Shown here in pieces: positions 1-64,000 of a stretch of 64,000 nucleotides of DNA. Location of the stretch: positions 3,892,400 to 3,956,399 of the forward strand of contig NZ_CP076718.1 of NCBI RefSeq assembly GCF_011682235.2, given 5' to 3'. This stretch comes from Rhodocaloribacter litoris. Its GTDB lineage: Bacteria > Bacteroidota > Rhodothermia > Rhodothermales > ISCAR-4553. A program made the position numbers and the translations under genes. The notes under the pieces are model-generated. The model saw only the letters and a list, made by a program, of their open reading frames with translations. It was not told where the DNA came from and ran no database searches. The stretch's first letter is position 1; each line of letters starts with the position of its first letter.

Positions 1-700
1 CGAAGAGCACCAGCGGTTCGCCGGAAGCCACCTCGCCATAGGTGCGGTGCAGGCGTTGCAGGATCGTGTTGCCCACGAAGCATTTGATGGCGCGGCCGTT
101 GCGGGCTTTCTCGAACGCCTGGCGCGGGATGTTGGTGATGCAGTTGCCGAAGCGGTCCACGTGGACGACCCAGCCCTGGATACCTTCCTCGTCGATGAGG
201 GGGAGGGCCCAGTGCAGCGGCTGGAGTGTTTCGATGGGTGTGCCGACGTCGGCCAGGGTGCGCCCGGCCGTCAGGTGTGCCGCGACCGGGGCGAAGATGT
301 CCCGCCCGTGGAACGTGTCGCTCGGCGAAGGGGTGCGCCAGAAGGCGGGCCGGTTCAGTTCCACGGCTTCGTCGGGCGGGCCGTCGAGCAGCAGGGGGAA
401 GAGGCCGTTGTCGGCCCCCACGAACCAGTGGCCTCCCTTGCGGAGGGCGACGGCCCGGCGCCGGGTACCGACCCCGGGATCGACGACCACCAGGTGCACC
501 GTGCCGTCCGGGAAGTACGGGACCGCGCCCCGGAGCACGAACGCGGCTTCCATGACGTCCTGCGGGGCGATCTCGTGCGTGATGTCGACCATCGTCACCG
601 ACGGGTTGATGGACAGCACCGTGCCCTTCATGGCCGGGACGTAGGCGTCGCGCGTGCCGAAGTCGGTCGTGAGGGTGAGCAGGCGAGCAGGAGCAGTCAT
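1..700 (-). CDS. SAM hydroxide adenosyltransferase (DUF62 family), 3' end outside window
   Basis: The minus strand reads open from this ATG to the window edge (about 233 codons, no stop). The product begins MTAPARLLTLTTDFGTRDAY and carries the family hallmarks TTDFGTRDAYV, VVDPGVGT, FHGRDIFAPVAA and VDRFGNCITNI. The family hydrolyses S-adenosylmethionine to adenosine and methionine through an activated hydroxide. Roughly the last tenth of a typical 260-270 residue protein is missing on the left. An in-frame ATG 12 bases upstream (712) is an alternative start; I chose the one closer to the conserved LTTDFG start of homologues. The gene is divergent from the GbsR/MarR regulator across about 220 bp. 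The cellular role of the family is poorly understood. Confidence 0.88.
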   Translation of the reverse strand, partial: MTAPARLLTLTTDFGTRDAYVPAMKGTVLSINPSVTMVDITHEIAPQDVMEAAFVLRGAVPYFPDGTVHLVVVDPGVGTRRRAVALRKGGHWFVGADNGLFPLLLDGPPDEAVELNRPAFWRTPSPSDTFHGRDIFAPVAAHLTAGRTLADVGTPIETLQPLHWALPLIDEEGIQGWVVHVDRFGNCITNIPRQAFEKARNGRAIKCFVGNTILQRLHRTYGEVASGEPLVLF

Positions 701-923
701 AGACAGGTTCATCCGGGGCTGGAGGGACACGTTCGGGGCGTTACCCCGGTTTCTCTCCAGCGTTTCAAGGGCGGGAAGGCCGCCCCTGTTTTCAATGATC
801 GTTGAAAAAAGGTGGAACAGCGCCGCATGGCGTCAGTCATAGAGGCATCACCATGGTCGGTGCCGGAGGCCGGGTACGCCGCAGGGGACGGTGCCGGCCC
901 GTGGAAGATACGCCGTTTGGACG

Positions 924-1547
924 ATGAGCGAGCAACAGGATCCGCGTTCGAATCATGCCCTGGAGGCGCCCTCGCCTCGTTACCGGGAGGCGCTCGAGCG
1001 GTTCGTGCTCTTCTGGGGCGAGATGGCTTCCAACTGGGGCATCAACCGGACGATGGCGCAGATTCACGCGTTGCTCTATGCCTGTGAGGATCCGCTTGAC
1101 ACCGACGAGATCATGGCACGGCTGAAGATCAGCCGGGGCAACGCCAACATGAACCTGCGCTCGCTCATGAACTGGAACCTGGTTCGCAAGGTGCACCAGC
1201 CCGGCTCGCGCAAGGATTTCTATACGGCCGAGAAGGACGTCTGGCAGATCACGGCACAGATCATCAAGGAACGCGAGCGCCGGGAGATCAAGCCCGTCAA
1301 ACAGCAGCTCCGCGAATGCCGGGAGCTGCTCACCGGGGCCCGCGAGGAGGCCTCCTGTGCGGAGCTCGGCACCTATGAGCGTCGGCTCTGCGAGCGCATC
1401 GACAACCTGATGGAGCTCATGGAAGTGTTTGAGGGTTTCTCCCGGGCCCTGCTGCCGTTCATTCAGGAACAGAATGCCCCCATGATCCGGCAGTTCATCC
1501 AGATCGCAGAGGAGTTCCACAGTACGTCGTCGACCTCCGGTGAGTGA
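924..1547 (+). CDS. GbsR/MarR family transcriptional regulator
   Basis: This 207-residue protein has an N-terminal winged-helix domain with the typical GbsR pattern: WGINRTMAQIHALLY, then a recognition region LKISRGNANMNLRSLMNWNLV and wing residues PGSRKDFY. It ends in a long charged helical region (about residues 110-200). GbsR-type regulators usually control osmolyte or membrane-stress genes; the target here is unknown. I preferred the ATG giving MSEQQDPR to a start 33 bases earlier, because the upstream residues have no family resemblance. Its stop overlaps the GTG start of the downstream histidine kinase by 8 bases, which implies translational coupling and a shared operon. Confidence 0.85.
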   Translation: MSEQQDPRSNHALEAPSPRYREALERFVLFWGEMASNWGINRTMAQIHALLYACEDPLDTDEIMARLKISRGNANMNLRSLMNWNLVRKVHQPGSRKDFYTAEKDVWQITAQIIKERERREIKPVKQQLRECRELLTGAREEASCAELGTYERRLCERIDNLMELMEVFEGFSRALLPFIQEQNAPMIRQFIQIAEEFHSTSSTSGE

Positions 1548-3279
1548 CCGCGCCATGCCTACCGGTACACGGGTAATGTTACCGTTCAACGAGGTGCTGC
1601 GGGCGTTGCGGGCAATTCATGCCAAGATCCTGCTCGAGCCCGACCGCGTCCGCATCCTGGAGCACATCGCCACCACGGCCATGACGATCTTCCGGGCGGA
1701 TGCCTGCCGCATCCACCGCTACGACGCGCAGACCGGGGCGTTCCAGCGCGAGGCCAGCGTGGGGCTCGGGGCCGAATGGAAACACCTGCCTCGCCGGGAC
1801 GGCACGGGGGCCCGGGCGCTGAAGACCGGCAGCCACGTCTGGGTGGACGATCCGGTCCGGCTCAACCCGGTGGTGCGCAAGGCCGGCATCACCCGTTCCG
1901 GCGTCTTCCCGCTCCACCCGAAAGGCGCCCGGCCCGTGGGGGTGCTCTACCTGCACTACCGCGAGCATCCCGGTTTCTCGGAAGAAGAACGCGACCTGGT
2001 CTATCATTTCGCCTACCACGCCGGCCTGGCGATCCAGCTGGCGGAACTCCGGGAGAGCGACAGGCGCCACATCCAGGACCTGGAGGCCCTGCGCGAGGCC
2101 GTCTTCTCCGTCGCCGAGGCCGCCACGCTGCGGGGTGCCCTCCTGCGCGTGGCGGATCGGGCGATGCGGGTGCTCCATGCCGATGCCGCCATCCTGTATC
2201 CCTGGGACGAGAACGAGCGCACGCTCGACCGGGAACTGGTCGTCGGGGCCGGGCTCGACATGGACCGTTTCCGCATCGCCCCGCCCCGGCCCAACGGCCT
2301 CACCCACACCCTGATGCGGGCCGGGACGCTGGTCGTCGAAAACCTGGCACACCTGACGCCCGAACAGGCGCACCTGGTGGCCAACCTGCGAAGCCACATC
2401 ATGGAGCCGAACGGCCTGTGCGCCTTCATCGGTGTCGCCCTCCAGGTGGCCAAACGGAGTGTGGGGGTGCTCTATGTCTTTTTCCGGGCACCGCACACGC
2501 CGAGCCTGGAGGAACTCAACACGATTCGCATCTTCGGCGAGATGGCGGCCACCCGCATCGAACTGGCCAAGCTCTCCGAGGCGCAGCGCAAGGCCGCCAC
2601 GGCCGAGGCCATCGCCACGCTCAGCGCCGCCGCCGCCCAGTTTGCCCACAAGATGGCCAACGTCGCCGGCACCGTGCCCATGATCATCGACGACATCGTG
2701 CACAAGCTGCGGGCCATCGGCGTCGAGGACGACGGCATCCTGGCCCGGCTGGATCACCTCCGGGAGGACACGCTCGGCCTCATGGAGATGGCCGACCAGC
2801 TCCGCCTGCGCGACATCGGCAAACCCGAACCGGTCGATCTGGGACAGGTTGTCGAAAAGGCCGTCAAGGCGGCCCACGTCCGCAGCCTCAACCCGGACCT
2901 GCAGGTGCATAACGCGGTGCCCCCGGGCACGACGCAGGTGCTCGCCGCCGAGGTGCTGCTCGTCGACATCATCGTAAACCTGCTCCACAATGCGGCCCAG
3001 GCCGGTGCCCGGCGGATCGAACTCTCGGCCAGCCTGCGCCCCGAGGACGAGATGGCCGACCTGCACGTCCGGGATGATGGCTCGGGTATCGCCCCGGAGG
3101 ACCAGGAAAAGGTGTTCATGCCCCTCTACTCGACCAAGGAGCGCGCCGAGTCGGATCCGCACGGGATCGGGCTGTGGGCCTCCCGTTACCAGATCGAACG
3201 GATGGGTGGTGAGATCACCCTGGAAAGCACGCCGGGCGTTGGCACTTGCTTCACGATTTCCCTTCCCGTACCCGGATAA
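1540..3279 (+). CDS. Sensor histidine kinase with two GAF domains
   Basis: The 579-residue protein has no obvious membrane segment and is probably cytosolic. Two GAF-like sensory domains span about residues 35-175 and 185-345. A dimerization/phosphoacceptor region follows with the candidate histidine H370 (in QFAHKMANVAG), then a HATPase domain (about 430-579) with an N box (NLLHNAAQAG), a G1 box (DDGSGIAPED) and a G2 box (PHGIGLWASR). The GTG start overlaps the upstream regulator gene; ATG at 1555 is the alternative. A single-domain response regulator follows 48 bp downstream and is the likely partner. The GAF ligand cannot be read from the sequence. Confidence 0.88.
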   Translation: MSDRAMPTGTRVMLPFNEVLRALRAIHAKILLEPDRVRILEHIATTAMTIFRADACRIHRYDAQTGAFQREASVGLGAEWKHLPRRDGTGARALKTGSHVWVDDPVRLNPVVRKAGITRSGVFPLHPKGARPVGVLYLHYREHPGFSEEERDLVYHFAYHAGLAIQLAELRESDRRHIQDLEALREAVFSVAEAATLRGALLRVADRAMRVLHADAAILYPWDENERTLDRELVVGAGLDMDRFRIAPPRPNGLTHTLMRAGTLVVENLAHLTPEQAHLVANLRSHIMEPNGLCAFIGVALQVAKRSVGVLYVFFRAPHTPSLEELNTIRIFGEMAATRIELAKLSEAQRKAATAEAIATLSAAAAQFAHKMANVAGTVPMIIDDIVHKLRAIGVEDDGILARLDHLREDTLGLMEMADQLRLRDIGKPEPVDLGQVVEKAVKAAHVRSLNPDLQVHNAVPPGTTQVLAAEVLLVDIIVNLLHNAAQAGARRIELSASLRPEDEMADLHVRDDGSGIAPEDQEKVFMPLYSTKERAESDPHGIGLWASRYQIERMGGEITLESTPGVGTCFTISLPVPG

Positions 3280-3327
3280 CGTATCTTCGGTTGTATCCTG
3301 CAGGCCAAATCAAACCGAGGTTCTTGT

Positions 3328-3771
3328 ATGCAGCAAAAAGAGGAAGTGCTTCTGGTCGAAGACGAGCGCGCATGGCAACGCGAGCTGAAGCGTATCCTGG
3401 AGGAGGGGGGATATGCCGTGCGCGTCGTGGACAACTACGAGGACGCCGTCAGGGTGTTGAAGGAGCATGCCGTGAAGGTGGCGGTGGTGGACGTGAGCCT
3501 CAACCCCGGCGATGCCTACGACCGGCAGGGGCTGGCCGTCATGGCCGAGGCGGGATTGCCGGTGGTGTGTGTCAGCGGATACCTCGGCGAGGAAGAGGTC
3601 AAGGCGCTGCTCCGGGACGGCAAGGCCGAGTGGTTCTTTGCCAAGCAGTCGTTTGCCGGCAAGGAGAAGCGCTTCCTGGATGCGGTCGGGTACTCGCTCG
3701 TCGTGGCCCGGCACGAGATCAGCGAGCGGTGGCGTATCATCGAGCACCACCTGCTCGCACGCGGCGACTGA
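3328..3771 (+). CDS. Single-domain response regulator
   Basis: The 147-residue receiver protein has the acidic pair E11/D12 in LLVEDERAW, phosphoacceptor D55 in VAVVDVSLNP, a switch serine in VCVSGYLG and a conserved lysine in FFAKQSF. There is no output domain, only a short helical tail. It lies directly after the GAF histidine kinase and probably receives phosphate from it, acting through protein contact. A TATCTT box at 3282-3287, 41 bp before the start, could give it its own promoter. Confidence 0.87.
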   Translation: MQQKEEVLLVEDERAWQRELKRILEEGGYAVRVVDNYEDAVRVLKEHAVKVAVVDVSLNPGDAYDRQGLAVMAEAGLPVVCVSGYLGEEEVKALLRDGKAEWFFAKQSFAGKEKRFLDAVGYSLVVARHEISERWRIIEHHLLARGD

Positions 3772-3809
3772 GCCGGCTCCGGGAAGGTGCTCCAGAGACG
3801 CAAGGAAGC

Positions 3810-4190
3810 ATGTCCACCAGGGAGATCGGGGATCGCGGCGAGGCGCTGGCCGCCGCCTACCTCGAAAAGCAGGGTTATCGCATCCTCGAACGGAATTACC
3901 GCTTCGAACGGGCCGAGGTGGATCTGGTCTGTTTCGAACCGGCAGCGCGCTATGAAGAAGGGGGTGACCTCGTCTTCGTCGAGGTGAAGACGCGCACGGG
4001 ACTCGGCTACGGGCGGCCCGAGGAAGCCGTCTCCGAGGCCAAGCGGCGCAGCCTCATCAAGGCGGCCGAAGCCTATCTGCACGAGCACCGCATGGACGGG
4101 ATGCCCTGCCGCTTCGACGTGGTGAGCGTGCTCCTCGGCGAGGGCGAGCCGCAGATCGAACACTTCAAGGATGCGTTCTGGAAATTCTGA
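3810..4190 (+). CDS. yraN: YraN family (UPF0102) endonuclease-like protein
   Basis: The 126-residue protein starts MSTREIGDRGEALAAAYLEK and contains the family core AEVDLVCFE and DLVFVEVKTR, a restriction-endonuclease-like fold with the D...ExK acidic-lysine signature. A conserved phenylalanine-rich C-terminus (HFKDAFWKF) follows. The length matches the usual 115-130 residues. The function of the family is unproven; in many genomes it lies near rnhB or signal-peptidase genes, but here it follows a two-component system. The long in-frame upstream extension is rejected because it covers the response regulator gene. Confidence 0.9.
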   Translation: MSTREIGDRGEALAAAYLEKQGYRILERNYRFERAEVDLVCFEPAARYEEGGDLVFVEVKTRTGLGYGRPEEAVSEAKRRSLIKAAEAYLHEHRMDGMPCRFDVVSVLLGEGEPQIEHFKDAFWKF

Positions 4191-4225
4191 CCCCGGACGG
4201 CTTTTTCCGGAGGCCGGGCGCCCGT

Positions 4226-5257
4226 TCACCCTTCGGCCACGTCGCCCGCCGGGGGCTCGGCGGGTGTGACCTCGACGACGATGGGCTCGCTCATCCCGCC
4301 GCCCGGCTGCGACGTCTCGACGGTGAGGTTGAGGCGGGAAGGCCGGGTCAGGTCTCCCGCGCCCAGGTGCACGAGCAGCTGGTCCGGCGCGACGAACTCC
4401 GTCTTGCGGGCAATGCCGTTGATGCGCACGACTGACTTGCCCTCTACGAAGTGTTTGCCGTGCACGGTGAGTACCTGATCGCTGCCGCCGGCGGCCACCC
4501 GGTCCGGCTCGACCCGGCTGACGACCGGCTTCGGGTAGGGCGGCGGGGTCTGCCGGGTGCGGAAGATCGTGTCGAAGACCTCACCGAGTTTGTCCGAAGC
4601 CTGGCGGGAGAACATCCCCACCAGCCCCGAGAGCCCGACGACACCGAAGACGTTCAGCCGTTCGAAGAGGCTCTCGTCGTCGCCGGGGCCTCCGATCGAG
4701 ATCGCGAGCAGGCCGCCGCGTACGGCGAAGTAGACGATCAGGGCCAGGACGGCACCGACGAACGGCCGCATCACGTACCACCACGTCCAGGAGGCCGCAA
4801 AGGTCTTGTTGCCGACGTGATGGGTGAACGAGTTGGCGGCGTGCAGGAAGCTGCCGAAGGCGCCCGCGCACAGGACGAGCAGGATGAGCCGGATCTCGGG
4901 GTTGTCCCACGGCGAGGGACGGGCAGGGGGCTCCGGGGTGGCGGCCTGCCGGCGTGCCGGCGGTGCGCCGGAGCGCCGGAGGGCCACGGTGAGGACAGCC
5001 GCTGGCCGGATCGTCGTGTCTGCCGGCGCTACCTGCGCCGTGTCGGCCTGCGCGGGCACGCCCGCCGCACCGGTCGGCGCGGCCGGCCAGAAGCGCACCA
5101 TCAGGAAGAAAAGCGCCACCGGGAGAGCGGCCAGGTAGAGCCCCAGCAGGAAGATTCTGATCCTGTAGCCGGGCGGCTTTTTCGGTTCTTCCAGGTCCTC
5201 GGAAAGAGGGGGCTCGGATTTCGGGGAGGCGGGCAGGGAAGGACGAGCATCGTTCAT
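4226..5257 (-). CDS. Membrane protein with C-terminal IPT/TIG domain
   Basis: The 343-residue protein has a charged, proline-rich N-terminus and a first membrane helix at about 33-55. A low-complexity Ala/Pro/Thr linker (57-118) follows, then hydrophobic segments at about 121-142, 163-187 and possibly 203-217. The C-terminal immunoglobulin-like TIG domain (about 243-335) shows the typical P-x-V-x-x-V-x-P start (KPVVSRVEPDRVAAGG) and the pattern VHGKHFVEG...VRINGIA. TIG domains usually act as binding modules at the cell surface. I do not recognise a specific family. The gene converges on yraN with 35 bp between stops and is divergent from the endonuclease V gene. Confidence 0.8.
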   Translation of the reverse strand: MNDARPSLPASPKSEPPLSEDLEEPKKPPGYRIRIFLLGLYLAALPVALFFLMVRFWPAAPTGAAGVPAQADTAQVAPADTTIRPAAVLTVALRRSGAPPARRQAATPEPPARPSPWDNPEIRLILLVLCAGAFGSFLHAANSFTHHVGNKTFAASWTWWYVMRPFVGAVLALIVYFAVRGGLLAISIGGPGDDESLFERLNVFGVVGLSGLVGMFSRQASDKLGEVFDTIFRTRQTPPPYPKPVVSRVEPDRVAAGGSDQVLTVHGKHFVEGKSVVRINGIARKTEFVAPDQLLVHLGAGDLTRPSRLNLTVETSQPGGGMSEPIVVEVTPAEPPAGDVAEG

Positions 5258-5578
5258 GGGCAGAGGCGAGGCAACATCCGTTCGCCGGTTTTCTTTCGTC
5301 GGGGGAAGGGTTACGGGCGCTGCAGGTCTGTCCTAACTATCGCTTTGTGCGGATAAAAACAAGGGCTTGTGCCGGAAGCGGCGGGAAAAGGGTTCCGGCT
5401 ACCTGCTTCCGGGGTGGAGAGGACGGGTCGGAAGGTGGGAGGCGGCGTTCGCATAGAACTTACGCGGTTGAGCCCTGCTCAGTGGTATACCCTGAACTCG
5501 ATCCGGTGCCGGGACACCGCCGCTCCTTCCGGCGGAAGTCGTATCTTCTCCGGTCCTTCTTTTCATTGCACGCGGTTC
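5258..5578. other. Divergent intergenic region between the TIG protein and nfi
   Basis: This 321-bp stretch holds no convincing gene. An in-frame extension upstream of nfi exists but lacks family residues. A TATCTT box at 5542-5547, 32 bp before the nfi start, is a candidate -7/-10 element. An AT-richer patch near 5335-5365 may hold the promoter of the minus-strand TIG gene. No RNA gene or terminator was recognised. Confidence 0.5.
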
Positions 5579-6244
5579 ATGTCGTTCGAACTTCATCATG
5601 CGCACCCGTGGGACGTTTCGCCGGAAGAGGCGGTGGCCCTGCAACGCCGGCTGGCGGCGCAGGTCCGGGCCGTACCCCTCGAAACGTCGCCGAAGACCAT
5701 CGCCGGGCTGGATGTGAGTGTCCGGGGGGACCGGGTGCAGGCGGCCGTCGTCGTGCTTTCCCTGCCGGAGCTTACCGTCGTCGACACGGCCGTCTGGGGT
5801 GGGCCGGTGACGTTCCCCTACATTCCCGGATTGCTCAGCTTTCGTGAGATCCCGGCCGTCCTGCCGGCGCTCGAACGCCTGCGCGTCTGCCCGGACGTGT
5901 TCATGACCGACGGCCAGGGGGTTGCCCATCCGCGCCGGCTGGGCCTGGCGGCCCATCTGGGCGTCCTGCTCGAACGGCCCGTCTTCGGCGTTGCCAAGAC
6001 GCGGCTCTGGGGCACCCACACCGCCCCCGGGCACGAACGCGGCGCGACGGTCCCCCTGCTGGATGACGACGAAGTCATCGGCGCCGTCGTGCGGACGCGG
6101 GCCGGCGTCAAACCCGTCTACGTGAGCATCGGTCACCGCATCACCCTGGAGGAGGCCGTCCGCCTCACGCTGGCCTGCGCCCCGCGCTACAAGATCCCTG
6201 AACCGACACGGCGTGCCCATCACCTGAGCCGGGCCGGTTTTTAA
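5579..6244 (+). CDS. nfi: Endonuclease V (deoxyinosine 3'-endonuclease)
   Basis: The 221-residue protein is nearly the same length as E. coli Nfi (223). Catalytic acidic residues are in place: D45 in IAGLDVSV, E90 in PGLLSFREIPA and D111 in FMTDGQG with the downstream HPRRLGLAAHLG. The enzyme nicks DNA (and in some lineages RNA) one nucleotide 3' of hypoxanthine, starting alternative excision repair of deaminated adenine, a load that rises with temperature. The ATG giving MSFELHH was chosen because upstream residues do not resemble the family. Confidence 0.95.
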   Translation: MSFELHHAHPWDVSPEEAVALQRRLAAQVRAVPLETSPKTIAGLDVSVRGDRVQAAVVVLSLPELTVVDTAVWGGPVTFPYIPGLLSFREIPAVLPALERLRVCPDVFMTDGQGVAHPRRLGLAAHLGVLLERPVFGVAKTRLWGTHTAPGHERGATVPLLDDDEVIGAVVRTRAGVKPVYVSIGHRITLEEAVRLTLACAPRYKIPEPTRRAHHLSRAGF

Positions 6245-6288
6245 GGTATTGTTCGCAAATGTTTAGGATATTGTTAGCGGAACCGCCG

Positions 6289-6296
6289 TATCTTGG
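6289..6296 (+). promoter_or_regulatory. Putative -7/-10 box upstream of ino1
   Basis: TATCTTGG resembles the Bacteroidota -7 consensus TAnnTTTG with one mismatch. It lies about 100 bp before the inositol-phosphate synthase start. An AT-rich patch with several TTG triplets precedes it (6245-6275). Similar boxes precede several other genes in the window. Transcription data are lacking, so the call is tentative. Confidence 0.4.
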
Positions 6297-6397
6297 ACCG
6301 GCCGCCTGATGCCCTTCCGGTGCTGGATTTTCCGGAGAGGCGGGGAAGAACCGGCGGGTGTGAACGTTTTCCAGGTATTCCACAAAAAGGGATTTTC

Positions 6398-7723
<1,326 letters not shown>

Positions 7724-7736
7724 GCCGGAGGACTTC

Positions 7737-8489
7737 ATGCCGGAGAAACCACGCACGGGCGTCATCCTGGCGGCGGGCTTCGGCTCGCGCCTGCGGGGCG
7801 TCTCAAGCGAGACATCGCTCAAGCCGCTCACGCCGGTGGCGGGGCGCCCTCTGCTCCTGCGCACGCTCGACAGCCTGGCCGTGGCCGGCTGCCGGCGAGC
7901 TGTCGTCGTCCTGGGTCACGGCGCAGAGGACGTGCGGGACGCCGTCCGGGCCGCCTACGACGGCCCCCTCGAACTGTCGTTCGCCTTCAACCCGCACTAT
8001 GAGTTGAAGAACGGTGTCTCGGTGCTGGCGGCCCGCCCGTTCGTCGAGGGCACGTTCCTGCTCACCATGGCCGACCACGTCTTCGGGGACGAGGTGATGG
8101 CGCTGTCCGGCGGCCACACGCCCGCTCCGGGCGGGGCCACGCTGCTGGTCGATTACAAGCTCGACGCCATCTTCGACATGGACGACGCCACGAAGGTCCT
8201 CGAACGGGAGGGCCGCGTCGTGGACATCGGCAAGGCGATCCCGGAATACAACTGCATCGACACCGGGGCCTTCGTCTGCACCGAAGGGCTCCTGGATGCC
8301 CTCGAAGCCGTCTATGCCGCGCAGGGGGATGCCTCCCTCTCGGACGGCGTCGCCCGCCTGGCCGCCGAAGGCCGGATGTACGTGCTCGACATCGGCGACG
8401 GCTTCTGGCAGGATGTGGACACCCCGGCCATGCTCCGCCACGCCGAAACCATTCTCGAACAGCGGGAGCGGATCGGGGTGGACGGGTAA
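7737..8489 (+). CDS. Nucleotidyltransferase, probable CTP:inositol-1-phosphate cytidylyltransferase
   Basis: The 250-residue protein has a sugar-phosphate nucleotidyltransferase fold: the signature GVILAAGFGSRLRG at residues 8-21, the lysine motif SLKPLTPVAGRPLL, and LTMADHVFGDE, which replaces the usual DGD metal site. The sequence NPHYELKNGVSVLAA and the MADH motif are typical of inositol-1-phosphate cytidylyltransferases. Placement directly behind inositol-phosphate synthase supports the substrate, giving CDP-inositol. No membrane transferase domain is fused, unlike the archaeal IPCT/DIPPS proteins, so the acceptor step must be encoded elsewhere. Substrate choice is an inference from motif memory and context. 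Confidence 0.75.
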   Translation: MPEKPRTGVILAAGFGSRLRGVSSETSLKPLTPVAGRPLLLRTLDSLAVAGCRRAVVVLGHGAEDVRDAVRAAYDGPLELSFAFNPHYELKNGVSVLAARPFVEGTFLLTMADHVFGDEVMALSGGHTPAPGGATLLVDYKLDAIFDMDDATKVLEREGRVVDIGKAIPEYNCIDTGAFVCTEGLLDALEAVYAAQGDASLSDGVARLAAEGRMYVLDIGDGFWQDVDTPAMLRHAETILEQRERIGVDG

Positions 8490-8511
8490 CGAAACGCCGA
8501 ACCGGAAACGA

Positions 8512-8555
8512 AAGGCACCGGGCGACGGAACTCTTTCCGGCCGTCCCGGTGCCTT
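8512..8555 (+). terminator. Hairpin terminator after the inositol operon
   Basis: An 11-bp perfect stem (8512-8522 with 8545-8555, arms AAGGCACCGGG / CCCGGTGCCTT) is extended inside by ACGG/CCGT. It starts 22 bp after the nucleotidyltransferase stop. The T-run after it is weak (GTTTTC a few bases on), so termination may be partial or the element may act as an RNA stabiliser. Confidence 0.6.
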
Positions 8556-8585
8556 CAGCGTTTTCAACACCAGCCGGAACGCGAT

Positions 8586-8999
8586 ATGGACAAAGTGCGC
8601 AAGTCGGATGCGGAGTGGCGGGCGCTCCTCGATGAGGAGACGTACCGCATTACCCGGCAGAAGGGCACCGAGCGGGCCTTCACCGGGCGGTACTGGGACC
8701 ACAAGGAGAAGGGGCTGTACCGCTGCGCGTGCTGCGGGGCACCGCTCTTCGACAGCCGAACGAAGTACGACTCCGGCAGCGGCTGGCCGAGTTTCTACGC
8801 GCCCGTGGCGCCCGAGCGCGTGGCCACGGCGGAGGACCACAGCCTCTGGATGCGGCGCACGGAGGTACTCTGCGCCCGGTGTGACGCCCACCTGGGCCAC
8901 GTCTTCGACGACGGCCCGGCGCCGACGGGGCTGCGCTACTGCATCAACTCGGCCGCCCTCCGCTTCGAGCCGGAAGACGGATCCGGCGAGGCCGCCTGA
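8586..8999 (+). CDS. msrB: Peptide-methionine (R)-S-oxide reductase
   Basis: The 137-residue single-domain MsrB reduces methionine-R-sulfoxide in proteins. Two zinc-binding CxxC pairs are visible (C47/C50 and C96/C99), as are the substrate-binding stretch [11 protein letters not shown] and the catalytic cysteine C119 in [10 protein letters not shown]. No recycling cysteine at the position of many two-Cys forms is obvious. It stands alone after a hairpin terminator and converges with osmC, another oxidative-stress gene, with 23 bp between stops. Confidence 0.95.
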
Positions 9000-9022
9000 C
9001 GCGCTCGACGAGGACGGTTCGC

Positions 9023-9454
9023 TCAGCCGGTGAGCCGGGCGTCGAGGACGATCTCCGCGCCGGCGAGCACCTTCGAGACAGGACAACCTTTCTTGGCGGC
9101 TTCGGCTTTCTCGCGGAACGTCGCCTCGTCGATGCCCGGCACGTCGGCCTCGGTGTGCAGCTCGATCTTCGGGATGTGGAAGCCGCCCTCGGGGTGCTTT
9201 TGCAGGTGGACCCGGGCGGTCGTATGGACACGGCGGGGCGGGTGGCCGGCCTGGGCGAGCCCGTGCGAGAGCGCCATCGAGAAGCAGCCAGCGTGGGCCG
9301 CGGCGATCAGTTCCTCGGGATTGGTGCCCGTGCCTTCCTCGAAGCGGGAGGCGAACGAATAGGCACCCTCGAAGGCGCCGCCGCCGAATTTCATGGTTCC
9401 TTTTCCGGAAGGCAGGTCGCCTTCCCAGACGGCTTCGGCTGTGCGAACAGGCAT
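9023..9454 (-). CDS. osmC: OsmC family peroxiredoxin
   Basis: The 143-residue protein has the same length as E. coli OsmC. The two redox cysteines are C57 in AAHAGCFSMALS and C124 in AKKGCPVSKVL. These enzymes reduce organic hydroperoxides using lipoyl or thiol donors. I chose the ATG giving MPVRTAEAVW; a 45-residue upstream extension in frame lacks family similarity. It converges with msrB, so two oxidative-damage functions sit tail to tail. Confidence 0.92.
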   Translation of the reverse strand: MPVRTAEAVWEGDLPSGKGTMKFGGGAFEGAYSFASRFEEGTGTNPEELIAAAHAGCFSMALSHGLAQAGHPPRRVHTTARVHLQKHPEGGFHIPKIELHTEADVPGIDEATFREKAEAAKKGCPVSKVLAGAEIVLDARLTG

Positions 9455-9716
9455 GGTGAATCGTCGGGTTGTTTTCTGGATGAATCGGCTCGCGCGCAAT
9501 ATAGTACCGGGCCGGGAAAGTCGGTAGACGGGCAGGTAAAGCCCGGCTGCCGGCAACCCGTTCGGAACGAAGACCGCATGCCTGCACACAATCTTTGAAG
9601 ATCCCTGCCCGGGCGCCGTCGTACAAACGCGGCGACGTGGTGGGTCTTTTCGCCATTATCCACTACGTACCACGCCCTACGACCGCCCGGCCCGATCAAC
9701 CCAATGCGAGCGCGCT

Positions 9717-10532
9717 ATGGAACCCCCCCGCACGGTAACGGAAACGACGAAGCCGGTCGACGGCACTCCGGCCGTAGAACGGACCGAACTCAAACCAGCC
9801 CTCAGCCCGGCCATGCGTCTGGCCTTCCGCCTGGTGCAGTGGCTCGAGCGCATCATTGTCAAGTACTCTCCCCACGGCAACGCCACCTTCTTCGACCCGG
9901 ACGAATTTCCCTGGGCCCGGCATCTGGAGGCCAACTGGCAGGTGATCCGGAAGGAGCTCGACGCCGTTCTCGAACACCAGGAGGCCCTTCCCAACTTTCA
10001 GGACATCTCGAAGGACCAGCGCTCCATCACCCGGGACGACAAGTGGAAGACGTTCTTTCTCTACGGCTACGGGTACAAATCCGAGGCGAATGCGGCCCGT
10101 TGCCCGGAGACGACGCGCCTCGTCGAGAGCGTGCCGGGCATGCTGACGGCGTTCTTCTCGATCCTGGCGCCCGGCAAGCACATCCCGGCGCACCGGGGGC
10201 CGTACAAGGGCGTCCTGCGCTACCATCTGGGCCTGCTCGTGCCGGAGCCGAAGGAGAAGTGCCGCATCCGCGTCGGCGACGACGTCCGGCACTGGGAGGA
10301 GGGCAAGGGACTCCTCTTCGACGACACGCACGACCACGAGGTGTGGAACGAGACCGACGGCACCCGCGTGGTGCTCTTCATGGACGTCGAGCGCCCGCTC
10401 CGCTTCCCGGCGTCCTGGCTGAACAAGCTCATCATCAAGCTCATCAAGTACTCGCCCGTCGTGCAGTCCGCCCGGAAGAACGAGCAGAAGTGGGAGATGA
10501 GCTTCGAGGACGTGATGAACCGGGCCCGCTGA
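9717..10532 (+). CDS. Aspartyl/asparaginyl beta-hydroxylase family dioxygenase (AspH/LpxO-like)
   Basis: The 271-residue Fe(II)/2-oxoglutarate oxygenase has the two family iron-ligand histidines, H159 in PAHRGPYKGVLRYHLGL and H207 in FDDTHDHEVWNETDG, plus conserved arginines for 2-oxoglutarate. AspH proteins hydroxylate Asp/Asn in protein domains; bacterial LpxO members hydroxylate the acyl chain of lipid A. The hydrophobic or amphipathic segment near residues 31-50 and the basic C-terminus suggest membrane association, which favours an LpxO-like role, but the substrate is unproven. It is transcribed alone and converges with hmgA. Confidence 0.85.
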   Translation: MEPPRTVTETTKPVDGTPAVERTELKPALSPAMRLAFRLVQWLERIIVKYSPHGNATFFDPDEFPWARHLEANWQVIRKELDAVLEHQEALPNFQDISKDQRSITRDDKWKTFFLYGYGYKSEANAARCPETTRLVESVPGMLTAFFSILAPGKHIPAHRGPYKGVLRYHLGLLVPEPKEKCRIRVGDDVRHWEEGKGLLFDDTHDHEVWNETDGTRVVLFMDVERPLRFPASWLNKLIIKLIKYSPVVQSARKNEQKWEMSFEDVMNRAR

Positions 10533-10543
10533 ATCGCGGTGTG

Positions 10544-10573
10544 CGTTCACCGTTGAACGTTGAACGGTGAACG
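10544..10573. repeat. Perfect inverted repeat inside a GTTGAAC-rich convergent spacer
   Basis: Eleven-base arms (CGTTCACCGTT / AACGGTGAACG) flank an 8-base loop. The 76-bp spacer between the dioxygenase and hmgA stops is built from repeated GTTGAACG-like units and continues with related units to about 10600. No T-tract follows on either strand, so it is not a classical terminator. It could be a bidirectional transcript end, a dispersed intergenic repeat or a protein site. Confidence 0.6.
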
Positions 10574-10608
10574 TTGAGCGTTTAACGTTGAACGTGCAAC
10601 GCGACGCA

Positions 10609-11796
10609 TCAACGTCCGTTCGTCGGGGCGGCGTGGCGTTCGGGTTTCCAGGAGAAGATGTAGTCCACGTCCTCGTGGGCGACGGCCGTTTTCGTCAGCC
10701 GGAGGGGGCGGAACGTGTCCACCATGACGGCCAGTTCCTCGGTGCGCTCTTTCCCGATGGACGCCTCGACGGTGCCGGGGTGCGGCCCGTGCGCGATGCC
10801 GCCGGGGTGCAGGGTGAACGAGCCTCGCTCGATGCCGCGCCGGCTCATGAAGTCTCCTTCGGCGTAGTAGAGCACTTCGTCCGAGTCGATGTTCGAGTGA
10901 TTGTAGGGGGCCGGGATGGCCTCGGGGTGGTAGTCGAACAGGCGGGGGACGAAGGAGCAGATGACGAAGTTGCGCCCGGCGAAGGTCTGGTGGACCGGCG
11001 GCGGCTGGTGAATGCGGCCGGTGATGGGCTCGAAGTCGTGGATCGAAAGGGCGTACGGATACATGTAGCCGTCCCAGCCGACGTAGTCGAACGGGTGATA
11101 CCGGTAGAAGAGCCGGTGCAGGTAGCCGTGCTTGGCGATGCGGACTTCGAACGCCCCTTCCTCGTCGATGGTGATGAGCTCCGAGGGCGGGCGGATGTCC
11201 CGCTCGCAGAAGGGGCTGTGCTCGAGGAGCTGGCCGAACTCGTTCCGGTAGCGTTTCGGGAAGCGTACCTCCGAGAAGCTCTCGATGATGAGCACCCGGT
11301 TGCGGATGCCGGGTTTGAACCGCCAGCGGTGCGTGATCGTGCGCGGGACGTGCACGTAGTCGCCCTGCGAGAATTCGAGCCGGCCGAAGGGGCTCTCGAG
11401 CACCCCCTCGCCGTCGTGGATGAAGACGACCTCGTCCGCGACGGCGTTGCGGTAGAAGTAGTCCATCTCCGCCGTGGGTTCGGCCAGGGCCAGGCGCACG
11501 TCCTCGTTGCCCATGATGTAGCGCCGGGCGGTGAGCCAGTCCCCGCTGCTCTCGACCTCGAACCCCTTGATATGGCGGTGGCGGAGGGTGTCCAGGTCGG
11601 TATAATCCGGGGCGAAGGGGATCGGGTCCGCGATGCGCTCGACGACGGTGGGCGGGTGGAGGTGGTAGGCGATGGAGGCGATGCCGCTGAAGCCCTCCGC
11701 GCCGATCACCTCTTCGCTGTAGAGGCTCCCGTCGGGTTTGCGGAACTGGGTATGCCGCTTGTGCGGGATGGCGCCGAGTCGGAAGTAGTAGGGCAT
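10609..11796 (-). CDS. hmgA: Homogentisate 1,2-dioxygenase
   Basis: The 395-residue cupin-type Fe(II) dioxygenase opens the homogentisate ring to maleylacetoacetate. Iron-site regions typical of the family are visible: HRLFYRYHPFDYVGWDG, APYNHSNIDSDEVLYY with nearby glutamate, and GGIAHGPHPGT. The N-terminus MPYYFRLGAIPHKRHTQFRK is standard for the bacterial short form. It lies 19 bp downstream of hppD on the same strand, so the two consecutive steps of tyrosine breakdown are coexpressed. No fumarylacetoacetase or isomerase gene is in the window. Confidence 0.96.
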   Translation of the reverse strand: MPYYFRLGAIPHKRHTQFRKPDGSLYSEEVIGAEGFSGIASIAYHLHPPTVVERIADPIPFAPDYTDLDTLRHRHIKGFEVESSGDWLTARRYIMGNEDVRLALAEPTAEMDYFYRNAVADEVVFIHDGEGVLESPFGRLEFSQGDYVHVPRTITHRWRFKPGIRNRVLIIESFSEVRFPKRYRNEFGQLLEHSPFCERDIRPPSELITIDEEGAFEVRIAKHGYLHRLFYRYHPFDYVGWDGYMYPYALSIHDFEPITGRIHQPPPVHQTFAGRNFVICSFVPRLFDYHPEAIPAPYNHSNIDSDEVLYYAEGDFMSRRGIERGSFTLHPGGIAHGPHPGTVEASIGKERTEELAVMVDTFRPLRLTKTAVAHEDVDYIFSWKPERHAAPTNGR

Positions 11797-11815
11797 GGCG
11801 GTGGCGGGTTTGGGT

Positions 11816-12958
11816 TCAGAGGTTGCCGCGCCGGGCCTGTTCGCGCTCGATGGCTTCGAAGAGCGCCTTGAAGTTGCCCTTGCCGAAGCTGCGCGCGCCC
11901 TTGCGCTGGATGATCTCGTAAAAGAGGGTCGGGCGGTCCTCGACGGGCCGGGTGAAGATCTGAAGCAGGTAGCCCTCGTCGTCCCGGTCGACGAGGATGC
12001 CCAGCTCCTGCAGGCGGTCCACCGGCTCGTCGATCTTGCCGACGCGGTCCTGCAACTCGTCGTAATACGTGGTCGGGACGTAGAGGAACTCGACGCCCCG
12101 GTTGCGCAGGGCCGTGACCGTCGCGAGGATGTCGTCCGTGGCCATGGCCACGTGCTGCACGCCCGGGCCGCCGTAATACTCGAGATACTCCTCGATCTGG
12201 CTTTTTCTCCGTCCCGGTGCCGGTTCGTTGATCGGGAATTTGATCCGTTCGTTGCCGTTGGCCATCACTTTCGACATCAGGGCCGAGTACTCGGTCGAGA
12301 TGTCCTTGTCGTCGAACGAGATCAGGTTCTTGAAGCCCATCACGCGGGCGTAGAAGTCGACGTACCGGTTCATCTCGCCGAGGCGGACGTTGCCGACGCA
12401 GTGGTCGACGTACTTGAGCCCGACCGGTTCGGGGCGCCAGTGCGGGTTGTTCCAGGGCTCGAAGCCGGGCATGAAGAGGCCGTGGTAGTCCCGCCGTTCG
12501 ACGAAGGAGTGGATCGTGTCGCCGTAGGTGGCGATGGCCGCGACGACGATGCGGCCGTGCGCGTCTTCGAGCACCTCGGGCTCCCGCACGGGCCGGGCAC
12601 CGCGCCGGACTGTTTCCTCGAAGGCGTACCGGGCGTCGTCGACCCACAGCGCAATGTCCCGGATGCCGTCGCCGTGGCGGCGGACGTGCTCGGCGATGGA
12701 TGAATCCGCCGTCAGCGGGGCCGTGAGCACGAAGCGGATCTTGCCCTGCTGGAGCAGGTAGCTGGCCGCCTCCCGGTGGCCGGTCTCCAGCCCCCGGTAG
12801 CCGATGATCTGAAAACCGAAGGCACTCTGGTAGTAGTAGGCGGCCTGCTTCGCGTTGCCCACATAGAACTCGATGTAGTCGGTCCCGTTGATCGGGAGAA
12901 AGTCGACTTCGGAGGGGCGATGAGCGGGGGAGAGGACGGGCGTTTCGGCCATGACCAT
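11816..12958 (-). CDS. hppD: 4-Hydroxyphenylpyruvate dioxygenase
   Basis: The 380-residue protein converts 4-hydroxyphenylpyruvate to homogentisate. The iron triad is present: H186 in [10 protein letters not shown]269 in [13 protein letters not shown] and E348 in [12 protein letters not shown]. The C-terminal gating helix region ([14 protein letters not shown]) is intact. Two in-frame ATGs, 12958 and 12952, are equally plausible, and neither has a clear Shine-Dalgarno. It is the first gene of the hppD-hmgA operon. A promoter-like TTGACA-18-TATCTT arrangement lies about 160 bp upstream, which would leave an unusually long leader. Confidence 0.96.
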
Positions 12959-13323
12959 GTGTGGGATTGGGTGAGACGGAGCACGGGCTTGACCGGGCCG
13001 GCGGAAACGACTACGCCGATGCGGATTCCTGACAAAAAGCGCTTCCGGCCACCTGGTTTACACCGATCAGGCGGCGTTGCGTTCCGGTCCGGCGTATTTG
13101 TGAAAAATTTGGGTGTAAGATAGTTTTTTCAGAATAAAAATGTCAATAACCTGCTTTTTTACGAATAATATTTCCTTTTAGAAGGAAATGTGCGAATGTG
13201 GTGTATACATGCGGGAAAGGGGGGAGAGGCAGCGGGAAACAAAGGCCGCCGGCAGGCATCAGCAAGGCCACCCGTTTCAGGGGGAATGCTCGTGGGGGCC
13301 ATAACCACGTTGCTCGGTGTTTC
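12959..13323. other. Divergent, AT-rich intergenic region between hppD and the NUDIX gene
   Basis: These 365 bp contain no convincing gene. The segment 13096-13190 is markedly AT-rich against GC-rich surroundings. It holds a candidate promoter for hppD and a small perfect hairpin (13170-13189, 8-bp arms ATTTCCTT / AAGGAAAT, loop TTAG). The hairpin lies on the NUDIX side and could be a regulator site or an mRNA leader structure. Confidence 0.55.
13117..13146 (-). promoter_or_regulatory. Candidate promoter for hppD-hmgA
   Basis: Read on the minus strand, TTGACA (13146-13141) is followed by an 18-bp AT-rich spacer and TATCTT (13122-13117). This is close to a sigma-70 promoter, and the downstream element matches TATCTT boxes seen before other genes in the window. 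The distance to the hppD start is about 160 bp. Confidence 0.55.
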
Positions 13324-13869
13324 ATGCGACCCTGGCACGTCTTGCACAGCCGTTACCTGCTTCGCCGCTGGTGGATGAACCTGCGCGTGGACCATGTCCG
13401 CCTGCCCGACGGCACGGAACTGCCCGAGTTTCACGTGGTCGAGTACCCGGACTGGGCCTGTGTGGTGTGCTTCACCGAGGAGGGACGGCTCGTGATGGTG
13501 GAGCAGTACCGGCACGGGATCCGGCGTGCCTGCCTGGAGTTTCCTGCCGGGGCCGTCGATCCGGGAGAGGAGCCGTTGCAGGCGGCCCGGCGCGAGCTGC
13601 TGGAAGAGACGGGCTACGCCGCCGACGACTGGATCGGCCTGGGGCGATGTGCGCCCGAACCCAGCAAGCATACGAACTACGCACACCTGTATGTGGCCCG
13701 CGCGGCCCGGCCGGTCCGGGCTCCCGCCGGCGACGCAAGCGAAGACCTGCGGGTGTGCCTGCTCGAACCGGAGGACGTCCTCCGCCGCGTGGAGACGGGC
13801 GACCTCGTCCACGGGATCCACCTGGCCGCCCTTTTCTGGGCCCGGTCGCTGGGCCTCTTTCCCGGATGA
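13324..13869 (+). CDS. NUDIX hydrolase, ADP-ribose pyrophosphatase-like
   Basis: The 181-residue protein has a complete NUDIX box (consensus Gx5Ex7REUxEExGU) in AVDPGEEPLQAARRELLEET followed by GY, which binds the catalytic divalent metals. The N-terminal half contains VEQYRHGIRRACLEFPAG, a layout typical of ADP-ribose or GDP-mannose-type pyrophosphatases. The start MRPWHVLHSRYLL was chosen because residues further upstream are low-complexity. Exact substrate is uncertain. Confidence 0.9.
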   Translation: MRPWHVLHSRYLLRRWWMNLRVDHVRLPDGTELPEFHVVEYPDWACVVCFTEEGRLVMVEQYRHGIRRACLEFPAGAVDPGEEPLQAARRELLEETGYAADDWIGLGRCAPEPSKHTNYAHLYVARAARPVRAPAGDASEDLRVCLLEPEDVLRRVETGDLVHGIHLAALFWARSLGLFPG

Positions 13870-13942
13870 GCCCCGGTGCCTGCAATAATCGGCGGGGCGC
13901 CGGCGTTCGAAACGATACCTCGACGGCGTTCCTTAAGCATTC

Positions 13943-15058
13943 ATGACTGCGCAACGCACAACGGTTCTGCGGGCGATCGGGCTCGGGATGATCCTCGGGC
14001 TGGCGGCCTGCAACGGGCGGCCGGCCTACGTCGTGTCCCGGTTCGAGCCGGTACAGGCGTCATGGGATACCCTGCGGGTGTCGCTGGCGTTCGGTGTGCG
14101 CGGTCCGTTCGGGCGGCTGCGGCCGGCCGTGCCGGACACGACGACGATCTACGTGTTCGACGCCGGTTTCGACACGCTCTACGCCGGTTCGGATCCGGTC
14201 ATCCCCATACCCGATGCGGAGCTGGGTCATGCCGAGCGGCTGCTCGTGGAGGCCTGCGGCGACTTCGGAAGGTGGCGGGTATGTGAACAACACGCGCTCC
14301 GGGCTTCCCCCAAGCGCGTCCGCGTCCGGCATGAGATCGCTTTTCCCGAGGACGAAGCCTATCAGGAGGGCAGCTATGCCTTCGACTTCGTCGTCGAGCG
14401 GCAACGCTTCGGGGCGGAGGAATGGGAGCAGATCAACCGCCGCGCTCCCGTCGATGGCTTTCTGACGGCCTACGTGGCCTCCGGCGATCCGGTGCCGGTA
14501 CGGATCCCGTTCACCCGAAACCGGGGCCGCTTCAACCTGGCCCGCTCCGAGCGGTATCGCGATTTCCGGTATGCGCTCCAGTCCCAGCTTTTCGAAGGAA
14601 GGGAAGCCGCCGTTCGCTTCGACATCTACGCCCGCCTGATGGGGGTGGAGGCCCCGGTGGCCTCGGTGGAGAAGCGCATCGTGAAGAAGAGTGAGGACGA
14701 GCGGATGGCCGAAGTCGGCCATTTCGTCGAGCAGGCCGCCGGGGAAGTGCTGGCCCGCCTCGGACTGGATGCGACGCGACGCCGTGTCTACGCCTTTGTG
14801 GAGTCGTGGACCTACGATCCGGCCCGGCGGCGCTATACCGTGGAGGTTTCCATACAGTGGCGGCGTGGCTGGCTCAGGGGGTGGGACGAGCTGGAAGGCC
14901 GCCTCGTCGTGCGTGAGGATGGCAGCGAGGCCGTCTTCGAACCGCACGGGCGCGCCGGCGAGGACGTGATCGTGCTGGATTCCCTCCAGGTACGGGCGGC
15001 GCCGCCGCGTGGGCGGGACGTCGAGACCGGCCCGCCGAGGCGGCTGAAGACGTGGTGA
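13943..15058 (+). CDS. Predicted lipoprotein, unknown function
   Basis: The 371-residue product has a signal peptide ending in a lipobox LAAC with the acylated cysteine at residue 23. The remainder is soluble and rich in beta-prone segments. An early region (about 30-120) resembles an extracellular beta-sandwich, followed by segments rich in Arg/Glu such as YRDFRYALQSQLFEG and VEKRIVKKSEDERM. No catalytic motif was recognised. The late region (about 275-345, VESWTYDPARRRYTVEV) has alternating beta strands. It probably sits on the periplasmic face of a membrane. Confidence 0.75.
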   Translation: MTAQRTTVLRAIGLGMILGLAACNGRPAYVVSRFEPVQASWDTLRVSLAFGVRGPFGRLRPAVPDTTTIYVFDAGFDTLYAGSDPVIPIPDAELGHAERLLVEACGDFGRWRVCEQHALRASPKRVRVRHEIAFPEDEAYQEGSYAFDFVVERQRFGAEEWEQINRRAPVDGFLTAYVASGDPVPVRIPFTRNRGRFNLARSERYRDFRYALQSQLFEGREAAVRFDIYARLMGVEAPVASVEKRIVKKSEDERMAEVGHFVEQAAGEVLARLGLDATRRRVYAFVESWTYDPARRRYTVEVSIQWRRGWLRGWDELEGRLVVREDGSEAVFEPHGRAGEDVIVLDSLQVRAAPPRGRDVETGPPRRLKTW

Positions 15059-15080
15059 GGCCGTCCGGGCCGGGTCGGAT

Positions 15081-15329
15081 TCAGACGAAGAGGGCCACGT
15101 CGTCCGCCTCGCCGTTGCGCCGCCGGTCGCCCGGCCGAAAGCCGGAGGCGTCACGCGTCCGGGGTGCCGCGGCGGAACCGGTGCCGGTTGCCCTTCGGGG
15201 CGGGCGGGGGAGCCGGACGTGGCGCGAGAGGAGATACATGGAGGCGCCGGCCAGCGACAGGCTCACGGCACCCACCATCCACCGGAACATCGAGGCCGGC
15301 GGCCGGGGATCGGGCAGAACGTTTTTCAT
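15081..15329 (-). CDS. Small single-pass membrane protein, hypothetical
   Basis: The 82-residue product MKNVLPDPRPPASMFRWMVG... has one hydrophobic helix (about 14-35) and a basic, disordered tail ending in acidic residues. It occupies an otherwise empty gap between a lipoprotein gene and the MOSC gene and converges with the former. The start MKNVLP was picked because upstream residues look non-coding. There is no family recognition, so reality as a gene is moderately uncertain. Confidence 0.5.
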   Translation of the reverse strand: MKNVLPDPRPPASMFRWMVGAVSLSLAGASMYLLSRHVRLPRPPRRATGTGSAAAPRTRDASGFRPGDRRRNGEADDVALFV

Positions 15330-15370
15330 CTTCACACGCGATAGAACGGAAAGAAAGGACGGGGATACGC

Positions 15371-15937
15371 ATGGTATCGGATGAAGTCCCTGTGAATCAA
15401 GGATCATACCACCGTGGAACGGTTGCCGACCTGGTGGCGGCGCTCGACGCGATCGTGTGGAGTCCGGAGGGGGTTGTCGCCGGGTTGTTCGAGACCCCGC
15501 GTTCGGGACGGCATCTGGCCCGCCCGGAAGTGGTGGTGGTGGCGGGCAAGGGGTTCGCCGGGGATCACCCGCGCAAGTCGTTCTACCGGGGGGCCTACGT
15601 GCCGGGCCGGGAGGTGTCGGCGGTGAGCCTGGAGGTGCTCCGCGTGCTCGGCGTCGATCCGGCGGTCGTGGGGGACAACCTCATCACCGCAGGACTCGAC
15701 CTGCGGGTGCTGGAGCCGGGCGACGTGCTCGCCGTGGGGGAGGAGGTGCGGTTGCGGCGCAGCGACCGCCCGCACCAGGTATGTACCGTCTTCCGGGATC
15801 GCACCAGTCCCGAGGCTTTCGCCGCCATCGGGCAGGGGCGCTACCGGGGCGCGCTGTTTGTCGTCGAACGGGGCGGCCGCATCCGTCTCGGCGATCCGAT
15901 CCGCCGGTGTGGATCCGGCATGCCGCGCCCCGCCTGA
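15371..15937 (+). CDS. MOSC domain-containing protein
   Basis: The 188-residue stand-alone MOSC protein contains GKGFAGDHPRKSFY near the start of the domain, DNLITAGLDLRVLEPGDVL and the conserved cysteine C138 in RPHQVCTVFRD. This cysteine is the proposed sulfur or molybdenum-cofactor ligand in the family (YiiM/MOCOS-type). Such proteins detoxify N-hydroxylated compounds or carry sulfur for metal-sulfur clusters. Upstream in-frame sequence overlaps the opposite-strand small gene and was not included. Its stop is only 7 bp from that of the convergent transglycosylase-like gene. Confidence 0.85.
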   Translation: MVSDEVPVNQGSYHRGTVADLVAALDAIVWSPEGVVAGLFETPRSGRHLARPEVVVVAGKGFAGDHPRKSFYRGAYVPGREVSAVSLEVLRVLGVDPAVVGDNLITAGLDLRVLEPGDVLAVGEEVRLRRSDRPHQVCTVFRDRTSPEAFAAIGQGRYRGALFVVERGGRIRLGDPIRRCGSGMPRPA

Positions 15938-15944
15938 GGGGGCG

Positions 15945-17864
15945 TCATTGCCCGCGCGGGGGCGACACGGGCGCGGGCGGGCGGATGGGCGCCCGGAGGG
16001 TGCCGCCGCCTTCGGGAACGTTGCGAAGGGATTCCGGCGGCATCGGCGGCCGGACGGGGGCGCGTAGCTGCCCCGCGTAGGCCTCTACGGTCTGGGCCAG
16101 TTGATCCCAGAACTTCGATGCCCACACCCGGGCGTGCATCTCGATGATCCGGAGTTGCCGGAGGCGATACGGGGTGGGATACCGTTCGGCAAGCGCCTGG
16201 AACCGTACCCGGAGCGAATCCAGGTAAGCCCGGTTGGCCCGGGTGAAGCCGAAATAGCCGATGTCTTCGACCAGGGCTTCGTAGGCGCTGTCCCACGGCG
16301 TCTTTTCGCCGGGGGCGAGGTCGAAGGTGCCGTGGTCGAAGCGGAAGGTGGCAGCCGGGTCGAAGACGTCCAGGCCGTGCCGGGCCAGCGCTTCGGCGGC
16401 CCCGGGCGGCAGGAAGAAGGACACGCGGGCGCCGGCCGCCCGGTCTACGAGCCGGACGTCGCCTTCGAGGGGGACGCCCGCACTGTCCGGGGCCGCGGGC
16501 AGGACGATGTGCGGGTTTAAGCGGCGAAAATGGTTGTAGAAGCTGGTCCCCGGCTCGTCCGGGCCCCAGGCGAAAGACTGTCCCGTGGCTTCGAGGGCCC
16601 GCAGCAGGTCGCTGAGAAAGAGGCTCTGGCCCGGTTTGAGACGGACCCGCTCGGCCCGCACCGTTTGCGACGTGTCGATGGGGAGCGAGGCCGTGGCGCG
16701 GAAGGACCCGTAGAGAGCCGGCACGTACCCGCGGGAGCGTTCTTTGAACGAGCTCTTGCCGGATACCCGTTCGAAACCGTCCGTCAGTCCCCAGATGAAG
16801 GCGTCGACCACGTGGGGTTCCGGGAGCGCGGACGCCCCGCCGCTGGTGAGGAAGCTCTGGTAGAGCTTGAAGATGTTGAAGGGGCCGGTATGGTAGGCGG
16901 AGAGGCCGGGCAACTCGTGCCCGACGGCGTTGGCGTAGGCGCGCATCAACTCGAAGGCGGGCTCCATGGTGAGGAGCGGGTGCCACTCTTCGTAGACCTT
17001 CACGGTGCGCCCGCTGCCGGTCCGGAGCTCGTAGTGTTCGATGCCGTTCTGCCGGAGCAGGTAGGGCATGAGCTGGTAGCGCGAGCGCGCACCGGCGGTC
17101 GAGACCAGGTGGTCTTCGTTGAAGGTTTCGACGGTGCCGATCTCGGTGGCGAGCAGGCTCAGGCCGAGCTGGCGGGCCAGGGCGACCTCGTAGGCAAGGT
17201 AGGCCGCCTCGCGCTCGCGGGCTTCCCGGACCTGGTTGGCGCGGCCCCAGCGGATCATCAGCGCCCCGCCGGGAATGCCACGGTCCTGGTATTTTTTCGA
17301 AAGGCGCCGCGTCTCGGTGGTGCGGAGGCGGTCCACCTCTCGCCAGTCTACCGGTTTGCCCTGCTCGTAGGCCTGCCGGAGGTGGTCCAGAGAGAAGACT
17401 TCGAGGGTTTCGTTCGTCCGGCTGTCCAGGACGCGGATCGTGAAGTTGTCGTCGTAGCGTTGTCGGATCTCGTAGAGGTCCAGCAGGTCGTGGAACGCTT
17501 CGAGCCGGCGGGCGTGGGCGGCGTGGCCCCGCCCTTCGGCGAGCGACCCGCTCAGGAAGGGAGCATGCAGGCGATCCGGATGAAGATCCAGGTCTTCGAA
17601 GGTGAAGACGGCGGGTGCCGGCGCCGGTGCCGGTGCCGAGACGGGCACCGCCTCGATCGTCTGTACCGGGCGCAGCCGCAGCAGCAGGTTGCGGGCCAGC
17701 AGGTCCATCCCGGCGAAGATCATCATGCTGGCCGTGAAGAGCACCATGATGAGCAGGCCGAGGTGGACGGTGCGGTTGTTCCAGAGCCGCACGCGCGGAT
17801 CGGTACGGGGTTCGGGCTGTTCGGAGCCAGAGGTGCGAAAAGGCTCATTCATCTTCATCTGCAT
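15945..17864 (-). CDS. Membrane-anchored lytic transglycosylase-like protein
   Basis: The 639-residue protein has an N-terminal transmembrane helix at about 33-55 and an Ala/Pro linker (72-86). A periplasmic domain contains TVETFNEDHLVSTAGA then RSRYQLMP (about 244-267), which matches the SLT-family pattern with E246 as putative catalytic acid. SAYHTGPFN (322-330) resembles the AYNAGPGN motif of MltD/Slt enzymes. Later regions include a possible peptidoglycan-binding segment around VRLKPGQSLFLSDLLRAL and a proline-rich tail. The classical GLMQ motif is modified to RYQLM, so activity needs checking. The alternative is a non-catalytic cell-wall protein. It is divergent from no close partner; the glutamine amidotransferase lies upstream on the same strand. 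Confidence 0.6.
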   Translation of the reverse strand: MQMKMNEPFRTSGSEQPEPRTDPRVRLWNNRTVHLGLLIMVLFTASMMIFAGMDLLARNLLLRLRPVQTIEAVPVSAPAPAPAPAVFTFEDLDLHPDRLHAPFLSGSLAEGRGHAAHARRLEAFHDLLDLYEIRQRYDDNFTIRVLDSRTNETLEVFSLDHLRQAYEQGKPVDWREVDRLRTTETRRLSKKYQDRGIPGGALMIRWGRANQVREAREREAAYLAYEVALARQLGLSLLATEIGTVETFNEDHLVSTAGARSRYQLMPYLLRQNGIEHYELRTGSGRTVKVYEEWHPLLTMEPAFELMRAYANAVGHELPGLSAYHTGPFNIFKLYQSFLTSGGASALPEPHVVDAFIWGLTDGFERVSGKSSFKERSRGYVPALYGSFRATASLPIDTSQTVRAERVRLKPGQSLFLSDLLRALEATGQSFAWGPDEPGTSFYNHFRRLNPHIVLPAAPDSAGVPLEGDVRLVDRAAGARVSFFLPPGAAEALARHGLDVFDPAATFRFDHGTFDLAPGEKTPWDSAYEALVEDIGYFGFTRANRAYLDSLRVRFQALAERYPTPYRLRQLRIIEMHARVWASKFWDQLAQTVEAYAGQLRAPVRPPMPPESLRNVPEGGGTLRAPIRPPAPVSPPRGQ

Positions 17865-18030
17865 GCTGGCGTCACGAAAAGTATGGTGTGCTGGAACCCG
17901 GGGCCTGGTGTCCGGGGCCTCGGGGTTGCGGGGCGGGTGCGGGCATTATCGGATTTTTTTCCACGTTCTATATCATGTATTGTCTCCCGGCGTCAGGGCA
18001 TTACGACGTATCGTGGCGAACGGTTGAAAA

Positions 18031-18729
18031 TCACGGCCGGACGGTCTGTTTTTGCAGGCGGGCCTGCGTCACGAGATGGTGGAACAGCGGGCGCATGGTT
18101 TCGGCCATGCGTTCGGGATGGAACTGCACGCCGAGGAGCAGGCCGTCCTCGCTCTCGATGGCTTCGATGACGCCGTCCGGGGCGGTGGCGGCCACGCGGA
18201 AGCCGGCACCGACGGCGGCAATGGCCTGGATGTGACGCGTGTTCACCGTCAGCTGATCCTGCCCGAAGAGCCGGTGCAGGTGGGTGCCGGGCTGCAGGAC
18301 CACCGGGTGAAAGGTGCCCCCGCGCACGGACGAATGGACGAGGGCGCCTTCGACCTGGTGTTGCACGTCGGCGTAGATGGTGCCACCGGCCTCGGCGTTG
18401 AGCAGTTGCATGCCGTAGCAGATGCCGAGCACCGGCTTGCGGGTGCGCCGGAACGCCGCCAGGATCCGCCGGTCGTTGCGCAGGCGCTCGGGATCCGTCG
18501 GGTCCAGGTCGTCGGGGCGGGTGCCGATCAGCCCGTCGGTGATGGCCGGTCCGCCGGTGATCACGAGGCCGTCGAGCAGGTCCGCGAACGCCTCGACGGC
18601 CGCATCCGTCTCCAGCAGAGGGACGATCAGCGGGAGGGCACCGGCCGCCTCGATGGCCCGCACGTAGGCGCGGTGCAGGCGCTGTTCCTCTTGCTCGAAA
18701 GACGTGGTGATCCCGATGCGGATGTCCAT
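18031..18729 (-). CDS. Class I glutamine amidotransferase / gamma-glutamyl-GABA hydrolase family
   Basis: The 232-residue protein has the nucleophile C104 in LGICYGMQLLNAEAGG and the His-Glu pair in LLGVQFHPERM. The early GGPAITDGLIG motif and overall length fit the PuuD-like peptidase C26 family, which hydrolyses gamma-glutamyl compounds. No polyamine or GABA genes are adjacent, so the physiological substrate is unknown. It is a single gene on the minus strand between arsC and the transglycosylase-like gene. Confidence 0.88.
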   Translation of the reverse strand: MDIRIGITTSFEQEEQRLHRAYVRAIEAAGALPLIVPLLETDAAVEAFADLLDGLVITGGPAITDGLIGTRPDDLDPTDPERLRNDRRILAAFRRTRKPVLGICYGMQLLNAEAGGTIYADVQHQVEGALVHSSVRGGTFHPVVLQPGTHLHRLFGQDQLTVNTRHIQAIAAVGAGFRVAATAPDGVIEAIESEDGLLLGVQFHPERMAETMRPLFHHLVTQARLQKQTVRP

Positions 18730-18836
18730 CGCGCTTTGATGTTTTCGCTGGGGGCACGGAAACAGGGCAAGGCGATCGCCTCGCTCCTGTTGCCACGGGC
18801 CTGATCCTGAGATATCGGACGGATGAACCGTGCCGT

Positions 18837-19277
18837 TCAGGCGCGTTGAGCGGCTGTGCGTGCGTTTTCGGCGAACGTCGTCTCCAGCCAGTCCCGGATG
18901 GCGTCGCGTACCTGGCGGAAGGCCGCCCGCCGCTCTTCCTCGGTACCCTCCACGGCCGAAGGATCGGGGAAGCTGTGGTGCAGGATCCGTTTGCGGGCCG
19001 GAAAATACGGGCAGCTTTCACGGGCCGCATCGCATACGGTCACCACATAGTCCATGGGCTCGCCGGCATAGACGTCGAGGTGCTCGGACCGGTGCCCCGA
19101 GATGTCGATGCCGATTTCACGCATCACCTCGATGGCCAGCGGGTGCACGCGCGTGGCCACGGTGCCGGCGCTGTAGACCTCGTAGCGGTCGCCGTGCAGG
19201 GCGCGAAGTAACCCCTCGGCCATCTGGGAGCGGGCGGAATTGTGCGTGCAGACGAAAAGGACGCGTTCTCTGGACAT
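18837..19277 (-). CDS. arsC: Arsenate reductase, low-molecular-weight phosphatase type
   Basis: The 146-residue protein has the P-loop VCTHNSARS (C10...R16) and a redox pair C82/C89 in VTVCDAARESCPYFP. The numbering is identical to the thioredoxin-coupled pI258 ArsC family. It reduces arsenate to arsenite. There is no arsenite pump, ArsR repressor or arsenite methylase beside it, so it is either an isolated resistance gene or serves with an efflux gene elsewhere. The ATG giving MSRERVLFVC places the active site correctly; upstream in-frame sequence is rejected. Confidence 0.92.
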   Translation of the reverse strand: MSRERVLFVCTHNSARSQMAEGLLRALHGDRYEVYSAGTVATRVHPLAIEVMREIGIDISGHRSEHLDVYAGEPMDYVVTVCDAARESCPYFPARKRILHHSFPDPSAVEGTEEERRAAFRQVRDAIRDWLETTFAENARTAAQRA

Positions 19278-19474
19278 GAAAAAGGCCGGTCGACGAACGC
19301 CGGCGATAAAAATTTGCAATTCGGAGGACGGTAAGGTGCCGGAGCGGTTGTATTCGTCCGGGAAAAGTTAGTACTTGTCTCCCGGAGATCAAAGCGGGTG
19401 CCGGGACGTTTTGTGCTCTGTCGATCGAGTGGTATGCAAACCGGCCCGCAGAAAAAGGTTAAGGACGGGCGTTC

Positions 19475-20296
19475 ATGGCGGATCTGCGTGGCAAGACGCT
19501 GTTCATCACCGGGGCGAGCCGGGGGATCGGGAAGGCCATCGCCCTGCGTGCCGCGCGGGATGGTGCCAACGTTGTCATTGCAGCCAAGACGGCCGAACCC
19601 CATCCGAAGCTGCCGGGGACCATCTACACGGCGGCGGAGGAGGTGGAGGCGGCCGGCGGCCGGGCCCTGCCGCTCGTGGTCGACATCCGTTTCGAGGACC
19701 AGATCCGTGCAGCCGTCGACCGGGCCGTCGAGGCGTTCGGTGGCCTCGATATCCTGGTCAACAACGCGAGCGCCATCTACCTGGCCGGAACGCTGGAGAC
19801 GCCGCTGAAACGTTTCGACCTCATGTATCAGGTGAACGTGCGGGGCACCTTTGCCTGCTCACAGGCGTGCCTGCCGTACCTGAAGGCGGCCGCCAACCCG
19901 CATATCCTCAACATTTCGCCGCCGTTGAACATGGAGCCCCGGTGGTTTGCGCCGCACGTGGCCTATACGATCTCAAAGTACGGCATGAGCCTGTGCGTGC
20001 TCGGGATGGCCGAGGAGTTCCGTCCCGACGGCATCGCCGTGAACGCCCTGTGGCCGAAGACGATGATCGCGACGGCCGCCGTGCGCAACCTCCTCGGCGG
20101 CGAGGCGGCGATCCGTCACGCCCGCAAGCCGGCCATCGTGGGCGAGGCGGCGCATCGCGTGCTCACGCAGGATAGCCGCTCCTGTACCGGCCGGTTTCTC
20201 ATCGACGAAGACGTCCTGCGCGAAGCCGGCGTCGAAGACTTTTCGGGCTATGCCGTGGATCCGGACTGCGAGCCGATGCCCGACCTTTTCCTTTAA
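19475..20296 (+). CDS. Short-chain dehydrogenase/reductase (HSDL2-like)
   Basis: The 273-residue SDR has the cofactor motif TGASRGIGK (13-21), NNASAIY and the catalytic YTISK with serine in LNISPP. The ISPPL context and the segment following TGASRGIG (AAKTAEPHPKLPGTIYTAA) are typical of hydroxysteroid-dehydrogenase-like-2 proteins of unknown substrate, lacking the C-terminal SCP2 domain of the animal form. It precedes the carrier-protein gene by 35 bp in the same direction and could belong to the carrier-protein cassette, or may simply be cotranscribed. Confidence 0.9.
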   Translation: MADLRGKTLFITGASRGIGKAIALRAARDGANVVIAAKTAEPHPKLPGTIYTAAEEVEAAGGRALPLVVDIRFEDQIRAAVDRAVEAFGGLDILVNNASAIYLAGTLETPLKRFDLMYQVNVRGTFACSQACLPYLKAAANPHILNISPPLNMEPRWFAPHVAYTISKYGMSLCVLGMAEEFRPDGIAVNALWPKTMIATAAVRNLLGGEAAIRHARKPAIVGEAAHRVLTQDSRSCTGRFLIDEDVLREAGVEDFSGYAVDPDCEPMPDLFL

Positions 20297-20331
20297 CGTC
20301 CCCACAACCCAACCCGTTTTGAGGCAACCCT

Positions 20332-20589
20332 ATGGCCCCACAGATCGGAGAGATCAGAGCCGCCGTCAAAGACTACATCCTCGACGAGTTTCTGCCGGGG
20401 GAGGACCCCGACGCCCTCACCAGCGATACCCCGCTCATTACCGGCGGTATCCTCGATTCCATCGCTACGGTGAAACTCGTCGGCTTTCTGGAAGATCGTT
20501 TCGGTGTGCGGTTCCACGCCCATGAGATGAGCGCCGACTACCTCGACACCCTGGACGACATCGCAAACGTCGTCGCCTCGAAAATGTAA
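20332..20589 (+). CDS. Free-standing acyl/peptidyl carrier protein
   Basis: The 85-residue carrier protein has the phosphopantetheine site S43 in ITGGILDSIATVKLV and acidic helix residues typical of the four-helix fold. It is distinct from the fatty-acid ACP (usual motif GADSLDTVEL). It lies 4 bp upstream of a free-standing adenylation enzyme, which points to a role as PCP loaded with an aminoacyl group. The flavoprotein dehydrogenase two genes on is the likely tailoring partner. Confidence 0.9.
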   Translation: MAPQIGEIRAAVKDYILDEFLPGEDPDALTSDTPLITGGILDSIATVKLVGFLEDRFGVRFHAHEMSADYLDTLDDIANVVASKM

Positions 20590-20593
20590 GTCC

Positions 20594-22132
20594 ATGAACC
20601 AGCTCCACCAGCTTCTGGTCCAATCGGCAGAACGCGCTCCGGAGCGCATCGCCGTAGAGGATCCCTCCCGGGATGTTCGGATCACCTATGCCGGGTTGCA
20701 TCGTGCCTCGGACCGGCTCCGGGACCGGCTCCTGGATCTCGGCGTGCAGCCCGGCGATCGCGTCGGGCTCTATGCCCCCAAGTCCATCGGTGTGGTGGCG
20801 GCGCTTTTCGGGGCGCTCAAAGCCGGGGCCGCCTATGTGCCCGTCGATCCCGGGGCGCCGCCGGCCCGCAACGCCTTCATTTTCAAGGACTGTTCCGTCC
20901 GGGCCGCGGTCGTGGAGCGCTCGCGCGTGGAAGGGCTGGAGGCGCAGTACGAGGGGGAAGGTCCCGAAGCGGTCGCTTCCCTGGACGAGCTGGATCCTTT
21001 CGGTGAAGACCTGGTGCTCCTGCGCATGCCGCCGCAGCCGATTCCGGTGCCGGATACCGACAACCTTTCCTACATCCTGTATACCTCCGGCTCGACGGGT
21101 AAGCCCAAGGGGGTCATGCATACCCACGCCAGCGCCCTCAGCTTCATCGACTGGTGCTCCAGCGTCTTCGAACCCGTTCCCGAGGACAGGTTCTCTTCCC
21201 ACGCTCCCTTTCACTTCGACCTGTCGATTCTCGATCTCTATGTGCCGCTCAAGCACGGGGCGACGCTGGTGCTGATCGGCGAGGACCTCGGCAAACAGCC
21301 GGCCGAGCTGGCCCGCGTCATCGCCGAGCGTGGCATCACGGCCTGGTACTCGACGCCGTCGATCCTGCGCCTGCTGGTCGAGTACGGCCGGATGGAACAG
21401 CACGACTACGGCGCGCTCCGCATCGTCAACTTCGCCGGCGAGGTCTTTCCGGTGAAGCACCTCCGGGCGCTGACCGCGTACTGGCCCCATCCCCGGTATT
21501 TCAACCTGTACGGTCCCACCGAGACGAACGTGTGCACCTATTACGAGGTCGAGTTGCCCGTTCCCGAAGACCGTACCGAACCGTATCCCATCGGCTATGC
21601 CTGTTCGGGCGATGTGTGCCGGGTGGTCGATGAGCACTATCGCCCGGTGCCTGCGGGGGAGGAGGGGGAGTTGATCGTCAGCGGCGGGTCCGTCATGCGG
21701 GGCTACTGGAACCTGCCGGAACGCAACGCGACGGCTTTTCACGTCGATCCGGATGGTACGCGCTGGTACAAGACCGGGGACGTCGTACGCGATGCCGGCC
21801 AGGGCTGCTACCTCTTCGTCGGGCGGCGGGACCGCATGGTCAAGCGCCGGGGCTACCGCGTCGAGCTGGGCGAGATCGAGGCCGCCCTCTACCGGCACCC
21901 GGCCGTTACCGAAGCGGCCGTCGTGGCCCTGCCGGATGAACAGAACGGGGTACTCATCAAGGCATTCATGAACTGGACGGACGAAGCCAAACCCTCCATC
22001 ATCCGCCTCAAGCAGTTCTGCGCCGACAACCTGCCCCTCTATATGATCCCCGACCGCTTCGTTTTTCTCGATGCCTTACCCAAAACCTCGACGGACAAGA
22101 TCGACTACCAGCGCCTCAAGGCCATGGCGTGA
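20594..22132 (+). CDS. Free-standing amino acid adenylation enzyme (AMP-dependent, PCP ligase)
   Basis: The 512-residue ANL-family enzyme has core motifs A3 (YTSGSTGKPKG, 163-173), A5 (NLYGPTET, 304-311), A7 (YKTGD), A8 (GYRVELGEIE) and A10 (KIDYQRL). There is no condensation or thiolation domain. Aligned by eye to GrsA, the pocket positions read D209, L210, L213, Y252, N279, A281, L305, V313, C314 and the A10 lysine. This is one change away from the DLLYLALV pattern I recall for proline-activating PltF/RedM enzymes. It likely loads the neighbouring carrier protein. A D-Ala ligase (DltA) role is less likely because dltB/dltD are absent and the pocket differs. Confidence 0.85.
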   Translation: MNQLHQLLVQSAERAPERIAVEDPSRDVRITYAGLHRASDRLRDRLLDLGVQPGDRVGLYAPKSIGVVAALFGALKAGAAYVPVDPGAPPARNAFIFKDCSVRAAVVERSRVEGLEAQYEGEGPEAVASLDELDPFGEDLVLLRMPPQPIPVPDTDNLSYILYTSGSTGKPKGVMHTHASALSFIDWCSSVFEPVPEDRFSSHAPFHFDLSILDLYVPLKHGATLVLIGEDLGKQPAELARVIAERGITAWYSTPSILRLLVEYGRMEQHDYGALRIVNFAGEVFPVKHLRALTAYWPHPRYFNLYGPTETNVCTYYEVELPVPEDRTEPYPIGYACSGDVCRVVDEHYRPVPAGEEGELIVSGGSVMRGYWNLPERNATAFHVDPDGTRWYKTGDVVRDAGQGCYLFVGRRDRMVKRRGYRVELGEIEAALYRHPAVTEAAVVALPDEQNGVLIKAFMNWTDEAKPSIIRLKQFCADNLPLYMIPDRFVFLDALPKTSTDKIDYQRLKAMA

Positions 22133-22185
22133 GGCGCCGCCCCGCCGTGTTCCTCGTCCGTTGCCCGTTCAGCCCGCCTTTTCCC

Positions 22186-23334
22186 ATGGATTTCAACCTG
22201 AGTGAGGAGCAGCGCGTACTCCGAAACGAGATCATCCGTTTCGCCCGGAAAAACCTGAATGCCGGCGTCATCGAGCGGGATCGCAGCCAGACGTTTCCCC
22301 GCGACCTCTGGCTGAAGTGTGGTGAAATGGGTCTGCAGGGGTTGCCCGTTCCCGAACGATACGGCGGGGTGGGCCTCGATCCGCTTTCGACGGCCATCGC
22401 CCTGGAAGCCTTCGGCTATGGCTGTGAGGACGGGGGGCTTGCCTTCTCGATCTGTGCCCATCTGCTGGCCTGTGTGATCCCGGTATGGAAGCACGGGAGC
22501 GAGGCGCAGAAGGAAAAATACCTGCCGGGGCTCACCAGCGGAACCCTGATCGCCGTCAATGCCATGTCGGAGCCGGGCTCCGGGTCGGATGCCTATGCCA
22601 TGAAGACGCGCGCCGTACGCGAGGGAAACGGCTATCGTATCAACGGGACGAAGATCTGGAGCACCAACGGTCCGGTGGCCGACCTGGCCGTCGTCTACGC
22701 CGTGACCGATCCGGAGAAAGGCTATTACGGGGGGATATCGGTCTTTCTCGTGGAAAAGGACACACCGGGCTTTGCACCGGGGCAGAAGTTCGAGAAGATG
22801 GGGCTGCGCACCTCCCCCATCGGCGAGATCGTGCTCGAAGACGTATGGGTGCCGGAGGAGGCGATGCTCGGCGGTCCGGGGGCCGGTACGCTCATCTTCA
22901 CACAGTCGATGGAGTGGGAGCGGGTCTGCATCGGGGCCATGCACTGCGGCACGATGCACCGGCTGCTGGACAAGGTCGTCGCCTACGCCCGCACGCGGGA
23001 AGCGTTCGGGCAGAAGATCGGCAAGTACCAGGCCGTCTCTCACAAGATCGTGGACATGAAGATCCGGCTGGAGGCGGCCCGCCTGCTGGCCTACAAGGCC
23101 GCCACCCGCCTCGACAAGGCCCGGGACGTTGCCGTCGACGCCTCGGTGACCAAGGTGTTCGTCAGCGAGGCCCTGCTCCAGACGGCCCTGGACGCGGTGC
23201 AGATCTACGGCGGGAACGGTTTCATGACCGAGTATGAGGTCGAGCGCGTCCTGCGCGACGCCGTCGGCGGGAAGATCTATTCGGGGACGAACGAGATCCA
23301 GCGCAACATGCTGGCCAAGTGGCTCGGGTTGTAG
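22186..23334 (+). CDS. Acyl-CoA dehydrogenase family flavoprotein, probable aminoacyl-PCP dehydrogenase
   Basis: The 382-residue FAD enzyme shows the family motifs NAMSEPGSGSDAY and IYSGTNEIQRNMLAKWLGL. The usual C-terminal catalytic glutamate (YEGT) is serine here. A glutamate appears instead on helix G, E245 in SMEWERVC, as in isovaleryl-CoA dehydrogenase and prolyl-PCP dehydrogenases. The stretch SICAHLLACVIPVWKHGS also recalls PigA/PltE-type enzymes. With the PCP and adenylation genes it forms a trio for oxidation of a tethered amino acid. The alternative is a broad-specificity short-chain acyl-CoA dehydrogenase. Confidence 0.85.
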   Translation: MDFNLSEEQRVLRNEIIRFARKNLNAGVIERDRSQTFPRDLWLKCGEMGLQGLPVPERYGGVGLDPLSTAIALEAFGYGCEDGGLAFSICAHLLACVIPVWKHGSEAQKEKYLPGLTSGTLIAVNAMSEPGSGSDAYAMKTRAVREGNGYRINGTKIWSTNGPVADLAVVYAVTDPEKGYYGGISVFLVEKDTPGFAPGQKFEKMGLRTSPIGEIVLEDVWVPEEAMLGGPGAGTLIFTQSMEWERVCIGAMHCGTMHRLLDKVVAYARTREAFGQKIGKYQAVSHKIVDMKIRLEAARLLAYKAATRLDKARDVAVDASVTKVFVSEALLQTALDAVQIYGGNGFMTEYEVERVLRDAVGGKIYSGTNEIQRNMLAKWLGL

Positions 23335-23414
23335 TCCGGAAGCACGAGAGCCCGAACCATGGTGCCCCGCAGGGCGTAGTGGCTGTCCAGCATACGCAAT
23401 ACGGAAACTGCATC

Positions 23415-23663
23415 ATGTCCCGCCCGGTGATGTCTTCTTCTCCTACCCCGTCGACGCCCGAGATCCGCACGTTGCGGCCGCGCACCACGCGCCTGCTCCT
23501 GCTGGCGGCGCTGCTGCTGGCGCTGGCCCTCTCGGCGTGGGCCGCCCATCTTTACGTCTCGACGGCGAACGACGCGGACCTGCAGCGACGCATCGAGACG
23601 CTCCGGCGAGACGGCCCGCCGGCCGGCTCCGCGCCGGAAGGCACACAGGCACCGGCTCCCTGA
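23415..23663 (+). CDS. Small single-pass membrane protein, hypothetical
   Basis: The 82-residue product has a Pro/Ser/Thr-rich basic N-terminus, one strongly hydrophobic Leu/Ala helix (about 23-45) and a charged, Pro/Ala-rich tail. The start MSRPVMSS is the most upstream reasonable ATG after the dehydrogenase stop. It may be cotranscribed with the carrier-protein cassette. No family is recognised, and low-complexity composition leaves some doubt that it is a gene. Confidence 0.5.
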   Translation: MSRPVMSSSPTPSTPEIRTLRPRTTRLLLLAALLLALALSAWAAHLYVSTANDADLQRRIETLRRDGPPAGSAPEGTQAPAP

Positions 23664-23675
23664 GGCGTTCCGCAC

Positions 23676-25046
23676 CTACCCGTGTGCGTCGTCAAGGGCG
23701 AAGGCACAGGGTCCCGGGCGGGTGATCAGGACCTGGGCCCGCTCCGTGTGCCCGGGAAAGCGGGCCAGGTAGTCCCGTTGCCAGGTGCGTGCGAAGTCCG
23801 CCGCCTCCGCTTCGGGGACGAGGGCCCATACCGCCCCGCCGAAGCCGGCGCCGAAGGCCGAGGCCGCCACGGCCCCGAGATCCCGGGCCGCACGGGCCAG
23901 ATGGATCGTCTCGGGGACCTGGTTCCCCAGGAGCCGCTCGGCCCGGGACTGCGATTCCGCCGCGACCTGCCCGAACGTCGCCAGGTCGCCGGCTTCGAGG
24001 GCCTCGACGGCTGCCGGCAGGAGGCGCCGGTCCTCATGAAAGAAGTGTTCGAAGCGGTCGAGCAGGCCGTCGGGGGCGGCCCGGGACGACAGGAGACGGC
24101 GCAGGCGGTCGGGGGAAAAGCCTTCCCGTGTGAAGAGGGCGCCGAGGTGGGGGGCGTCGTCTCCGGTGGCGGTGTTCCAGGCCTGTACGATGGCGGCGGC
24201 CTGCCGCGCGGCCCGGTTGTAGCGTTCCCGGGCGGCGCCGGCCTTCTCGGCCACGACGCCGCTGGCGGCTACGACGAAGACGTGTGCCGGGGGCATGGGC
24301 AGGTCGCGCAGCAGGCGGACGGGGGTGTAGGCGAAGAGGCGCAGGCGGTCCGGCGCCCCGCACAGGATGGCGGTGTGGTCCTCGCTGCCGCCCTGCGTGC
24401 CGACGCCGTGTTCGGCCGCCAGCGACCCGAAGGCCCGCCCGCTCTCGACGGCACCGAGGTAGGCCGCGAGCCGGAGGCGCGATGCAAGTACCTGCCGGTA
24501 GCGGGGGTGGGCTTCCAGGCCGTTCAGGGCGGAGAGGGCGAGGAAGACGGCGGTGACGAAGGCACTCGAACTGCTCAGGCCGGCGGCCGGCGGCAGGTCG
24601 GAGGCAAAGGCGAGGGCGCCGCCGCGCAGGCCCGGCCCGAAGTTTTTCGCCAGGCGCCGGGCCACGGTCCTGGGGTAGTGTTGCCAGTGCCCGGCGACGG
24701 GGGGCAGCTCGGACGACACGGGAAAGGAGACGACCTCCCCGGAAGCAGTCGCATGGAGGGTGAGCGTGGCGTCCGGCCCGGCGACGGCGACCACGGCGAA
24801 GCCATACGGCACGGCACAGACCAGGCTGCGCCCGCCCGCGTAGTCGGTGTGCTTGCCCAGCACTTCGATGCGACCGGGGACGAAAAAGGCCTCCACCGGC
24901 GTCGCCGGTCCCGCCCCGGCTCGCCGGAGCGCCCGTGCGGCCCGCTGGAAGAGGGCGCTCAGGCGGAGCGCCTCCGGCTCGTGTAACCCTGCCGGGAGCA
25001 GCCGCTCGATCAGGCAGGCGGTCTCGGTTATTTGTCCAAGCTTCAC
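23676..25046 (-). CDS. Galactokinase-like GHMP kinase
   Basis: The 456-residue protein has three GHMP signatures: the galactokinase motif in modified form PGRIEVLGKHTDYAGG (57-72), the phosphate loop LPPAAGLSSSSAF (about 150-162) and GAGFGGAV near the C-terminus. Galactokinases normally have GEHTDY; here K65 replaces the glutamate that contacts the sugar. The usual catalytic GIMDQ segment reads QGGSEDHT. Both changes suggest a substrate other than plain galactose, possibly a uronate or another hexose. No galT or galE is adjacent. It converges with the small membrane gene. Confidence 0.75.
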   Translation of the reverse strand: MKLGQITETACLIERLLPAGLHEPEALRLSALFQRAARALRRAGAGPATPVEAFFVPGRIEVLGKHTDYAGGRSLVCAVPYGFAVVAVAGPDATLTLHATASGEVVSFPVSSELPPVAGHWQHYPRTVARRLAKNFGPGLRGGALAFASDLPPAAGLSSSSAFVTAVFLALSALNGLEAHPRYRQVLASRLRLAAYLGAVESGRAFGSLAAEHGVGTQGGSEDHTAILCGAPDRLRLFAYTPVRLLRDLPMPPAHVFVVAASGVVAEKAGAARERYNRAARQAAAIVQAWNTATGDDAPHLGALFTREGFSPDRLRRLLSSRAAPDGLLDRFEHFFHEDRRLLPAAVEALEAGDLATFGQVAAESQSRAERLLGNQVPETIHLARAARDLGAVAASAFGAGFGGAVWALVPEAEAADFARTWQRDYLARFPGHTERAQVLITRPGPCAFALDDAHG

Positions 25047-25148
25047 GGTACGGATGCAATCCCGGGCGGACGTGTGCGTACACCGGAAACGGGCAGGGTT
25101 TCCCGGTTTCCCTGCCGTTCACGGGACGATACCACTCCGGAGACCAAC

Positions 25149-25697
25149 GTGCAAGAGACCGTTCTGATAAAGCCGCCTTCCCGTCCCGGCCACCCTGTCG
25201 AGCGCTTCGTCCTGCCCGGCGGCGAGGCGGTCACGATACGCCCGATCCGGCCCGAGGATGCCGGGATCGAACAGGACTTCGTGCGGCACCTCTCGCCCGG
25301 TGCCCGCTATTTCCGTTTCATGCAGGTACTGGACGAGCTCTCGCCCGAGATGCTCGACCGCTTCATCCACCTCGACTATGATCGCGAGTACGCGCTGATC
25401 GCGGTGGTGGAACAGGACGGGCGAGAGGTGGAGATCGGCGTGGCACGCTATGCGGCTCTCGATGCCGACCGCTGTGAGTTCGCCGTAGTGGTGGCGGACG
25501 CCTGGCAGCGGCAAGGCATCGGGAGGCGACTGATGGAGCGCCTGATGGAGATCGCCCGCGACCACGGTTTCCGGCAGATGATCGGCCTGATCCTGGCCGA
25601 GAACCAGCCCATGCTCGGGCTGGCGGAGCGACTGGGTTTCCGCATCGAGCCGGTTCCGGACGATCTGACCGTCAAACGGGCCGTTCGGGATCTGTGA
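25149..25697 (+). CDS. GNAT family N-acetyltransferase (Pat-like domain)
   Basis: The 182-residue protein has one GNAT domain: TIRPIRPEDAGIEQDFV at the start, then the acetyl-CoA loop AWQRQGIGRRLMERLM and AENQPMLGLAERLGF. The sequence HLSPGARYFRFM resembles the acetyltransferase half of bacterial Pat/AcuA-type protein acetyltransferases, here without the acyl-CoA-synthetase-like half. I chose the GTG start at 25149 because a GGAG lies seven bases ahead and upstream residues lack similarity. The target is unknown. Confidence 0.85.
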   Translation: MQETVLIKPPSRPGHPVERFVLPGGEAVTIRPIRPEDAGIEQDFVRHLSPGARYFRFMQVLDELSPEMLDRFIHLDYDREYALIAVVEQDGREVEIGVARYAALDADRCEFAVVVADAWQRQGIGRRLMERLMEIARDHGFRQMIGLILAENQPMLGLAERLGFRIEPVPDDLTVKRAVRDL

Positions 25698-25727
25698 GGT
25701 GCGCGGCACGCGCCATCCGGGGGACTC

Positions 25728-26294
25728 TCAGACCCGTCCGTAGGAGGCACCGCGCACGAGCGCCGTGGCGATGAGATGGGCCAGGCGGAGCGGTTCGGGC
25801 ACGTTCGCTTTCCGGCACGAGGCCCGGACGAGGTGGGCGGCTGTCGGCTCGTCGGTGCCGGCCCAGGCCACATACAGCCCGCCGGCGAGGCGCCGGGCTG
25901 GCGGCGTGCGGGCAAGCAGCGGGAGCCGGTCGTGAAGACCGGCGGCTTCCAGGGCCGTACCCAGCGTGCTGCCTGCCGGGTTCCGCCGGGTGACGACGAG
26001 CACCGGCAGGTCGAGCCGCTTGGCCAGCGCGGTCACGTCCACCAGCGCCAGCCCGGCGATGGAGATGCCGCCGAGAACGATGCCCTGCAGGGCTGCACGC
26101 CACCGCTGGCCCCGGATCCATTCGGCCAGGTAGGCCGTCACCCCCTCGCCGTCGATGGGGAACGAGCCGACGGCCACCCCCTCCACGAGGTCGGCCCCTT
26201 CCATCATCACGCTCACCAGCGGGACGGTCGCGTCCCGTCGACGGTCGAACGGTCCATCGTCGATGCCGAGGAGATGGGGGCGGGCAGGGGGCAT
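25728..26294 (-). CDS. DUF99 family protein (endonuclease V-related)
   Basis: The 188-residue protein starts MPPARPHLLGIDDGPFDR and shows the DUF99 pattern GIDDGPF, VQ/ALQGIVLGGISIAGL and LPVLVVTRRNPA, then a conserved helical tail. DUF99 is best known from archaea and is distantly related to endonuclease V (RNase H fold); some members cut uracil-containing DNA, as far as I recall. The residue pairs GIDDG and VDVTALA could hold metal ligands. It converges with the GNAT gene. It gives this genome a second EndoV-like protein alongside nfi. Confidence 0.8.
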   Translation of the reverse strand: MPPARPHLLGIDDGPFDRRRDATVPLVSVMMEGADLVEGVAVGSFPIDGEGVTAYLAEWIRGQRWRAALQGIVLGGISIAGLALVDVTALAKRLDLPVLVVTRRNPAGSTLGTALEAAGLHDRLPLLARTPPARRLAGGLYVAWAGTDEPTAAHLVRASCRKANVPEPLRLAHLIATALVRGASYGRV

Positions 26295-26439
26295 GGTCGG
26301 TGCAGATCGGGGGAGGATGGCCGGTTGCAGGCAAAGCATACGGCCCGCGTGTCATTCCGGGCAGGTGGAAGGAATCTTGCGGGCACGACGTGCCGGTCGA
26401 TGGTGCCGGGGGCGGATTGCAAGAGTCGAACGCATGTTC

Positions 26440-26447
26440 TAGCTTCC
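26440..26447 (+). promoter_or_regulatory. Putative -7/-10 box upstream of the Gfo/Idh gene
   Basis: TAGCTTCC lies 33 bp before the start codon and resembles the TAnCTT boxes seen upstream of several other genes. No clear -33/-35 partner was found. Confidence 0.3.
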
Positions 26448-26479
26448 GGCCTCGTTTTTTCCACCAGGACGACGGTTCG

Positions 26480-27562
26480 ATGATCCATCTCGCCATTATC
26501 GGAACGGGGGGCATGGCCCACCATCACGCGAAGGTGTTCGGTGCCCTCGAAGGGTGCACCCTCGCGGCGGCCTGTGACATCGACCGTGAGCGGGTAGAGG
26601 CGTTCGCCAGAACGTTCGGCGTGCCCGAAACCTACACCGATGTCGATGCCCTGCTCGAACGTGCCCGGGTCGACGCCGTCGTGGTGGCGACGCCCGACCA
26701 CGTGCATGCCCCGATCGCAATCAAGGCGGCGGCGGCCGGCAAGCACATCCTCTGCGAGAAGCCCCTGGCCCTCAACTACGAGGAGGCGCGGGCGATGGCC
26801 GAGGCCGCCGAGCGGGCCGGCATCATCCACATGGTCAACTTCTCGTACCGGCGCAGCCCGGCGCTCCAGAAGGCCCGGGCGCTCGTCGAGGCGGGAGCCC
26901 TCGGGCGGATCATGCACTTCTCCGCACACTACCTGCAGAGCTGGCTCGCCTCGAAGGTCTGGGGCGACTGGCGCACCGAGCCGGCCTGGCTGTGGCGGCT
27001 CTCGACGGCTCATCACAGCTTGGGGGTGCTCGGGGACGTCGGCGTGCATATCCTCGACTTCGTCAGCTTTCCCGCCGGCGACTTCCGTTCCGTGCAATGC
27101 CGGCTGAAGACGTTTCCGAAGGCCGAAGGCGAGCGCATCGGCCCCTACGTGCTCGACGCCAACGATTCGGCGCTGATCGTCGCCGAACTGGAGAGCGGGG
27201 CGGCCGGGGTCATCCACACCAGCCGCTGGGCCACCGGCTACCAGAACGCCATCGCGCTCACACTGCACGGCGACCGGGGTGCCCTCCGCATCGACCTCGA
27301 CCGCGGCTACGACCTCCTCGACGTGTGCCTGGAAGAAGACGTCGATACGGTCACGTGGAGGACGGTCACGTGCCCGCCGGTGCCGGCCAACGAGGAACGT
27401 TTTCTGGAATGCATCCGCACCGGCCGCCGGGCCGACCCCGACTTTCACCGGGGCGCGGCCATCCAGCGCGTGCTCGACGCCTGCTTCGCCTCGGATGCGT
27501 CGGGTACGGCCGTCGACGTGAGCCGGTGGGCGGCGGGTCAGCCTCCGGGGGCGAAGGCGTAG
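26480..27562 (+). CDS. Gfo/Idh/MocA family oxidoreductase
   Basis: The 360-residue protein has the Rossmann start HLAIIGTGGMAHHHAKVF, the EKPLA motif (CEKPLALNYEEA) with the conserved lysine and a C-terminal alpha/beta domain with GDVGVHILDFV, which contributes the catalytic histidine. Such enzymes oxidise or rearrange sugars, inositols or sugar nucleotides with NAD(P). The inositol monophosphatase lies nearby on the same strand, but a gene on the other strand separates them. Substrate not predictable. Its 3' end overlaps the convergent lipoprotein gene by 25 bp. Confidence 0.9.
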   Translation: MIHLAIIGTGGMAHHHAKVFGALEGCTLAAACDIDRERVEAFARTFGVPETYTDVDALLERARVDAVVVATPDHVHAPIAIKAAAAGKHILCEKPLALNYEEARAMAEAAERAGIIHMVNFSYRRSPALQKARALVEAGALGRIMHFSAHYLQSWLASKVWGDWRTEPAWLWRLSTAHHSLGVLGDVGVHILDFVSFPAGDFRSVQCRLKTFPKAEGERIGPYVLDANDSALIVAELESGAAGVIHTSRWATGYQNAIALTLHGDRGALRIDLDRGYDLLDVCLEEDVDTVTWRTVTCPPVPANEERFLECIRTGRRADPDFHRGAAIQRVLDACFASDASGTAVDVSRWAAGQPPGAKA

Positions 27563-28326
27563 TAGGCGGAGACGATCCGGAACTGCCGGGGCGGCAGCAG
27601 GGGCAGGTGGAGGCGCGTGTGGAAACGCACCAGGTGGGGCACCCAGGTGCTGTCTCCGACGGGGCGCAGGGCGGCGAAGTAGCGGCTTTCCTCCCGGAAC
27701 AGCAGGGCAGGATCGAGCCGGGCGACGGCCAGCGCGATCAGCTCGCCGGTGGCCCGGTCGAGGTAGAGGCGGGCCATCCGGACACGTTGCTCTTCGCCGG
27801 CAACCGGGCGGGCACGTACCTCGACGACCTGTGCCGGCCGATCCCAGATCAGCGTGTCCGGCTGCAGGCGGTAGGAAAAAGCGTCCCGGTTGCGGGGCGA
27901 AAGGAAGGCCGGCTCCTCGGCCAGCAGGTAGGGGCTCAGGTCCCGGGGCGACTCCGTGGGGCGGGCCGGCGAGACGAAGCGGCGGAAGAAGCCGAAGTCG
28001 AACGTGCCGCCCGAGTCGACCCGGATGTGTTCCGGGGCGGGACCGGCGTGGCGCACCACCTGCTCGGCGAACGCGATCCGGCGACCCCCGGCGTCGAGTT
28101 GTTCGGTGCGGCTGTACCGGGTATACCGGTAGGCGGAAAGGGCGGCGAAGGCGCCCGAGAAGGCGTCGCGGCGCAGGGTGGAGAGAACGGCGAGGGCCGT
28201 GTCGCGCGTGGCGGACGGCCCGGTCTCGGCGGCCGGGGCGCCTTCGGGGACGTCTCCGGCCCGGCAGCCGATAAGCAGCAACCCCAGCAGGAAGACGGGC
28301 TGCCAGGTCGGTCTTTGGAGCTTCAT
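27538..28326 (-). CDS. Predicted lipoprotein, unknown function
   Basis: The 262-residue product has a signal peptide with lipobox LIGC (C21). The mature part contains beta-rich segments such as RYTRYSRTEQLDAGGRRIA, VEVRARPVAGEEQRVRMAR and LYLDRATGELIALAVARL, a layout like outer-membrane-lipoprotein-sorting (LolA/LolB-like) domains. I could not identify catalytic residues. It is divergent from the inositol monophosphatase gene and overlaps the Gfo/Idh gene tail to tail. Confidence 0.75.
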   Translation of the reverse strand: MKLQRPTWQPVFLLGLLLIGCRAGDVPEGAPAAETGPSATRDTALAVLSTLRRDAFSGAFAALSAYRYTRYSRTEQLDAGGRRIAFAEQVVRHAGPAPEHIRVDSGGTFDFGFFRRFVSPARPTESPRDLSPYLLAEEPAFLSPRNRDAFSYRLQPDTLIWDRPAQVVEVRARPVAGEEQRVRMARLYLDRATGELIALAVARLDPALLFREESRYFAALRPVGDSTWVPHLVRFHTRLHLPLLPPRQFRIVSAYYAFAPGG

Positions 28327-28535
28327 CGAAAACGTCGGGTGGCGAGCGGGGAGCGCGGTATCGAAGCGGCGGCTTCCGTATGTTGACGGCGCCTGACCGG
28401 ACCAACGCCCGGCGCCGGGTGAGGCTCCGCCGGCGTCGTCAAAATCGTGAAAAGATGCCGGCAGGCCGCTTGCGGGCCGGGGCGCGGCAGGGCGTTGGGA
28501 CCGGCGATCCCGAACGAAGATTTCGCTGCGACACC

Positions 28536-29411
28536 ATGGCTTCACACGAAGAGAACACCGCCTCGTCCCCGAGGCAGGATGCGTCCGGTGTGCCCCCCTG
28601 GCCGGCCCAACGGTATGAAGCCGAGCGGGATGTGGCGGTGCGGGCAGCCCGCCGCGCCGCACACCTCATCCGCATGCACGCCGGCCAGGTGGGGGACGTT
28701 CGGGAGAAAGGTACGCACGACCTCGTCACCCACGTCGACGAGGAGGCCCAGCGCCTCATCATCGACACGCTCCGCAGCGCCTTCCCCGGCTACGACGTGC
28801 TGGCCGAGGAGGGCACCGGGGGGCGCATCGATCCCGTGGCGGGCGGGCACCGCTGGATCATCGATCCCATCGACGGCACGACGAACTTCACGCATGGCGT
28901 CCCGCCGTATGCCGTCAGCATCGCCCTCCAGCGAGGGGATACGCTCGTGCTCGGGGTGGTGCTCGACGTGGCCCGTGACGAGCTGTTCACCGCCATCCGG
29001 GGCGGGGGCGCCTTTGCCAACGGGGTGCGTGTGCGGGTCAGCCGTACGGCGGCGCTCGCGGAGGGCCTGCTGGCTACCGGCTTTCCCTATCGCCGTTTCG
29101 AACACCTGGACGCCTACCTCGGCGTGCTCCGCCAGTTTTTGCTGAAGACCCGCGGGGTCCGGCGGCACGGGGTGGCCTCCATCGACCTGGCCTACGTGGC
29201 CTGCGGGCGGTTCGACGGCTTCTTCGAGACGGGCCTGCAGCCGTGGGACGTGGCGGCCGGCACCGTGCTCGTCATCGAAGCCGGCGGGCAGGTCACCGAC
29301 TTCGGCGGGGACGGCAACCCGGTCTTCGACCGGCAGATCGTGGCCTCCAACGGCCTCCTCCACGGGGCGCTCTGTGAGGTCCTGGCGCCCCTGCGGGAGA
29401 TCCGGCTCTGA
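28536..29411 (+). CDS. suhB: Inositol monophosphatase family protein
   Basis: The 291-residue protein has the metal-binding motifs LAEEGTGG, DPIDGTTNFTHG and WDVAAGTVLVIEAGG, diagnostic of the Mg-dependent lithium-sensitive phosphatase family. It can hydrolyse inositol-1-phosphate to inositol and would complete inositol synthesis with ino1 at 6.4 kb. Some family members act on other sugar phosphates or bind transcription complexes. The N-terminal 25 residues before the domain are low-complexity; the ATG used is the first after the divergent gap. Confidence 0.9.
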   Translation: MASHEENTASSPRQDASGVPPWPAQRYEAERDVAVRAARRAAHLIRMHAGQVGDVREKGTHDLVTHVDEEAQRLIIDTLRSAFPGYDVLAEEGTGGRIDPVAGGHRWIIDPIDGTTNFTHGVPPYAVSIALQRGDTLVLGVVLDVARDELFTAIRGGGAFANGVRVRVSRTAALAEGLLATGFPYRRFEHLDAYLGVLRQFLLKTRGVRRHGVASIDLAYVACGRFDGFFETGLQPWDVAAGTVLVIEAGGQVTDFGGDGNPVFDRQIVASNGLLHGALCEVLAPLREIRL

Positions 29412-29458
29412 AACCGTCACCGCCCGGCCCGGCGGTGGCACGGCACGGGCGGGTTTCC

Positions 29459-29466
29459 TACCTTTG
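29459..29466 (+). promoter_or_regulatory. Bacteroidota-type -7 box upstream of fabI
   Basis: TACCTTTG matches the TAnnTTTG consensus exactly and lies 70 bp ahead of the fabI start. No good -33 TTG partner at the expected spacing was seen. Confidence 0.5.
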
Positions 29467-29536
29467 CCGTTCGGCGGTGCAACGCGGAAACAGGCCGCGC
29501 CCGCCTCGAAACGCGACATCCAGCATCCGGAAAACC

Positions 29537-30370
29537 ATGCAAGCAACGGGATTTGGTCTACTGAAAGGGAAAAAAGGGGTCATCTTCGGTGCCCTCAATG
29601 AGAGCAGCATCGCCTGGTCCATTGCCGAGGCGGTGCACCGGGAAGGCGGGCGCTTCGCCCTGTCGAACGCCCCGGTGGCCCGGCGGTTGGGTTCGCTCGA
29701 GGCCCTGGCCGAGCGTACCGGCAGCCCTGTCCTCTGGGCGGACGCCACCAGCGACGACGACCTGCGTGCCCTCTACGAGGAGGTCCGGGCCGCCTTCGGG
29801 TCCATCGACTTCATCGTACACTCCATCGGCATGGGGCTCAACGTGCGGAAAGACCGGCCGTATGAGGAACTGAACTACGCCTGGTATCAGAAGACGCTCG
29901 ATATCTCGGCGATCAGCCTGCACCGGATCATCCATCACGCGCTCGAAGCCGGGGTCCTGGCCGACGGGGGCTCCATCGTCACGCTGTCGTACATCGGGGC
30001 ACAGCGTACCTTTTCGAAGTATTCGGAGATGGGGGACGCCAAGGCGCTGCTCGAAAGCATCGTCCGCTCCTTCGGATACCGGCTCGGAAAACGACGCATC
30101 CGCATCAATGCCGTCTCGCAGAGCCCGACGCGCACCACGGCCGGTTCCGGCATCGCCGGCTTCGACGCCATGTTCGAGTTTGCCGAGCGGATCGCCCCCC
30201 TCGGCAATGCCGACGCCGCGAGCTGTGCCGACTACGTGGTCACGCTTCTGAGCGACCTGACCCGGATGGTAACCATGCAGACCCTCTTCCACGACGGTGG
30301 CTTCTCGGCCATGGGGATCTCGGACGAGCTCATCGAGGACCTGAAAACCGCCCTCGCCCCGAAGCCATGA
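29537..30370 (+). CDS. fabI: Enoyl-[acyl-carrier-protein] reductase (NADH)
   Basis: The 277-residue atypical SDR is the last reductase of each fatty acid elongation cycle. FabI hallmarks are the nucleotide loop FGALNESSIAWSIA, VHSIGMG, and the Tyr-x6-Lys pair in KYSEMGDAKALLES that replaces the usual YxxxK. It carries the loop region near LPRTxTxx-like SPTRTTAGSGI that orders over the substrate. The start MQATGFGLLKGKKGV follows a likely promoter box. Its stop overlaps the ATG of the HAD phosphatase by 4 bases (ATGA). Confidence 0.95.
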   Translation: MQATGFGLLKGKKGVIFGALNESSIAWSIAEAVHREGGRFALSNAPVARRLGSLEALAERTGSPVLWADATSDDDLRALYEEVRAAFGSIDFIVHSIGMGLNVRKDRPYEELNYAWYQKTLDISAISLHRIIHHALEAGVLADGGSIVTLSYIGAQRTFSKYSEMGDAKALLESIVRSFGYRLGKRRIRINAVSQSPTRTTAGSGIAGFDAMFEFAERIAPLGNADAASCADYVVTLLSDLTRMVTMQTLFHDGGFSAMGISDELIEDLKTALAPKP

Positions 30371-31176
30371 TTCGACTCTTCGTCTCCGACATTGACGGGT
30401 GCCTGGCCGAACCGTACCGGCCCTATGACTTGCGGCGGTTTCAGGAACTGGCGGCGCTGGTGTCGACGGCCGGACCGGTGGGGCATCACCCGGAGTGGCC
30501 CGCCTTCACGCTTTGCTCGGGGCGTCCCTATTCGTACGTCGAGGCCGTCACACAGGCGCTCGGTTTGCAGGTGCCGGTGCTCTTCGAGGCCGGGGCCGGC
30601 CTGTTCGACCCGGTGCGGGCGCGCGTATCCTGGCATCCGGCCTTCTCCGAAGACCTGGCGGCGGCGCTGGCGACGATCCGGCACTGGCTGGAAGAACGGA
30701 TCCGGGGCACGTCGATGATATACGACATGGGCAAGCGCACCCAGGCCGGCGTCATCGGGCCGGATCCGGACGAGGTGGCCCGCCTTTTTCCCGTCGTGGA
30801 GGAGCATGTGGCGCGGCATTACCCCGGCTTTCGCGTGCTCCTGACGTCGGCGTCCATCGACGTGGTGCCGGCGCATCTGACGAAGGAGCAGGGGATCGCC
30901 TGGCTCTCGGAACAGACCGGCGTGCCGCTCGAGGCCATGGCCTTCATCGGCGACACCGAGGGGGACCTCGGCGCGCTCGGCGTGGTGGGGTATGCCTTCG
31001 CGCCGGCCAACGCCACGGCGGCGGTCAAAGAGCAGGTGGGGCACGTGACGCGCGGCGCCGTCATCGAGGGGGTGCTGGAGGCGTATGCCTGGTGCCGCCG
31101 GCACAACGGCCGGTCGCCGGACGGCACCCCGCCCGGGGCCGCCGTCTCGCGGGCTCCTCAGGACGCGCAGGGTTGA
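30367..31176 (+). CDS. HAD superfamily (class IIB) phosphatase
   Basis: The 269-residue protein starts with the HAD motif I VSDIDGCLAEPY (D8, D10). A cap domain is followed by motif III/IV KEQGIAWLSE and FIGDTEGDLGALG. The Cof-type arrangement is similar to sugar-phosphate or phosphoglycolate phosphatases. ATGA overlap with fabI shows translational coupling, but no lipid link is evident. Substrate unknown. A Pro/Gly-rich C-terminal tail (about 15 residues) looks disordered. Confidence 0.85.
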   Translation: MIRLFVSDIDGCLAEPYRPYDLRRFQELAALVSTAGPVGHHPEWPAFTLCSGRPYSYVEAVTQALGLQVPVLFEAGAGLFDPVRARVSWHPAFSEDLAAALATIRHWLEERIRGTSMIYDMGKRTQAGVIGPDPDEVARLFPVVEEHVARHYPGFRVLLTSASIDVVPAHLTKEQGIAWLSEQTGVPLEAMAFIGDTEGDLGALGVVGYAFAPANATAAVKEQVGHVTRGAVIEGVLEAYAWCRRHNGRSPDGTPPGAAVSRAPQDAQG

Positions 31177-31282
31177 CGATTCGGCCCGTATTTTGCAACT
31201 TCGGGCATCATGTGACGTGAAAGGATCACCCTGGCAGCCCGGCCCCTGCCGGTCGCTGTCACAGGCTCAACCCGGGTGCAGG

Positions 31283-32035
31283 ATGGGGCGTTTCGTTGTC
31301 GGTCTGCTGCTGGTGTGCTGCTGTGCCTTCGAAGGCGTGGCCCAGTCGATGCGCCCCGTGGTCGACGGGGACGCCGCCGTCTACTATGCCGTTCGGCGGA
31401 ACGCCATGCTCTACAGCACCCCGGACTCGACCCGGCCCTACGTACAACTCAGTTTCCGGGAACCGGTCTTCGTGCTCGCCGAACAGGGGGACTGGCGGCT
31501 CGTGCGTACCCGGGACGGCGCCCGCGGGTACGCCCACGCCTCGACCCTCTCCAACGTGTGGATCCTCGTCTCCAAGCGCCGGCAGACCCTCTACGTCTAT
31601 CGCGGCGGCCATCAGGTGCGCGCCTATCCGGTGGACCTGGGGCAAAACTTCTTCGCCGACAAGGTGCGGCGTGGCAGTCGCTACGAGCCGGATCACTGGC
31701 GCACGCCGGACGGGGTTTTTTTCGTGGCGTCGAAGAACCCGCGCAGCCAGTTCTACCGGGCGCTGGTGCTCAACTATCCCACCGCCGAAGATGCCGAACG
31801 GGGATTGCGGGAGGGCCTCATCACCCCTTCCCAGTATGAAGCCATCCTGCGGGCCGAGCGGGAGTTTCGGATGCCGCCGATGAACACGGCCCTGGGAGGC
31901 TGGATCGAGATCCACGGCGACGGCACCGGGGCCCGCAGCAACTGGACGCAGGGCTGCGTGGCGGTGCTGAACCGGCACATGGACGAGCTCTGGGAGCTGG
32001 TCGAAGTCGGCACGCCGGTATTGATCGAACCCTGA
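31283..32035 (+). CDS. L,D-transpeptidase (YkuD domain) with SH3-like domain
   Basis: The 250-residue secreted protein has a signal peptide (1-21, ending FEGVAQ), an SH3-like segment (about 33-92) and the YkuD catalytic region (about 93-250) with H211 in WIEIHGDGTG and nucleophile C225 in NWTQGCVAVLN. The final motif is the YafK-like WTxGCxA type rather than SHGC. These enzymes make 3-3 crosslinks in peptidoglycan or attach proteins to it. The TATTTT box about 90 bp upstream may be its promoter. It leads an envelope gene group followed by two NfeD genes. Confidence 0.88.
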   Translation: MGRFVVGLLLVCCCAFEGVAQSMRPVVDGDAAVYYAVRRNAMLYSTPDSTRPYVQLSFREPVFVLAEQGDWRLVRTRDGARGYAHASTLSNVWILVSKRRQTLYVYRGGHQVRAYPVDLGQNFFADKVRRGSRYEPDHWRTPDGVFFVASKNPRSQFYRALVLNYPTAEDAERGLREGLITPSQYEAILRAEREFRMPPMNTALGGWIEIHGDGTGARSNWTQGCVAVLNRHMDELWELVEVGTPVLIEP

Positions 32036-32074
32036 GCCGTTCTGCCGGTTTGAAAGAGCATGACGGAGAGAAAC

Positions 32075-33475
32075 ATGAAGCGGATCGGGGTTGTCATCGG
32101 CCTGCTGCTCGCGTATTTGCCGTGTGCCGGCACGGGGCAGGCACAGGACCGCACTCCCAAGCCGCTGGCCTTCGAGACGGGATATGCGGAGGGGCCCGTT
32201 TACGTCGTGCGCGTACACGGCCTGATCGACAACGGGCTGGCCCGCTACCTGGACCGCGCCCTCGACGAGGCCGAAGCGGCCCGGGCCGCGCTGGTCATCC
32301 TCCACCTCGACACGTTCGGCGGCCTCGTCGACGCGGCCGACCGGATTCGCAAAGACCTGCTCGATGCCGGCGTGCCCACCGTCGCCTTCATCGACCGGAA
32401 CGCGGCTTCGGCCGGGGCGCTGATCTCGTACGCGGCCGACCGGATCGTCATGGTGCCCGGGGCCTCCATCGGGGCGGCGACGGTGGTCGAGGGCGCCGGC
32501 GGCGAGGCCGCCCCGGACAAGTACCAGAGCTACATGCGCGGGCTGATGCGGGCCACCGCCGAGGCCAACGGCCGGGATCCACGCATCGCCGAGGCCATGG
32601 TGGATCAAAACCTGGAGGTCGAAGGCGTCTCGCCGGCCGGACAGGTGCTGACGCTCTCGGCCCAGGAGGCGCTCGCCCTTGGCGTGGCTGATGCCGTCCT
32701 GCCGGACCTCGAGGCCGTGATCGAAGCCTTCGGCCTCACGGGCCGCGCGCGCATCGAGCACCACGCGACCCGGCTGGAGACGTTTCTCCGTTTTCTCGGG
32801 TCGCCGGTGGTGCAGTCGATCCTGATGCTGATGATGCTCGGAGGGCTGTACTTCGAGTTGCAGACGCCCGGCGTCGGGTTTCCGGGGCTGATGGCGCTGA
32901 TCGGCGCCGGGCTGTTCTTCGGGCCGCACTACCTGCTCGGGCTCGCCGAGAGCTGGGAGATTGCGGTCTTCGTGATCGGGGTGCTGCTGCTGTTGCTGGA
33001 GATCTTTGTGATACCCGGCTTCGGGATCGCCGGCATCACCGGCATCGTGCTGGTGGTCGGTGCCCTCGGTGCCGGCCTCATCGGCAACATCGGTTTCGAC
33101 TTCCCGTCGGGGGAGGCCGTCACGTCGGCCATCACCACGCTGGCCGTCACGCTGGTGCTGTTTCTGGTGCTGGTCTTTTCGCTGGGCCGGTATCTGCCGC
33201 GCTCGGAGCGTTTCAACCAGCTCGTGCTGGCGCCCGAGCTTTCGAGCGCCGAGGGATACACGTCGGCCGACACCCCGTTCGAGCTCGAAGGCCAGGCCGG
33301 CATGGCGCTGACGCCGCTGCGACCTGCCGGTACGGCCGTCATCGGCGAGCGGCGCGTCGACGTCATTACGGCCGGCGAGTTCATCCCGGCCGGTGCGCCC
33401 GTGCGGGTCGTGCGGGTGCGCGGCAGCCGGGTTGAAGTCCGGCAGGCGGAGCCCGGCGAAACCTCTCCGGCCTGA
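32075..33475 (+). CDS. NfeD family membrane serine protease (ClpP-like domain)
   Basis: The 466-residue protein has a signal peptide (1-24), an N-terminal ClpP-class protease domain with the Ser-Lys dyad S112 in NAASAGALIS and K149 in APDKYQSYM, four hydrophobic helices (about 270-400) and a C-terminal OB-fold-like NfeD domain (about 410-466). This is the NfeD1b architecture that cleaves stomatin partners. I placed the start at ATG 32075 because GGAGAG lies at the right spacing (32065-32070) and a clean signal peptide follows; ATG 32060 is an alternative. A short NfeD follows downstream. No stomatin/SPFH gene is in this window. Confidence 0.88.
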   Translation: MKRIGVVIGLLLAYLPCAGTGQAQDRTPKPLAFETGYAEGPVYVVRVHGLIDNGLARYLDRALDEAEAARAALVILHLDTFGGLVDAADRIRKDLLDAGVPTVAFIDRNAASAGALISYAADRIVMVPGASIGAATVVEGAGGEAAPDKYQSYMRGLMRATAEANGRDPRIAEAMVDQNLEVEGVSPAGQVLTLSAQEALALGVADAVLPDLEAVIEAFGLTGRARIEHHATRLETFLRFLGSPVVQSILMLMMLGGLYFELQTPGVGFPGLMALIGAGLFFGPHYLLGLAESWEIAVFVIGVLLLLLEIFVIPGFGIAGITGIVLVVGALGAGLIGNIGFDFPSGEAVTSAITTLAVTLVLFLVLVFSLGRYLPRSERFNQLVLAPELSSAEGYTSADTPFELEGQAGMALTPLRPAGTAVIGERRVDVITAGEFIPAGAPVRVVRVRGSRVEVRQAEPGETSPA

Positions 33476-33515
33476 CCCGTAAACCCCACCGTGTGCTTCC
33501 AAACCCAGCGAACCC

Positions 33516-34025
33516 TTGGAACTCCTCCTGGTCATTGCCATCATCATCGCCGGCTTGCTGCTGATTGTGGCCGAGGTTTACTTCGTGCCCGGCTTCAATG
33601 TGGTGGGGATCCTGGGCTTTCTGTGCATCGTGTTCGCGCTCGGCTTCATGTTCGTGGAGTCCGGGTGGATCGGGGGCGTCATCGCCCTGCTCGGCACGGT
33701 CGTCGTCGGGGCCGGGCTCTTCTACTGGCTATGGCAGTCCGGCGCCTGGGATCGCTTCGTCCTGACGACGACGCTCCGTCGGGACGAGCAGCTGGCGCGC
33801 CGCGAGAGCGAGCAGCGCGAGCGTTACCTGGGGAAGGTGGGCGTGGCGCTGACCCCCCTGCGTCCGACCGGCATCATCGAGGTCGAGGGGGAGCGGCTGG
33901 AGGTCGTCACCGAGGGGGAGTTCATCGCCGCCGGCAGCCGGGTGCGTATCGTGGCCCGGGACCGGCGACGCCACTTCGTGCGCCTGGCTGAAGCCCATGC
34001 CTCACAATCTTCCGGAGAAGGATGA
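33516..34025 (+). CDS. Short NfeD-type membrane protein
   Basis: The 169-residue protein has hydrophobic segments (about 2-24, 28-45 and 51-70) and then a charged region with the NfeD OB-fold domain (about 103-160, KVGVALTPLRPTGIIEVEGE). The reading frame opens with TTG at 33516; no ATG start keeps the first helix, so TTG is the best choice despite a weak Shine-Dalgarno. The stop overlaps the next gene by ATGA. It is the non-proteolytic partner class of the upstream NfeD protease. Confidence 0.8.
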   Translation: MELLLVIAIIIAGLLLIVAEVYFVPGFNVVGILGFLCIVFALGFMFVESGWIGGVIALLGTVVVGAGLFYWLWQSGAWDRFVLTTTLRRDEQLARRESEQRERYLGKVGVALTPLRPTGIIEVEGERLEVVTEGEFIAAGSRVRIVARDRRRHFVRLAEAHASQSSGEG

Positions 34026-34789
34026 GCGTTCATGTCGGCAAAGCATATCGCGGCGGCGTCCGGTACCCTCTCGGGTTGATCGGACTGGTGCTGCTGGGCT
34101 GGTTCGGCTGTGCAACGCCGGAGGAGGCGCCGCCGGAGCTGGGACCGCCGGCCGGGTGGCAGGCCACCGACGGCCGCTGGTGGCGCGAAGGGATCGACAC
34201 CACCGTGGCCTTTCGCCGGCTCGACACGCTGGAGGAGATGGGCATCGCCTCCCGGGCGCCGGTCTATGCCGGCGGGGCCGCTCTGGCCGGCCGGCCCGAC
34301 CTGATCCGGCAACAGCTGGCGCAGGCCGTCCGGCAGAGCCTGGTCCGGCTCTACCGAAACCAGCCCGCCGTGATCGATTCGCTCTTCGAACAGTACGTCG
34401 TGCCGCGCATCATGAAGGCGTCGGTGCAGGGCGACCCGCGCGAACTGGTCGAGCAATACAAACGGGAGGGATACAAGGTGATCCGCCGGCACTTCCTGGA
34501 GCCGCGTGCCGTGCGCCGGCTGGGGGAAGACATCGTGGTACCCTATCCGGACAGCCTCCGGGAAAAGCGGGTCGGCGGGGTCGTGCGGATGCAGGTCTAT
34601 ATCGATGCGTCGGGCGAGCCGGCGGCCGTCGAGCTGCTCGAAGGGGTGCATCCCGTGCTCGACCGCATCGCCCTGCGGGCCGTCACCGAGATGCGCTGGC
34701 AGCCGGCCTACCTGCTGCGCGGGGGCAAGTCGGATCCGATTCCCTCGTGGACGCGCTTCAACCTCACCTTCAGCGCGCCTTCGACGTAG
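34022..34789 (+). CDS. TonB C-terminal domain lipoprotein
   Basis: The 255-residue product has a lipobox-type signal ending in WFGC (C30) and a C-terminal TonB-like domain (about 165-255, VPYPDSLREKRVGGVVRMQV then MRWQPAYLLRGGKSDPIP). The middle (45-150) is charged and helical. TonB domains usually couple energy to outer-membrane transport, but as a lipoprotein without exbBD nearby it may instead be an envelope adaptor. It is translationally coupled to the short NfeD gene and overlaps mpgP tail to tail by 20 bp. Confidence 0.78.
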   Translation: MSVHVGKAYRGGVRYPLGLIGLVLLGWFGCATPEEAPPELGPPAGWQATDGRWWREGIDTTVAFRRLDTLEEMGIASRAPVYAGGAALAGRPDLIRQQLAQAVRQSLVRLYRNQPAVIDSLFEQYVVPRIMKASVQGDPRELVEQYKREGYKVIRRHFLEPRAVRRLGEDIVVPYPDSLREKRVGGVVRMQVYIDASGEPAAVELLEGVHPVLDRIALRAVTEMRWQPAYLLRGGKSDPIPSWTRFNLTFSAPST

Positions 34790-35609
34790 GGGCGCCGGGT
34801 TCGTCGAGCAGGGCGTGAAGGACCCGGGCCCAGCCTGCCGGCCCGGCGGCTTCGACGCGGGTCAGGCCGGGCACGTCGAGGTCGGCCCAGGAGCCATCCG
34901 GTCGCTGGACGAGGAACGGGCGGTCGACGGCACGCAGCAGCGGGGCGTCGTTGGGGCTGTCGCCCAGCCCGATGGTGAGGACGTCGTGGCCGGCCTCCCG
35001 CAGCAGGTGTACCAGGTGGCGGACCGCGCGTCCCTTGTCGCTGCCCGCCCCTGTGATCGTATGGAAACGCCCGCCGGGAAAGCGCACCAGCCCCCGGGCG
35101 GCCAGCGCCTCGTCGAGCGTTTGCCACTGGGCCGGTGTGAGGTGGGCGTCGATGGTTTCGCTGTAGTCCCGTTGCCGGGCCCGGGCGGCAGCCGCCTCGT
35201 CCAGGCCCGTGCGGGCGGCGACTTCGGCCACGGGCATCTCGCTGAAGCCGCGGAACGGGAGGCCGGTCTCGGCCCGGATCGCCTGCAGGGCTTTCCGGAC
35301 GGTGTGAGCGGGTACGCCGAACGCAAAGACGGCGGGAAGCGTGCGGCCCCGGAACCAGCGGGTGCGGGCCTCCGCCGGCACAAAGAGCGCCGCCCCGTTC
35401 TCTACGATGAACGGCTCGTCGAGGCCCAGCGCCGTGCGGTAGACCTCCTGTTCCGCCCGGGTTTTCGAAGAGCAGAAGATGATGGGCCAGCCGGCGGCAC
35501 GGGCCCGCTCCAGGGCCGGACGGGCCGCTGCCGGGCTGTACGTCTCGAAGTCGAGCAGCGTGCCGTCGAGGTCTGTCACGATGACCGGTAGGCGGGCGTT
35601 GCGCGTCAT
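34770..35609 (-). CDS. mpgP: Mannosyl-3-phosphoglycerate phosphatase
   Basis: The 279-residue HAD-IIB phosphatase has motif I in VIVTDLDGTLLDFETYS (D13, D15), IFCSSKTRAEQE, and motif IV LTIGLGDSPNDAPLL. It dephosphorylates mannosyl-3-phosphoglycerate to mannosylglycerate, an osmolyte of thermophiles such as Rhodothermus marinus. The assignment rests on its ATGA overlap with the upstream synthase and on the family features. Its 3' end overlaps the opposing TonB-domain gene. Confidence 0.9.
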   Translation of the reverse strand: MTRNARLPVIVTDLDGTLLDFETYSPAAARPALERARAAGWPIIFCSSKTRAEQEVYRTALGLDEPFIVENGAALFVPAEARTRWFRGRTLPAVFAFGVPAHTVRKALQAIRAETGLPFRGFSEMPVAEVAARTGLDEAAAARARQRDYSETIDAHLTPAQWQTLDEALAARGLVRFPGGRFHTITGAGSDKGRAVRHLVHLLREAGHDVLTIGLGDSPNDAPLLRAVDRPFLVQRPDGSWADLDVPGLTRVEAAGPAGWARVLHALLDEPGAPTSKAR

Positions 35610-36949
35610 GCCGGGGGCGCGTCGGTCTTGCCGTTCTCGAGCGCCGGGGCGGCCGCCTCCTCGGGCAGCTCGTCTCCGGTATCGCCAAGGTGCCCGTTCT
35701 CGAGGGTTTCCCGGCCGGCGGGGGCGGCCTGCGGCAACGGCGGAGCATCCGGCCGGGACGACCGTTCAAGCAGCGGCGCGTAGGGCTCGTTGCACAGCGC
35801 CTTCCGCAGCGTTTCCAGGTCCACGCGGTGCAACGACGGGTAGTAGGTGCCTTCCGGCACCGGATCGCCCGGCCCCAGGATGCCGCGCTCCCGCAGCTCC
35901 TGAACGATTTCCCGCTTGAGTTCCTCCGGGCAGATCGGCGAGTGGTAGATGGTCTGCAGGGCGGCCAGGATCATCTGGTCGACGTGGGCTTCGCCCTTGG
36001 CCTCGTGCAGGTGCGGGTTGCGCGACTCGATCTGAAAGATCTCCACGTGACGCAGGATGATGTCCGACGAAAGGCTCCCGACCACCCCGCCGTAGCGTTC
36101 CCAGAGGTTGATGTAGTGGTAGGGTTCGATGGCATAGCCCGTCGCATAGTCGAGTTGCAGGGCCAGGTCCATCGTCATGGCGTGCTCACCCGCGTTGCCC
36201 GTCTTGATGACCTCCGTGCCGAAGCCGGTGTAGTGGCTGACGAGCTTGTTGAGGAAGTGGTTGGTTACCACCGAGGTCCGGCCCCACTTGGCGAAGTAGA
36301 GGTGCGACCGGACGATCTTGGGCTTGCTGTTCCAGGCGATCCGCACCATCGAGTAGTCCGAGTTGCTCAGGGCAAACCCGGCGGCGTATTCCTTGATATA
36401 CTCGTGGACGGCCCCGGGGAAGTAGTTGTCCGCATCGATGAAGCCGACGTAGCGCTTCCCCGCCAGGCAGGCCAGCAGGGTGGCCACGATCATGCCCTCC
36501 GCCTTGCCGTCCCGGACGAGCCCGTCCTCGTCGAGCAGGTAGTCGTAGCCCGCCCGGGCCAGCGCATCGGACAGGACCGGATCCTTCTGGTGGAGGTGCA
36601 ACAGCCGCTTGCGCGTGAACCGGGCGAGTACCTCGAGGGCCTTGTGCTCCATGGTGAAGCGGTCCACCGGTTCCCGCTTGCTGTTGGAGACGACGATGAC
36701 CAGGCAGTGGTGGGGAATGCCGAAGAGTACCCCCTCCAGCAGCTTCAGCTTCTCGTCGCGGATCGGCACGACGATGGCCATCTCCTTTTCGATCTCGTAC
36801 AACTGCTCGTAGGAGAGCCGCTGGATGACGCTGTCCTCGTCGCCGGAGGCTTCATGATGCGGGCCGGAGTCAAACTCGTAGACCTTCTGCAGCCCGTAGA
36901 TATGGTTGGCGCCGAAACGCTCGGCTTCGCGGGGGATCTCGATGCGCAT
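35606..36949 (-). CDS. mpgS: Mannosyl-3-phosphoglycerate synthase
   Basis: The 447-residue GT55 glycosyltransferase transfers mannose from GDP-mannose to 3-phosphoglycerate. It carries the typical N-terminus MRIEIPREAERFGANHIYGL, AIVVPIRDEKLKLLEGVL and the metal-binding DAD motif D172-A-D174 in GFIDADNYFPGAV. The catalytic domain ends near residue 390; the last ~50 residues are a Pro/Ala/Glu-rich low-complexity extension. It is first gene of the two-gene operon, divergent from a LuxR-type response regulator, so osmotic or heat control may act in that 247-bp spacer. Confidence 0.95.
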   Translation of the reverse strand: MRIEIPREAERFGANHIYGLQKVYEFDSGPHHEASGDEDSVIQRLSYEQLYEIEKEMAIVVPIRDEKLKLLEGVLFGIPHHCLVIVVSNSKREPVDRFTMEHKALEVLARFTRKRLLHLHQKDPVLSDALARAGYDYLLDEDGLVRDGKAEGMIVATLLACLAGKRYVGFIDADNYFPGAVHEYIKEYAAGFALSNSDYSMVRIAWNSKPKIVRSHLYFAKWGRTSVVTNHFLNKLVSHYTGFGTEVIKTGNAGEHAMTMDLALQLDYATGYAIEPYHYINLWERYGGVVGSLSSDIILRHVEIFQIESRNPHLHEAKGEAHVDQMILAALQTIYHSPICPEELKREIVQELRERGILGPGDPVPEGTYYPSLHRVDLETLRKALCNEPYAPLLERSSRPDAPPLPQAAPAGRETLENGHLGDTGDELPEEAAAPALENGKTDAPPA

Positions 36950-37196
36950 GGTCCTGGGGGTGATGGTTCAACAATCGCGGAGACGTGGCGCACAGGGACC
37001 CGAGAGCCGCCTGTCGGTATGACATTGAACAAACTACCCCTATAAATACCCGGCGTATGCGGAAGGGTTGTGTTAAAAATCGGTTCGCAGAAAAAAAACC
37101 GTTATATTGTGACGGGCGGTGGGTTGGGAAAGGTCGGGGGTGGGATGATGATCTGTGGCGGAGTCTTTTGTCTTCACCGGCTAACGGTAAGTTGCT

Positions 37197-37844
37197 ATGG
37201 CGCGCATCTTTATCGTGGAAGACCACCCCATTTACCGGGAAGGTCTGGCCGGCTACGTGAACGAAGAACCCGGGCTGCAGGTCTGCGGGGTGGCCGACAA
37301 CGTAGCCGACGCCCTGACCGGGATCGAACGGACCAATCCACACCTCGTGGTGGTGGACCTCCAGCTGAAGGGTTCAAGCGGGCTCGACCTGATCCAGGAT
37401 ATCCGGTATCGCTGGCCGGAGCTGCATATCCTTGTCCTGTCCATGTACGACGAGATCCGGTATGCCGACCGGGTGCTCCGCATGGGAGCCCGCGGGTATG
37501 TCATGAAGGACAAGGGACCCGAGACGGTGCTGAAGGCGATCAAAACCGTGTTGCAGGGGGAGGTCTATGCCAGCCAGCGCGTCAAGGATCAGCTCCTGAT
37601 GGGCAAGGTGGAAAAGTCGCCCACCGATGTACTCACCGACCGCGAAATCCAGATCTTTCAGCTGCTGGGAGAGGGCAACACGGTCGCCGAGATCGCCGAG
37701 CAACTCAACCGGAGCCCGAAGACCATTCAGAACCATATCGACCACATCCGCACGCGCATGCACCTCAAGAGCCGGCAGGAACTCTATCAGAAATCCAAGG
37801 AATGGGTGCTGGGCCTCGGGGAAGCGGAGGACGACGCCGGATGA
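37197..37844 (+). CDS. NarL/FixJ-type response regulator with LuxR HTH
   Basis: The 215-residue protein has a receiver domain with E8/D9, phosphoacceptor D54 in VVVDLQLKGS, S/T switch in VLSMYD and lysine in GYVMKDKGPE. The C-terminal HTH (about 145-205) reads LTDREIQIFQLLGEGNT and IAEQLNRSPKTIQNHIDHI. Such regulators pair with HisKA_3 kinases; one lies 1.4 kb downstream. An AT-rich spacer with TATATT at 37103-37108 precedes it and is shared with mpgS. Confidence 0.92.
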   Translation: MARIFIVEDHPIYREGLAGYVNEEPGLQVCGVADNVADALTGIERTNPHLVVVDLQLKGSSGLDLIQDIRYRWPELHILVLSMYDEIRYADRVLRMGARGYVMKDKGPETVLKAIKTVLQGEVYASQRVKDQLLMGKVEKSPTDVLTDREIQIFQLLGEGNTVAEIAEQLNRSPKTIQNHIDHIRTRMHLKSRQELYQKSKEWVLGLGEAEDDAG

Positions 37845-38010
37845 CCCGAGCCGGAGGCCCGGGCCTGAAAAGCCGGCGCTTTCGGCGGGCGAAACCATGC
37901 AGGGGGCCCCGGCGCAACCCGGCGACCAGGAACGGGGCGTGTGAAGGCAATGTGAAAAAGGGCATTTTTTTCTTGCTCATTCGCGACAAGCAAGGTTTCT
38001 CGAGTTGACT

Positions 38011-38018
38011 TATATTTG
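38011..38018 (+). promoter_or_regulatory. Bacteroidota-type -7 box upstream of a response regulator gene
   Basis: TATATTTG matches TAnnTTTG exactly, 51 bp before the start at 38069, in an AT-rich patch. No clear -33 element at about 20 bp was found. Confidence 0.5.
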
Positions 38019-38068
38019 CGCGTCCTGTTCATCCCAACCCCCGTCTTGCCCACGCTAACCCCATCGCC

Positions 38069-38512
38069 ATGAAGCCGGTGCCTGCCACGATACTGCTGGT
38101 CGAAGACAATGTGGCCCATGCCGCACTCGTGTTCCGGACGCTGGAAGAATATGATTTTGATGTCAAAATCGTGCATGTATCCGATGGCGAATCGGCGCTG
38201 GATTACCTTTTTCGGCGTGGTATGTTTGCCGGGCGAACGGAGCATGACCTGCCCTGTGTCATCCTGCTCGATCTGCGCCTGCCGCGCGTAGACGGGCTGG
38301 AGGTTTTGCGGCAGATCAAGTCGAACGAACGGTTGAAGAAGATTCCGGTTGTCATCATGACGACTTCCTCCGCCGAGCGCGACGTGTCCGAAGCCTACGA
38401 GCGACACGCCAACAGCTACCTGGTCAAGCCCGTCGACTTTGCACGCTTCTCCCGGATGATGGAGGGGATGAGTGAATACTGGCTGAAGTGGAACTATTTT
38501 GCCGGGGTGTGA
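38069..38512 (+). CDS. Rcp1-like single-domain response regulator
   Basis: The 147-residue receiver protein has E12/D13, phosphoacceptor D68 in VILLDLRLPRVDGLEVL, a switch region VVIMTTSSAERDV and lysine in SYLVKPVDF. The insertion YLFRRGMFAG and the C-terminal WLKWN identify the Rcp1/CheY-like family that couples to phytochrome-type kinases. It has its own promoter-like box and a downstream hairpin, so it may be expressed alone. It closely resembles the next regulator gene, indicating tandem duplication. Confidence 0.9.
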   Translation: MKPVPATILLVEDNVAHAALVFRTLEEYDFDVKIVHVSDGESALDYLFRRGMFAGRTEHDLPCVILLDLRLPRVDGLEVLRQIKSNERLKKIPVVIMTTSSAERDVSEAYERHANSYLVKPVDFARFSRMMEGMSEYWLKWNYFAGV

Positions 38513-38591
38513 ATACTGGCTTCTCCGTCTGGACCGGGTTCCGGCGGAAGCACCCGCCGCCTGCAGGTTGAAACGGCGGTCATAGATCGAA

Positions 38592-38623
38592 GGCCGGTGC
38601 AGGTTGGCCGGCCGGTTTTTTTT
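38592..38623 (+). terminator. Probable rho-independent terminator after the first Rcp1-like gene
   Basis: Arms GGCCGG (38592-38597) and CCGGCC (38608-38613) enclose a 10-base loop, then GG and eight T residues (38616-38623). It lies about 80 bp after the response regulator stop. The stem is short, and an alternative pairing of CCGG adjoining the T-tract exists. Confidence 0.5.
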
Positions 38624-38737
38624 GAGGTATCGTTGTTTTGCTTGCCGGGCATTGCGTTTTTTGTCTATTCCGGCCTGCGTCATGAAGTCCGTGCGGTTCG
38701 GAAGGGCAAACCCGGATGCGCGTGGGGATGAGGGGAT

Positions 38738-39172
38738 ATGGAACAGGGACCATTCAGGGTCTTGCTCGTGGAAGACGATCCGGCCCATGCGGCATTGATC
38801 AAACGAGGACTGGGTGAGGGGGATGTACCGCATCAGATCATCCACCTGACGAACGGGGAAGCGGCGCTGGACTTTCTCTTTCGTCGTGGAGAGCATGATG
38901 CCGCACCACGCCCTCACGTCGTATTGCTGGATCTCCACCTGCCCCGGGTGCACGGGCTGGAGGTGTTGCGCCGGATCCGGGATTCCAGCGAGCTGCGCCT
39001 GCTGCCGGTGGTGGTCCTGACCACCTCGGAGGCCGAGCAGGACGTGGCCGGTGCGTACGAATATCGGGCCAACAGCTACGTCGTCAAACCCCTGGATTTC
39101 CAGCGATTCAGGCGTTTCATGCAGGCGTTCCGGTACTACTGGCTGGAGTGGAACCACTACCCGTGGATCTGA
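38738..39172 (+). CDS. Rcp1-like single-domain response regulator (second copy)
   Basis: The 144-residue protein has phosphoacceptor D65 in VVLLDLHLPRVHGLEVL, ED at 12-13, VVVLTTSEAEQDV and SYVVKPLDF, with terminal YYWLEWNHYPW. The layout is near-identical to the regulator 0.7 kb upstream, with the same YxFRRG insertion. It lies 26 bp before a hybrid histidine kinase on the same strand, making that kinase its probable partner. Confidence 0.9.
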   Translation: MEQGPFRVLLVEDDPAHAALIKRGLGEGDVPHQIIHLTNGEAALDFLFRRGEHDAAPRPHVVLLDLHLPRVHGLEVLRRIRDSSELRLLPVVVLTTSEAEQDVAGAYEYRANSYVVKPLDFQRFRRFMQAFRYYWLEWNHYPWI

Positions 39173-39198
39173 CCCCTCCTGCCGGGCATTAGCAAAGG

Positions 39199-40755
39199 AT
39201 GGACCTCGACCGCATCGACATACTGCTGGTAGAGGACGAGGCCGCGCACGCCGCCCTGGTGCAGCGGGCGTTCAAGGCCCGGGGCGAGGCGGTGCACCTG
39301 CGCCATGCCGACACGCTGGCCGAGGCACGCCGGCAACTGGAACGGAGTCTGCCCGATCTGGCCATCGTCGACCTGCGCCTGCCGGACGGGGACGGCATCG
39401 AGTTGCTGGTCGTGGAAGACGGCATGCCGCTTTTCCCGGTCGTCATCATGACCAGCCATGGCGACGAGCAGGTGGCCGTCGAGGCCATGAAGGCGGGAGC
39501 GCTGGACTACGTGGTCAAGTCGGAGGCCATGCTCGTGCAGATGCCCCGCATCGTCGAGCGGGTGCTGCGGGAATGGGGGCACATCGTCGAGCGGCGGCGG
39601 GCCGAGAAGGCCCTTCGGGAGAGCGAGATCCGTTTCCGAAGTCTCTTTGCCCATTCGCCCGTCGCCATCTGGGAGGCGGATTATGCCGGTGTGAAGACCT
39701 TCCTGGATCTGTTGCCGCTCACCGAGCAGGAGGACGTCCGGGACTATTTCGACCAGCATCCCGAGGTCGTGCGGGCCTGTGCCCATCGCGTGTGCATCCT
39801 GGCGGTCAACGAAGCGGCGGTACAGCTCTTCGAGGCCGACGGCGCCGGGCCGCTGCAGGAGACGGCCTCCGTGCTCGTCGCCGGCGAGATGGGCGAGGCC
39901 TTCAAGCAGGAACTGCTCGCCATCCACCGCGGGGAACGGCTGCTCGAGCTGGAGGCCGTGGCCCGCACGCTGAAGGGCAACCGTCGCGACGTGACGCTCC
40001 GCTGGACGGTTCCGCCGGGGCACGAGCAGGACTATTCCCGGGTGCTGATCTCGATGGTGGACGTCACCGAGCGCAAGCGGCTCGAGAAGGAGATCCTGGA
40101 GATCAGCGGCCGGGAGCAGCGGCGCATCGGGCGGGATCTGCACGACGGCCTCGGGCAACTGCTCGGTGGCGTGCGCTTCAAGATCGCCCGGCTCCGGCAG
40201 CGCCTGCAACGGCGGGGCATCGAGGCCGAGGCCGAGATGCTCGATGAGATCGACCAGTTCATCGCCGAGGCGATGACGCAGGCCCGGGCGCTCGCGCAGG
40301 GGCTGAGCCCGGTCAGCGTCGAGGAGGACGGGTTGACGCAGGCCCTGCGGGGGCTGGTCTACACCGTCGAGCGGCTGGGGGGGATCCCGTGCACCCTGCA
40401 CGTGGACGAACCGGTCTCCATCGGCGACCCGGAGGTGGCCACCCAGCTCTATCGCATCGCGCAGGAAGCCCTGACCAACGCCATGCGCCACAGCCGGGCT
40501 ACCCGGCTCCAGGTGATCCTCGCGCGCGAGGGGTCCAGCGTCACGCTCACCGTGCGCGACAACGGGGTGGGCATCCCGAAAAAAGCAGCCCGGCGGGAAG
40601 GCATGGGCCTGCACATCATGCGGTACCGGGCCCGTATGATCCAGGCCGACCTGGAGGTGCGGAACCTGCCGGAGGGCGGAACGCAGGTCTCCTGCCGCTT
40701 CTCGACGGCAACGACCCTGCGGTCTTCACGGGCGCTCTCTGCGAACGAAAGCTAG
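39199..40755 (+). CDS. Hybrid sensor: receiver-PAS-HisKA_3 histidine kinase
   Basis: The 518-residue cytosolic protein has an N-terminal receiver domain (5-125, phosphoacceptor D58), a PAS domain (about 145-295, with a FLDLLPLTEQEDVRDYF insertion), a HisKA_3 phosphotransfer site with H315 in GRDLHDGLGQLLGG, and a HATPase domain (about 420-510, EALTNAMRHSRA and DNGVGIPKK). HisKA_3 kinases typically phosphorylate LuxR-type regulators, so the NarL-type regulator at 37.2 kb is a candidate target. The receiver at the front suggests input from another kinase. It follows the second Rcp1-like gene and precedes rlmB by 6 bp. Confidence 0.9.
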   Translation: MDLDRIDILLVEDEAAHAALVQRAFKARGEAVHLRHADTLAEARRQLERSLPDLAIVDLRLPDGDGIELLVVEDGMPLFPVVIMTSHGDEQVAVEAMKAGALDYVVKSEAMLVQMPRIVERVLREWGHIVERRRAEKALRESEIRFRSLFAHSPVAIWEADYAGVKTFLDLLPLTEQEDVRDYFDQHPEVVRACAHRVCILAVNEAAVQLFEADGAGPLQETASVLVAGEMGEAFKQELLAIHRGERLLELEAVARTLKGNRRDVTLRWTVPPGHEQDYSRVLISMVDVTERKRLEKEILEISGREQRRIGRDLHDGLGQLLGGVRFKIARLRQRLQRRGIEAEAEMLDEIDQFIAEAMTQARALAQGLSPVSVEEDGLTQALRGLVYTVERLGGIPCTLHVDEPVSIGDPEVATQLYRIAQEALTNAMRHSRATRLQVILAREGSSVTLTVRDNGVGIPKKAARREGMGLHIMRYRARMIQADLEVRNLPEGGTQVSCRFSTATTLRSSRALSANES

Positions 40756-40761
40756 GGGTTC

Positions 40762-41544
40762 ATGGGAAAGCAACCAGCGGTGCCCGAGAACCTGATCGTC
40801 GGGCGGAACCCGGTGCGGGAGGCCCTTGCCCGGGACGAGGGACGGATCGAGAAAGTCCTGATCCAGCAGGGGGCGGGCGGAGCCGCCATTCACGCGATCC
40901 GGCGGGCCGCGACGCAGGCCGGGGTGCCCGTCCAGTTCGTGCCGGCGGCGCGGATGGCCCGGCTCGCCCCGGGACTCAACCATCAGGGGGTGGCGGCCGT
41001 GGCGGCCCCCGTCGCCTACCTGGAGGTGGAGGCGCTGCTCAACCACATCGCGCCGGACCCCGACGCGGTCCGGGCCCGCCGTCCGCTCCTGCTGCTGCTG
41101 GATCAGATCGAAGATCCCCACAACTTCGGCGCCATCTTGCGCAGTGCCGTGGCGGCCGGCGTCGACGGGGTGATCGTTCCCAGGCACCGGATGGCGCCCC
41201 TGAACGCGGCGACCATCAAGGCAAGCGCCGGCACCGCCCTGCGCGTCCCGCTGGCCCGCGCGGGCAACCTCGCCGACGTGATCCAGCAACTGAAGGAACG
41301 CGGCTACTGGGTCGCCGGCGCGGCCGGTACGGGAGCCACCTCGCTGTGGGAGATGGACTGGGACCGGCCGCTGGCCCTCGTGATCGGCAACGAAGAAAAA
41401 GGCCTGCGTCCCCGCGTCGCCGGGGCGTGCGACTACCTCGTTTCCATCCCGATGCGGGGCCCTGCCGAGTCGCTCAACGCCTCGGTGGCGGCCGGCATCC
41501 TGCTCTTCGTCGCCATGCGGGCACGGACCGGCAACCCGGGTTAG
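40762..41544 (+). CDS. rlmB: 23S rRNA (guanosine-2'-O-)-methyltransferase RlmB family
   Basis: The 260-residue SpoU-type enzyme has a substrate-binding N-terminal domain (IVGRNPVREALARDEGRIEK) and a knotted SAM-binding domain with DQIEDPHNFGAILRSA, LVIGNEEKGLRP and SIPMRGPAESLNASVAAGI. It methylates a conserved guanosine of 23S rRNA (or a related tRNA site). It lies 6 bp after the hybrid kinase gene, probably cotranscribed, and overlaps the opposite small gene by 4 bp. Confidence 0.92.
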   Translation: MGKQPAVPENLIVGRNPVREALARDEGRIEKVLIQQGAGGAAIHAIRRAATQAGVPVQFVPAARMARLAPGLNHQGVAAVAAPVAYLEVEALLNHIAPDPDAVRARRPLLLLLDQIEDPHNFGAILRSAVAAGVDGVIVPRHRMAPLNAATIKASAGTALRVPLARAGNLADVIQQLKERGYWVAGAAGTGATSLWEMDWDRPLALVIGNEEKGLRPRVAGACDYLVSIPMRGPAESLNASVAAGILLFVAMRARTGNPG

Positions 41545-41795
41545 TTCCCGTTGAGCTTGTAGACGATCTTGCGGATCGTGTCGAACTGCAGGTACGGATA
41601 GTCTTCTCTCAACTGCTCGATGGCGTCGTAGGCCGGCACGTTCTGGCGACGTAAGGCACGAAACCGCTTCCGGATCTGATAGTCCCGGACCCCCTTTTCG
41701 TTGAGCAGGTTGTGTCTCGCCAGCACCTCATAGACCTCGTCGCTGATCAGGCCCGACAGGGGGTTCTTGGTTTCTGGATTGGCCACAGCTTGCAT
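41541..41795 (-). CDS. Small hypothetical protein, helical
   Basis: The 84-residue protein is soluble and mostly helical, with charged segments such as DYQIRKRFRALRRQNV and EQLREDYPYLQFDTIRKIV that look like a small HTH or RNA-binding fold. Low-complexity bias is absent and codon usage looks normal, so it is likely a true conserved gene. No family was recognised. It overlaps rlmB at its 3' end by 4 bp. Confidence 0.7.
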   Translation of the reverse strand: MQAVANPETKNPLSGLISDEVYEVLARHNLLNEKGVRDYQIRKRFRALRRQNVPAYDAIEQLREDYPYLQFDTIRKIVYKLNGN

Positions 41796-42006
41796 GGGTT
41801 TGACGGAATGGTTCGTGGAAGTACGGTGTCTGTGGGGAGCGTGTCGCCAAGGGATCGGGTTCGGGTAACCCTTTTTCGAAGAGAAGAGTAGGGCAAGGAA
41901 TTTTCCATACCCGGGGAAATGACCCGAACGGTCGGGCCGGCGAGACGAGTTGTTCGATAAGCGGACCGAGCCGCGGGTGTCTGCGGTGGGTTGAGGCCGG
42001 CGGCGA

Positions 42007-44469
42007 TCAGGGGGAAGGAGCGTGCCGTTCCAGGGCGCGGCGGAGCAGGAAGCGGAGGTCGGGGTCGGGTTCTTCGGCGAGGCGACGTTCGAGCCGTGCC
42101 CGGTCGGCGGGGCCGTCGGCGAGGAGGGTTTGCAGGGAGGCCCGGCGCACCCGGGGGTCGGGGTCGTCGAGGAGGGCCCAGAGCCGCTCGCGGGCGCGGG
42201 GCTGCGTCCCGGCGAGGGCGTGAAGCAGAGGCAGGGTGGCGATGCGGACGGGAGCGGGGTGCGTCGCTTCCGTGTAGGGCAGGGCGAGGTCGAGGGCGGT
42301 CCGGGCCGGCAGGTCGAGCCGGGCCAGGCCGGTGAGGGCGGCCTGCCGGATGACGTCGCGGTGGGAAGGGGTGATCAGTGCGGAGCGGATCACGTCGAGC
42401 GCCTGCGGGGCGCCGATCCGGGCCAGGGCCCGTACGGCGGCCGCCTGCACGCGGTAACTCCGGTCGGTGTTGGCGATCTCCACCGCACGGCGGGCGACGA
42501 CCTCCGAGCCGGCGAAGGCGCCGAGCCCGTCGAGGGCAGCGGCACGGACGGCGGGTGCGGGGTCCGACAGGGCGTCGAGCAGCGCCCGCTCCACGCTGGG
42601 GGCGGGCGGCACCTTCCCCATCGTCTCGACGATGGCAGCCCGCACGGTGGCGTCCGGCTCGCCCGCCAGGGCCGACCGGAGACCGAAGAGCAGGTCCGGG
42701 TGCTCCCGGAAGGTAGCCAGCGCCCGGGCTGCCCGGAGGCGGTGGACCGGCGCGGCGGCATCCCGGAGCTGGGCGACCCAGGCCGTCACCGGCTGGTCCA
42801 TCCGCACCTCGGCCAGCAGCGTGCTCCCGGCATCGAAGACGACGAAGCGCGGCGGCATGCGCAGCGGGAACGTGTACCGGGCCTCTCGCCGGTGCAGGCG
42901 GAGTGGGAAGCGTTCGGTGCCGGCCAGCGTTTCGACCTCCAGCACGACCTCGGCCTCGAAGACCTCCGGCACCAGAGGACCTTCCTGCACCTGCCGGACG
43001 GTCACGTCGAGCCGGCCGGTGGCGGCGTCATGCGCGTACGCGACCTCCAGGACCGGATGGCCGGCGGCGTAGACCCACTGGTCGAAGAACGGCCCCCAGT
43101 CTCGACGGGTCTCGGCTTCGAGCGCCCGCACGAAGTCGCCCGTCTCGACGGAGGAGCGGTCGTGCGCGTAGAGGAAGCGGTTGAGGACCCGGCGGAAGGC
43201 CTCGTCGCCGATGGCCTGGCGGATCATGTAGAGGACCCAGGCGCCTTTGGCGCGGCTGTGGGCGTCGCGCATCTGGGCCGGGTCTTCCCACCGATCCCAC
43301 ACGAGGGGGCGGACGTAGCGGGCCGTCTCTGCCCGGTAGGTGTGTGCCAGGCGGTCCATGTGCAGCGCGAGCGCCTCTTCGCCCCAGACGTGTGCGGCAA
43401 ACCGGGCGCCCAGGTAGGCGGGGAAGGCGTCGTCGAGCCAGCGGTCGGTCCAGAAGTCGGCCGCCACGAGGGTGCCGAACCACTGCCGGGCCAGCAGGCG
43501 GGCCAGCGTCGTGTCCGGGTTCTCGTCGAGGCGGGCACGTTCGTCGAGCAGGTCGCCGGCATTCAGAAGCACCAGGCCGGGGGCGGCTGCGTCGCCGGTA
43601 TGGAGGCCGGGGACGGCTACGAGGGCAAGGTCCGGCGTCGGGAAGGGGTAGCGCAGGTGGTCGGTGAGGAAGCGGATCACCTCGGGCACGTGGGCCAGGG
43701 TGCGGGCTGCCGCGTCGAGCCGGTTCGGGGGAGCGGCGTAGGTCGCGGTCACGCGGGCGCCGGGCAGGGTGTCGCCGCCGGCGAGCGGGCCGGACACCGG
43801 GAGGAGGTGGTGAAAGGCGACGGGGTAGGGGGCGGTGAAATGGTAGGTCAGGGTGCCGTCATCACGGGCCTGTCCGGTCTTCGGGAGGCCGAAGAGGTAG
43901 GCCCGTTCTCCGGCTTTTACGGTCCACCGCACGTCGGCGGTGAAGCGGTCGCCGGCGGTGTGCAGGAGGGGGGTCCAGTGGGCCTGCACGTCCGGTTCGT
44001 CGCTCGCCCAGCGGAAGGCGCCGGTGGCATACAGCCCGCGCCGGGGGGCGGCGGTGTAGGCGATCTCCAGCGCGAAGGGCGTGCCGGCGGCGAGGACGGT
44101 GTCCGGCCGGATGAGGAGGGTGTCCGGCGGGGCAAGGCGAAACGGTGCCGGGCGGCGCAGGGTGTCGGAGAGGGTCAGGTGCACCGAATCCACGTGCAGC
44201 GCGGGGGCGGCCAGGAGCAGGGCGTCGAGCGAGTCGACGAGGGCGACGAGGCGGAGGGTGACCCGGCCCGCAAGGCGCTCCGGTGCCGGGCCGGGCCGGA
44301 GATCCAGGTGCAGGTGCTCTAGTTCGACCGGCGGAAGCGGTGCCTCCCGGACCGGACCCGTGAACAACGGGTGATCGAACGGTGGCGTTTCCTGCGCCGC
44401 AGCCGGCAGGGCGAGCAGCGCGCATCCGGCCACCGCCAGCGATCGGAGGAGCGTGGAGCAGCGTGGCAT
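42007..44469 (-). CDS. M1 aminopeptidase-like protein with lost zinc site and C-terminal HEAT-like repeats
   Basis: The 820-residue secreted protein (signal peptide 1-25) keeps the M1 fold: a beta-rich N-terminal domain (about 45-250) and the catalytic-domain landmarks RQWFGTLVAADFWTDRWLDD. The zinc motif HExxH is replaced by R324-L-L-A-R328 and the distal glutamate by D347. GAMEN becomes GDAAA (292-296), and the usual YxKGA tyrosine is arginine. The C-terminal part (about 600-820) is an alpha-helical HEAT/armadillo-like repeat array (DPAPAVRAAALDGLG units). It is therefore predicted to be a non-catalytic scaffold. It is last in a minus-strand gene run. Confidence 0.8.
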   Translation of the reverse strand: MPRCSTLLRSLAVAGCALLALPAAAQETPPFDHPLFTGPVREAPLPPVELEHLHLDLRPGPAPERLAGRVTLRLVALVDSLDALLLAAPALHVDSVHLTLSDTLRRPAPFRLAPPDTLLIRPDTVLAAGTPFALEIAYTAAPRRGLYATGAFRWASDEPDVQAHWTPLLHTAGDRFTADVRWTVKAGERAYLFGLPKTGQARDDGTLTYHFTAPYPVAFHHLLPVSGPLAGGDTLPGARVTATYAAPPNRLDAAARTLAHVPEVIRFLTDHLRYPFPTPDLALVAVPGLHTGDAAAPGLVLLNAGDLLDERARLDENPDTTLARLLARQWFGTLVAADFWTDRWLDDAFPAYLGARFAAHVWGEEALALHMDRLAHTYRAETARYVRPLVWDRWEDPAQMRDAHSRAKGAWVLYMIRQAIGDEAFRRVLNRFLYAHDRSSVETGDFVRALEAETRRDWGPFFDQWVYAAGHPVLEVAYAHDAATGRLDVTVRQVQEGPLVPEVFEAEVVLEVETLAGTERFPLRLHRREARYTFPLRMPPRFVVFDAGSTLLAEVRMDQPVTAWVAQLRDAAAPVHRLRAARALATFREHPDLLFGLRSALAGEPDATVRAAIVETMGKVPPAPSVERALLDALSDPAPAVRAAALDGLGAFAGSEVVARRAVEIANTDRSYRVQAAAVRALARIGAPQALDVIRSALITPSHRDVIRQAALTGLARLDLPARTALDLALPYTEATHPAPVRIATLPLLHALAGTQPRARERLWALLDDPDPRVRRASLQTLLADGPADRARLERRLAEEPDPDLRFLLRRALERHAPSP

Positions 44470-44490
44470 CGGCGACGGGAGCAGGGTGAA

Positions 44491-45573
44491 CTAGGCAGGA
44501 GGACGCAGGCTTTCGGCCGGACCGGGTGCGGTCACGGGCGCTTCGGGCTCGCGCACGACCTCCCTGAGCGTGCGCAGGCCCGCCCCCTGGAAGGCGAGGA
44601 ACGCAAAGCCCAGCATCACATAGAGCACCATCTGGCCGGCGTGGGCCACGATGGCGTAGGAGGCGGCCACACTGCGCGCCACGCCGTAGAGGTGCACCAG
44701 CGTTTCGATGGTAATATAGTGATACGAGCCCGTACCACCCGGCGAGGGAAGGGCGACGCCGATGGCGCCCAGGATCATGACGTTCCAGGCGTCGACCAGC
44801 GTCAGCCCGAACGCATCGTTCATGCCGAAGAGGACGAACGGGAGGTAGGCCATCAGCGCGTAGCAGAACCACATCGCCAGCGTTGAGAACAGGATCACGC
44901 CGGGGCGGCGGCTCCGCAGAACGGTCAGCAGCCCGGCTTTGAAGGACCGGAGCGCCGTTCGGGCGCGCCCGGCCCAGCCGCCATGCCCGCCCGCCACGAG
45001 GCGCCGGTAGACCAGCAGCACCAGCCCGCCTACGACGAGCACGCCCAGGCCGAGCACCAGCACGGATCCCGGCCCGAGCCGGGTGCGAAGCGGTGCGAAG
45101 AAAAGCGTGTCGAGGGTCGTGAGGTGGTCCAGCAGCAGAAAGAACACGCTCACCAGCGCCAGCCCGAGCACGAGCACGTCGAGGAGGCGCTCGACGGCGA
45201 CCGTGCCGAGCACCCCGCTGAAAGATTGCCGGGTCCGCCGGGCCAGGTGTGCCGACCGGGCCAGTTCCCCCGCCCGGGGCGCGGCATAATTGACCATGTA
45301 GCCGATCATGAGCGAGCCGAACGCTTCACGCAGGGAGACGCGGCGCGGCGTCTCGCCGGGCAGGGCTTCGAGCAATACCTGCCACCGCCAGGCCCGGAAC
45401 AGGTGGCTCAGGATCGTCACCAGCGCCAGCGGAAGCAGCCAGACGTATTCGGCCGTTCGAAGCGCCGTGCCCACCTCCGAGAAGTCGACGCCGCGAAGGG
45501 CCAGGTAGAGCAACCCCCCCGCCAGCACGAAACTGCCGGCCTGCGCCAGAATCTTGCGGGTACGCTGGGTCAT
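44491..45573 (-). CDS. UPF0104 / lysylphosphatidylglycerol synthase-like membrane protein
   Basis: The 360-residue polytopic protein has about eight membrane helices. Family features are SHLFRAWRWQVLLEAL, the loop SLMIGYMVNYAAPRAGELARSAHLARR, and a later PSPGGTGSYHYITIETL. This is the flippase-like half (TM region) shared by MprF and the YbhN/AglD proteins, without a synthase domain. Members move or decorate lipid-linked molecules. It sits 21 bp upstream of the M1-like pseudoenzyme and 93 bp downstream of lolA in a shared run. Confidence 0.85.
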   Translation of the reverse strand: MTQRTRKILAQAGSFVLAGGLLYLALRGVDFSEVGTALRTAEYVWLLPLALVTILSHLFRAWRWQVLLEALPGETPRRVSLREAFGSLMIGYMVNYAAPRAGELARSAHLARRTRQSFSGVLGTVAVERLLDVLVLGLALVSVFFLLLDHLTTLDTLFFAPLRTRLGPGSVLVLGLGVLVVGGLVLLVYRRLVAGGHGGWAGRARTALRSFKAGLLTVLRSRRPGVILFSTLAMWFCYALMAYLPFVLFGMNDAFGLTLVDAWNVMILGAIGVALPSPGGTGSYHYITIETLVHLYGVARSVAASYAIVAHAGQMVLYVMLGFAFLAFQGAGLRTLREVVREPEAPVTAPGPAESLRPPA

Positions 45574-45666
45574 GGGTTGAAAGCCGGTGGTCGGAACGAA
45601 CGCCCCCTGACGGGGAGGGCCGGGGCATACCCGCCGGTGCCGGGGATGATCCCATTCGATGTCCCG

Positions 45667-46323
45667 TCAATCCGACCGCAGGTCGACCACCTCGGCGCCC
45701 GGCGGCGGGGTGAACGCAAACGTGTCCGGCGCCAGCGGAGGATCGAGTTCGATCTCGCGGAGGTCGAAGACCAGCTTCGTCTCGTTCACATCCACGACCT
45801 CGATCCGGGTGATCAGGTCGTCGCTTTCCCGCATCACCACCATGATTTCGCGGAAATAGGAGGCGGGGTCGCGCGGGCGGAGCCGCACCGTGCGGTGCTC
45901 TTTTCCGTTCAGGAGCGCCCGGCCGGTGGAGATGATCTCGTACCGGTCCTCGAAGTTGAAGAGGAAATCGTTCAACGAGAAGGTGGTTTCATCCTTCACG
46001 TAGTCGTTGATGAGGACCTGGTTTTCGGCGGCGTTGTAGATCCAGGTCACCCGGCCATCGGTGACGATGGTCTGCCCGGGGACTTCCACCCGGAACTGGT
46101 CGCCGCGCAGGATGAGGGTGCCGGAGAACGTGTCACCCTCGCGCCCGTCGGGCGTGATCAGGGTCTGCCGGAAGGCCGCCCGGAGGGCATCCACCCGTTC
46201 GTACCGGGTCTTGAGGCGCTCCACCACCTCCTGCCCGCTCTGGGCACGGGCGGCCGGCTGTCCGAAAAAGAGGACGGCGGTGAGGAGCGTCATCGGGCAA
46301 AAAGGCAGGAGAGCACGTCGCAT
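45667..46323 (-). CDS. lolA: Outer membrane lipoprotein carrier LolA
   Basis: The 218-residue periplasmic protein has a signal peptide (1-27, GQPAARAQ). The LolA fold shows in VVERLKTRYERVDALRAAFRQTL, FSGTLILRGDQFRVEVPGQTIV, DGRVTWIYNAAENQVLINDY and a C-terminal beta pair. It ferries lipoproteins to the outer membrane, consistent with the several lipoproteins in the window. The start MRRALLPFCP gives a sensible signal peptide. It is cotranscribed with the membrane protein downstream. Confidence 0.9.
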   Translation of the reverse strand: MRRALLPFCPMTLLTAVLFFGQPAARAQSGQEVVERLKTRYERVDALRAAFRQTLITPDGREGDTFSGTLILRGDQFRVEVPGQTIVTDGRVTWIYNAAENQVLINDYVKDETTFSLNDFLFNFEDRYEIISTGRALLNGKEHRTVRLRPRDPASYFREIMVVMRESDDLITRIEVVDVNETKLVFDLREIELDPPLAPDTFAFTPPPGAEVVDLRSD

Positions 46324-46403
46324 GCGTCGTTTCCTTGAGGATGAATCGAAAAGCGGGGAGGCACGCTCCCAGAACGCAAACGACGTACCTGCGTTTCCGG
46401 GTG

Positions 46404-47570
46404 TCAGGCCGGCTGGTGGACGGCTTCGTGCAGGGCCTCGCGGAGCGCGTCGACGTCGGCGGCGTCGTTGTAGACGTGCGGGGCGATGCGGAGGGCATTG
46501 CCGCGTACGGAGACGGAGACGTGGCGGGCGTCCAGCGCGGCCCGGAGACGGTCCATGGAAAGCCCGGCGGGCGTGCGAAAGCCGAAGAGGTGGGCGGCAC
46601 GGTACGCCTCGTCCTCCACGCGAAAGCCCATCGTCCGGGCCGTCTCGATCAGGTCCCGGCAGAGCGCCCGGCAATAGTCCCGGATGTTTTCCACCCCCCA
46701 TGCGAGCAGGTGGTCGAGGGCGGCCCGCAGCATCGGGACGAGTGCGAAGTTGCTCCGTTCGCCCACGTCGTAGCGGACGGCGCCGGGCTGATAGGCATCG
46801 GTGTAGCGCACCAGGCCCGCAAAGTCTTCGCTGCCCCGGCGGGTGATCCAGTTTTCTTCGAGCGGGACGCCGTCGTCGAAGCGGGGGCCGTAGTAGGCGA
46901 GGCCGAGGCCGTACGGGCCCAGCAGCCATTTGTAGCCGGCGCAGACGAGCGCATCCGGCCGGATCGCTCGCACGTCGAACGGCAGGGCGCCGACCGACTG
47001 CGTGCCGTCCACGACGAACACGGCGCCCACCGCTCGGGCGTGTGCCCCGATGCGTTCGAGGTCGAACACCGTCCCGTCCGTCCAGTGGACGTGAGGCAGG
47101 GCCACCAGCCCGGTATCGGGGTCGATGGCTTCGAGGAGGCGTTCGTTCCAGGCGCGTCCCCGTCCGGTTGCGGTTTCCGGCGGTTTCACCGTGCGGAGCG
47201 TGACGCCGCACTCGTGCTGCAGGCGCCGCCAGGCGTACACGTTGCTGGGAAACTGTTCGTGGAGGACGACGATGTTTTGCCCCGGCCGGAGCCGCACGTT
47301 TTTCGCCACCGTGGCCAGCCCGTACGAGACCGCCGGGATGATCGCCACCCGCATGGGGTCATCCAGGTGGATGAGCCGGGCAAAGCGCCGGCGGACCGCA
47401 TCGCTTTCGTCGAAGAAGTCGGCGGGGGTGATCGAAGCGGGCACCCGCTTCCGGCGGATCCCTTCGATGCCCGCCGCTTCGACCTGTTTCGAAAGCGGGG
47501 CCATGTAGGCGCAGTTCAGGTAATGCAGGGATTCGGGAAGGAAAAACAGGGCTTTCTGGCAGGGAAGCAT
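46404..47570 (-). CDS. Class V aminotransferase / cysteine desulfurase-like PLP enzyme
   Basis: The 388-residue PLP enzyme has the Schiff-base lysine in VCAGYKWLLGPYGLG and the cofactor motif VVDGTQSVGALPFDV. Further family residues are HVHWTDGTVFDLERIG and an N-terminal NCAYMAPLSK. This is the short aminotransferase-V group (IscS/SufS, isopenicillin-N epimerase-like); the mobile-cysteine loop of desulfurases is not evident. Substrate unknown. It follows thpR by 9 bp and belongs to the same run. Confidence 0.88.
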   Translation of the reverse strand: MLPCQKALFFLPESLHYLNCAYMAPLSKQVEAAGIEGIRRKRVPASITPADFFDESDAVRRRFARLIHLDDPMRVAIIPAVSYGLATVAKNVRLRPGQNIVVLHEQFPSNVYAWRRLQHECGVTLRTVKPPETATGRGRAWNERLLEAIDPDTGLVALPHVHWTDGTVFDLERIGAHARAVGAVFVVDGTQSVGALPFDVRAIRPDALVCAGYKWLLGPYGLGLAYYGPRFDDGVPLEENWITRRGSEDFAGLVRYTDAYQPGAVRYDVGERSNFALVPMLRAALDHLLAWGVENIRDYCRALCRDLIETARTMGFRVEDEAYRAAHLFGFRTPAGLSMDRLRAALDARHVSVSVRGNALRIAPHVYNDAADVDALREALHEAVHQPA

Positions 47571-47579
47571 GGGGGCGGA

Positions 47580-48119
47580 TCAGGCGTTCAGAGGAAAGTC
47601 GGCGAGGCGTTCGTAGACGGCACCGGTCGGCCGGAGGGTGCTGGCGTAGAGCGCGAAGTGCCCGACGGTGAAGGACCCCGCTTCGAAGTCGACGTGGTCC
47701 CGGAGGAAGGCGCGTATCCACGCCGTATCCGGTCGCTGGAGGCGCGCCAGGGTGACGTGGGGGTGGAACGGGCGGTTCTCCGGCGGCAGGCCGGCGTCCA
47801 CGACCGCCGCCTCGACGGCCTGCTGGAGCGACAGGAGGCCGGCTTCCGCATGGGCACCCACCCAGAGGACCCGGGGGCGTGCGGGGCCGGGAAAGACGCC
47901 GGTGCCGCCGAGGCGGAGCGAGAACGGGGCCGCCTGCACGGCGTCGAGCCGTTCGCGGACGGCCCGCTCCATGGCTTCCTCCACATGGCCGAGAAAGCGA
48001 AGGGTCAGGTGGAGCTGCTCTTCGCGTACCCAGCGGACGCCCGGCCGGGGCTTCATCAGGCCCAGCAGCTTCCGCCGGACCGGCCGGGGCACGTCGAGGG
48101 CAACGAACAGGCGAGCCAT
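47580..48119 (-). CDS. thpR: RNA 2',3'-cyclic phosphodiesterase
   Basis: The 179-residue 2H-fold protein has two HxT/Hx[ST] motifs, HLTLRFLG near residue 37 and HPHVTLARL near 139. It opens 2',3'-cyclic phosphates in RNA (LigT/ThpR family). It starts the minus-strand gene run and diverges from the molybdenum-carrier-like gene with 47 bp between starts. Confidence 0.92.
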   Translation of the reverse strand: MARLFVALDVPRPVRRKLLGLMKPRPGVRWVREEQLHLTLRFLGHVEEAMERAVRERLDAVQAAPFSLRLGGTGVFPGPARPRVLWVGAHAEAGLLSLQQAVEAAVVDAGLPPENRPFHPHVTLARLQRPDTAWIRAFLRDHVDFEAGSFTVGHFALYASTLRPTGAVYERLADFPLNA

Positions 48120-48166
48120 GGCGTTGATGCAAGCGTGGACGCGAACAAGCTACGGCTGCACGTGCA

Positions 48167-48637
48167 ATGATCCAAAAAGTCGTCTCCGGCGGGCAGACGG
48201 GCGTGGACCGGGCCGCCCTCGATGCGGCCATGGCGGCCGGGGTGCCGGTGGGAGGGTGGTGCCCGCGCGGGCGCCGGGCCGCTGACGGTCCGATCCCGGC
48301 ACGTTATCCGTTGCGGGAGACCCCTTCGTCCGTCTACGCCGAACGCACGGCCTGGAACGTCCGGGACAGCGACGGCACGCTCGTCTTGCTGCGGGGCGCT
48401 CCGGCCGGGGGGACGGCGCTGACGATCCGGGAGGCCGAGCGACAGGGCAAGCCGTGCCTCGTGTGCCGGCCGGAAGAAGCCGGGGCGCCGGCGGCCGTCC
48501 GGGCATGGCTCGCCCGGCACGGGATCCGGGTGCTCAATGTGGCCGGCCCGCGCGAGGAAGAGGAACCGGGGATCTACGCGGCCGCCCGTGCCTGCCTGGC
48601 GCGGCTTTTCGAAGCCGACGCCGCACCTCGGTCCTGA
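48167..48637 (+). CDS. Putative molybdenum carrier family protein (Rossmann-like)
   Basis: The 156-residue protein starts MIQKVVSGGQTGVDRAALDA and has WCPRGRRAADGPIPARYPL, SVYAERTAWNVRDSDGTLVL and LNVAGPREEEEPGIY. This matches the putative molybdenum-carrier / LOG-like DprA-fold family known from a molybdenum-binding homologue. It could bind nucleotides or molybdate. No moa/moe genes are nearby, though a MOSC gene lies 32 kb to the left. Function inferred from family only. Confidence 0.8.
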   Translation: MIQKVVSGGQTGVDRAALDAAMAAGVPVGGWCPRGRRAADGPIPARYPLRETPSSVYAERTAWNVRDSDGTLVLLRGAPAGGTALTIREAERQGKPCLVCRPEEAGAPAAVRAWLARHGIRVLNVAGPREEEEPGIYAAARACLARLFEADAAPRS

Positions 48638-48643
48638 GCCCGC

Positions 48644-49060
48644 TCAGGGAAGGATGACGTGCAGCGACTGCAGGTGCCGCTCGGCGAGGCGAAGGCGGAC
48701 CTCCTCCATGCGCAGTTCCGTCTCCAGCCGTTGCAGCTTCGTCTCTATCTCCTGCCAGTCGGGTACGGGGTGCCATGTCTCAACGTGCAGCGAGGGGGGT
48801 TCGGGAGCGGGAGGGACGGCCGGGCGAGCCTCTGGCCGGGCCGGGTGTTCCCGGGGCGGCGCGGGGACCGGAGACACGTGCCGCAGAACCCCGTGCCGGT
48901 GAAGGGCCGGTGCCTTGCATGCGACCCTCTCCGATTGCATCAGGCCGGAAAGGTGCGGGAGCACGTTGCGACGAACGGACTGGTAGAGGTTGGCCGAGAC
49001 GAGCAACAGGGCGACGAGGCCAAGGCCCATGACGAGTGAGCTTCGGGCGGGTTTTTCCAT
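48644..49060 (-). CDS. Membrane-anchored coiled-coil protein, hypothetical
   Basis: The 138-residue protein has one N-terminal membrane helix (about 8-24), a proline-rich linker (60-90) and a C-terminal heptad-like coiled coil (IETKLQRLETELRMEEVRLR). It has no recognised family. Its stop converges 6 bp from that of the carrier-like gene. It probably trimerises or tethers an envelope component. Confidence 0.65.
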   Translation of the reverse strand: MEKPARSSLVMGLGLVALLLVSANLYQSVRRNVLPHLSGLMQSERVACKAPALHRHGVLRHVSPVPAPPREHPARPEARPAVPPAPEPPSLHVETWHPVPDWQEIETKLQRLETELRMEEVRLRLAERHLQSLHVILP

Positions 49061-49277
49061 GGCGGACCTCCTGGCTGGCGATCTGCGGGACGTACGCGGT
49101 CGGGCGGCTGGGCGACGAGACCGGGGCGCGGTCTGCCCGGCTACGGATCGGCGCCGCTCCGTGTTGCGTGAAGAACGGCTTCCCGCACCGCGGGCCTTCT
49201 CTGGAAGCGGTCATCGTGCCGCCCGGCGAGCCTCTGCTTCCTGAAACGACGGGAGGCCCCCGGATATTGTGGGGGGG

Positions 49278-50087
49278 TCAGCAGGGGGCTTCCCGGGGCT
49301 CGGCCGGTGCCGCCGGTCGCAGCGGGGCGGTGGAGAAGCGCGCAAGGTCCACCTCGTCTTTGTAGTGCCAGCACCAGAATTGCTGGCAGGGGAAGCGGTT
49401 TTCGTAGAGGGCGCGGCCCACGATCACGGAGTCCACCCGGTAGGGGGCGAGCTCTTTGATCTTGAGCAGGTCCTGATACCCGCCGATGCCGCCGGAGGCG
49501 GTGATCCGGCAGTGCCGGAGGTGTTTGCCGAGGACGCGGTAGGCCTCCGTGTTGGGACCCTGGAGGGTGCCGTCGCGGCCGATGTCGGTGTAGACGATGC
49601 GGCGGACCCCCCGGGCCTCCATGTCGAGCGCCAGGTCGACGGCGTCCAGGCCGCTGCCTTCCGTCCAGCCTTCGACGCGCACCTCGCCGTCGGCGGCATC
49701 GATGCCGACGACGATCCGGCTGCAGGTGAACCGCTCGACGGCTTCGGAGACGAGGTCCGGGTTGCGGGCCGCTGCCGTGCCGATGACCACCCGGTAGACG
49801 CCGAGTGCCAGGGCGGCTTCGATGTCCTCGAGCGTCCGGAGGCCGCCGCCGAGCTGGATCGGAATGTCGAGCTGCCGGCAGATCTCGGTGATGATGGGGC
49901 GGTTGTGTTCCGCGCCGCCGCGTGCCGCGTCGAGGTCCACGATGTGGAGCGTGCGGGCGTTCATGACCCGCCAGAGCATGGCCATGCGGACGGGATCCTC
50001 GAAGTAGACGGTTTCGCGTTCGTACGAGCCCTGGTACAGCCGCACGCAGCGCCCGCCGCGGATGTCGATGGCGGGGATGACGAGCAT
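49278..50087 (-). CDS. hisA: Phosphoribosylformimino-5-aminoimidazole carboxamide ribotide isomerase
   Basis: The 269-residue TIM barrel catalyses the Amadori step of histidine synthesis. Catalytic and phosphate motifs are present: IPAIDIRGGRCVRLYQG (catalytic Asp), HIVDLDAARGG, GGGLRTLEDI, YTDIGRDGTLQGPN and ASGGIGGYQDL. The C-terminal ~30 residues are an extra Arg/Pro-rich tail. No other his genes are in the window. A 48-bp gap separates it from proC upstream on the same strand. Confidence 0.95.
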   Translation of the reverse strand: MLVIPAIDIRGGRCVRLYQGSYERETVYFEDPVRMAMLWRVMNARTLHIVDLDAARGGAEHNRPIITEICRQLDIPIQLGGGLRTLEDIEAALALGVYRVVIGTAAARNPDLVSEAVERFTCSRIVVGIDAADGEVRVEGWTEGSGLDAVDLALDMEARGVRRIVYTDIGRDGTLQGPNTEAYRVLGKHLRHCRITASGGIGGYQDLLKIKELAPYRVDSVIVGRALYENRFPCQQFWCWHYKDEVDLARFSTAPLRPAAPAEPREAPC

Positions 50088-50135
50088 CGTATCGGTGGTG
50101 TCGCTTGCTGAGGGATTGTCTGAGACTTCAACGCT

Positions 50136-50960
50136 TCAGTCTTTCAAAAGACTCAGCTCTTTCGAGCGGGCGGTGGCCGTCGCGACCGCGTTGATGAGCA
50201 TGGTCCGCAGGCCGTGGGCCTCGAGGTCGGCCACGGCGGCGATGGCGGTGCCGCCGGGGGTGGTCACCTCGTCCCGGAGGATCGCCGGGTGCTTGCCCGA
50301 TTCGAGCACCAGCTTGGCCGCGCCGTAGACCGTCTGCGCCGCCAGGCGGAACGCCTGTGGCCGGGGCAATCCCTGCTTGACGCCGCCGTCGGTCAGGGCC
50401 TCGATGAACATGTACACGTAGGCGGGCCCGCTGCCCGAAAGCCCCGTTACGGCGTCCATCAGGTATTCCGGAACGACCTCGACCATCCCCACGCCTTCGA
50501 AGAGTTGCCGGGCGATGGTCATGTGGGATTCGCGCGCCAGGGCCCCCGCCGCGATGGCCGTGGCGCCCTCGTCCACGATCATCGGGGTGTTGGGCATGGC
50601 CCGGACCACCGCAATCTCGCGCGCGAAGGCTTCCCGGAGGACCTGCGTCGTGAGACCGGCCAGCACCGAGATGACGAGGACTTCTTCGGGAAGGTGCTGC
50701 CGGATCTCCCGGATGACCTCGAAAGCGTTCTGGGGTTTGATGGCCAGCACCACCACCGAGGCGTCCTGCACGGCGGCGGTGTTGTCCGTCATCGTTCGGA
50801 TGCCGGGAAACTGTTCCTGGAGCGCCGCCAGCATGGCCGGGTTCCGCCGGGTGGCCCGGATCTGGTCGGGGTTCAGCTCATGGGACTTGAGCATGCCACC
50901 GATGAGCGCCCGCCCGATGTTACCGGCACCGAGGATGGCAATCGTCTGGTTCGTCAGCAT
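50136..50960 (-). CDS. proC: Pyrroline-5-carboxylate reductase
   Basis: The 274-residue enzyme reduces pyrroline-5-carboxylate to proline with NAD(P)H. Signatures are AILGAGNIGRALIGGML, VVRAMPNTPMIVDEGATAI, GLSGSGPAYVYMFIEAL and the C-terminal DEVTTPGGTAIAAVADLE. It is divergent from metG. Proline supply is of interest because the cassette at 19.5-23.3 kb may consume proline, though there is no direct link. Confidence 0.95.
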   Translation of the reverse strand: MLTNQTIAILGAGNIGRALIGGMLKSHELNPDQIRATRRNPAMLAALQEQFPGIRTMTDNTAAVQDASVVVLAIKPQNAFEVIREIRQHLPEEVLVISVLAGLTTQVLREAFAREIAVVRAMPNTPMIVDEGATAIAAGALARESHMTIARQLFEGVGMVEVVPEYLMDAVTGLSGSGPAYVYMFIEALTDGGVKQGLPRPQAFRLAAQTVYGAAKLVLESGKHPAILRDEVTTPGGTAIAAVADLEAHGLRTMLINAVATATARSKELSLLKD

Positions 50961-51180
50961 GTGCGCAGGAGAAAGGAAGCAGGGTCGGGAAAGCCATGAA
51001 AGTTAGGGGGGGCGCGGCCCGCGCTCAAGCCCCGGCCCGTGCCGGGTGTGTGCTGGAAGGGGTTTGCGCCGTAAATAAACGGTGAAGCCGTATCCGCAGC
51101 GCGCGGCAGGCATTAAAGGGAGGCTGCATTTTTGTTTATTCCGGACACACCCGACCTGCCTTCCGCGGAAGAACACACCT

Positions 51181-53268
51181 ATGCCGGACCGATCCTTCGA
51201 ACGCATCCTGGTGACGGCTGCCCTGCCGTATGCGAACGGCCCCATCCATATCGGTCACCTGGCCGGGGCCTATCTGCCCGCCGACCTCTATTGCCGCTAC
51301 CAGCGGCTCAAAGGGCGCGACCTCGTCTTCATCTGCGGTTCCGACGAGTATGGCGTGGCCATCATGGTCCGCGCCCGGGCCGAAGGCATCACGCCGCAGG
51401 AACTCGTCGACCGGTACCATCCGATGATCGAGGAAGCCTTCGCCCGCTTCGGCATGAGCTTCGACCACTACGGCCGCACCACCTCGCCGGTCCATACCGA
51501 GACCAGCCAGGACTTCTTCCGGCGGCTGGCGCAGCAAGGCACCTTCATCCTCAAAACGGAGCAGCAGCTCTTCGATCCCGAAGCCGGTCTTTTTCTGGCG
51601 GATCGCTTCGTGCGCGGCACCTGTCCGGTCTGTGGCTACGAGGAGGCCTATGGCGATCAGTGTGAAAAATGCGGCACCTCGCTCAGCCCCCTCGAACTGC
51701 GCAATCCGCGGAGTGCGCTCACCGACGCCACGCCGGAACTGCGCGAGACGACCCACTGGTATATCCCGCTCGGCCGGCTCCAACCCGCCCTCGAACGCTG
51801 GATCGACACCAAAAAGGACTGGAAGCCGAACGTCCTCGGGCAGGTGCGAAGCTGGCTTCAGGACGGGCTCAAGGACCGGGCAATCACGCGCGACGTGCCC
51901 TGGGGCGTACCCGTCCCCGAAGACGTTGCCCGGCAGGCCGGTGTCGATGCCGCCGGCAAGGTCATCTATGTCTGGTTCGACGCGCCCATCGGCTACATCT
52001 CGGCTACCAGGGAATGGGCCGCCCGCCAGGGCGATCCCGACCGGTGGCGCACCTACTGGCAGGATGCCGGAACGCGCCTGATCCATTTCATCGGCAAGGA
52101 CAACATCGTCTTTCACTGCCTCATGTTCCCCGCCATGCTGATGGAACACGGGGAATACGTCCTGCCGGACAATGTGCCCGCCAACGAGTTCCTCAACCTT
52201 GAAGGGCAAAAACTTTCCACCAGCCGCGGCTGGGCCGTCTGGCTCCACGAATACCTGGAAACCTTTCCGCCGGACCTGCTCCGCTACAGCCTGGCCACCA
52301 CCCTCCCCGAAACCCGCGACGCCGACTTCAGCTGGAGCGATTTCCAGACCCGCGTCAACTCGGAGCTGGCCGACATTCTGGGCAACTTCGTCAACCGGAC
52401 GATGACCTTCGCCCACCGCTTTGCCGGGGGGAAGGTGCCGCCGCTCGTCGAGCCGGGGGAAGTGGACCGGGCCGTGCTGGCCGAGCTGGCCGCCTTCCCG
52501 GAGCGCATCGGCGCGGCCTACGAGGGCTTCCGTATGCGCGAGGCCGTCTTCGAGACGATGAACCTGGCACGGCTGGGGAACAAGTACTTCAACGATACGG
52601 AACCCTGGCATACCCGCAAGACCGACCCGCAGGCGTGCGCCAACACAATCCACGTCTCGCTCCAGCTCTGTGCCGCGCTCAGCGTGCTCATGGAGCCGGT
52701 CCTTCCGTTCACGGCCGCAAAGGTGCGCCGGATGCTCCACCTCGAGGGCATCCGGGCCAGCACACCGGAAGGACCCGGGACGGGACGTGGATGGGACGAC
52801 GCCGGGCACCCGCTGCTGGAGGCGGGACACCCGCTGGGGAAACCGGAGATCCTTTTCAAAAAGATTGCGGACGACGTGATCGAAGCCCAGGTCCGGAAGC
52901 TGGAGGCCGCTGCGGCGGCACCGGAACCCGCCTACGAGCCGGTGAAGGAGACCGTCACGTACGACGACTTCGCCCGGCTGGATCTGCGGGTGGGCGAGGT
53001 GAAACGGGCCGAGCCCGTCCCGAAGTCGAAGAAGCTCCTGCGGCTGGAGGTGGATCTGGGCTTCGAGACGCGGCAGATTCTGGCCGGTGTGGCCGAGCAG
53101 ATGGCGCCCGAAGCGCTGCTGGGACGGCGTGTCGTCGTCGTCGCCAACCTCGCGCCACGCAAGATGATGGGGCTGGAGAGCCGGGGGATGTTGCTCATGG
53201 CGGAGGATCGGGACGGCACGCTCACCCCGTTGATTGCTGCGGGAGAACCGGGTGCCGTCGTGCGCTAA
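51181..53268 (+). CDS. metG: Methionyl-tRNA synthetase (with C-terminal tRNA-binding domain)
   Basis: The 695-residue class I synthetase has HIGH as NGPIHIGHLAGAYL, the zinc knuckle CPVCGYEEAYGDQCEKCG (two CxxC pairs), the KMSKS loop as K344-L-S-T-S348 and a C-terminal OB-fold EMAP domain (about 590-695, DLRVGEVKRAEPVPKSKK). This is the dimeric bacterial long form. The start ATG 51181 gives the standard N-terminus; 33 further in-frame residues upstream are not family-like. Its 3' end overlaps the VOC gene by 4 bp. Confidence 0.96.
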   Translation: MPDRSFERILVTAALPYANGPIHIGHLAGAYLPADLYCRYQRLKGRDLVFICGSDEYGVAIMVRARAEGITPQELVDRYHPMIEEAFARFGMSFDHYGRTTSPVHTETSQDFFRRLAQQGTFILKTEQQLFDPEAGLFLADRFVRGTCPVCGYEEAYGDQCEKCGTSLSPLELRNPRSALTDATPELRETTHWYIPLGRLQPALERWIDTKKDWKPNVLGQVRSWLQDGLKDRAITRDVPWGVPVPEDVARQAGVDAAGKVIYVWFDAPIGYISATREWAARQGDPDRWRTYWQDAGTRLIHFIGKDNIVFHCLMFPAMLMEHGEYVLPDNVPANEFLNLEGQKLSTSRGWAVWLHEYLETFPPDLLRYSLATTLPETRDADFSWSDFQTRVNSELADILGNFVNRTMTFAHRFAGGKVPPLVEPGEVDRAVLAELAAFPERIGAAYEGFRMREAVFETMNLARLGNKYFNDTEPWHTRKTDPQACANTIHVSLQLCAALSVLMEPVLPFTAAKVRRMLHLEGIRASTPEGPGTGRGWDDAGHPLLEAGHPLGKPEILFKKIADDVIEAQVRKLEAAAAAPEPAYEPVKETVTYDDFARLDLRVGEVKRAEPVPKSKKLLRLEVDLGFETRQILAGVAEQMAPEALLGRRVVVVANLAPRKMMGLESRGMLLMAEDRDGTLTPLIAAGEPGAVVR

Positions 53269-53780
53269 CGGGACGGCGCCCCGGGCTCGTCGTTCAGGGT
53301 GGAGAGCAAGTCGTCGAGATCGAGCCGGCGGGTGTACATGGCCAGCGTGCCGTCCGGCTGGCGCGGCCAGGCGGCTTCCGGGCGGTCCCGGTAGAGTTCG
53401 ACGCCGTTGCCGTCCGGGTCGTGCAGGTAGAGGGCTTCGCTGACGCCGTGGTCGGCGGCGCCGTCGAGCGGGTAGCCGGCCCGGATCAGGCGGTGCAGGG
53501 CCCCGGCCAGCGCACGGCGAGTCGGGTAGAGCACGGCGAAATGGTACAGGCCGGTGTGGCCCGGGGGCGGAGGACTGCCGTCCCGGCTTTCCCACGTGTT
53601 CAGGCCCAGGTGGTGGTGATAGCCGCCGGCACTCAGGAAGACGGCTGAAGTGCCCATGCGCTGCGTCACCTCGAAGCCGAGCACGTCGCGGTAGAACCGA
53701 AGGGAGCGCTCCAGGTCGGCCACCTTGAGGTGAACGTGACCGATCCGAACGCCCGGATGGATGGGGGCAGGTCGTTCCAT
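53265..53780 (-). CDS. VOC family protein (glyoxalase/extradiol dioxygenase-like)
   Basis: The 171-residue protein has the vicinal-oxygen-chelate fold: IGHVHLKVADLERSLRFYRD (metal His), FLSAGGYHHHLGLNTW, GLYHFAVLYP (second His) and LYLHDPDGNGVELYRDRP (Glu ligand). The order resembles CatE/extradiol-dioxygenase-type single-chain proteins. Substrate unknown. It is independent of hppD, another VOC-fold enzyme 41 kb away. Confidence 0.85.
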   Translation of the reverse strand: MERPAPIHPGVRIGHVHLKVADLERSLRFYRDVLGFEVTQRMGTSAVFLSAGGYHHHLGLNTWESRDGSPPPPGHTGLYHFAVLYPTRRALAGALHRLIRAGYPLDGAADHGVSEALYLHDPDGNGVELYRDRPEAAWPRQPDGTLAMYTRRLDLDDLLSTLNDEPGAPSR

Positions 53781-53862
53781 GGTTACGGGGATGGGGATGC
53801 GGGTCGAATCCGTCGTGCTGCCCGGAGGCGGGGTATTCCGGGCTACGAGGGGCGGAACAAAG

Positions 53863-53892
53863 AAAAAGCCCGGTCGGGGGACCGGGCTTTTT
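53863..53892 (-). terminator. Rho-independent terminator of the cold-shock gene
   Basis: Twelve-base perfect arms (AAAAAGCCCGGT, 53863-53874, and its complement, 53881-53892) surround a 6-base loop. On the minus strand a T-run closes the hairpin, about 23 bp after the csp stop. It is strong and isolates csp from the VOC gene. Confidence 0.9.
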
Positions 53893-53915
53893 CGTGGCGT
53901 GTTGCGAAAGCGGGC

Positions 53916-54125
53916 TCAGTCGAGCCGCTGAACGTTCGTGGCGCTGAGACCCTTGGGGGTGCGTTCCACATCATATTCCACTTCCTCACCCTCGCGCAGG
54001 CCGTCGTTCCAGCCAAGGCCGTTGACGTTGTTGCGGTGCACGAAGACGTCTTTGCTGCCGTCCGCCGGTTCAATGAAGCCGTAGCCTTTGTCCACATTGA
54101 ACCATTTTACCTTACCGTGTGCCAT
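53916..54125 (-). CDS. Cold-shock domain protein
   Basis: The 69-residue CSD protein has RNP1 KGYGFIEP and RNP2 DVFVHRNN, and starts MAHGKVKWFNVDK. It binds single-stranded RNA/DNA and acts as RNA chaperone. It is followed by a strong terminator and shares a 252-bp divergent spacer with blaI. Confidence 0.96.
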   Translation of the reverse strand: MAHGKVKWFNVDKGYGFIEPADGSKDVFVHRNNVNGLGWNDGLREGEEVEYDVERTPKGLSATNVQRLD

Positions 54126-54240
54126 TGTGTTGTACTTGGATTGCTCCGCGGTGCGCGCGCTCAAAGACCAACCTGAAGAACCCCGCTGCACGAGGTGCCC
54201 GAAGTGCCTAAAGGGGATTTGACGTCGTACCGGGGAGGTG

Positions 54241-54253
54241 TTACAGGGTGTAA
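54241..54253. promoter_or_regulatory. Candidate BlaI operator (TTACA-N3-TGTAA)
   Basis: The perfect dyad TTACAGGGTGTAA carries the TACA/TGTA half-sites characteristic of BlaI/MecI operators. It lies in the csp-blaI divergent spacer, 125 bp before blaI. Binding is an inference from the adjacent regulator gene. Confidence 0.45.
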
Positions 54254-54346
54254 TGATAGGGCGTCAACGCGCGGGGTGTCCGAAGGTTCGCCCGGTGAAA
54301 AAAATTTTTTCCGTCGTGCGGCAACTCTGGAAAGAATCGATTGTAT

Positions 54347-54362
54347 TACTATCAAGTTAGTA
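54347..54362. promoter_or_regulatory. Second candidate BlaI operator near the blaI start
   Basis: The dyad TACTA-N6-TAGTA lies 15 bp before the blaI start codon and is extended by TAGTACTA (54358-54365). Outer half-sites match the TACTAC...GTAGTA type of mec operators, though the inner TACA/TGTA is absent. Autorepression would be typical for this family. Confidence 0.5.
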
Positions 54363-54377
54363 CTATCCAGGACGTAG

Positions 54378-54797
54378 ATGGCATTCGATTCGCTCATGCG
54401 CAGAAAGAAGTCGCTGATACCGCTTGGTGAGACCGAGATGGAGGTATTGCAGCACGTCTGGAGTCTGGGGCGTGCCACGGTGGCGGAGGTGCATGCCCGC
54501 CTGCTGAAGGAGCGGCGCGTGGCCTATACCACCGTCATGACCGTGATGAAGAATCTGGCCGACAAGGGGTATCTGGGGTTCGATCGGGAAGGCAACACGT
54601 ACGTCTATCACCCGGCCCGTTCTCCCGAAGAGGTGCGCCACAGCCTGCTCAAGGGGCTGTTGCAGAAGGTGTTCCGCGGTTCGCCGTCGGCCCTGGTGCA
54701 GACCCTGGTACGGCACGAGCCGCTCTCCGAGGCGGAACGGGCGGCCCTGCTCCGGCTGATTGAAAGCATCGAAGACGACGATGGAGACACTGCTTGA
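54378..54797 (+). CDS. blaI: BlaI/MecI/CopY family repressor
   Basis: The 139-residue winged-helix repressor has the N-terminal ETEMEVLQHVWSLGRATVAEV and recognition helix YTTVMTVMKNLADKGYLG, then a helical dimerization tail (KGLLQKVFRGSPSALVQTLV) with the area that partner proteases usually cleave. It overlaps the next gene (BlaR1-type) by 17 bp. Homologues keep penicillinase or copper genes silent until cleaved; no beta-lactamase is in this window. Confidence 0.92.
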   Translation: MAFDSLMRRKKSLIPLGETEMEVLQHVWSLGRATVAEVHARLLKERRVAYTTVMTVMKNLADKGYLGFDREGNTYVYHPARSPEEVRHSLLKGLLQKVFRGSPSALVQTLVRHEPLSEAERAALLRLIESIEDDDGDTA

Positions 54798-56154
54798 GCT
54801 GCTCTACCGGCTGGGGAGCGGTGCCCTGTCGCACTTCTGGATTCCGGTGCTGGTCTGGACCCTGGTGGCCCTGCCGGTTTACCTGGTGCTGCGATGGCGG
54901 GGAAGCCTCTGGCCGGAGGGAGGGTACCACGTGCTGCGGGCGTTGCTCTTCGCATTGCCGCTCGGGGTGATGCTCGGGGCGACGACCGGGCAGGTGCTGG
55001 TGCGGTTGCCCGGTTTCGTTTCGGTCGATCCGTTGCGCCCGGACGGCGCGGGTGCGGTGTTGCCGGGCGTTGTCGCGACGGCGGGCGAAGGGGCGGGGTG
55101 GGGGCTGCTGCCGCTGGTCGGGTTGTTCACGCTGGGGACCGCCGTCGTCACGCTCTGGCAGCTTGGCCGGCTGCTGTGCCGGTTTCGTGCCCTGAGATCC
55201 GTGCGCCGGTGTCTCGCCCCCGTGGCGCCGGAGCGGGTGCCGGAGTGCGACGTGCTGGCCCGCCGCCTTCGTCTCCGGCGGAAAGTTCACCTGGCCACCC
55301 TGCCCGGGGACGTGGTGCCGATGACGTTCGGGGTTCGGAAGCCGGTTGTGGTGTTACCGGAAGCCCTGCTGGCGGATCCGTCCAGGCGGTATCTGGCGCT
55401 TGCACACGAACTCGTTCACGTCCGGCGACACGATTTCCTTTTCCACGGCATCGAGGGGTCGATTGCGGCGGTCTTTGCCTTTCACCCGCTGGTGGATCGG
55501 CTCTGCCGGGCCATCGGCGGGTATCGAGAGCTGGTGTGCGACCGGGAGGTGCTGGCGCTGACGGGATGCGGGCGCCGGCGCTATGCCACGTTGCTTTTCA
55601 GTTTTCTCGTTTCCACGCGCCATGTCCGTACCGTTGCGGTCGGAATGGCTGAGTCCTCTCACCTGACACAACGTATCCAAGCCATGAAAAACAACCGGAA
55701 ACTCGTCTCACGTTTTTCGAAACGCACTGCACTGGTGCTGGGGCTTGTGGTCCTGGCCGGCGGCACGTTCATCGTGGCCTGCACCGATTTCGTCGGGAGC
55801 GATGTCGATGAACCGGCGGCAGAAGCAGCGCTTCAGAAGACCGGGCAGGAGACCTTTATCGTCGTCGAGCGGATGCCGGAATTGATCGGTGGCCTGGCCT
55901 CGATCCAGAGCAAGATCCGCTATCCGGAGATCGCCAGGAAAGCGGGCGTCGAAGGGCGCGTCATCGTGCAGTTCACGGTCGACGAGGAAGGCCGTGTCGT
56001 CGACCCGGAGGTGGTCCGGGGAATCGGCGCCGGGTGCGACGAGGAGGCCATCCGTGCCGTCATGGAGGCCAGGTTCGTTCCGGGCATGCAGGGCGGCAAG
56101 GTGGTGCCGGTGCGGATGACGATCCCGATCTCGTTCCGGTTGCCGCGCGATTGA
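54781..56154 (+). CDS. BlaR1-like M56 metallopeptidase fused to a TonB C-terminal domain
   Basis: The 457-residue protein has three to four N-terminal membrane helices (about 20-38, 50-75, 108-135) and a cytosolic zinc peptidase with H209-E-L-V-H213 and the downstream ligand region YRELVCDRE (E250). A further helix lies near 322-340. The last domain (about 365-457) is a TonB-type C-terminal fold (PEIARKAGVEGRVIVQFTVD) in place of a penicillin-binding sensor. It likely cleaves BlaI in response to a periplasmic signal. The start METLLELL overlaps blaI. Confidence 0.88.
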   Translation: METLLELLYRLGSGALSHFWIPVLVWTLVALPVYLVLRWRGSLWPEGGYHVLRALLFALPLGVMLGATTGQVLVRLPGFVSVDPLRPDGAGAVLPGVVATAGEGAGWGLLPLVGLFTLGTAVVTLWQLGRLLCRFRALRSVRRCLAPVAPERVPECDVLARRLRLRRKVHLATLPGDVVPMTFGVRKPVVVLPEALLADPSRRYLALAHELVHVRRHDFLFHGIEGSIAAVFAFHPLVDRLCRAIGGYRELVCDREVLALTGCGRRRYATLLFSFLVSTRHVRTVAVGMAESSHLTQRIQAMKNNRKLVSRFSKRTALVLGLVVLAGGTFIVACTDFVGSDVDEPAAEAALQKTGQETFIVVERMPELIGGLASIQSKIRYPEIARKAGVEGRVIVQFTVDEEGRVVDPEVVRGIGAGCDEEAIRAVMEARFVPGMQGGKVVPVRMTIPISFRLPRD

Positions 56155-56217
56155 ACGTCCGGTCACCGGGCCACCAGCTCGATGCGGCGGTTGGCCGCCC
56201 GGCCTGCTTCCCTTGCA

Positions 56218-56259
56218 AAGCAACGGCCCCGGCATCGCCAGGATACCGGGGCCTTGCTT
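56218..56259. terminator. Bidirectional hairpin between blaR1 and lpdA
   Basis: Arms AAGCAA and GGCCCCGG (56218-56232, one bulged C) pair with CCGGGGCC and TTGCTT (56246-56259). The 14-bp stem lies between convergent stops and has short T/A runs on both sides, so it can serve both genes. Confidence 0.7.
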
Positions 56260-56278
56260 CCCGTACGGTAAAGTCGGT

Positions 56279-57694
56279 TCAGATGTTGATCGGCATGCCG
56301 TAGGCGGCGCGGGTGGCCTCCATCACGGCCTCCGAGAGGGTCGGGTGCGGGTGGATGGCCTCCATGATCTCGTGGGCCGTCGTTTCGAGGACCCGGGCCG
56401 TGACTGCCTCGGCGATCAGTTCGGTGGCGTCGTAGCCGATGATGTGGCAGCCCAGGAATTCGCCGTACTTGGCGTCGTAGATCACCTTCACGAAGCCCTC
56501 GGTATGGCCCAGCGCCGAGGCCTTGCCGGAGGCCGTGAAGGGGAACTTGCCGACCTTGACCTCATAGCCGGCCTCCTTTGCCGCCTGTTCGGTGTAGCCG
56601 ACCGAGGCGATCTGCGGCTGGCAGTACGTGCAGCCCGGGATGTTCTTCTTGTCGAGCGGGTGGACGTCCAGGCCGGCGATCTTCTCCACGCAGAGGATGC
56701 CTTCGTGGCTGGCCTTGTGGGCGAGCCAGGGCGGGCCGGCCACGTCGCCGATGGCGTAGATGCCCGGCACGTTCGTCCGGCCAAAGCCGTCGACCACGAT
56801 GGCGCCGCGCTCGGTCTTGACGCCGACCGTCTCCAGGCCGAGGTTCTCGATGTTGCCCACGACGCCGACGGCCGAGAGCACCTGGTCGCACTCGATGACC
56901 TCCTCGCCCTTTTTCGTCTTCACCTTCACCTTGAGCGTCTTGCCCTTCGTGTCGACGCCCAGCACCTCGGCACTCGTCATCACGTTGATGCCGGCCTTTT
57001 TGAACTGGCGGGCCAGCTCCTTCGACACGTCGGCATCCTCGACCGGTACGATGCGGTCCATCACCTCGATGAGGGTGACCTCGGTGCCCATGTGGTGGTA
57101 GAAGTAGGCAAACTCGACGCCGATGGCGCCGGCGCCGACGACCACGAGCCGCTTCGGTTGCGTGGTCTGGAGCATCGCTTCCTTGTACGTGATGATCTTC
57201 TTCCCGTCGACGGGCAGCGGGGGGATCTCGCGGGCGCGGGCTCCGGTGGCCAGAATGATGTGCTTCGCCTCGACGGTCCGCGCCTCCCCGATCTTTTCCC
57301 CGTCCATGTTCTCCGACGGCTGCACGTCGATCTTGCCCTTCCCGGTGAGGCGGCCGTAGCCGTAGAGGACGTCGATCTTGTTCTTCTTCATCAGGAAGTC
57401 GACGCCCTTGTTCATCTTGTCGGCGACGGCCCGGCTGCGTGCGATGACCTTTGGAAAGTCGGGCTTGACCTGCCCGGCGAGGCCGTAGGCTTCCAGGTGC
57501 TTGCCGTACTCCATCAGCTCGGCGCTCTTGAGGAGGGCTTTCGTGGGGATGCAGCCGATGTTGAGGCAGACGCCGCCGAGCTTGTTCTTCTCGATGACGG
57601 CGGTCTTGAAGCCGAGCTGGCTGGCCCGGATGGCGGTCTCGTAGCCGCCCGGCCCCGTGCCGATGACGACCACGTCGTACTGGGAAGTTGCCAT
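56279..57694 (-). CDS. lpdA: Dihydrolipoyl dehydrogenase
   Basis: The 471-residue flavoprotein disulfide reductase has the FAD motif VVIGTGPGGYETAI, redox cysteines C43 and C48 in GGVCLNIGCIPTK, the NAD motif VVGAGAIGVEFAY, the second FAD motif TNVPGIYAIGD and C-terminal HPHPTLSE with the catalytic His-Glu. It re-oxidises lipoamide in pyruvate, 2-oxoglutarate or glycine-cleavage complexes. No E1/E2 genes are adjacent. Confidence 0.96.
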   Translation of the reverse strand: MATSQYDVVVIGTGPGGYETAIRASQLGFKTAVIEKNKLGGVCLNIGCIPTKALLKSAELMEYGKHLEAYGLAGQVKPDFPKVIARSRAVADKMNKGVDFLMKKNKIDVLYGYGRLTGKGKIDVQPSENMDGEKIGEARTVEAKHIILATGARAREIPPLPVDGKKIITYKEAMLQTTQPKRLVVVGAGAIGVEFAYFYHHMGTEVTLIEVMDRIVPVEDADVSKELARQFKKAGINVMTSAEVLGVDTKGKTLKVKVKTKKGEEVIECDQVLSAVGVVGNIENLGLETVGVKTERGAIVVDGFGRTNVPGIYAIGDVAGPPWLAHKASHEGILCVEKIAGLDVHPLDKKNIPGCTYCQPQIASVGYTEQAAKEAGYEVKVGKFPFTASGKASALGHTEGFVKVIYDAKYGEFLGCHIIGYDATELIAEAVTARVLETTAHEIMEAIHPHPTLSEAVMEATRAAYGMPINI

Positions 57695-58042
57695 AGGGAT
57701 CTATCGGTGGAGTTCGGAAAATCGCAAAAAAAAGCGGGACGCGTCAAAATACGGGGTGCGGCGCACCGGTGCCAAAAAGCACTGGAGGGGACGAGAAAAG
57801 CTTGTGTGAAAAAGGGGGCGCACCGGTGACGAAACTCCGGGTATGCCTGCCCGGAGAAGAATCCGTCAAGATGGAGAAAAGCCCTGCACCGCCCTTTCCG
57901 GATGGACCCGTATCGTGGTTTTTGGGTTCAATTATGGGTATTTTGAGCAGATTTTATTCCGGTTGTGATGCCGGGGCCCGGCAGGGGGGCCGGGCCTGTT
58001 TTGCGTCGCACCGCTACGTTGTCCCACCACGAGACCGGTTGC
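57695..58042. other. Divergent spacer between lpdA and gyrA
   Basis: These 348 bp hold no convincing gene. An AT-rich patch (57930-57960) contains TATTTTGA on the plus strand, and TACGTTGT at 58015-58022 lies 21 bp before the gyrA start. Either could be a gyrA promoter element. No RNA gene or repeat was recognised. Confidence 0.5.
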
Positions 58043-60616
58043 ATGGAACAGGATAGAAGACGCGTCATCCCGATCAACATCGAGGAGGAGATGAAGTCCT
58101 CCTACATCGACTATTCGATGTCGGTCATCGTCAGCCGGGCCCTGCCGGACGTGCGCGACGGGCTCAAGCCCGTGCACCGGCGGGTGCTCTACGGGATGAG
58201 CGAGCTGGGGTTGACTGCGGGCAGTGCCTACAAGAAGAGCGCCCGCATCGTCGGGGAGGTGCTCGGCAAGTACCACCCCCATGGCGACTCGGCCGTCTAC
58301 GACACGATGGTACGCATGGCGCAGGACTTCTCCATGCGCTACCCGCTCGTCGACGGGCAGGGAAACTTCGGCTCGGTCGATGGCGATGCGGCGGCGGCCA
58401 TGCGCTACACCGAGGCCCGGCTGACCCGCCTGGCCGAGGAACTCCTCCGTGACATCGACAAGGACACGGTCGACTTCCAGGAGAACTTCGACGGCTCGCT
58501 CCAGGAGCCGGAGGTGTTGCCGGCTGCCTTCCCCAGCCTGCTCGTCAACGGGGCCGACGGCATCGCCGTGGGCATGGCCACGAAGATCCCACCCCACAAC
58601 CTCGGCGAGGCCGTCGACGCGGTCGTGGCCTACATCCGCAACCGGGACATCAGCGTCGACGAGCTGATGAAATACCTGCCGGCCCCGGACTTTCCCACGG
58701 GGGGGATCATCTACGGCTATGCGGGGGTGCGGGAGGCCTATCACACCGGGCGCGGCCGGGTCATCATGCGGGCCAGGATGCACGAGGAGGAGATCCGGCC
58801 GGGGCGGCAGGCCCTCATCATCACCGAGATCCCGTATCAGGTCAACAAGAGTGCGCTCATCGAAAAGATCGCCGCGCTGGCGAGGGAAAAGCGCATCGAC
58901 GGCATTGCGGACCTGCGGGACGAGAGTGACCGCGAGGGCATGCGCATCGTCGTCGAACTGCGCAAGGACGCCGTGCCGCTGGTGGTGCAGAACCAGCTCT
59001 ACAAGTACACCCCCTGCCAGCAGACCTTCGGGGTGAACATGGTGGCGCTGGTGGGCGGCCGCCCGCGCACGCTGACGCTGAAAGAGATGATCCAGCACTA
59101 CGTCGAGCACCGGCACGAGGTCGTCGTGCGCCGGACGACGTACGAGCTGCGCAAGGCCGAGGAGCGGGCGCACGTGCTCGAAGGCCTGACCATTGCCCTG
59201 GACCACCTCGACGCCGTCATCACCATCATCCGGCATGCCCCGGATACGGAGACGGCCCGCGCCAACCTGATGGCCGGCGTTTTGCCCGCCGGCCTGACGC
59301 CGGCGCAGCGCGAGCGGCTCGGCCTGCCCCTGCACGAGGGCTCTCTCTTTGCGCTCACCGAAAAGCAGGCCGATGCCATCCTGGCCCTGCGCCTGAGCCG
59401 CCTGACCGGCCTGGAACGGCAGAAGATCGAGGAAGAGTACCGGGCCGTCCTGCAGGAGATCGAGCGCCTCCGAAGCATTCTCGCCAGCGAGCCGCTCCGC
59501 CTCCAACTCATCATCGACGAGCTGCTGGAGATCAAGGCGAAGTTCGCCGACGCCCGCCGCACGGAGATCGACTATGCCGGCGGCGACGACCTGCTCATCG
59601 AAGACCTGATCGAGGACGAACAGGTCGTCGTGACCGTCTCGCACCAGGGCCTGATCAAGCGCACCAGTATTTCCGAGTACCGCAAGCAGGGGCGCGGCGG
59701 CGTCGGGATGCGCGGCAGCGGCATGCGCGATGAGGACTACATCGAGCACCTCTTTGTCTCCTTCAACCACGACTACCTGCTCTTCTTTACCGATCAGGGC
59801 CGCTGCTACTGGCTCCGCGTCTATGAAATCCCCGAGGGCAGCCGCACCAGCAAGGGACGCTCCATCCGCAACCTGATCCAGATTGCCCCCGATGACCGCG
59901 TCCGGGCCGTGCTGGCCGTGCGCAAGGAGGACTTCCTCGATCCGGATTTCCTCGAAAACCATTACGTGCTCATGGCCACGCGAAAAGGACTGGTGAAGAA
60001 GACTTCGCTGGAGGCCTTCAGCCGCCCCCGCGTCGACGGCATCATCGCCATCGACATCATGGAGGAGGATGAGTTGATCGAGGCCAAGCTGACCGACGGA
60101 GAGGCGGACGTGATCCTGGCTTCCTCCAGCGGGCTGGCCATCCGCTTCCGGGAACAGGACGTGCGTCCGATGGGGCGCAATACGCGCGGCGTGCGCGGCA
60201 TCAGCCTGGGATCGGGCGAACGGGTTGTCGGGATGGTGGTCATCGCCGGCGGCGAGGAGCGCGACGTCCTGGCCATCAGCGCCAACGGCTACGGCAAACG
60301 CACCCTGCTCGACGACTACCGCGTGCAGACGCGCGGCGGCAAGGGGATCATCACCCTCAAGACGACCGTCAAGACGGGCCCCCTCGTAGCCATCAAGGGG
60401 GTGCAGGAGACCGACGACCTGATGATTTCGACCCACAACGGCATCATGATCCGCATGCACGTGGGGGACATCAGCGTCTTCGGGCGCAACACGCAGGGCG
60501 TGCGCCTGATCAACCTGAAGCCCGGTGACGCCATCGCCGACGTGACGCGCGTGGTCACCGAAGAGGAGGAGCAGGAGAGCGCGACGGCCGGCACCCCGGT
60601 CCTCTCAGCCGACTGA
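58043..60616 (+). CDS. gyrA: DNA gyrase subunit A
   Basis: The 857-residue subunit has the catalytic tyrosine Y122 in AMRYTEARL (numbering as in E. coli). The quinolone-resistance region [20 protein letters not shown] keeps S83 and D87, the sensitive state. The C-terminal beta-pinwheel (about 505-840) has the GyrA-box-like QGRGGVG and repeated RG.G/R-x-x-K units. It introduces negative supercoils with GyrB. The ATG at 58043 gives the standard start [21 protein letters not shown] strong terminator follows. Confidence 0.97.
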
Positions 60617-60637
60617 CGCCCGGCGAAGTAACCAGCG

Positions 60638-60674
60638 AAAGGGGGACACCCGATGACGGGTGCCCCCCTTTTTT
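60638..60674 (+). terminator. Rho-independent terminator of gyrA
   Basis: Stem arms AAAGGGGG-A-CACCCG and CGGGTG-C-CCCCCTTT (one mismatch) with a 4-base loop ATGA end in six T residues. It lies 22 bp after the gyrA stop, before the convergent OmpA gene. Confidence 0.9.
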
Positions 60675-60703
60675 CCGCCGGGCATGGTCCGGTAAGGGCC
60701 GGC

Positions 60704-62233
60704 TTACCGGTCATGGTCCTGCCGGGGGATCGAGTCGGCACGCTGGTAGCGGGAGGCGCCTTCCTTCGTGGTGGTCGGAGCGGCGGCCCCCATGCCGTGC
60801 GTGCTGATGCGCTCGGCCGGGATCCCCTGGCTCACGTAGAAGGCGCGGACGGCCTCGGCGCGTGCGGTGGAGAGCTCGTCCGGGTTCCGCTCGTTGGCGG
60901 CGGCCCAGCCCTCGATGCGCACCTGCACCCGCTCACAGGCCGCGAGCACCTCGACGTTTTCCCGGAGGCGGATGCGGCCTTCCTCGGTCAGGGTCGACCC
61001 GTTGCGGTCGAAGTAGACCTCGTTCATGGTGAGGAGCGAGGCGCAGAACGGCGGCTCGTAGGGGACGACCGGGATCGTCAGGGTCTCGGTGTCCGTGCCG
61101 TGCTCGTTCGTGACCGTCAGGCTTACCTCATACGTGCCCGGCTCGGAGAACGTATGGGAGAACCGCTCGCCCTCGGCCGTGGTGCCGTCGTTGACCTGCC
61201 AGCGGTAGGCCAGCGGGGCGTCCCCGGTCACGGTGGCCGTGAAGGTTACCTCGGTCTGCGTGTCGGGGGCCGTCGGCGAGGCCGTCAGGGATACGATCTG
61301 TGCCGGCACGGGCGGCGGCACCACCTCGACGGTAAACGTCTCCGTGTCGGTGCTGCGGTCGTTTTCGGCGGTGAAGGCGACCGTGTAGGTGCCCGGCCTG
61401 TCATACGCGTGCCGGACGGTCACGCCGCGTCCCTCGGTGCCGTCGCCGAAGGTCCACGTGTAGCTGACCGGCTGCGTGGCCGATTCCAGGTTGGTGTCGG
61501 CGGTGAAGGTGCCTGTCTCACCGACCTGAAGGGTGGCCGGACCGCTGATCCCGTAGACCTGTACCGGCGAGAAGGCTTTTCGGAAGCTGTACTTCACGCC
61601 GAAGGTCAACCCGTTGAGGGCATCGACGCTCCCGAACCCGCCGTCGGTGGTGCCGTCCACGGCCGCGTCGTCGAGGCTGAAATCGGTGTTCCATTCAAAC
61701 ACCAGCGAGGTGCGGCCGGAGACGGCCACATCCAGGCCGAGCCCTGCGGACGGGCCCCAGCCGATCGGCCGGTCGCCGGTCACGGGGTCCTGGAAGCCGA
61801 GGGTTGCGTTGGCACCGGCCTGCACGAAGGGGGCCACCCGCCAGCGATCGCCCATGATCGTATAGCGGAACAGCAGGTTGAGCGTGTGCCGGTCGGTGTC
61901 GCGTCGTTCCTGTGGTTCAAGGGCATCTCCGAATTGGCGGATGACGGGATATTGTCCGTAGCGATAGCCCAGGCTCACGTCGAACCGCTGCGTGGCCTGA
62001 TAACCGAGCTCCAGCCCGGCGCTGATGGGCGCCTTGCCGTCTACCTTGAAGGCGTCCATGTTGAAGTTGAAGGGGGATCGCTCGTTGTCTCCCAGGTAGC
62101 TGGACAGCCCCACCTCGGGCTTTATGTAGAATGATTTGTCGGGACGTACGTTTTGCCCCTGGAGGCTTACCGGCCCCAGCAACAGGGCCAGCAGGGTAAA
62201 GATCAGGGGATGGAAAGATCGGGGTCGTTTCAT
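60704..62233 (-). CDS. OmpA family protein with outer-membrane barrel and two PKD domains
   Basis: The 509-residue protein has a signal peptide (1-26), an N-terminal beta-barrel-like region (about 30-230, with alternating strands such as LVFEWNTDFSLDD), two PKD/immunoglobulin-like repeats (about 240-320 and 325-405, both with YTWTFGDG or YRWQVNDG cores) and a C-terminal peptidoglycan-binding OmpA domain (about 410-509, YFDRNGSTLTEEGRIRLREN and STARAEAVRAFYVSQGI). It ties the outer membrane to the cell wall. The start MKRPRSF is the first ATG with a clean signal. Confidence 0.9.
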   Translation of the reverse strand: MKRPRSFHPLIFTLLALLLGPVSLQGQNVRPDKSFYIKPEVGLSSYLGDNERSPFNFNMDAFKVDGKAPISAGLELGYQATQRFDVSLGYRYGQYPVIRQFGDALEPQERRDTDRHTLNLLFRYTIMGDRWRVAPFVQAGANATLGFQDPVTGDRPIGWGPSAGLGLDVAVSGRTSLVFEWNTDFSLDDAAVDGTTDGGFGSVDALNGLTFGVKYSFRKAFSPVQVYGISGPATLQVGETGTFTADTNLESATQPVSYTWTFGDGTEGRGVTVRHAYDRPGTYTVAFTAENDRSTDTETFTVEVVPPPVPAQIVSLTASPTAPDTQTEVTFTATVTGDAPLAYRWQVNDGTTAEGERFSHTFSEPGTYEVSLTVTNEHGTDTETLTIPVVPYEPPFCASLLTMNEVYFDRNGSTLTEEGRIRLRENVEVLAACERVQVRIEGWAAANERNPDELSTARAEAVRAFYVSQGIPAERISTHGMGAAAPTTTKEGASRYQRADSIPRQDHDR

Positions 62234-62711
62234 GACGAATTCTATGGATGATGAACAGGCCAACGATGATCGGGAAATCAGAGCAGGCGCGTTGCGGGCC
62301 ATGCTCGACAGGAAAGTAGCGCCGGACGGGTGCGGGTGTCTGTAGGCGATACGGGAGAGGGTGTGTCAGACGGTCCGGTGCCTTCGGGTAGGAAGGAGAT
62401 GAAGTAACCTGTCAGAAAGATCTTACACGAAAACGGGCACCGGGACGAGGAACGTTGCCGGCTGCCCGGAGCCGTTGCCGGTGCGATTCGGGCAGGGCAA
62501 CCCGAACCCCGGGGTCCTCCGGCTTTAGGTGACGGGCGAAAGGTCGATACCCGAGACGGATGGACGGCTCAGGTGCCTTCAGGTTGGAAAAGGGACGGTT
62601 ACGTCATGAAGGCCGTGAGCCCGCATTGCCGGCCGCAGGTGCCCGCTGCTGCGTCAGATTTCCCATCTTGAGTGCCACCCCGGTCCTGTGTTCCATGAGC
62701 CGCACATAGAC
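62234..62711. other. Long divergent spacer between the OmpA-PKD gene and the HDOD gene
   Basis: A 478-bp stretch without a convincing gene. A 37-codon reading frame starting just beside the OmpA ATG is not believed. An 18-bp imperfect direct repeat (GGTGCCTTCGGGTAGGAA at 62377-62394 and a 16/18 copy at 62572-62589) is the only notable structure. I saw no tRNA, riboswitch or small RNA that I could name. Confidence 0.5.
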
Positions 62712-63602
62712 ATGACGGATACGCCTGTGGTGACCGGACTGCCCGGAGAACCGGACCTTTCCCTCCAGTTTCCTCCCCTTCCGAGATCGGTGGCGGAGGT
62801 CATGATCATGATGGCCGAGGAGAACGACGTTCCGGATACCCCCCGCCTCGTCGAGGTCATGCATACGGATCCGGTGCTGTCCATGGCGGTGTTGCGCCGT
62901 GTCAACTCGGCCTACTATGGCCTGCCGCGCCGCATCGGTGAGGTCCGGCAGGCGGTTTTCCTGCTCGGCTTTCACGAGGTGTGTAACCTGGTGCTGGCGG
63001 AGGCCATGCGGGAGCTGGGCGAAATCCTGAACACGCGCGAACAACGCGCGATCTTTCACCGGATGATGCAGCAAAGCCTGGGCACGGCCTTCTTTGCCCA
63101 GCACCTTGCCTTCCATTTCGAACTGCCGCATCGACTGATCGCCTACACGCTGGGGTTGTTGCATGTGGTCGGGCGCCTCGTGCTGCTCTACAACCTGCCC
63201 GACGCCTATGAGGCACTCTGGGCGACGAGCCGGGCCGGGACCGGGCCCCTTCCCGAGGAAGAGCGGGGGCTTCTGGGCTGCGACCACCAGGTGCTGACCG
63301 TGAAGGCCTGCCAGGCCTGGAACCTGCCCGATACCGTCACGACGGTGCTGGGGGGGCTGCCGGATCCGTCCGCTCTGGAACGGAAGGAACATCAGGCGCT
63401 GGCGTGGACGGTGGTCGTCGGCGCGGCGGCGACGAGCCGGCTCTGGACGCCGCAACCCGGACGAGAGACCGAAGCGAGGTGGCAACGAGGCGTGGCGAGC
63501 CTGGCGGCGCTCGTGGAGGTCACCCCCGCCATGCTCGTGGCATTGCTCGATGCGCAACGTGAACCGGCACTTCAGTATATTGCCTCGATGGAGGCCTCCT
63601 GA
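62712..63602 (+). CDS. HDOD domain protein
   Basis: The 296-residue protein has an HDOD domain (about 15-210) with the typical starts LPPLPRSVAEVM and EVMHTDPVLSMAVLRRVNSAYYGLPRRI, SVxxAV-like IGEVRQAVFLLGF and a later histidine-rich TLGLLHVVGRLV. HDOD proteins lack the metal-dependent phosphohydrolase site of HD-GYP enzymes and act as signalling adaptors. The helical C-terminus is not assigned. ATG 62712 is preferred to an upstream GTG at 62688. Confidence 0.88.
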   Translation: MTDTPVVTGLPGEPDLSLQFPPLPRSVAEVMIMMAEENDVPDTPRLVEVMHTDPVLSMAVLRRVNSAYYGLPRRIGEVRQAVFLLGFHEVCNLVLAEAMRELGEILNTREQRAIFHRMMQQSLGTAFFAQHLAFHFELPHRLIAYTLGLLHVVGRLVLLYNLPDAYEALWATSRAGTGPLPEEERGLLGCDHQVLTVKACQAWNLPDTVTTVLGGLPDPSALERKEHQALAWTVVVGAAATSRLWTPQPGRETEARWQRGVASLAALVEVTPAMLVALLDAQREPALQYIASMEAS

Positions 63603-63638
63603 TCGGGCCGTCTCGCTCATCTGTTCTTCGCCGGACCC

Positions 63639-64000
63639 ATGGCGCCTTGCCGTGCATTCCTGTTCCTTTGCTGGCTCGGGGTGGTGACCCTTTTTGCCCC
63701 GGAAGCCGGTGCGCAGAAGGCCGTACCGCCGCTGACCGGCCGTGTGGTCGACGAGGCCGGTATCCTTTCGCCCGAGACGGAGCGCCTCCTGGCCGGGCTG
63801 CTGGCCGAACACGAGGCCGCCACGGGCAACCAGGTCGCCGTCCTCACCGTCCCCTCGCTCGATGGCGAGAACCTGGAGGACTACAGCCTGCGCGTGGCGC
63901 GAACCTGGGCCCTGGGCACGGCCGAGCACGACAACGGGGTGCTGTTGCTCGTCGCCGTCGCGGACCGCAAGCTCCGCATCGAGGTGGGGCTGGGGCTGGA
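63639..64000 (+). CDS. TPM domain (YgcG-like) protein, 3' truncated by window end
   Basis: The open frame runs from ATG 63639 past the edge (about 120 codons visible). A signal peptide (1-25, ending EAGAQ) is followed by LTGRVVDEAGILSPETERLL and LEDYSLRVARTWALGTAEHDNGVLLLVAVADRKLRIEVG, the TPM-domain core found in YgcG proteins and thylakoid TLP18.3 phosphatase. In many bacteria it precedes a LemA protein; the continuation is outside the window. It follows the HDOD gene by 36 bp. Confidence 0.85.
   Translation, partial: MAPCRAFLFLCWLGVVTLFAPEAGAQKAVPPLTGRVVDEAGILSPETERLLAGLLAEHEAATGNQVAVLTVPSLDGENLEDYSLRVARTWALGTAEHDNGVLLLVAVADRKLRIEVGLGL

What the first reader, a model, noticed from the sequence alone, without database searches (positions are those of the whole stretch)
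42007..44469. M1 aminopeptidase-fold protein with every catalytic residue replaced
The fold landmarks remain (RQWFG, WTDRWLDD), yet HExxH is RLLAR, the third zinc ligand is Asp, GAMEN is GDAAA and the KGA tyrosine is Arg. The C-terminus carries HEAT-like repeats. Loss of all sites together while the frame stays intact over 820 codons implies selection for a non-enzymatic role, such as scaffolding at the envelope.
Basis: partly seen in the sequence, partly recalled or inferred. Interest (0 to 1): 0.6.

Follow-up and report, generated by a model that had tools for sequence, protein, structure and literature searches.

The report
Exported aminopeptidase fold that lost catalysis
A whole order of bacteria keeps, at one fixed chromosomal address, an exported protein shaped like a zinc aminopeptidase whose cutting site has been scrambled while its other parts stay under selection, so it most likely works by binding partners rather than cutting peptides.

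Summary
Window 42007-44469 (-) encodes an intact 820-aa exported M1-aminopeptidase-fold protein with HExxH->RLLAR (324-328), Glu ligand->Asp347, GAMEN->GDAAA (292-296) and catalytic Tyr->Arg406. A confident AlphaFold2 model (pLDDT 88.9) has the complete four-domain M1 fold; the 'HEAT repeats' are simply M1 domain 4. The gene sits in a conserved block (aminotransferase V - LolA - UPF0104 flippase - M1 -> <- SpoU) in six families of Rhodothermales. Of 33 syntenic copies read (this one included) none keeps the zinc site; replacements differ between genomes. dN/dS (0.18-0.38) shows purifying selection, and constraint has moved: domains 3-4 are more conserved than the HExxH half in 10/10 dead pairs versus 0/34 intact M1-HEAT pairs. 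One family (f14) has lost the peptidase domain and keeps only signal peptide + domains 3-4. Outside the order nearly all close homologues have intact sites. So this is a genuine, selected bacterial pseudo-M1 family, architecturally like eukaryotic TAF2. Its partner is unknown; an exported binding/scaffold role linked to the adjacent flippase/LolA genes is inference. Intact ancestors at this locus are seen only as two partial, different genes in one MAG. New variant of a known kind.

The parts
42007..44469 (-). pseudo-M1 gene, 820 aa
44395..44469 (-). Sec-type signal peptide (about residues 1-25, ...ALPAAAQ)
   Evidence: sequence; Q26 conserved in 96% of dead orthologues; low pLDDT 14-29
43720..44352 (-). 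M1 domain 1 (beta), residues 40-250
   Evidence: VIA-align from residue 34-42
43054..43719 (-). M1 domain 2 (former catalytic domain), residues 251-472
   Evidence: Pfam Peptidase_M1 257-464
43582..43596 (-). GDAAA in place of GAMEN
43486..43500 (-). RLLAR in place of HExxH
43429..43431 (-). Asp347 in place of the third zinc ligand Glu
43252..43254 (-). Arg406 in place of the catalytic Tyr
42799..43053 (-). domain 3 (beta sandwich), residues 473-557
   Evidence: conserved part
42022..42798 (-). domain 4 (HEAT-like), residues 558-816; with domain 3 the part kept in f14
   Evidence: Pfam HEAT_2
44491..45573 (-). UPF0104/LPG_synthase_TM flippase-like membrane protein, 21 bp upstream, same strand
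   Evidence: Pfam PF03706, TIGR00374; synteny
45667..46293 (-). LolA
   Evidence: Pfam PF03548, TIGR00547; synteny
46404..47570 (-). class V aminotransferase
   Evidence: PF00266; synteny
40762..41544 (+). SpoU rRNA methylase, convergent, other edge of the conserved block
   Evidence: PF00588; synteny

Best explanation
The gene encodes an exported M1-fold protein that has lost the residues needed to bind zinc and cleave peptides in the M1 way and is kept for a non-catalytic job. Shown by sequence analysis: all catalytic residues lost, fold predicted intact, conservation at one locus in six families of the order, purifying selection, constraint moved from the HExxH half to the C-terminal part of domain 2 and to domains 3-4, and one family that lacks domains 1-2. 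Inferred: domains 3-4, together with a fixed patch on domain 2 (D342, Y378, E381, L389, W391, W394, D402, H404), form a binding surface for a periplasmic partner, most plausibly a client or component of the adjacent LolA / UPF0104 lipid-flippase system. It would work like TAF2, whose dead aminopeptidase domain serves as an architectural platform. Step probabilities: dead as an M1 peptidase 0.97; selected non-catalytic role 0.9; D3-D4 binding platform 0.65; functional link with the flippase/LolA neighbours 0.4.
For: Catalytic positions in 33-34 syntenic copies: GAMEN Glu 0/33, His1 1/33, Glu 1/33, His2 1/33, third ligand 10/33, Tyr 0/34, with no common replacement. Conserved block AT5-LolA-LPGS-M1-SpoU in f1, f2, f5, f6, f8, f9. 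Survey of 80 M1-HEAT loci across GTDB: sites intact nearly everywhere outside Rhodothermales. Conservation inverted: intact set HExxH half 53% vs HEATa 27%; dead close set 38% vs 47%; dead f5 21% vs 40%; disjoint pairs 10/10 vs 0/34, p = 4e-10. dN/dS 0.38 with G001 (neighbours 0.27-0.32) and 0.18-0.25 in the least saturated f5 pairs. f14 keeps signal peptide + D3-D4 only at the same site. Model pLDDT 88.9, pTM 0.88; Foldseek rank 2 is TAF2 (7edx_B, TMq 0.79, the highest TMq listed); PepN Z 41.
Against: No partner, localisation or assay. Synteny with LPGS/LolA is also kept in families that lack the M1 gene (f3, f4, f10, f12, f13, f15), so those neighbours do not need it. Domain 2 keeps conserved residues although f14 lost the domain, so one shared function for all versions is not certain. 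dN/dS is somewhat higher than in the neighbours, so partial relaxation exists. The p-value assumes that the disjoint pairs are independent, which related sequences are not fully.
Confidence: 0.65

Rival explanations
1. Decaying pseudogene: catalysis was lost and the gene is on its way out, as shown by its absence in several families.
For: Absent from the site in f3, f4, f10, f12, f13, f15 and part of f2; N-terminal half evolves fast in f5; dN/dS 0.47 in domain 1.
Against: Open frames in more than 30 orthologues, dN/dS well below 1, D3-D4 conserved, the loss is old and spread over six families.
Confidence: 0.07
2. The domain still binds substrate N-termini or peptides in the old cleft without cleaving them (a peptide-binding chaperone or receptor), so the cleft rather than D3-D4 is the working part.
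For: A patch in D2 beside the former site is fixed in dead orthologues (D342, Y378, E381, RPLVWxxW, DxH); Tma108 binds nascent chains, apparently through its pocket (PMC11266112).
Against: The GAMEN Glu, which recognises the substrate N-terminus in M1 enzymes, is lost in 33/33; the HExxH half is among the least conserved parts; f14 lacks the domain.
Confidence: 0.2
3. A new catalytic activity uses other residues in the cleft.
For: Invariant Asp402, His404 and Glu381 in domain 2 near the former site in sequence.
Against: Asp402 and His404 also occur in many intact M1-HEAT proteins, no new conserved metal-ligand set appears, and f14 has lost the domain.
Confidence: 0.05
4. It regulates or dimerises with an active M1-HEAT paralogue (dead plus live pair).
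For: G009, G021, G030 and G036 have a dead syntenic copy and an intact paralogue.
Against: The window's own genome has no second M1-HEAT gene; its other two M1 proteins are of a shorter type.
Confidence: 0.05

Closest known systems
TAF2 (TFIID subunit), pseudo-M1 protein of eukaryotes
   Same: Complete M1 four-domain fold used for architecture; highest TM-score among listed PDB hits (TMq 0.79, 7edx_B); in yeast TFIID the D3 and D4 domains of Taf2 make contacts (PMC6220335).
   Different: Eukaryotic nuclear transcription complex; this protein is bacterial, exported, with no known partner. Sequence identity about 16%; independent origin from M1 enzymes is the likely relation (inference).
M1 aminopeptidase N / ERAP / tricorn factor F3 (Pfam PF01433)
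   Same: Fold and domain order, QWFG and KGA landmarks.
   Different: All zinc and catalytic residues replaced.
Intact M1 proteins with HEAT_2-type D4 in Verrucomicrobiota, Planctomycetota, Chloroflexota and others
   Same: Same architecture and nearest sequence relatives outside the order.
   Different: Those keep HExxH...E, GxMEN and Tyr, and are not next to LolA/UPF0104/SpoU.
Tma108 (yeast M1 homologue)
   Same: M1 homologue with a proposed non-enzymatic binding role (PMC11266112).
   Different: Tma108 retains nearly all active-site residues; it is associated with ribosomes.

Membership tests
M1 zinc aminopeptidase (enzyme) | M1 domain sequence profile | tested here: met
   PF01433 90.8 bits, cut-off 27.7
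M1 zinc aminopeptidase (enzyme) | HExxH...E zinc site | tested here: not met
   RLLAR...D; lost in all syntenic orthologues read outside G007
M1 zinc aminopeptidase (enzyme) | GAMEN exopeptidase motif | tested here: not met
   GDAAA; Glu in 0/33
M1 zinc aminopeptidase (enzyme) | catalytic Tyr before KGA | tested here: not met
   Arg406; Tyr in 0/34
M1 zinc aminopeptidase (enzyme) | zinc content and aminopeptidase activity | not testable with these tools
   needs purified protein
M1 fold (four domains) | D1-D4 arrangement | tested here: met
   predicted model only
TAF2 | dead M1 fold | tested here: met
   TMq 0.79 to 7edx_B
TAF2 | role in TFIID | not testable with these tools
   no TFIID in bacteria; likeness is of architecture only
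Tma108-type pseudo-M1 | active-site residues mostly retained, pocket binds clients | tested here: not met
   none retained here; description from PMC11266112

The most novel reading that the evidence does not exclude
A periplasmic pseudo-peptidase family, spread over an order, that acts as a non-catalytic subunit of a LolA/UPF0104 lipid or lipoprotein export module, with living stages of enzyme-to-scaffold conversion at one locus: (partly seen) intact, dead full-length, and domains 3-4 only. The binding function was in place before catalysis was lost, since the G007 fragment with intact Glu and Tyr already carries the full signature of the dead proteins.
Probability: 0.22. Interest if true: 0.68.

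Novelty: new variant of a known kind. Interest (0 to 1): 0.48.

Why it matters
The best described M1 pseudoenzyme, TAF2, is eukaryotic. Here a bacterial lineage has made the same kind of protein, at a fixed address, with enough orthologues to see which parts selection kept once cutting stopped, and with a domain-3-4-only version showing what may be dispensable. That makes the step from enzyme to scaffold testable by simple domain deletions. Annotation by domain models alone will call these proteins M1 peptidases, which is wrong for the whole family.

Tried and rejected
First genome-contig scan with the single protein found nothing; the alignment query worked. A first dN/dS for the window pair was wrong by a one-codon shift (last row) and was redone. 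I first took the two G007 pieces (L040, L039) for one intact gene split by contigs; their 13-residue overlap differs (GDKITCGSWEDIW vs GDFVTTETWADIW), so they are two genes, probably tandem, each seen in part; the claim was weakened accordingly. The tree places the G007 C-piece inside the dead group (94/98), which suggested repeated losses at the locus, but the AU test does not reject a single loss (p 0.215), and the neighbour-gene tree does not resolve it. A dead+live partner rule fails in the window's own genome. G020 fragments (L089, L090) are intact where read and have none of the block's neighbours. The lipoprotein reading of the signal peptide (VAGC) was dropped: the Cys is not conserved in orthologues. 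Literature searches found no report of this bacterial family; the library is incomplete.

Full report
OBSERVATION. The ORF at 42007-44469 (-) is 820 codons, ATG to stop, with no interruption. Pfam gives Peptidase_M1 at 257-464 with 90.8 bits and HEAT_2 repeats beyond it. Alignment to tricorn factor F3 and ERAP1 fixes the positions: GAMEN -> GDAAA (292-296), HExxH -> RLLAR (324-328), third ligand Glu -> Asp347, catalytic Tyr -> Arg406. NCBIfam aminopeptidase N models match far below their cut-offs (74 bits against 591).

STRUCTURE. An AlphaFold2 model from 38 aligned sequences has mean pLDDT 88.9 and pTM 0.88. It has the full M1 layout: beta domain 1, the former catalytic domain 2 with both active-site helices, beta-sandwich domain 3, and an alpha-solenoid domain 4. 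VIA-align gives Z 41 to E. coli aminopeptidase N over residues 34-814. Foldseek ranks TAF2 of TFIID second, with the highest query TM-score listed (0.79). The 'HEAT repeats' are therefore M1 domain 4, not a separate addition. N-terminal residues 1-25 look like a Sec signal peptide ending in an AxA-Q site, and Q26 is kept in 96% of dead orthologues.

CONSERVED ADDRESS. In the window the gene lies 21 bp after a UPF0104/LPG_synthase_TM membrane protein, which follows LolA and a class V aminotransferase; a SpoU methylase converges from the other side. The same block holds an M1 gene in families f1, f2 (G036), f5, f6, f8 and f9 of the order. G008 is Roseithermus sacchariphilus (contig of the same length as CP030158.1), so the order is Rhodothermales. 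M1-HEAT genes outside the order have none of these block neighbours. In f3, f4, f10, f12, f13, f15 and most of f2, where the flanks could be read, the flippase and SpoU genes remain but no M1 gene lies between them.

LOSS IS SHARED AND UNCONSTRAINED. Across the syntenic copies outside G007 the GAMEN Glu is present in 0/33, the first His in 1/33, the catalytic Glu in 1/33, the second His in 1/33, the third ligand in 10/33 and the Tyr in 0/34; no protein has the set. The replacements differ from genome to genome, so no alternative site has been fixed there. Against this, a survey of 80 M1-HEAT loci from GTDB species found intact HExxH...E nearly everywhere outside the order; the exceptions were two MAG sequences with one changed residue in HExxH (L144, L182).

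SELECTION HAS MOVED, NOT STOPPED. dN/dS against the nearest orthologue (G001, 54% identity) is 0.38 over residues 30-720: 0.47 in domain 1, 0.43 in the HExxH half of domain 2, 0.35 in its second half, 0.22 in domain 3, 0.32 in the first part of domain 4; the neighbours LPGS and LolA give 0.32 and 0.27. The least saturated f5 pairs give 0.18-0.25. Regional identity is inverted with respect to intact relatives: in the intact set the HExxH half is most conserved (53%) and HEATa weak (27%); in dead orthologues it is 38% against 47% (close group) and 21% against 40% (f5). With disjoint pairs, domains 3-4 beat the HExxH half in 10/10 dead and 0/34 intact pairs, Fisher p = 4e-10. Shared ancestry weakens that p-value but not the direction.

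A SIGNATURE. Fourteen positions (D342, Y378, E381, L389, W391, W394, D402, H404, G497, V500, P501, P540, R541, R569) are nearly fixed in the dead family (chosen for that reason). Not chosen for it: the G007 C-terminal piece, which still has the zinc-ligand Glu and the Tyr, carries all fourteen, while three intact paralogues of the order match at about half of them or fewer. This suggests, from one fragment, that the family-specific constraint preceded the loss of catalysis.

DOMAIN LOSS. In f14 (G034, G041, G014) the same site holds a shorter protein with an apparent signal peptide that lacks domains 1-2 and keeps domains 3-4 at 37-38% identity. This is the strongest pointer to domains 3-4 as the working part.

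WHAT IS NOT SHOWN. G007 (a MAG) has two pieces at the locus, one with GGMEN and HELAH, one with Glu and Tyr. Their short overlap differs, so they are two genes, each incomplete. An intact ancestral state at this locus is thus likely but not read in full. The number of losses at the locus is open: the best tree puts the G007 piece beside a dead orthologue (94/98), but one loss is not rejected (AU p = 0.215). Elsewhere in the order two further M1-HEAT paralogues are also dead, each sister to an intact one (L052 98/94, L191 100/100), so catalytic loss in this architecture happened at least three times in the order.

MECHANISM. Best reading: an exported, non-cleaving platform whose domains 3-4, with a conserved patch on domain 2, bind a periplasmic partner. 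UPF0104/YbhN proteins are related to the MprF transport domain, a lipid scramblase in vitro (PMC11980842; also PMC12713373), and LolA carries lipoproteins (established knowledge of the family), so a lipid or lipoprotein export context is plausible. But these neighbours persist without the M1 gene in other families, so the link is only a hypothesis. The closest precedent is TAF2, which uses a dead M1 fold as architecture. The protein is not an M1 peptidase by any of the three sequence criteria for catalysis; it is a member of the M1 fold.

NOVELTY. Dead M1 proteins are a known kind (TAF2; Tma108 in part). A bacterial, exported one spread over an order at a fixed locus was not found in the literature searched, and the graded series of forms is unusual. 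I rate it a new variant of a known kind.

Noticed in passing
L052 698-3382 (G007:C9) and L191 (G026:C15): Two non-syntenic M1-HEAT paralogues with destroyed active sites, each sister to an intact protein: further independent losses in the same order.
   Followed up: partly
L069, L070, L071 (f14): D3-D4-only proteins with an apparent signal peptide at the same locus; they could be studied as a minimal module.
   Followed up: partly
L040 1-1118 and L039 11210-12709 (G007): Probably a tandem pair of M1 genes between LPGS and SpoU, middle missing from the MAG.
   Followed up: partly
L036 about 11344-12416 (Roseithermus): The UPF0104 flippase gene is split into two overlapping frames in this complete genome: frameshift or sequencing error.
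   Followed up: no
L144, L182: One changed residue in the HExxH motif of otherwise ordinary M1-HEAT proteins (HELAL, HMLAH) in MAGs: sequencing error or starting pseudoenzymes.
   Followed up: no
window 38069-40755: Two similar single-domain response-regulator genes and a histidine kinase with an N-terminal receiver domain in a row beside the block (read from the sequences).
   Followed up: no
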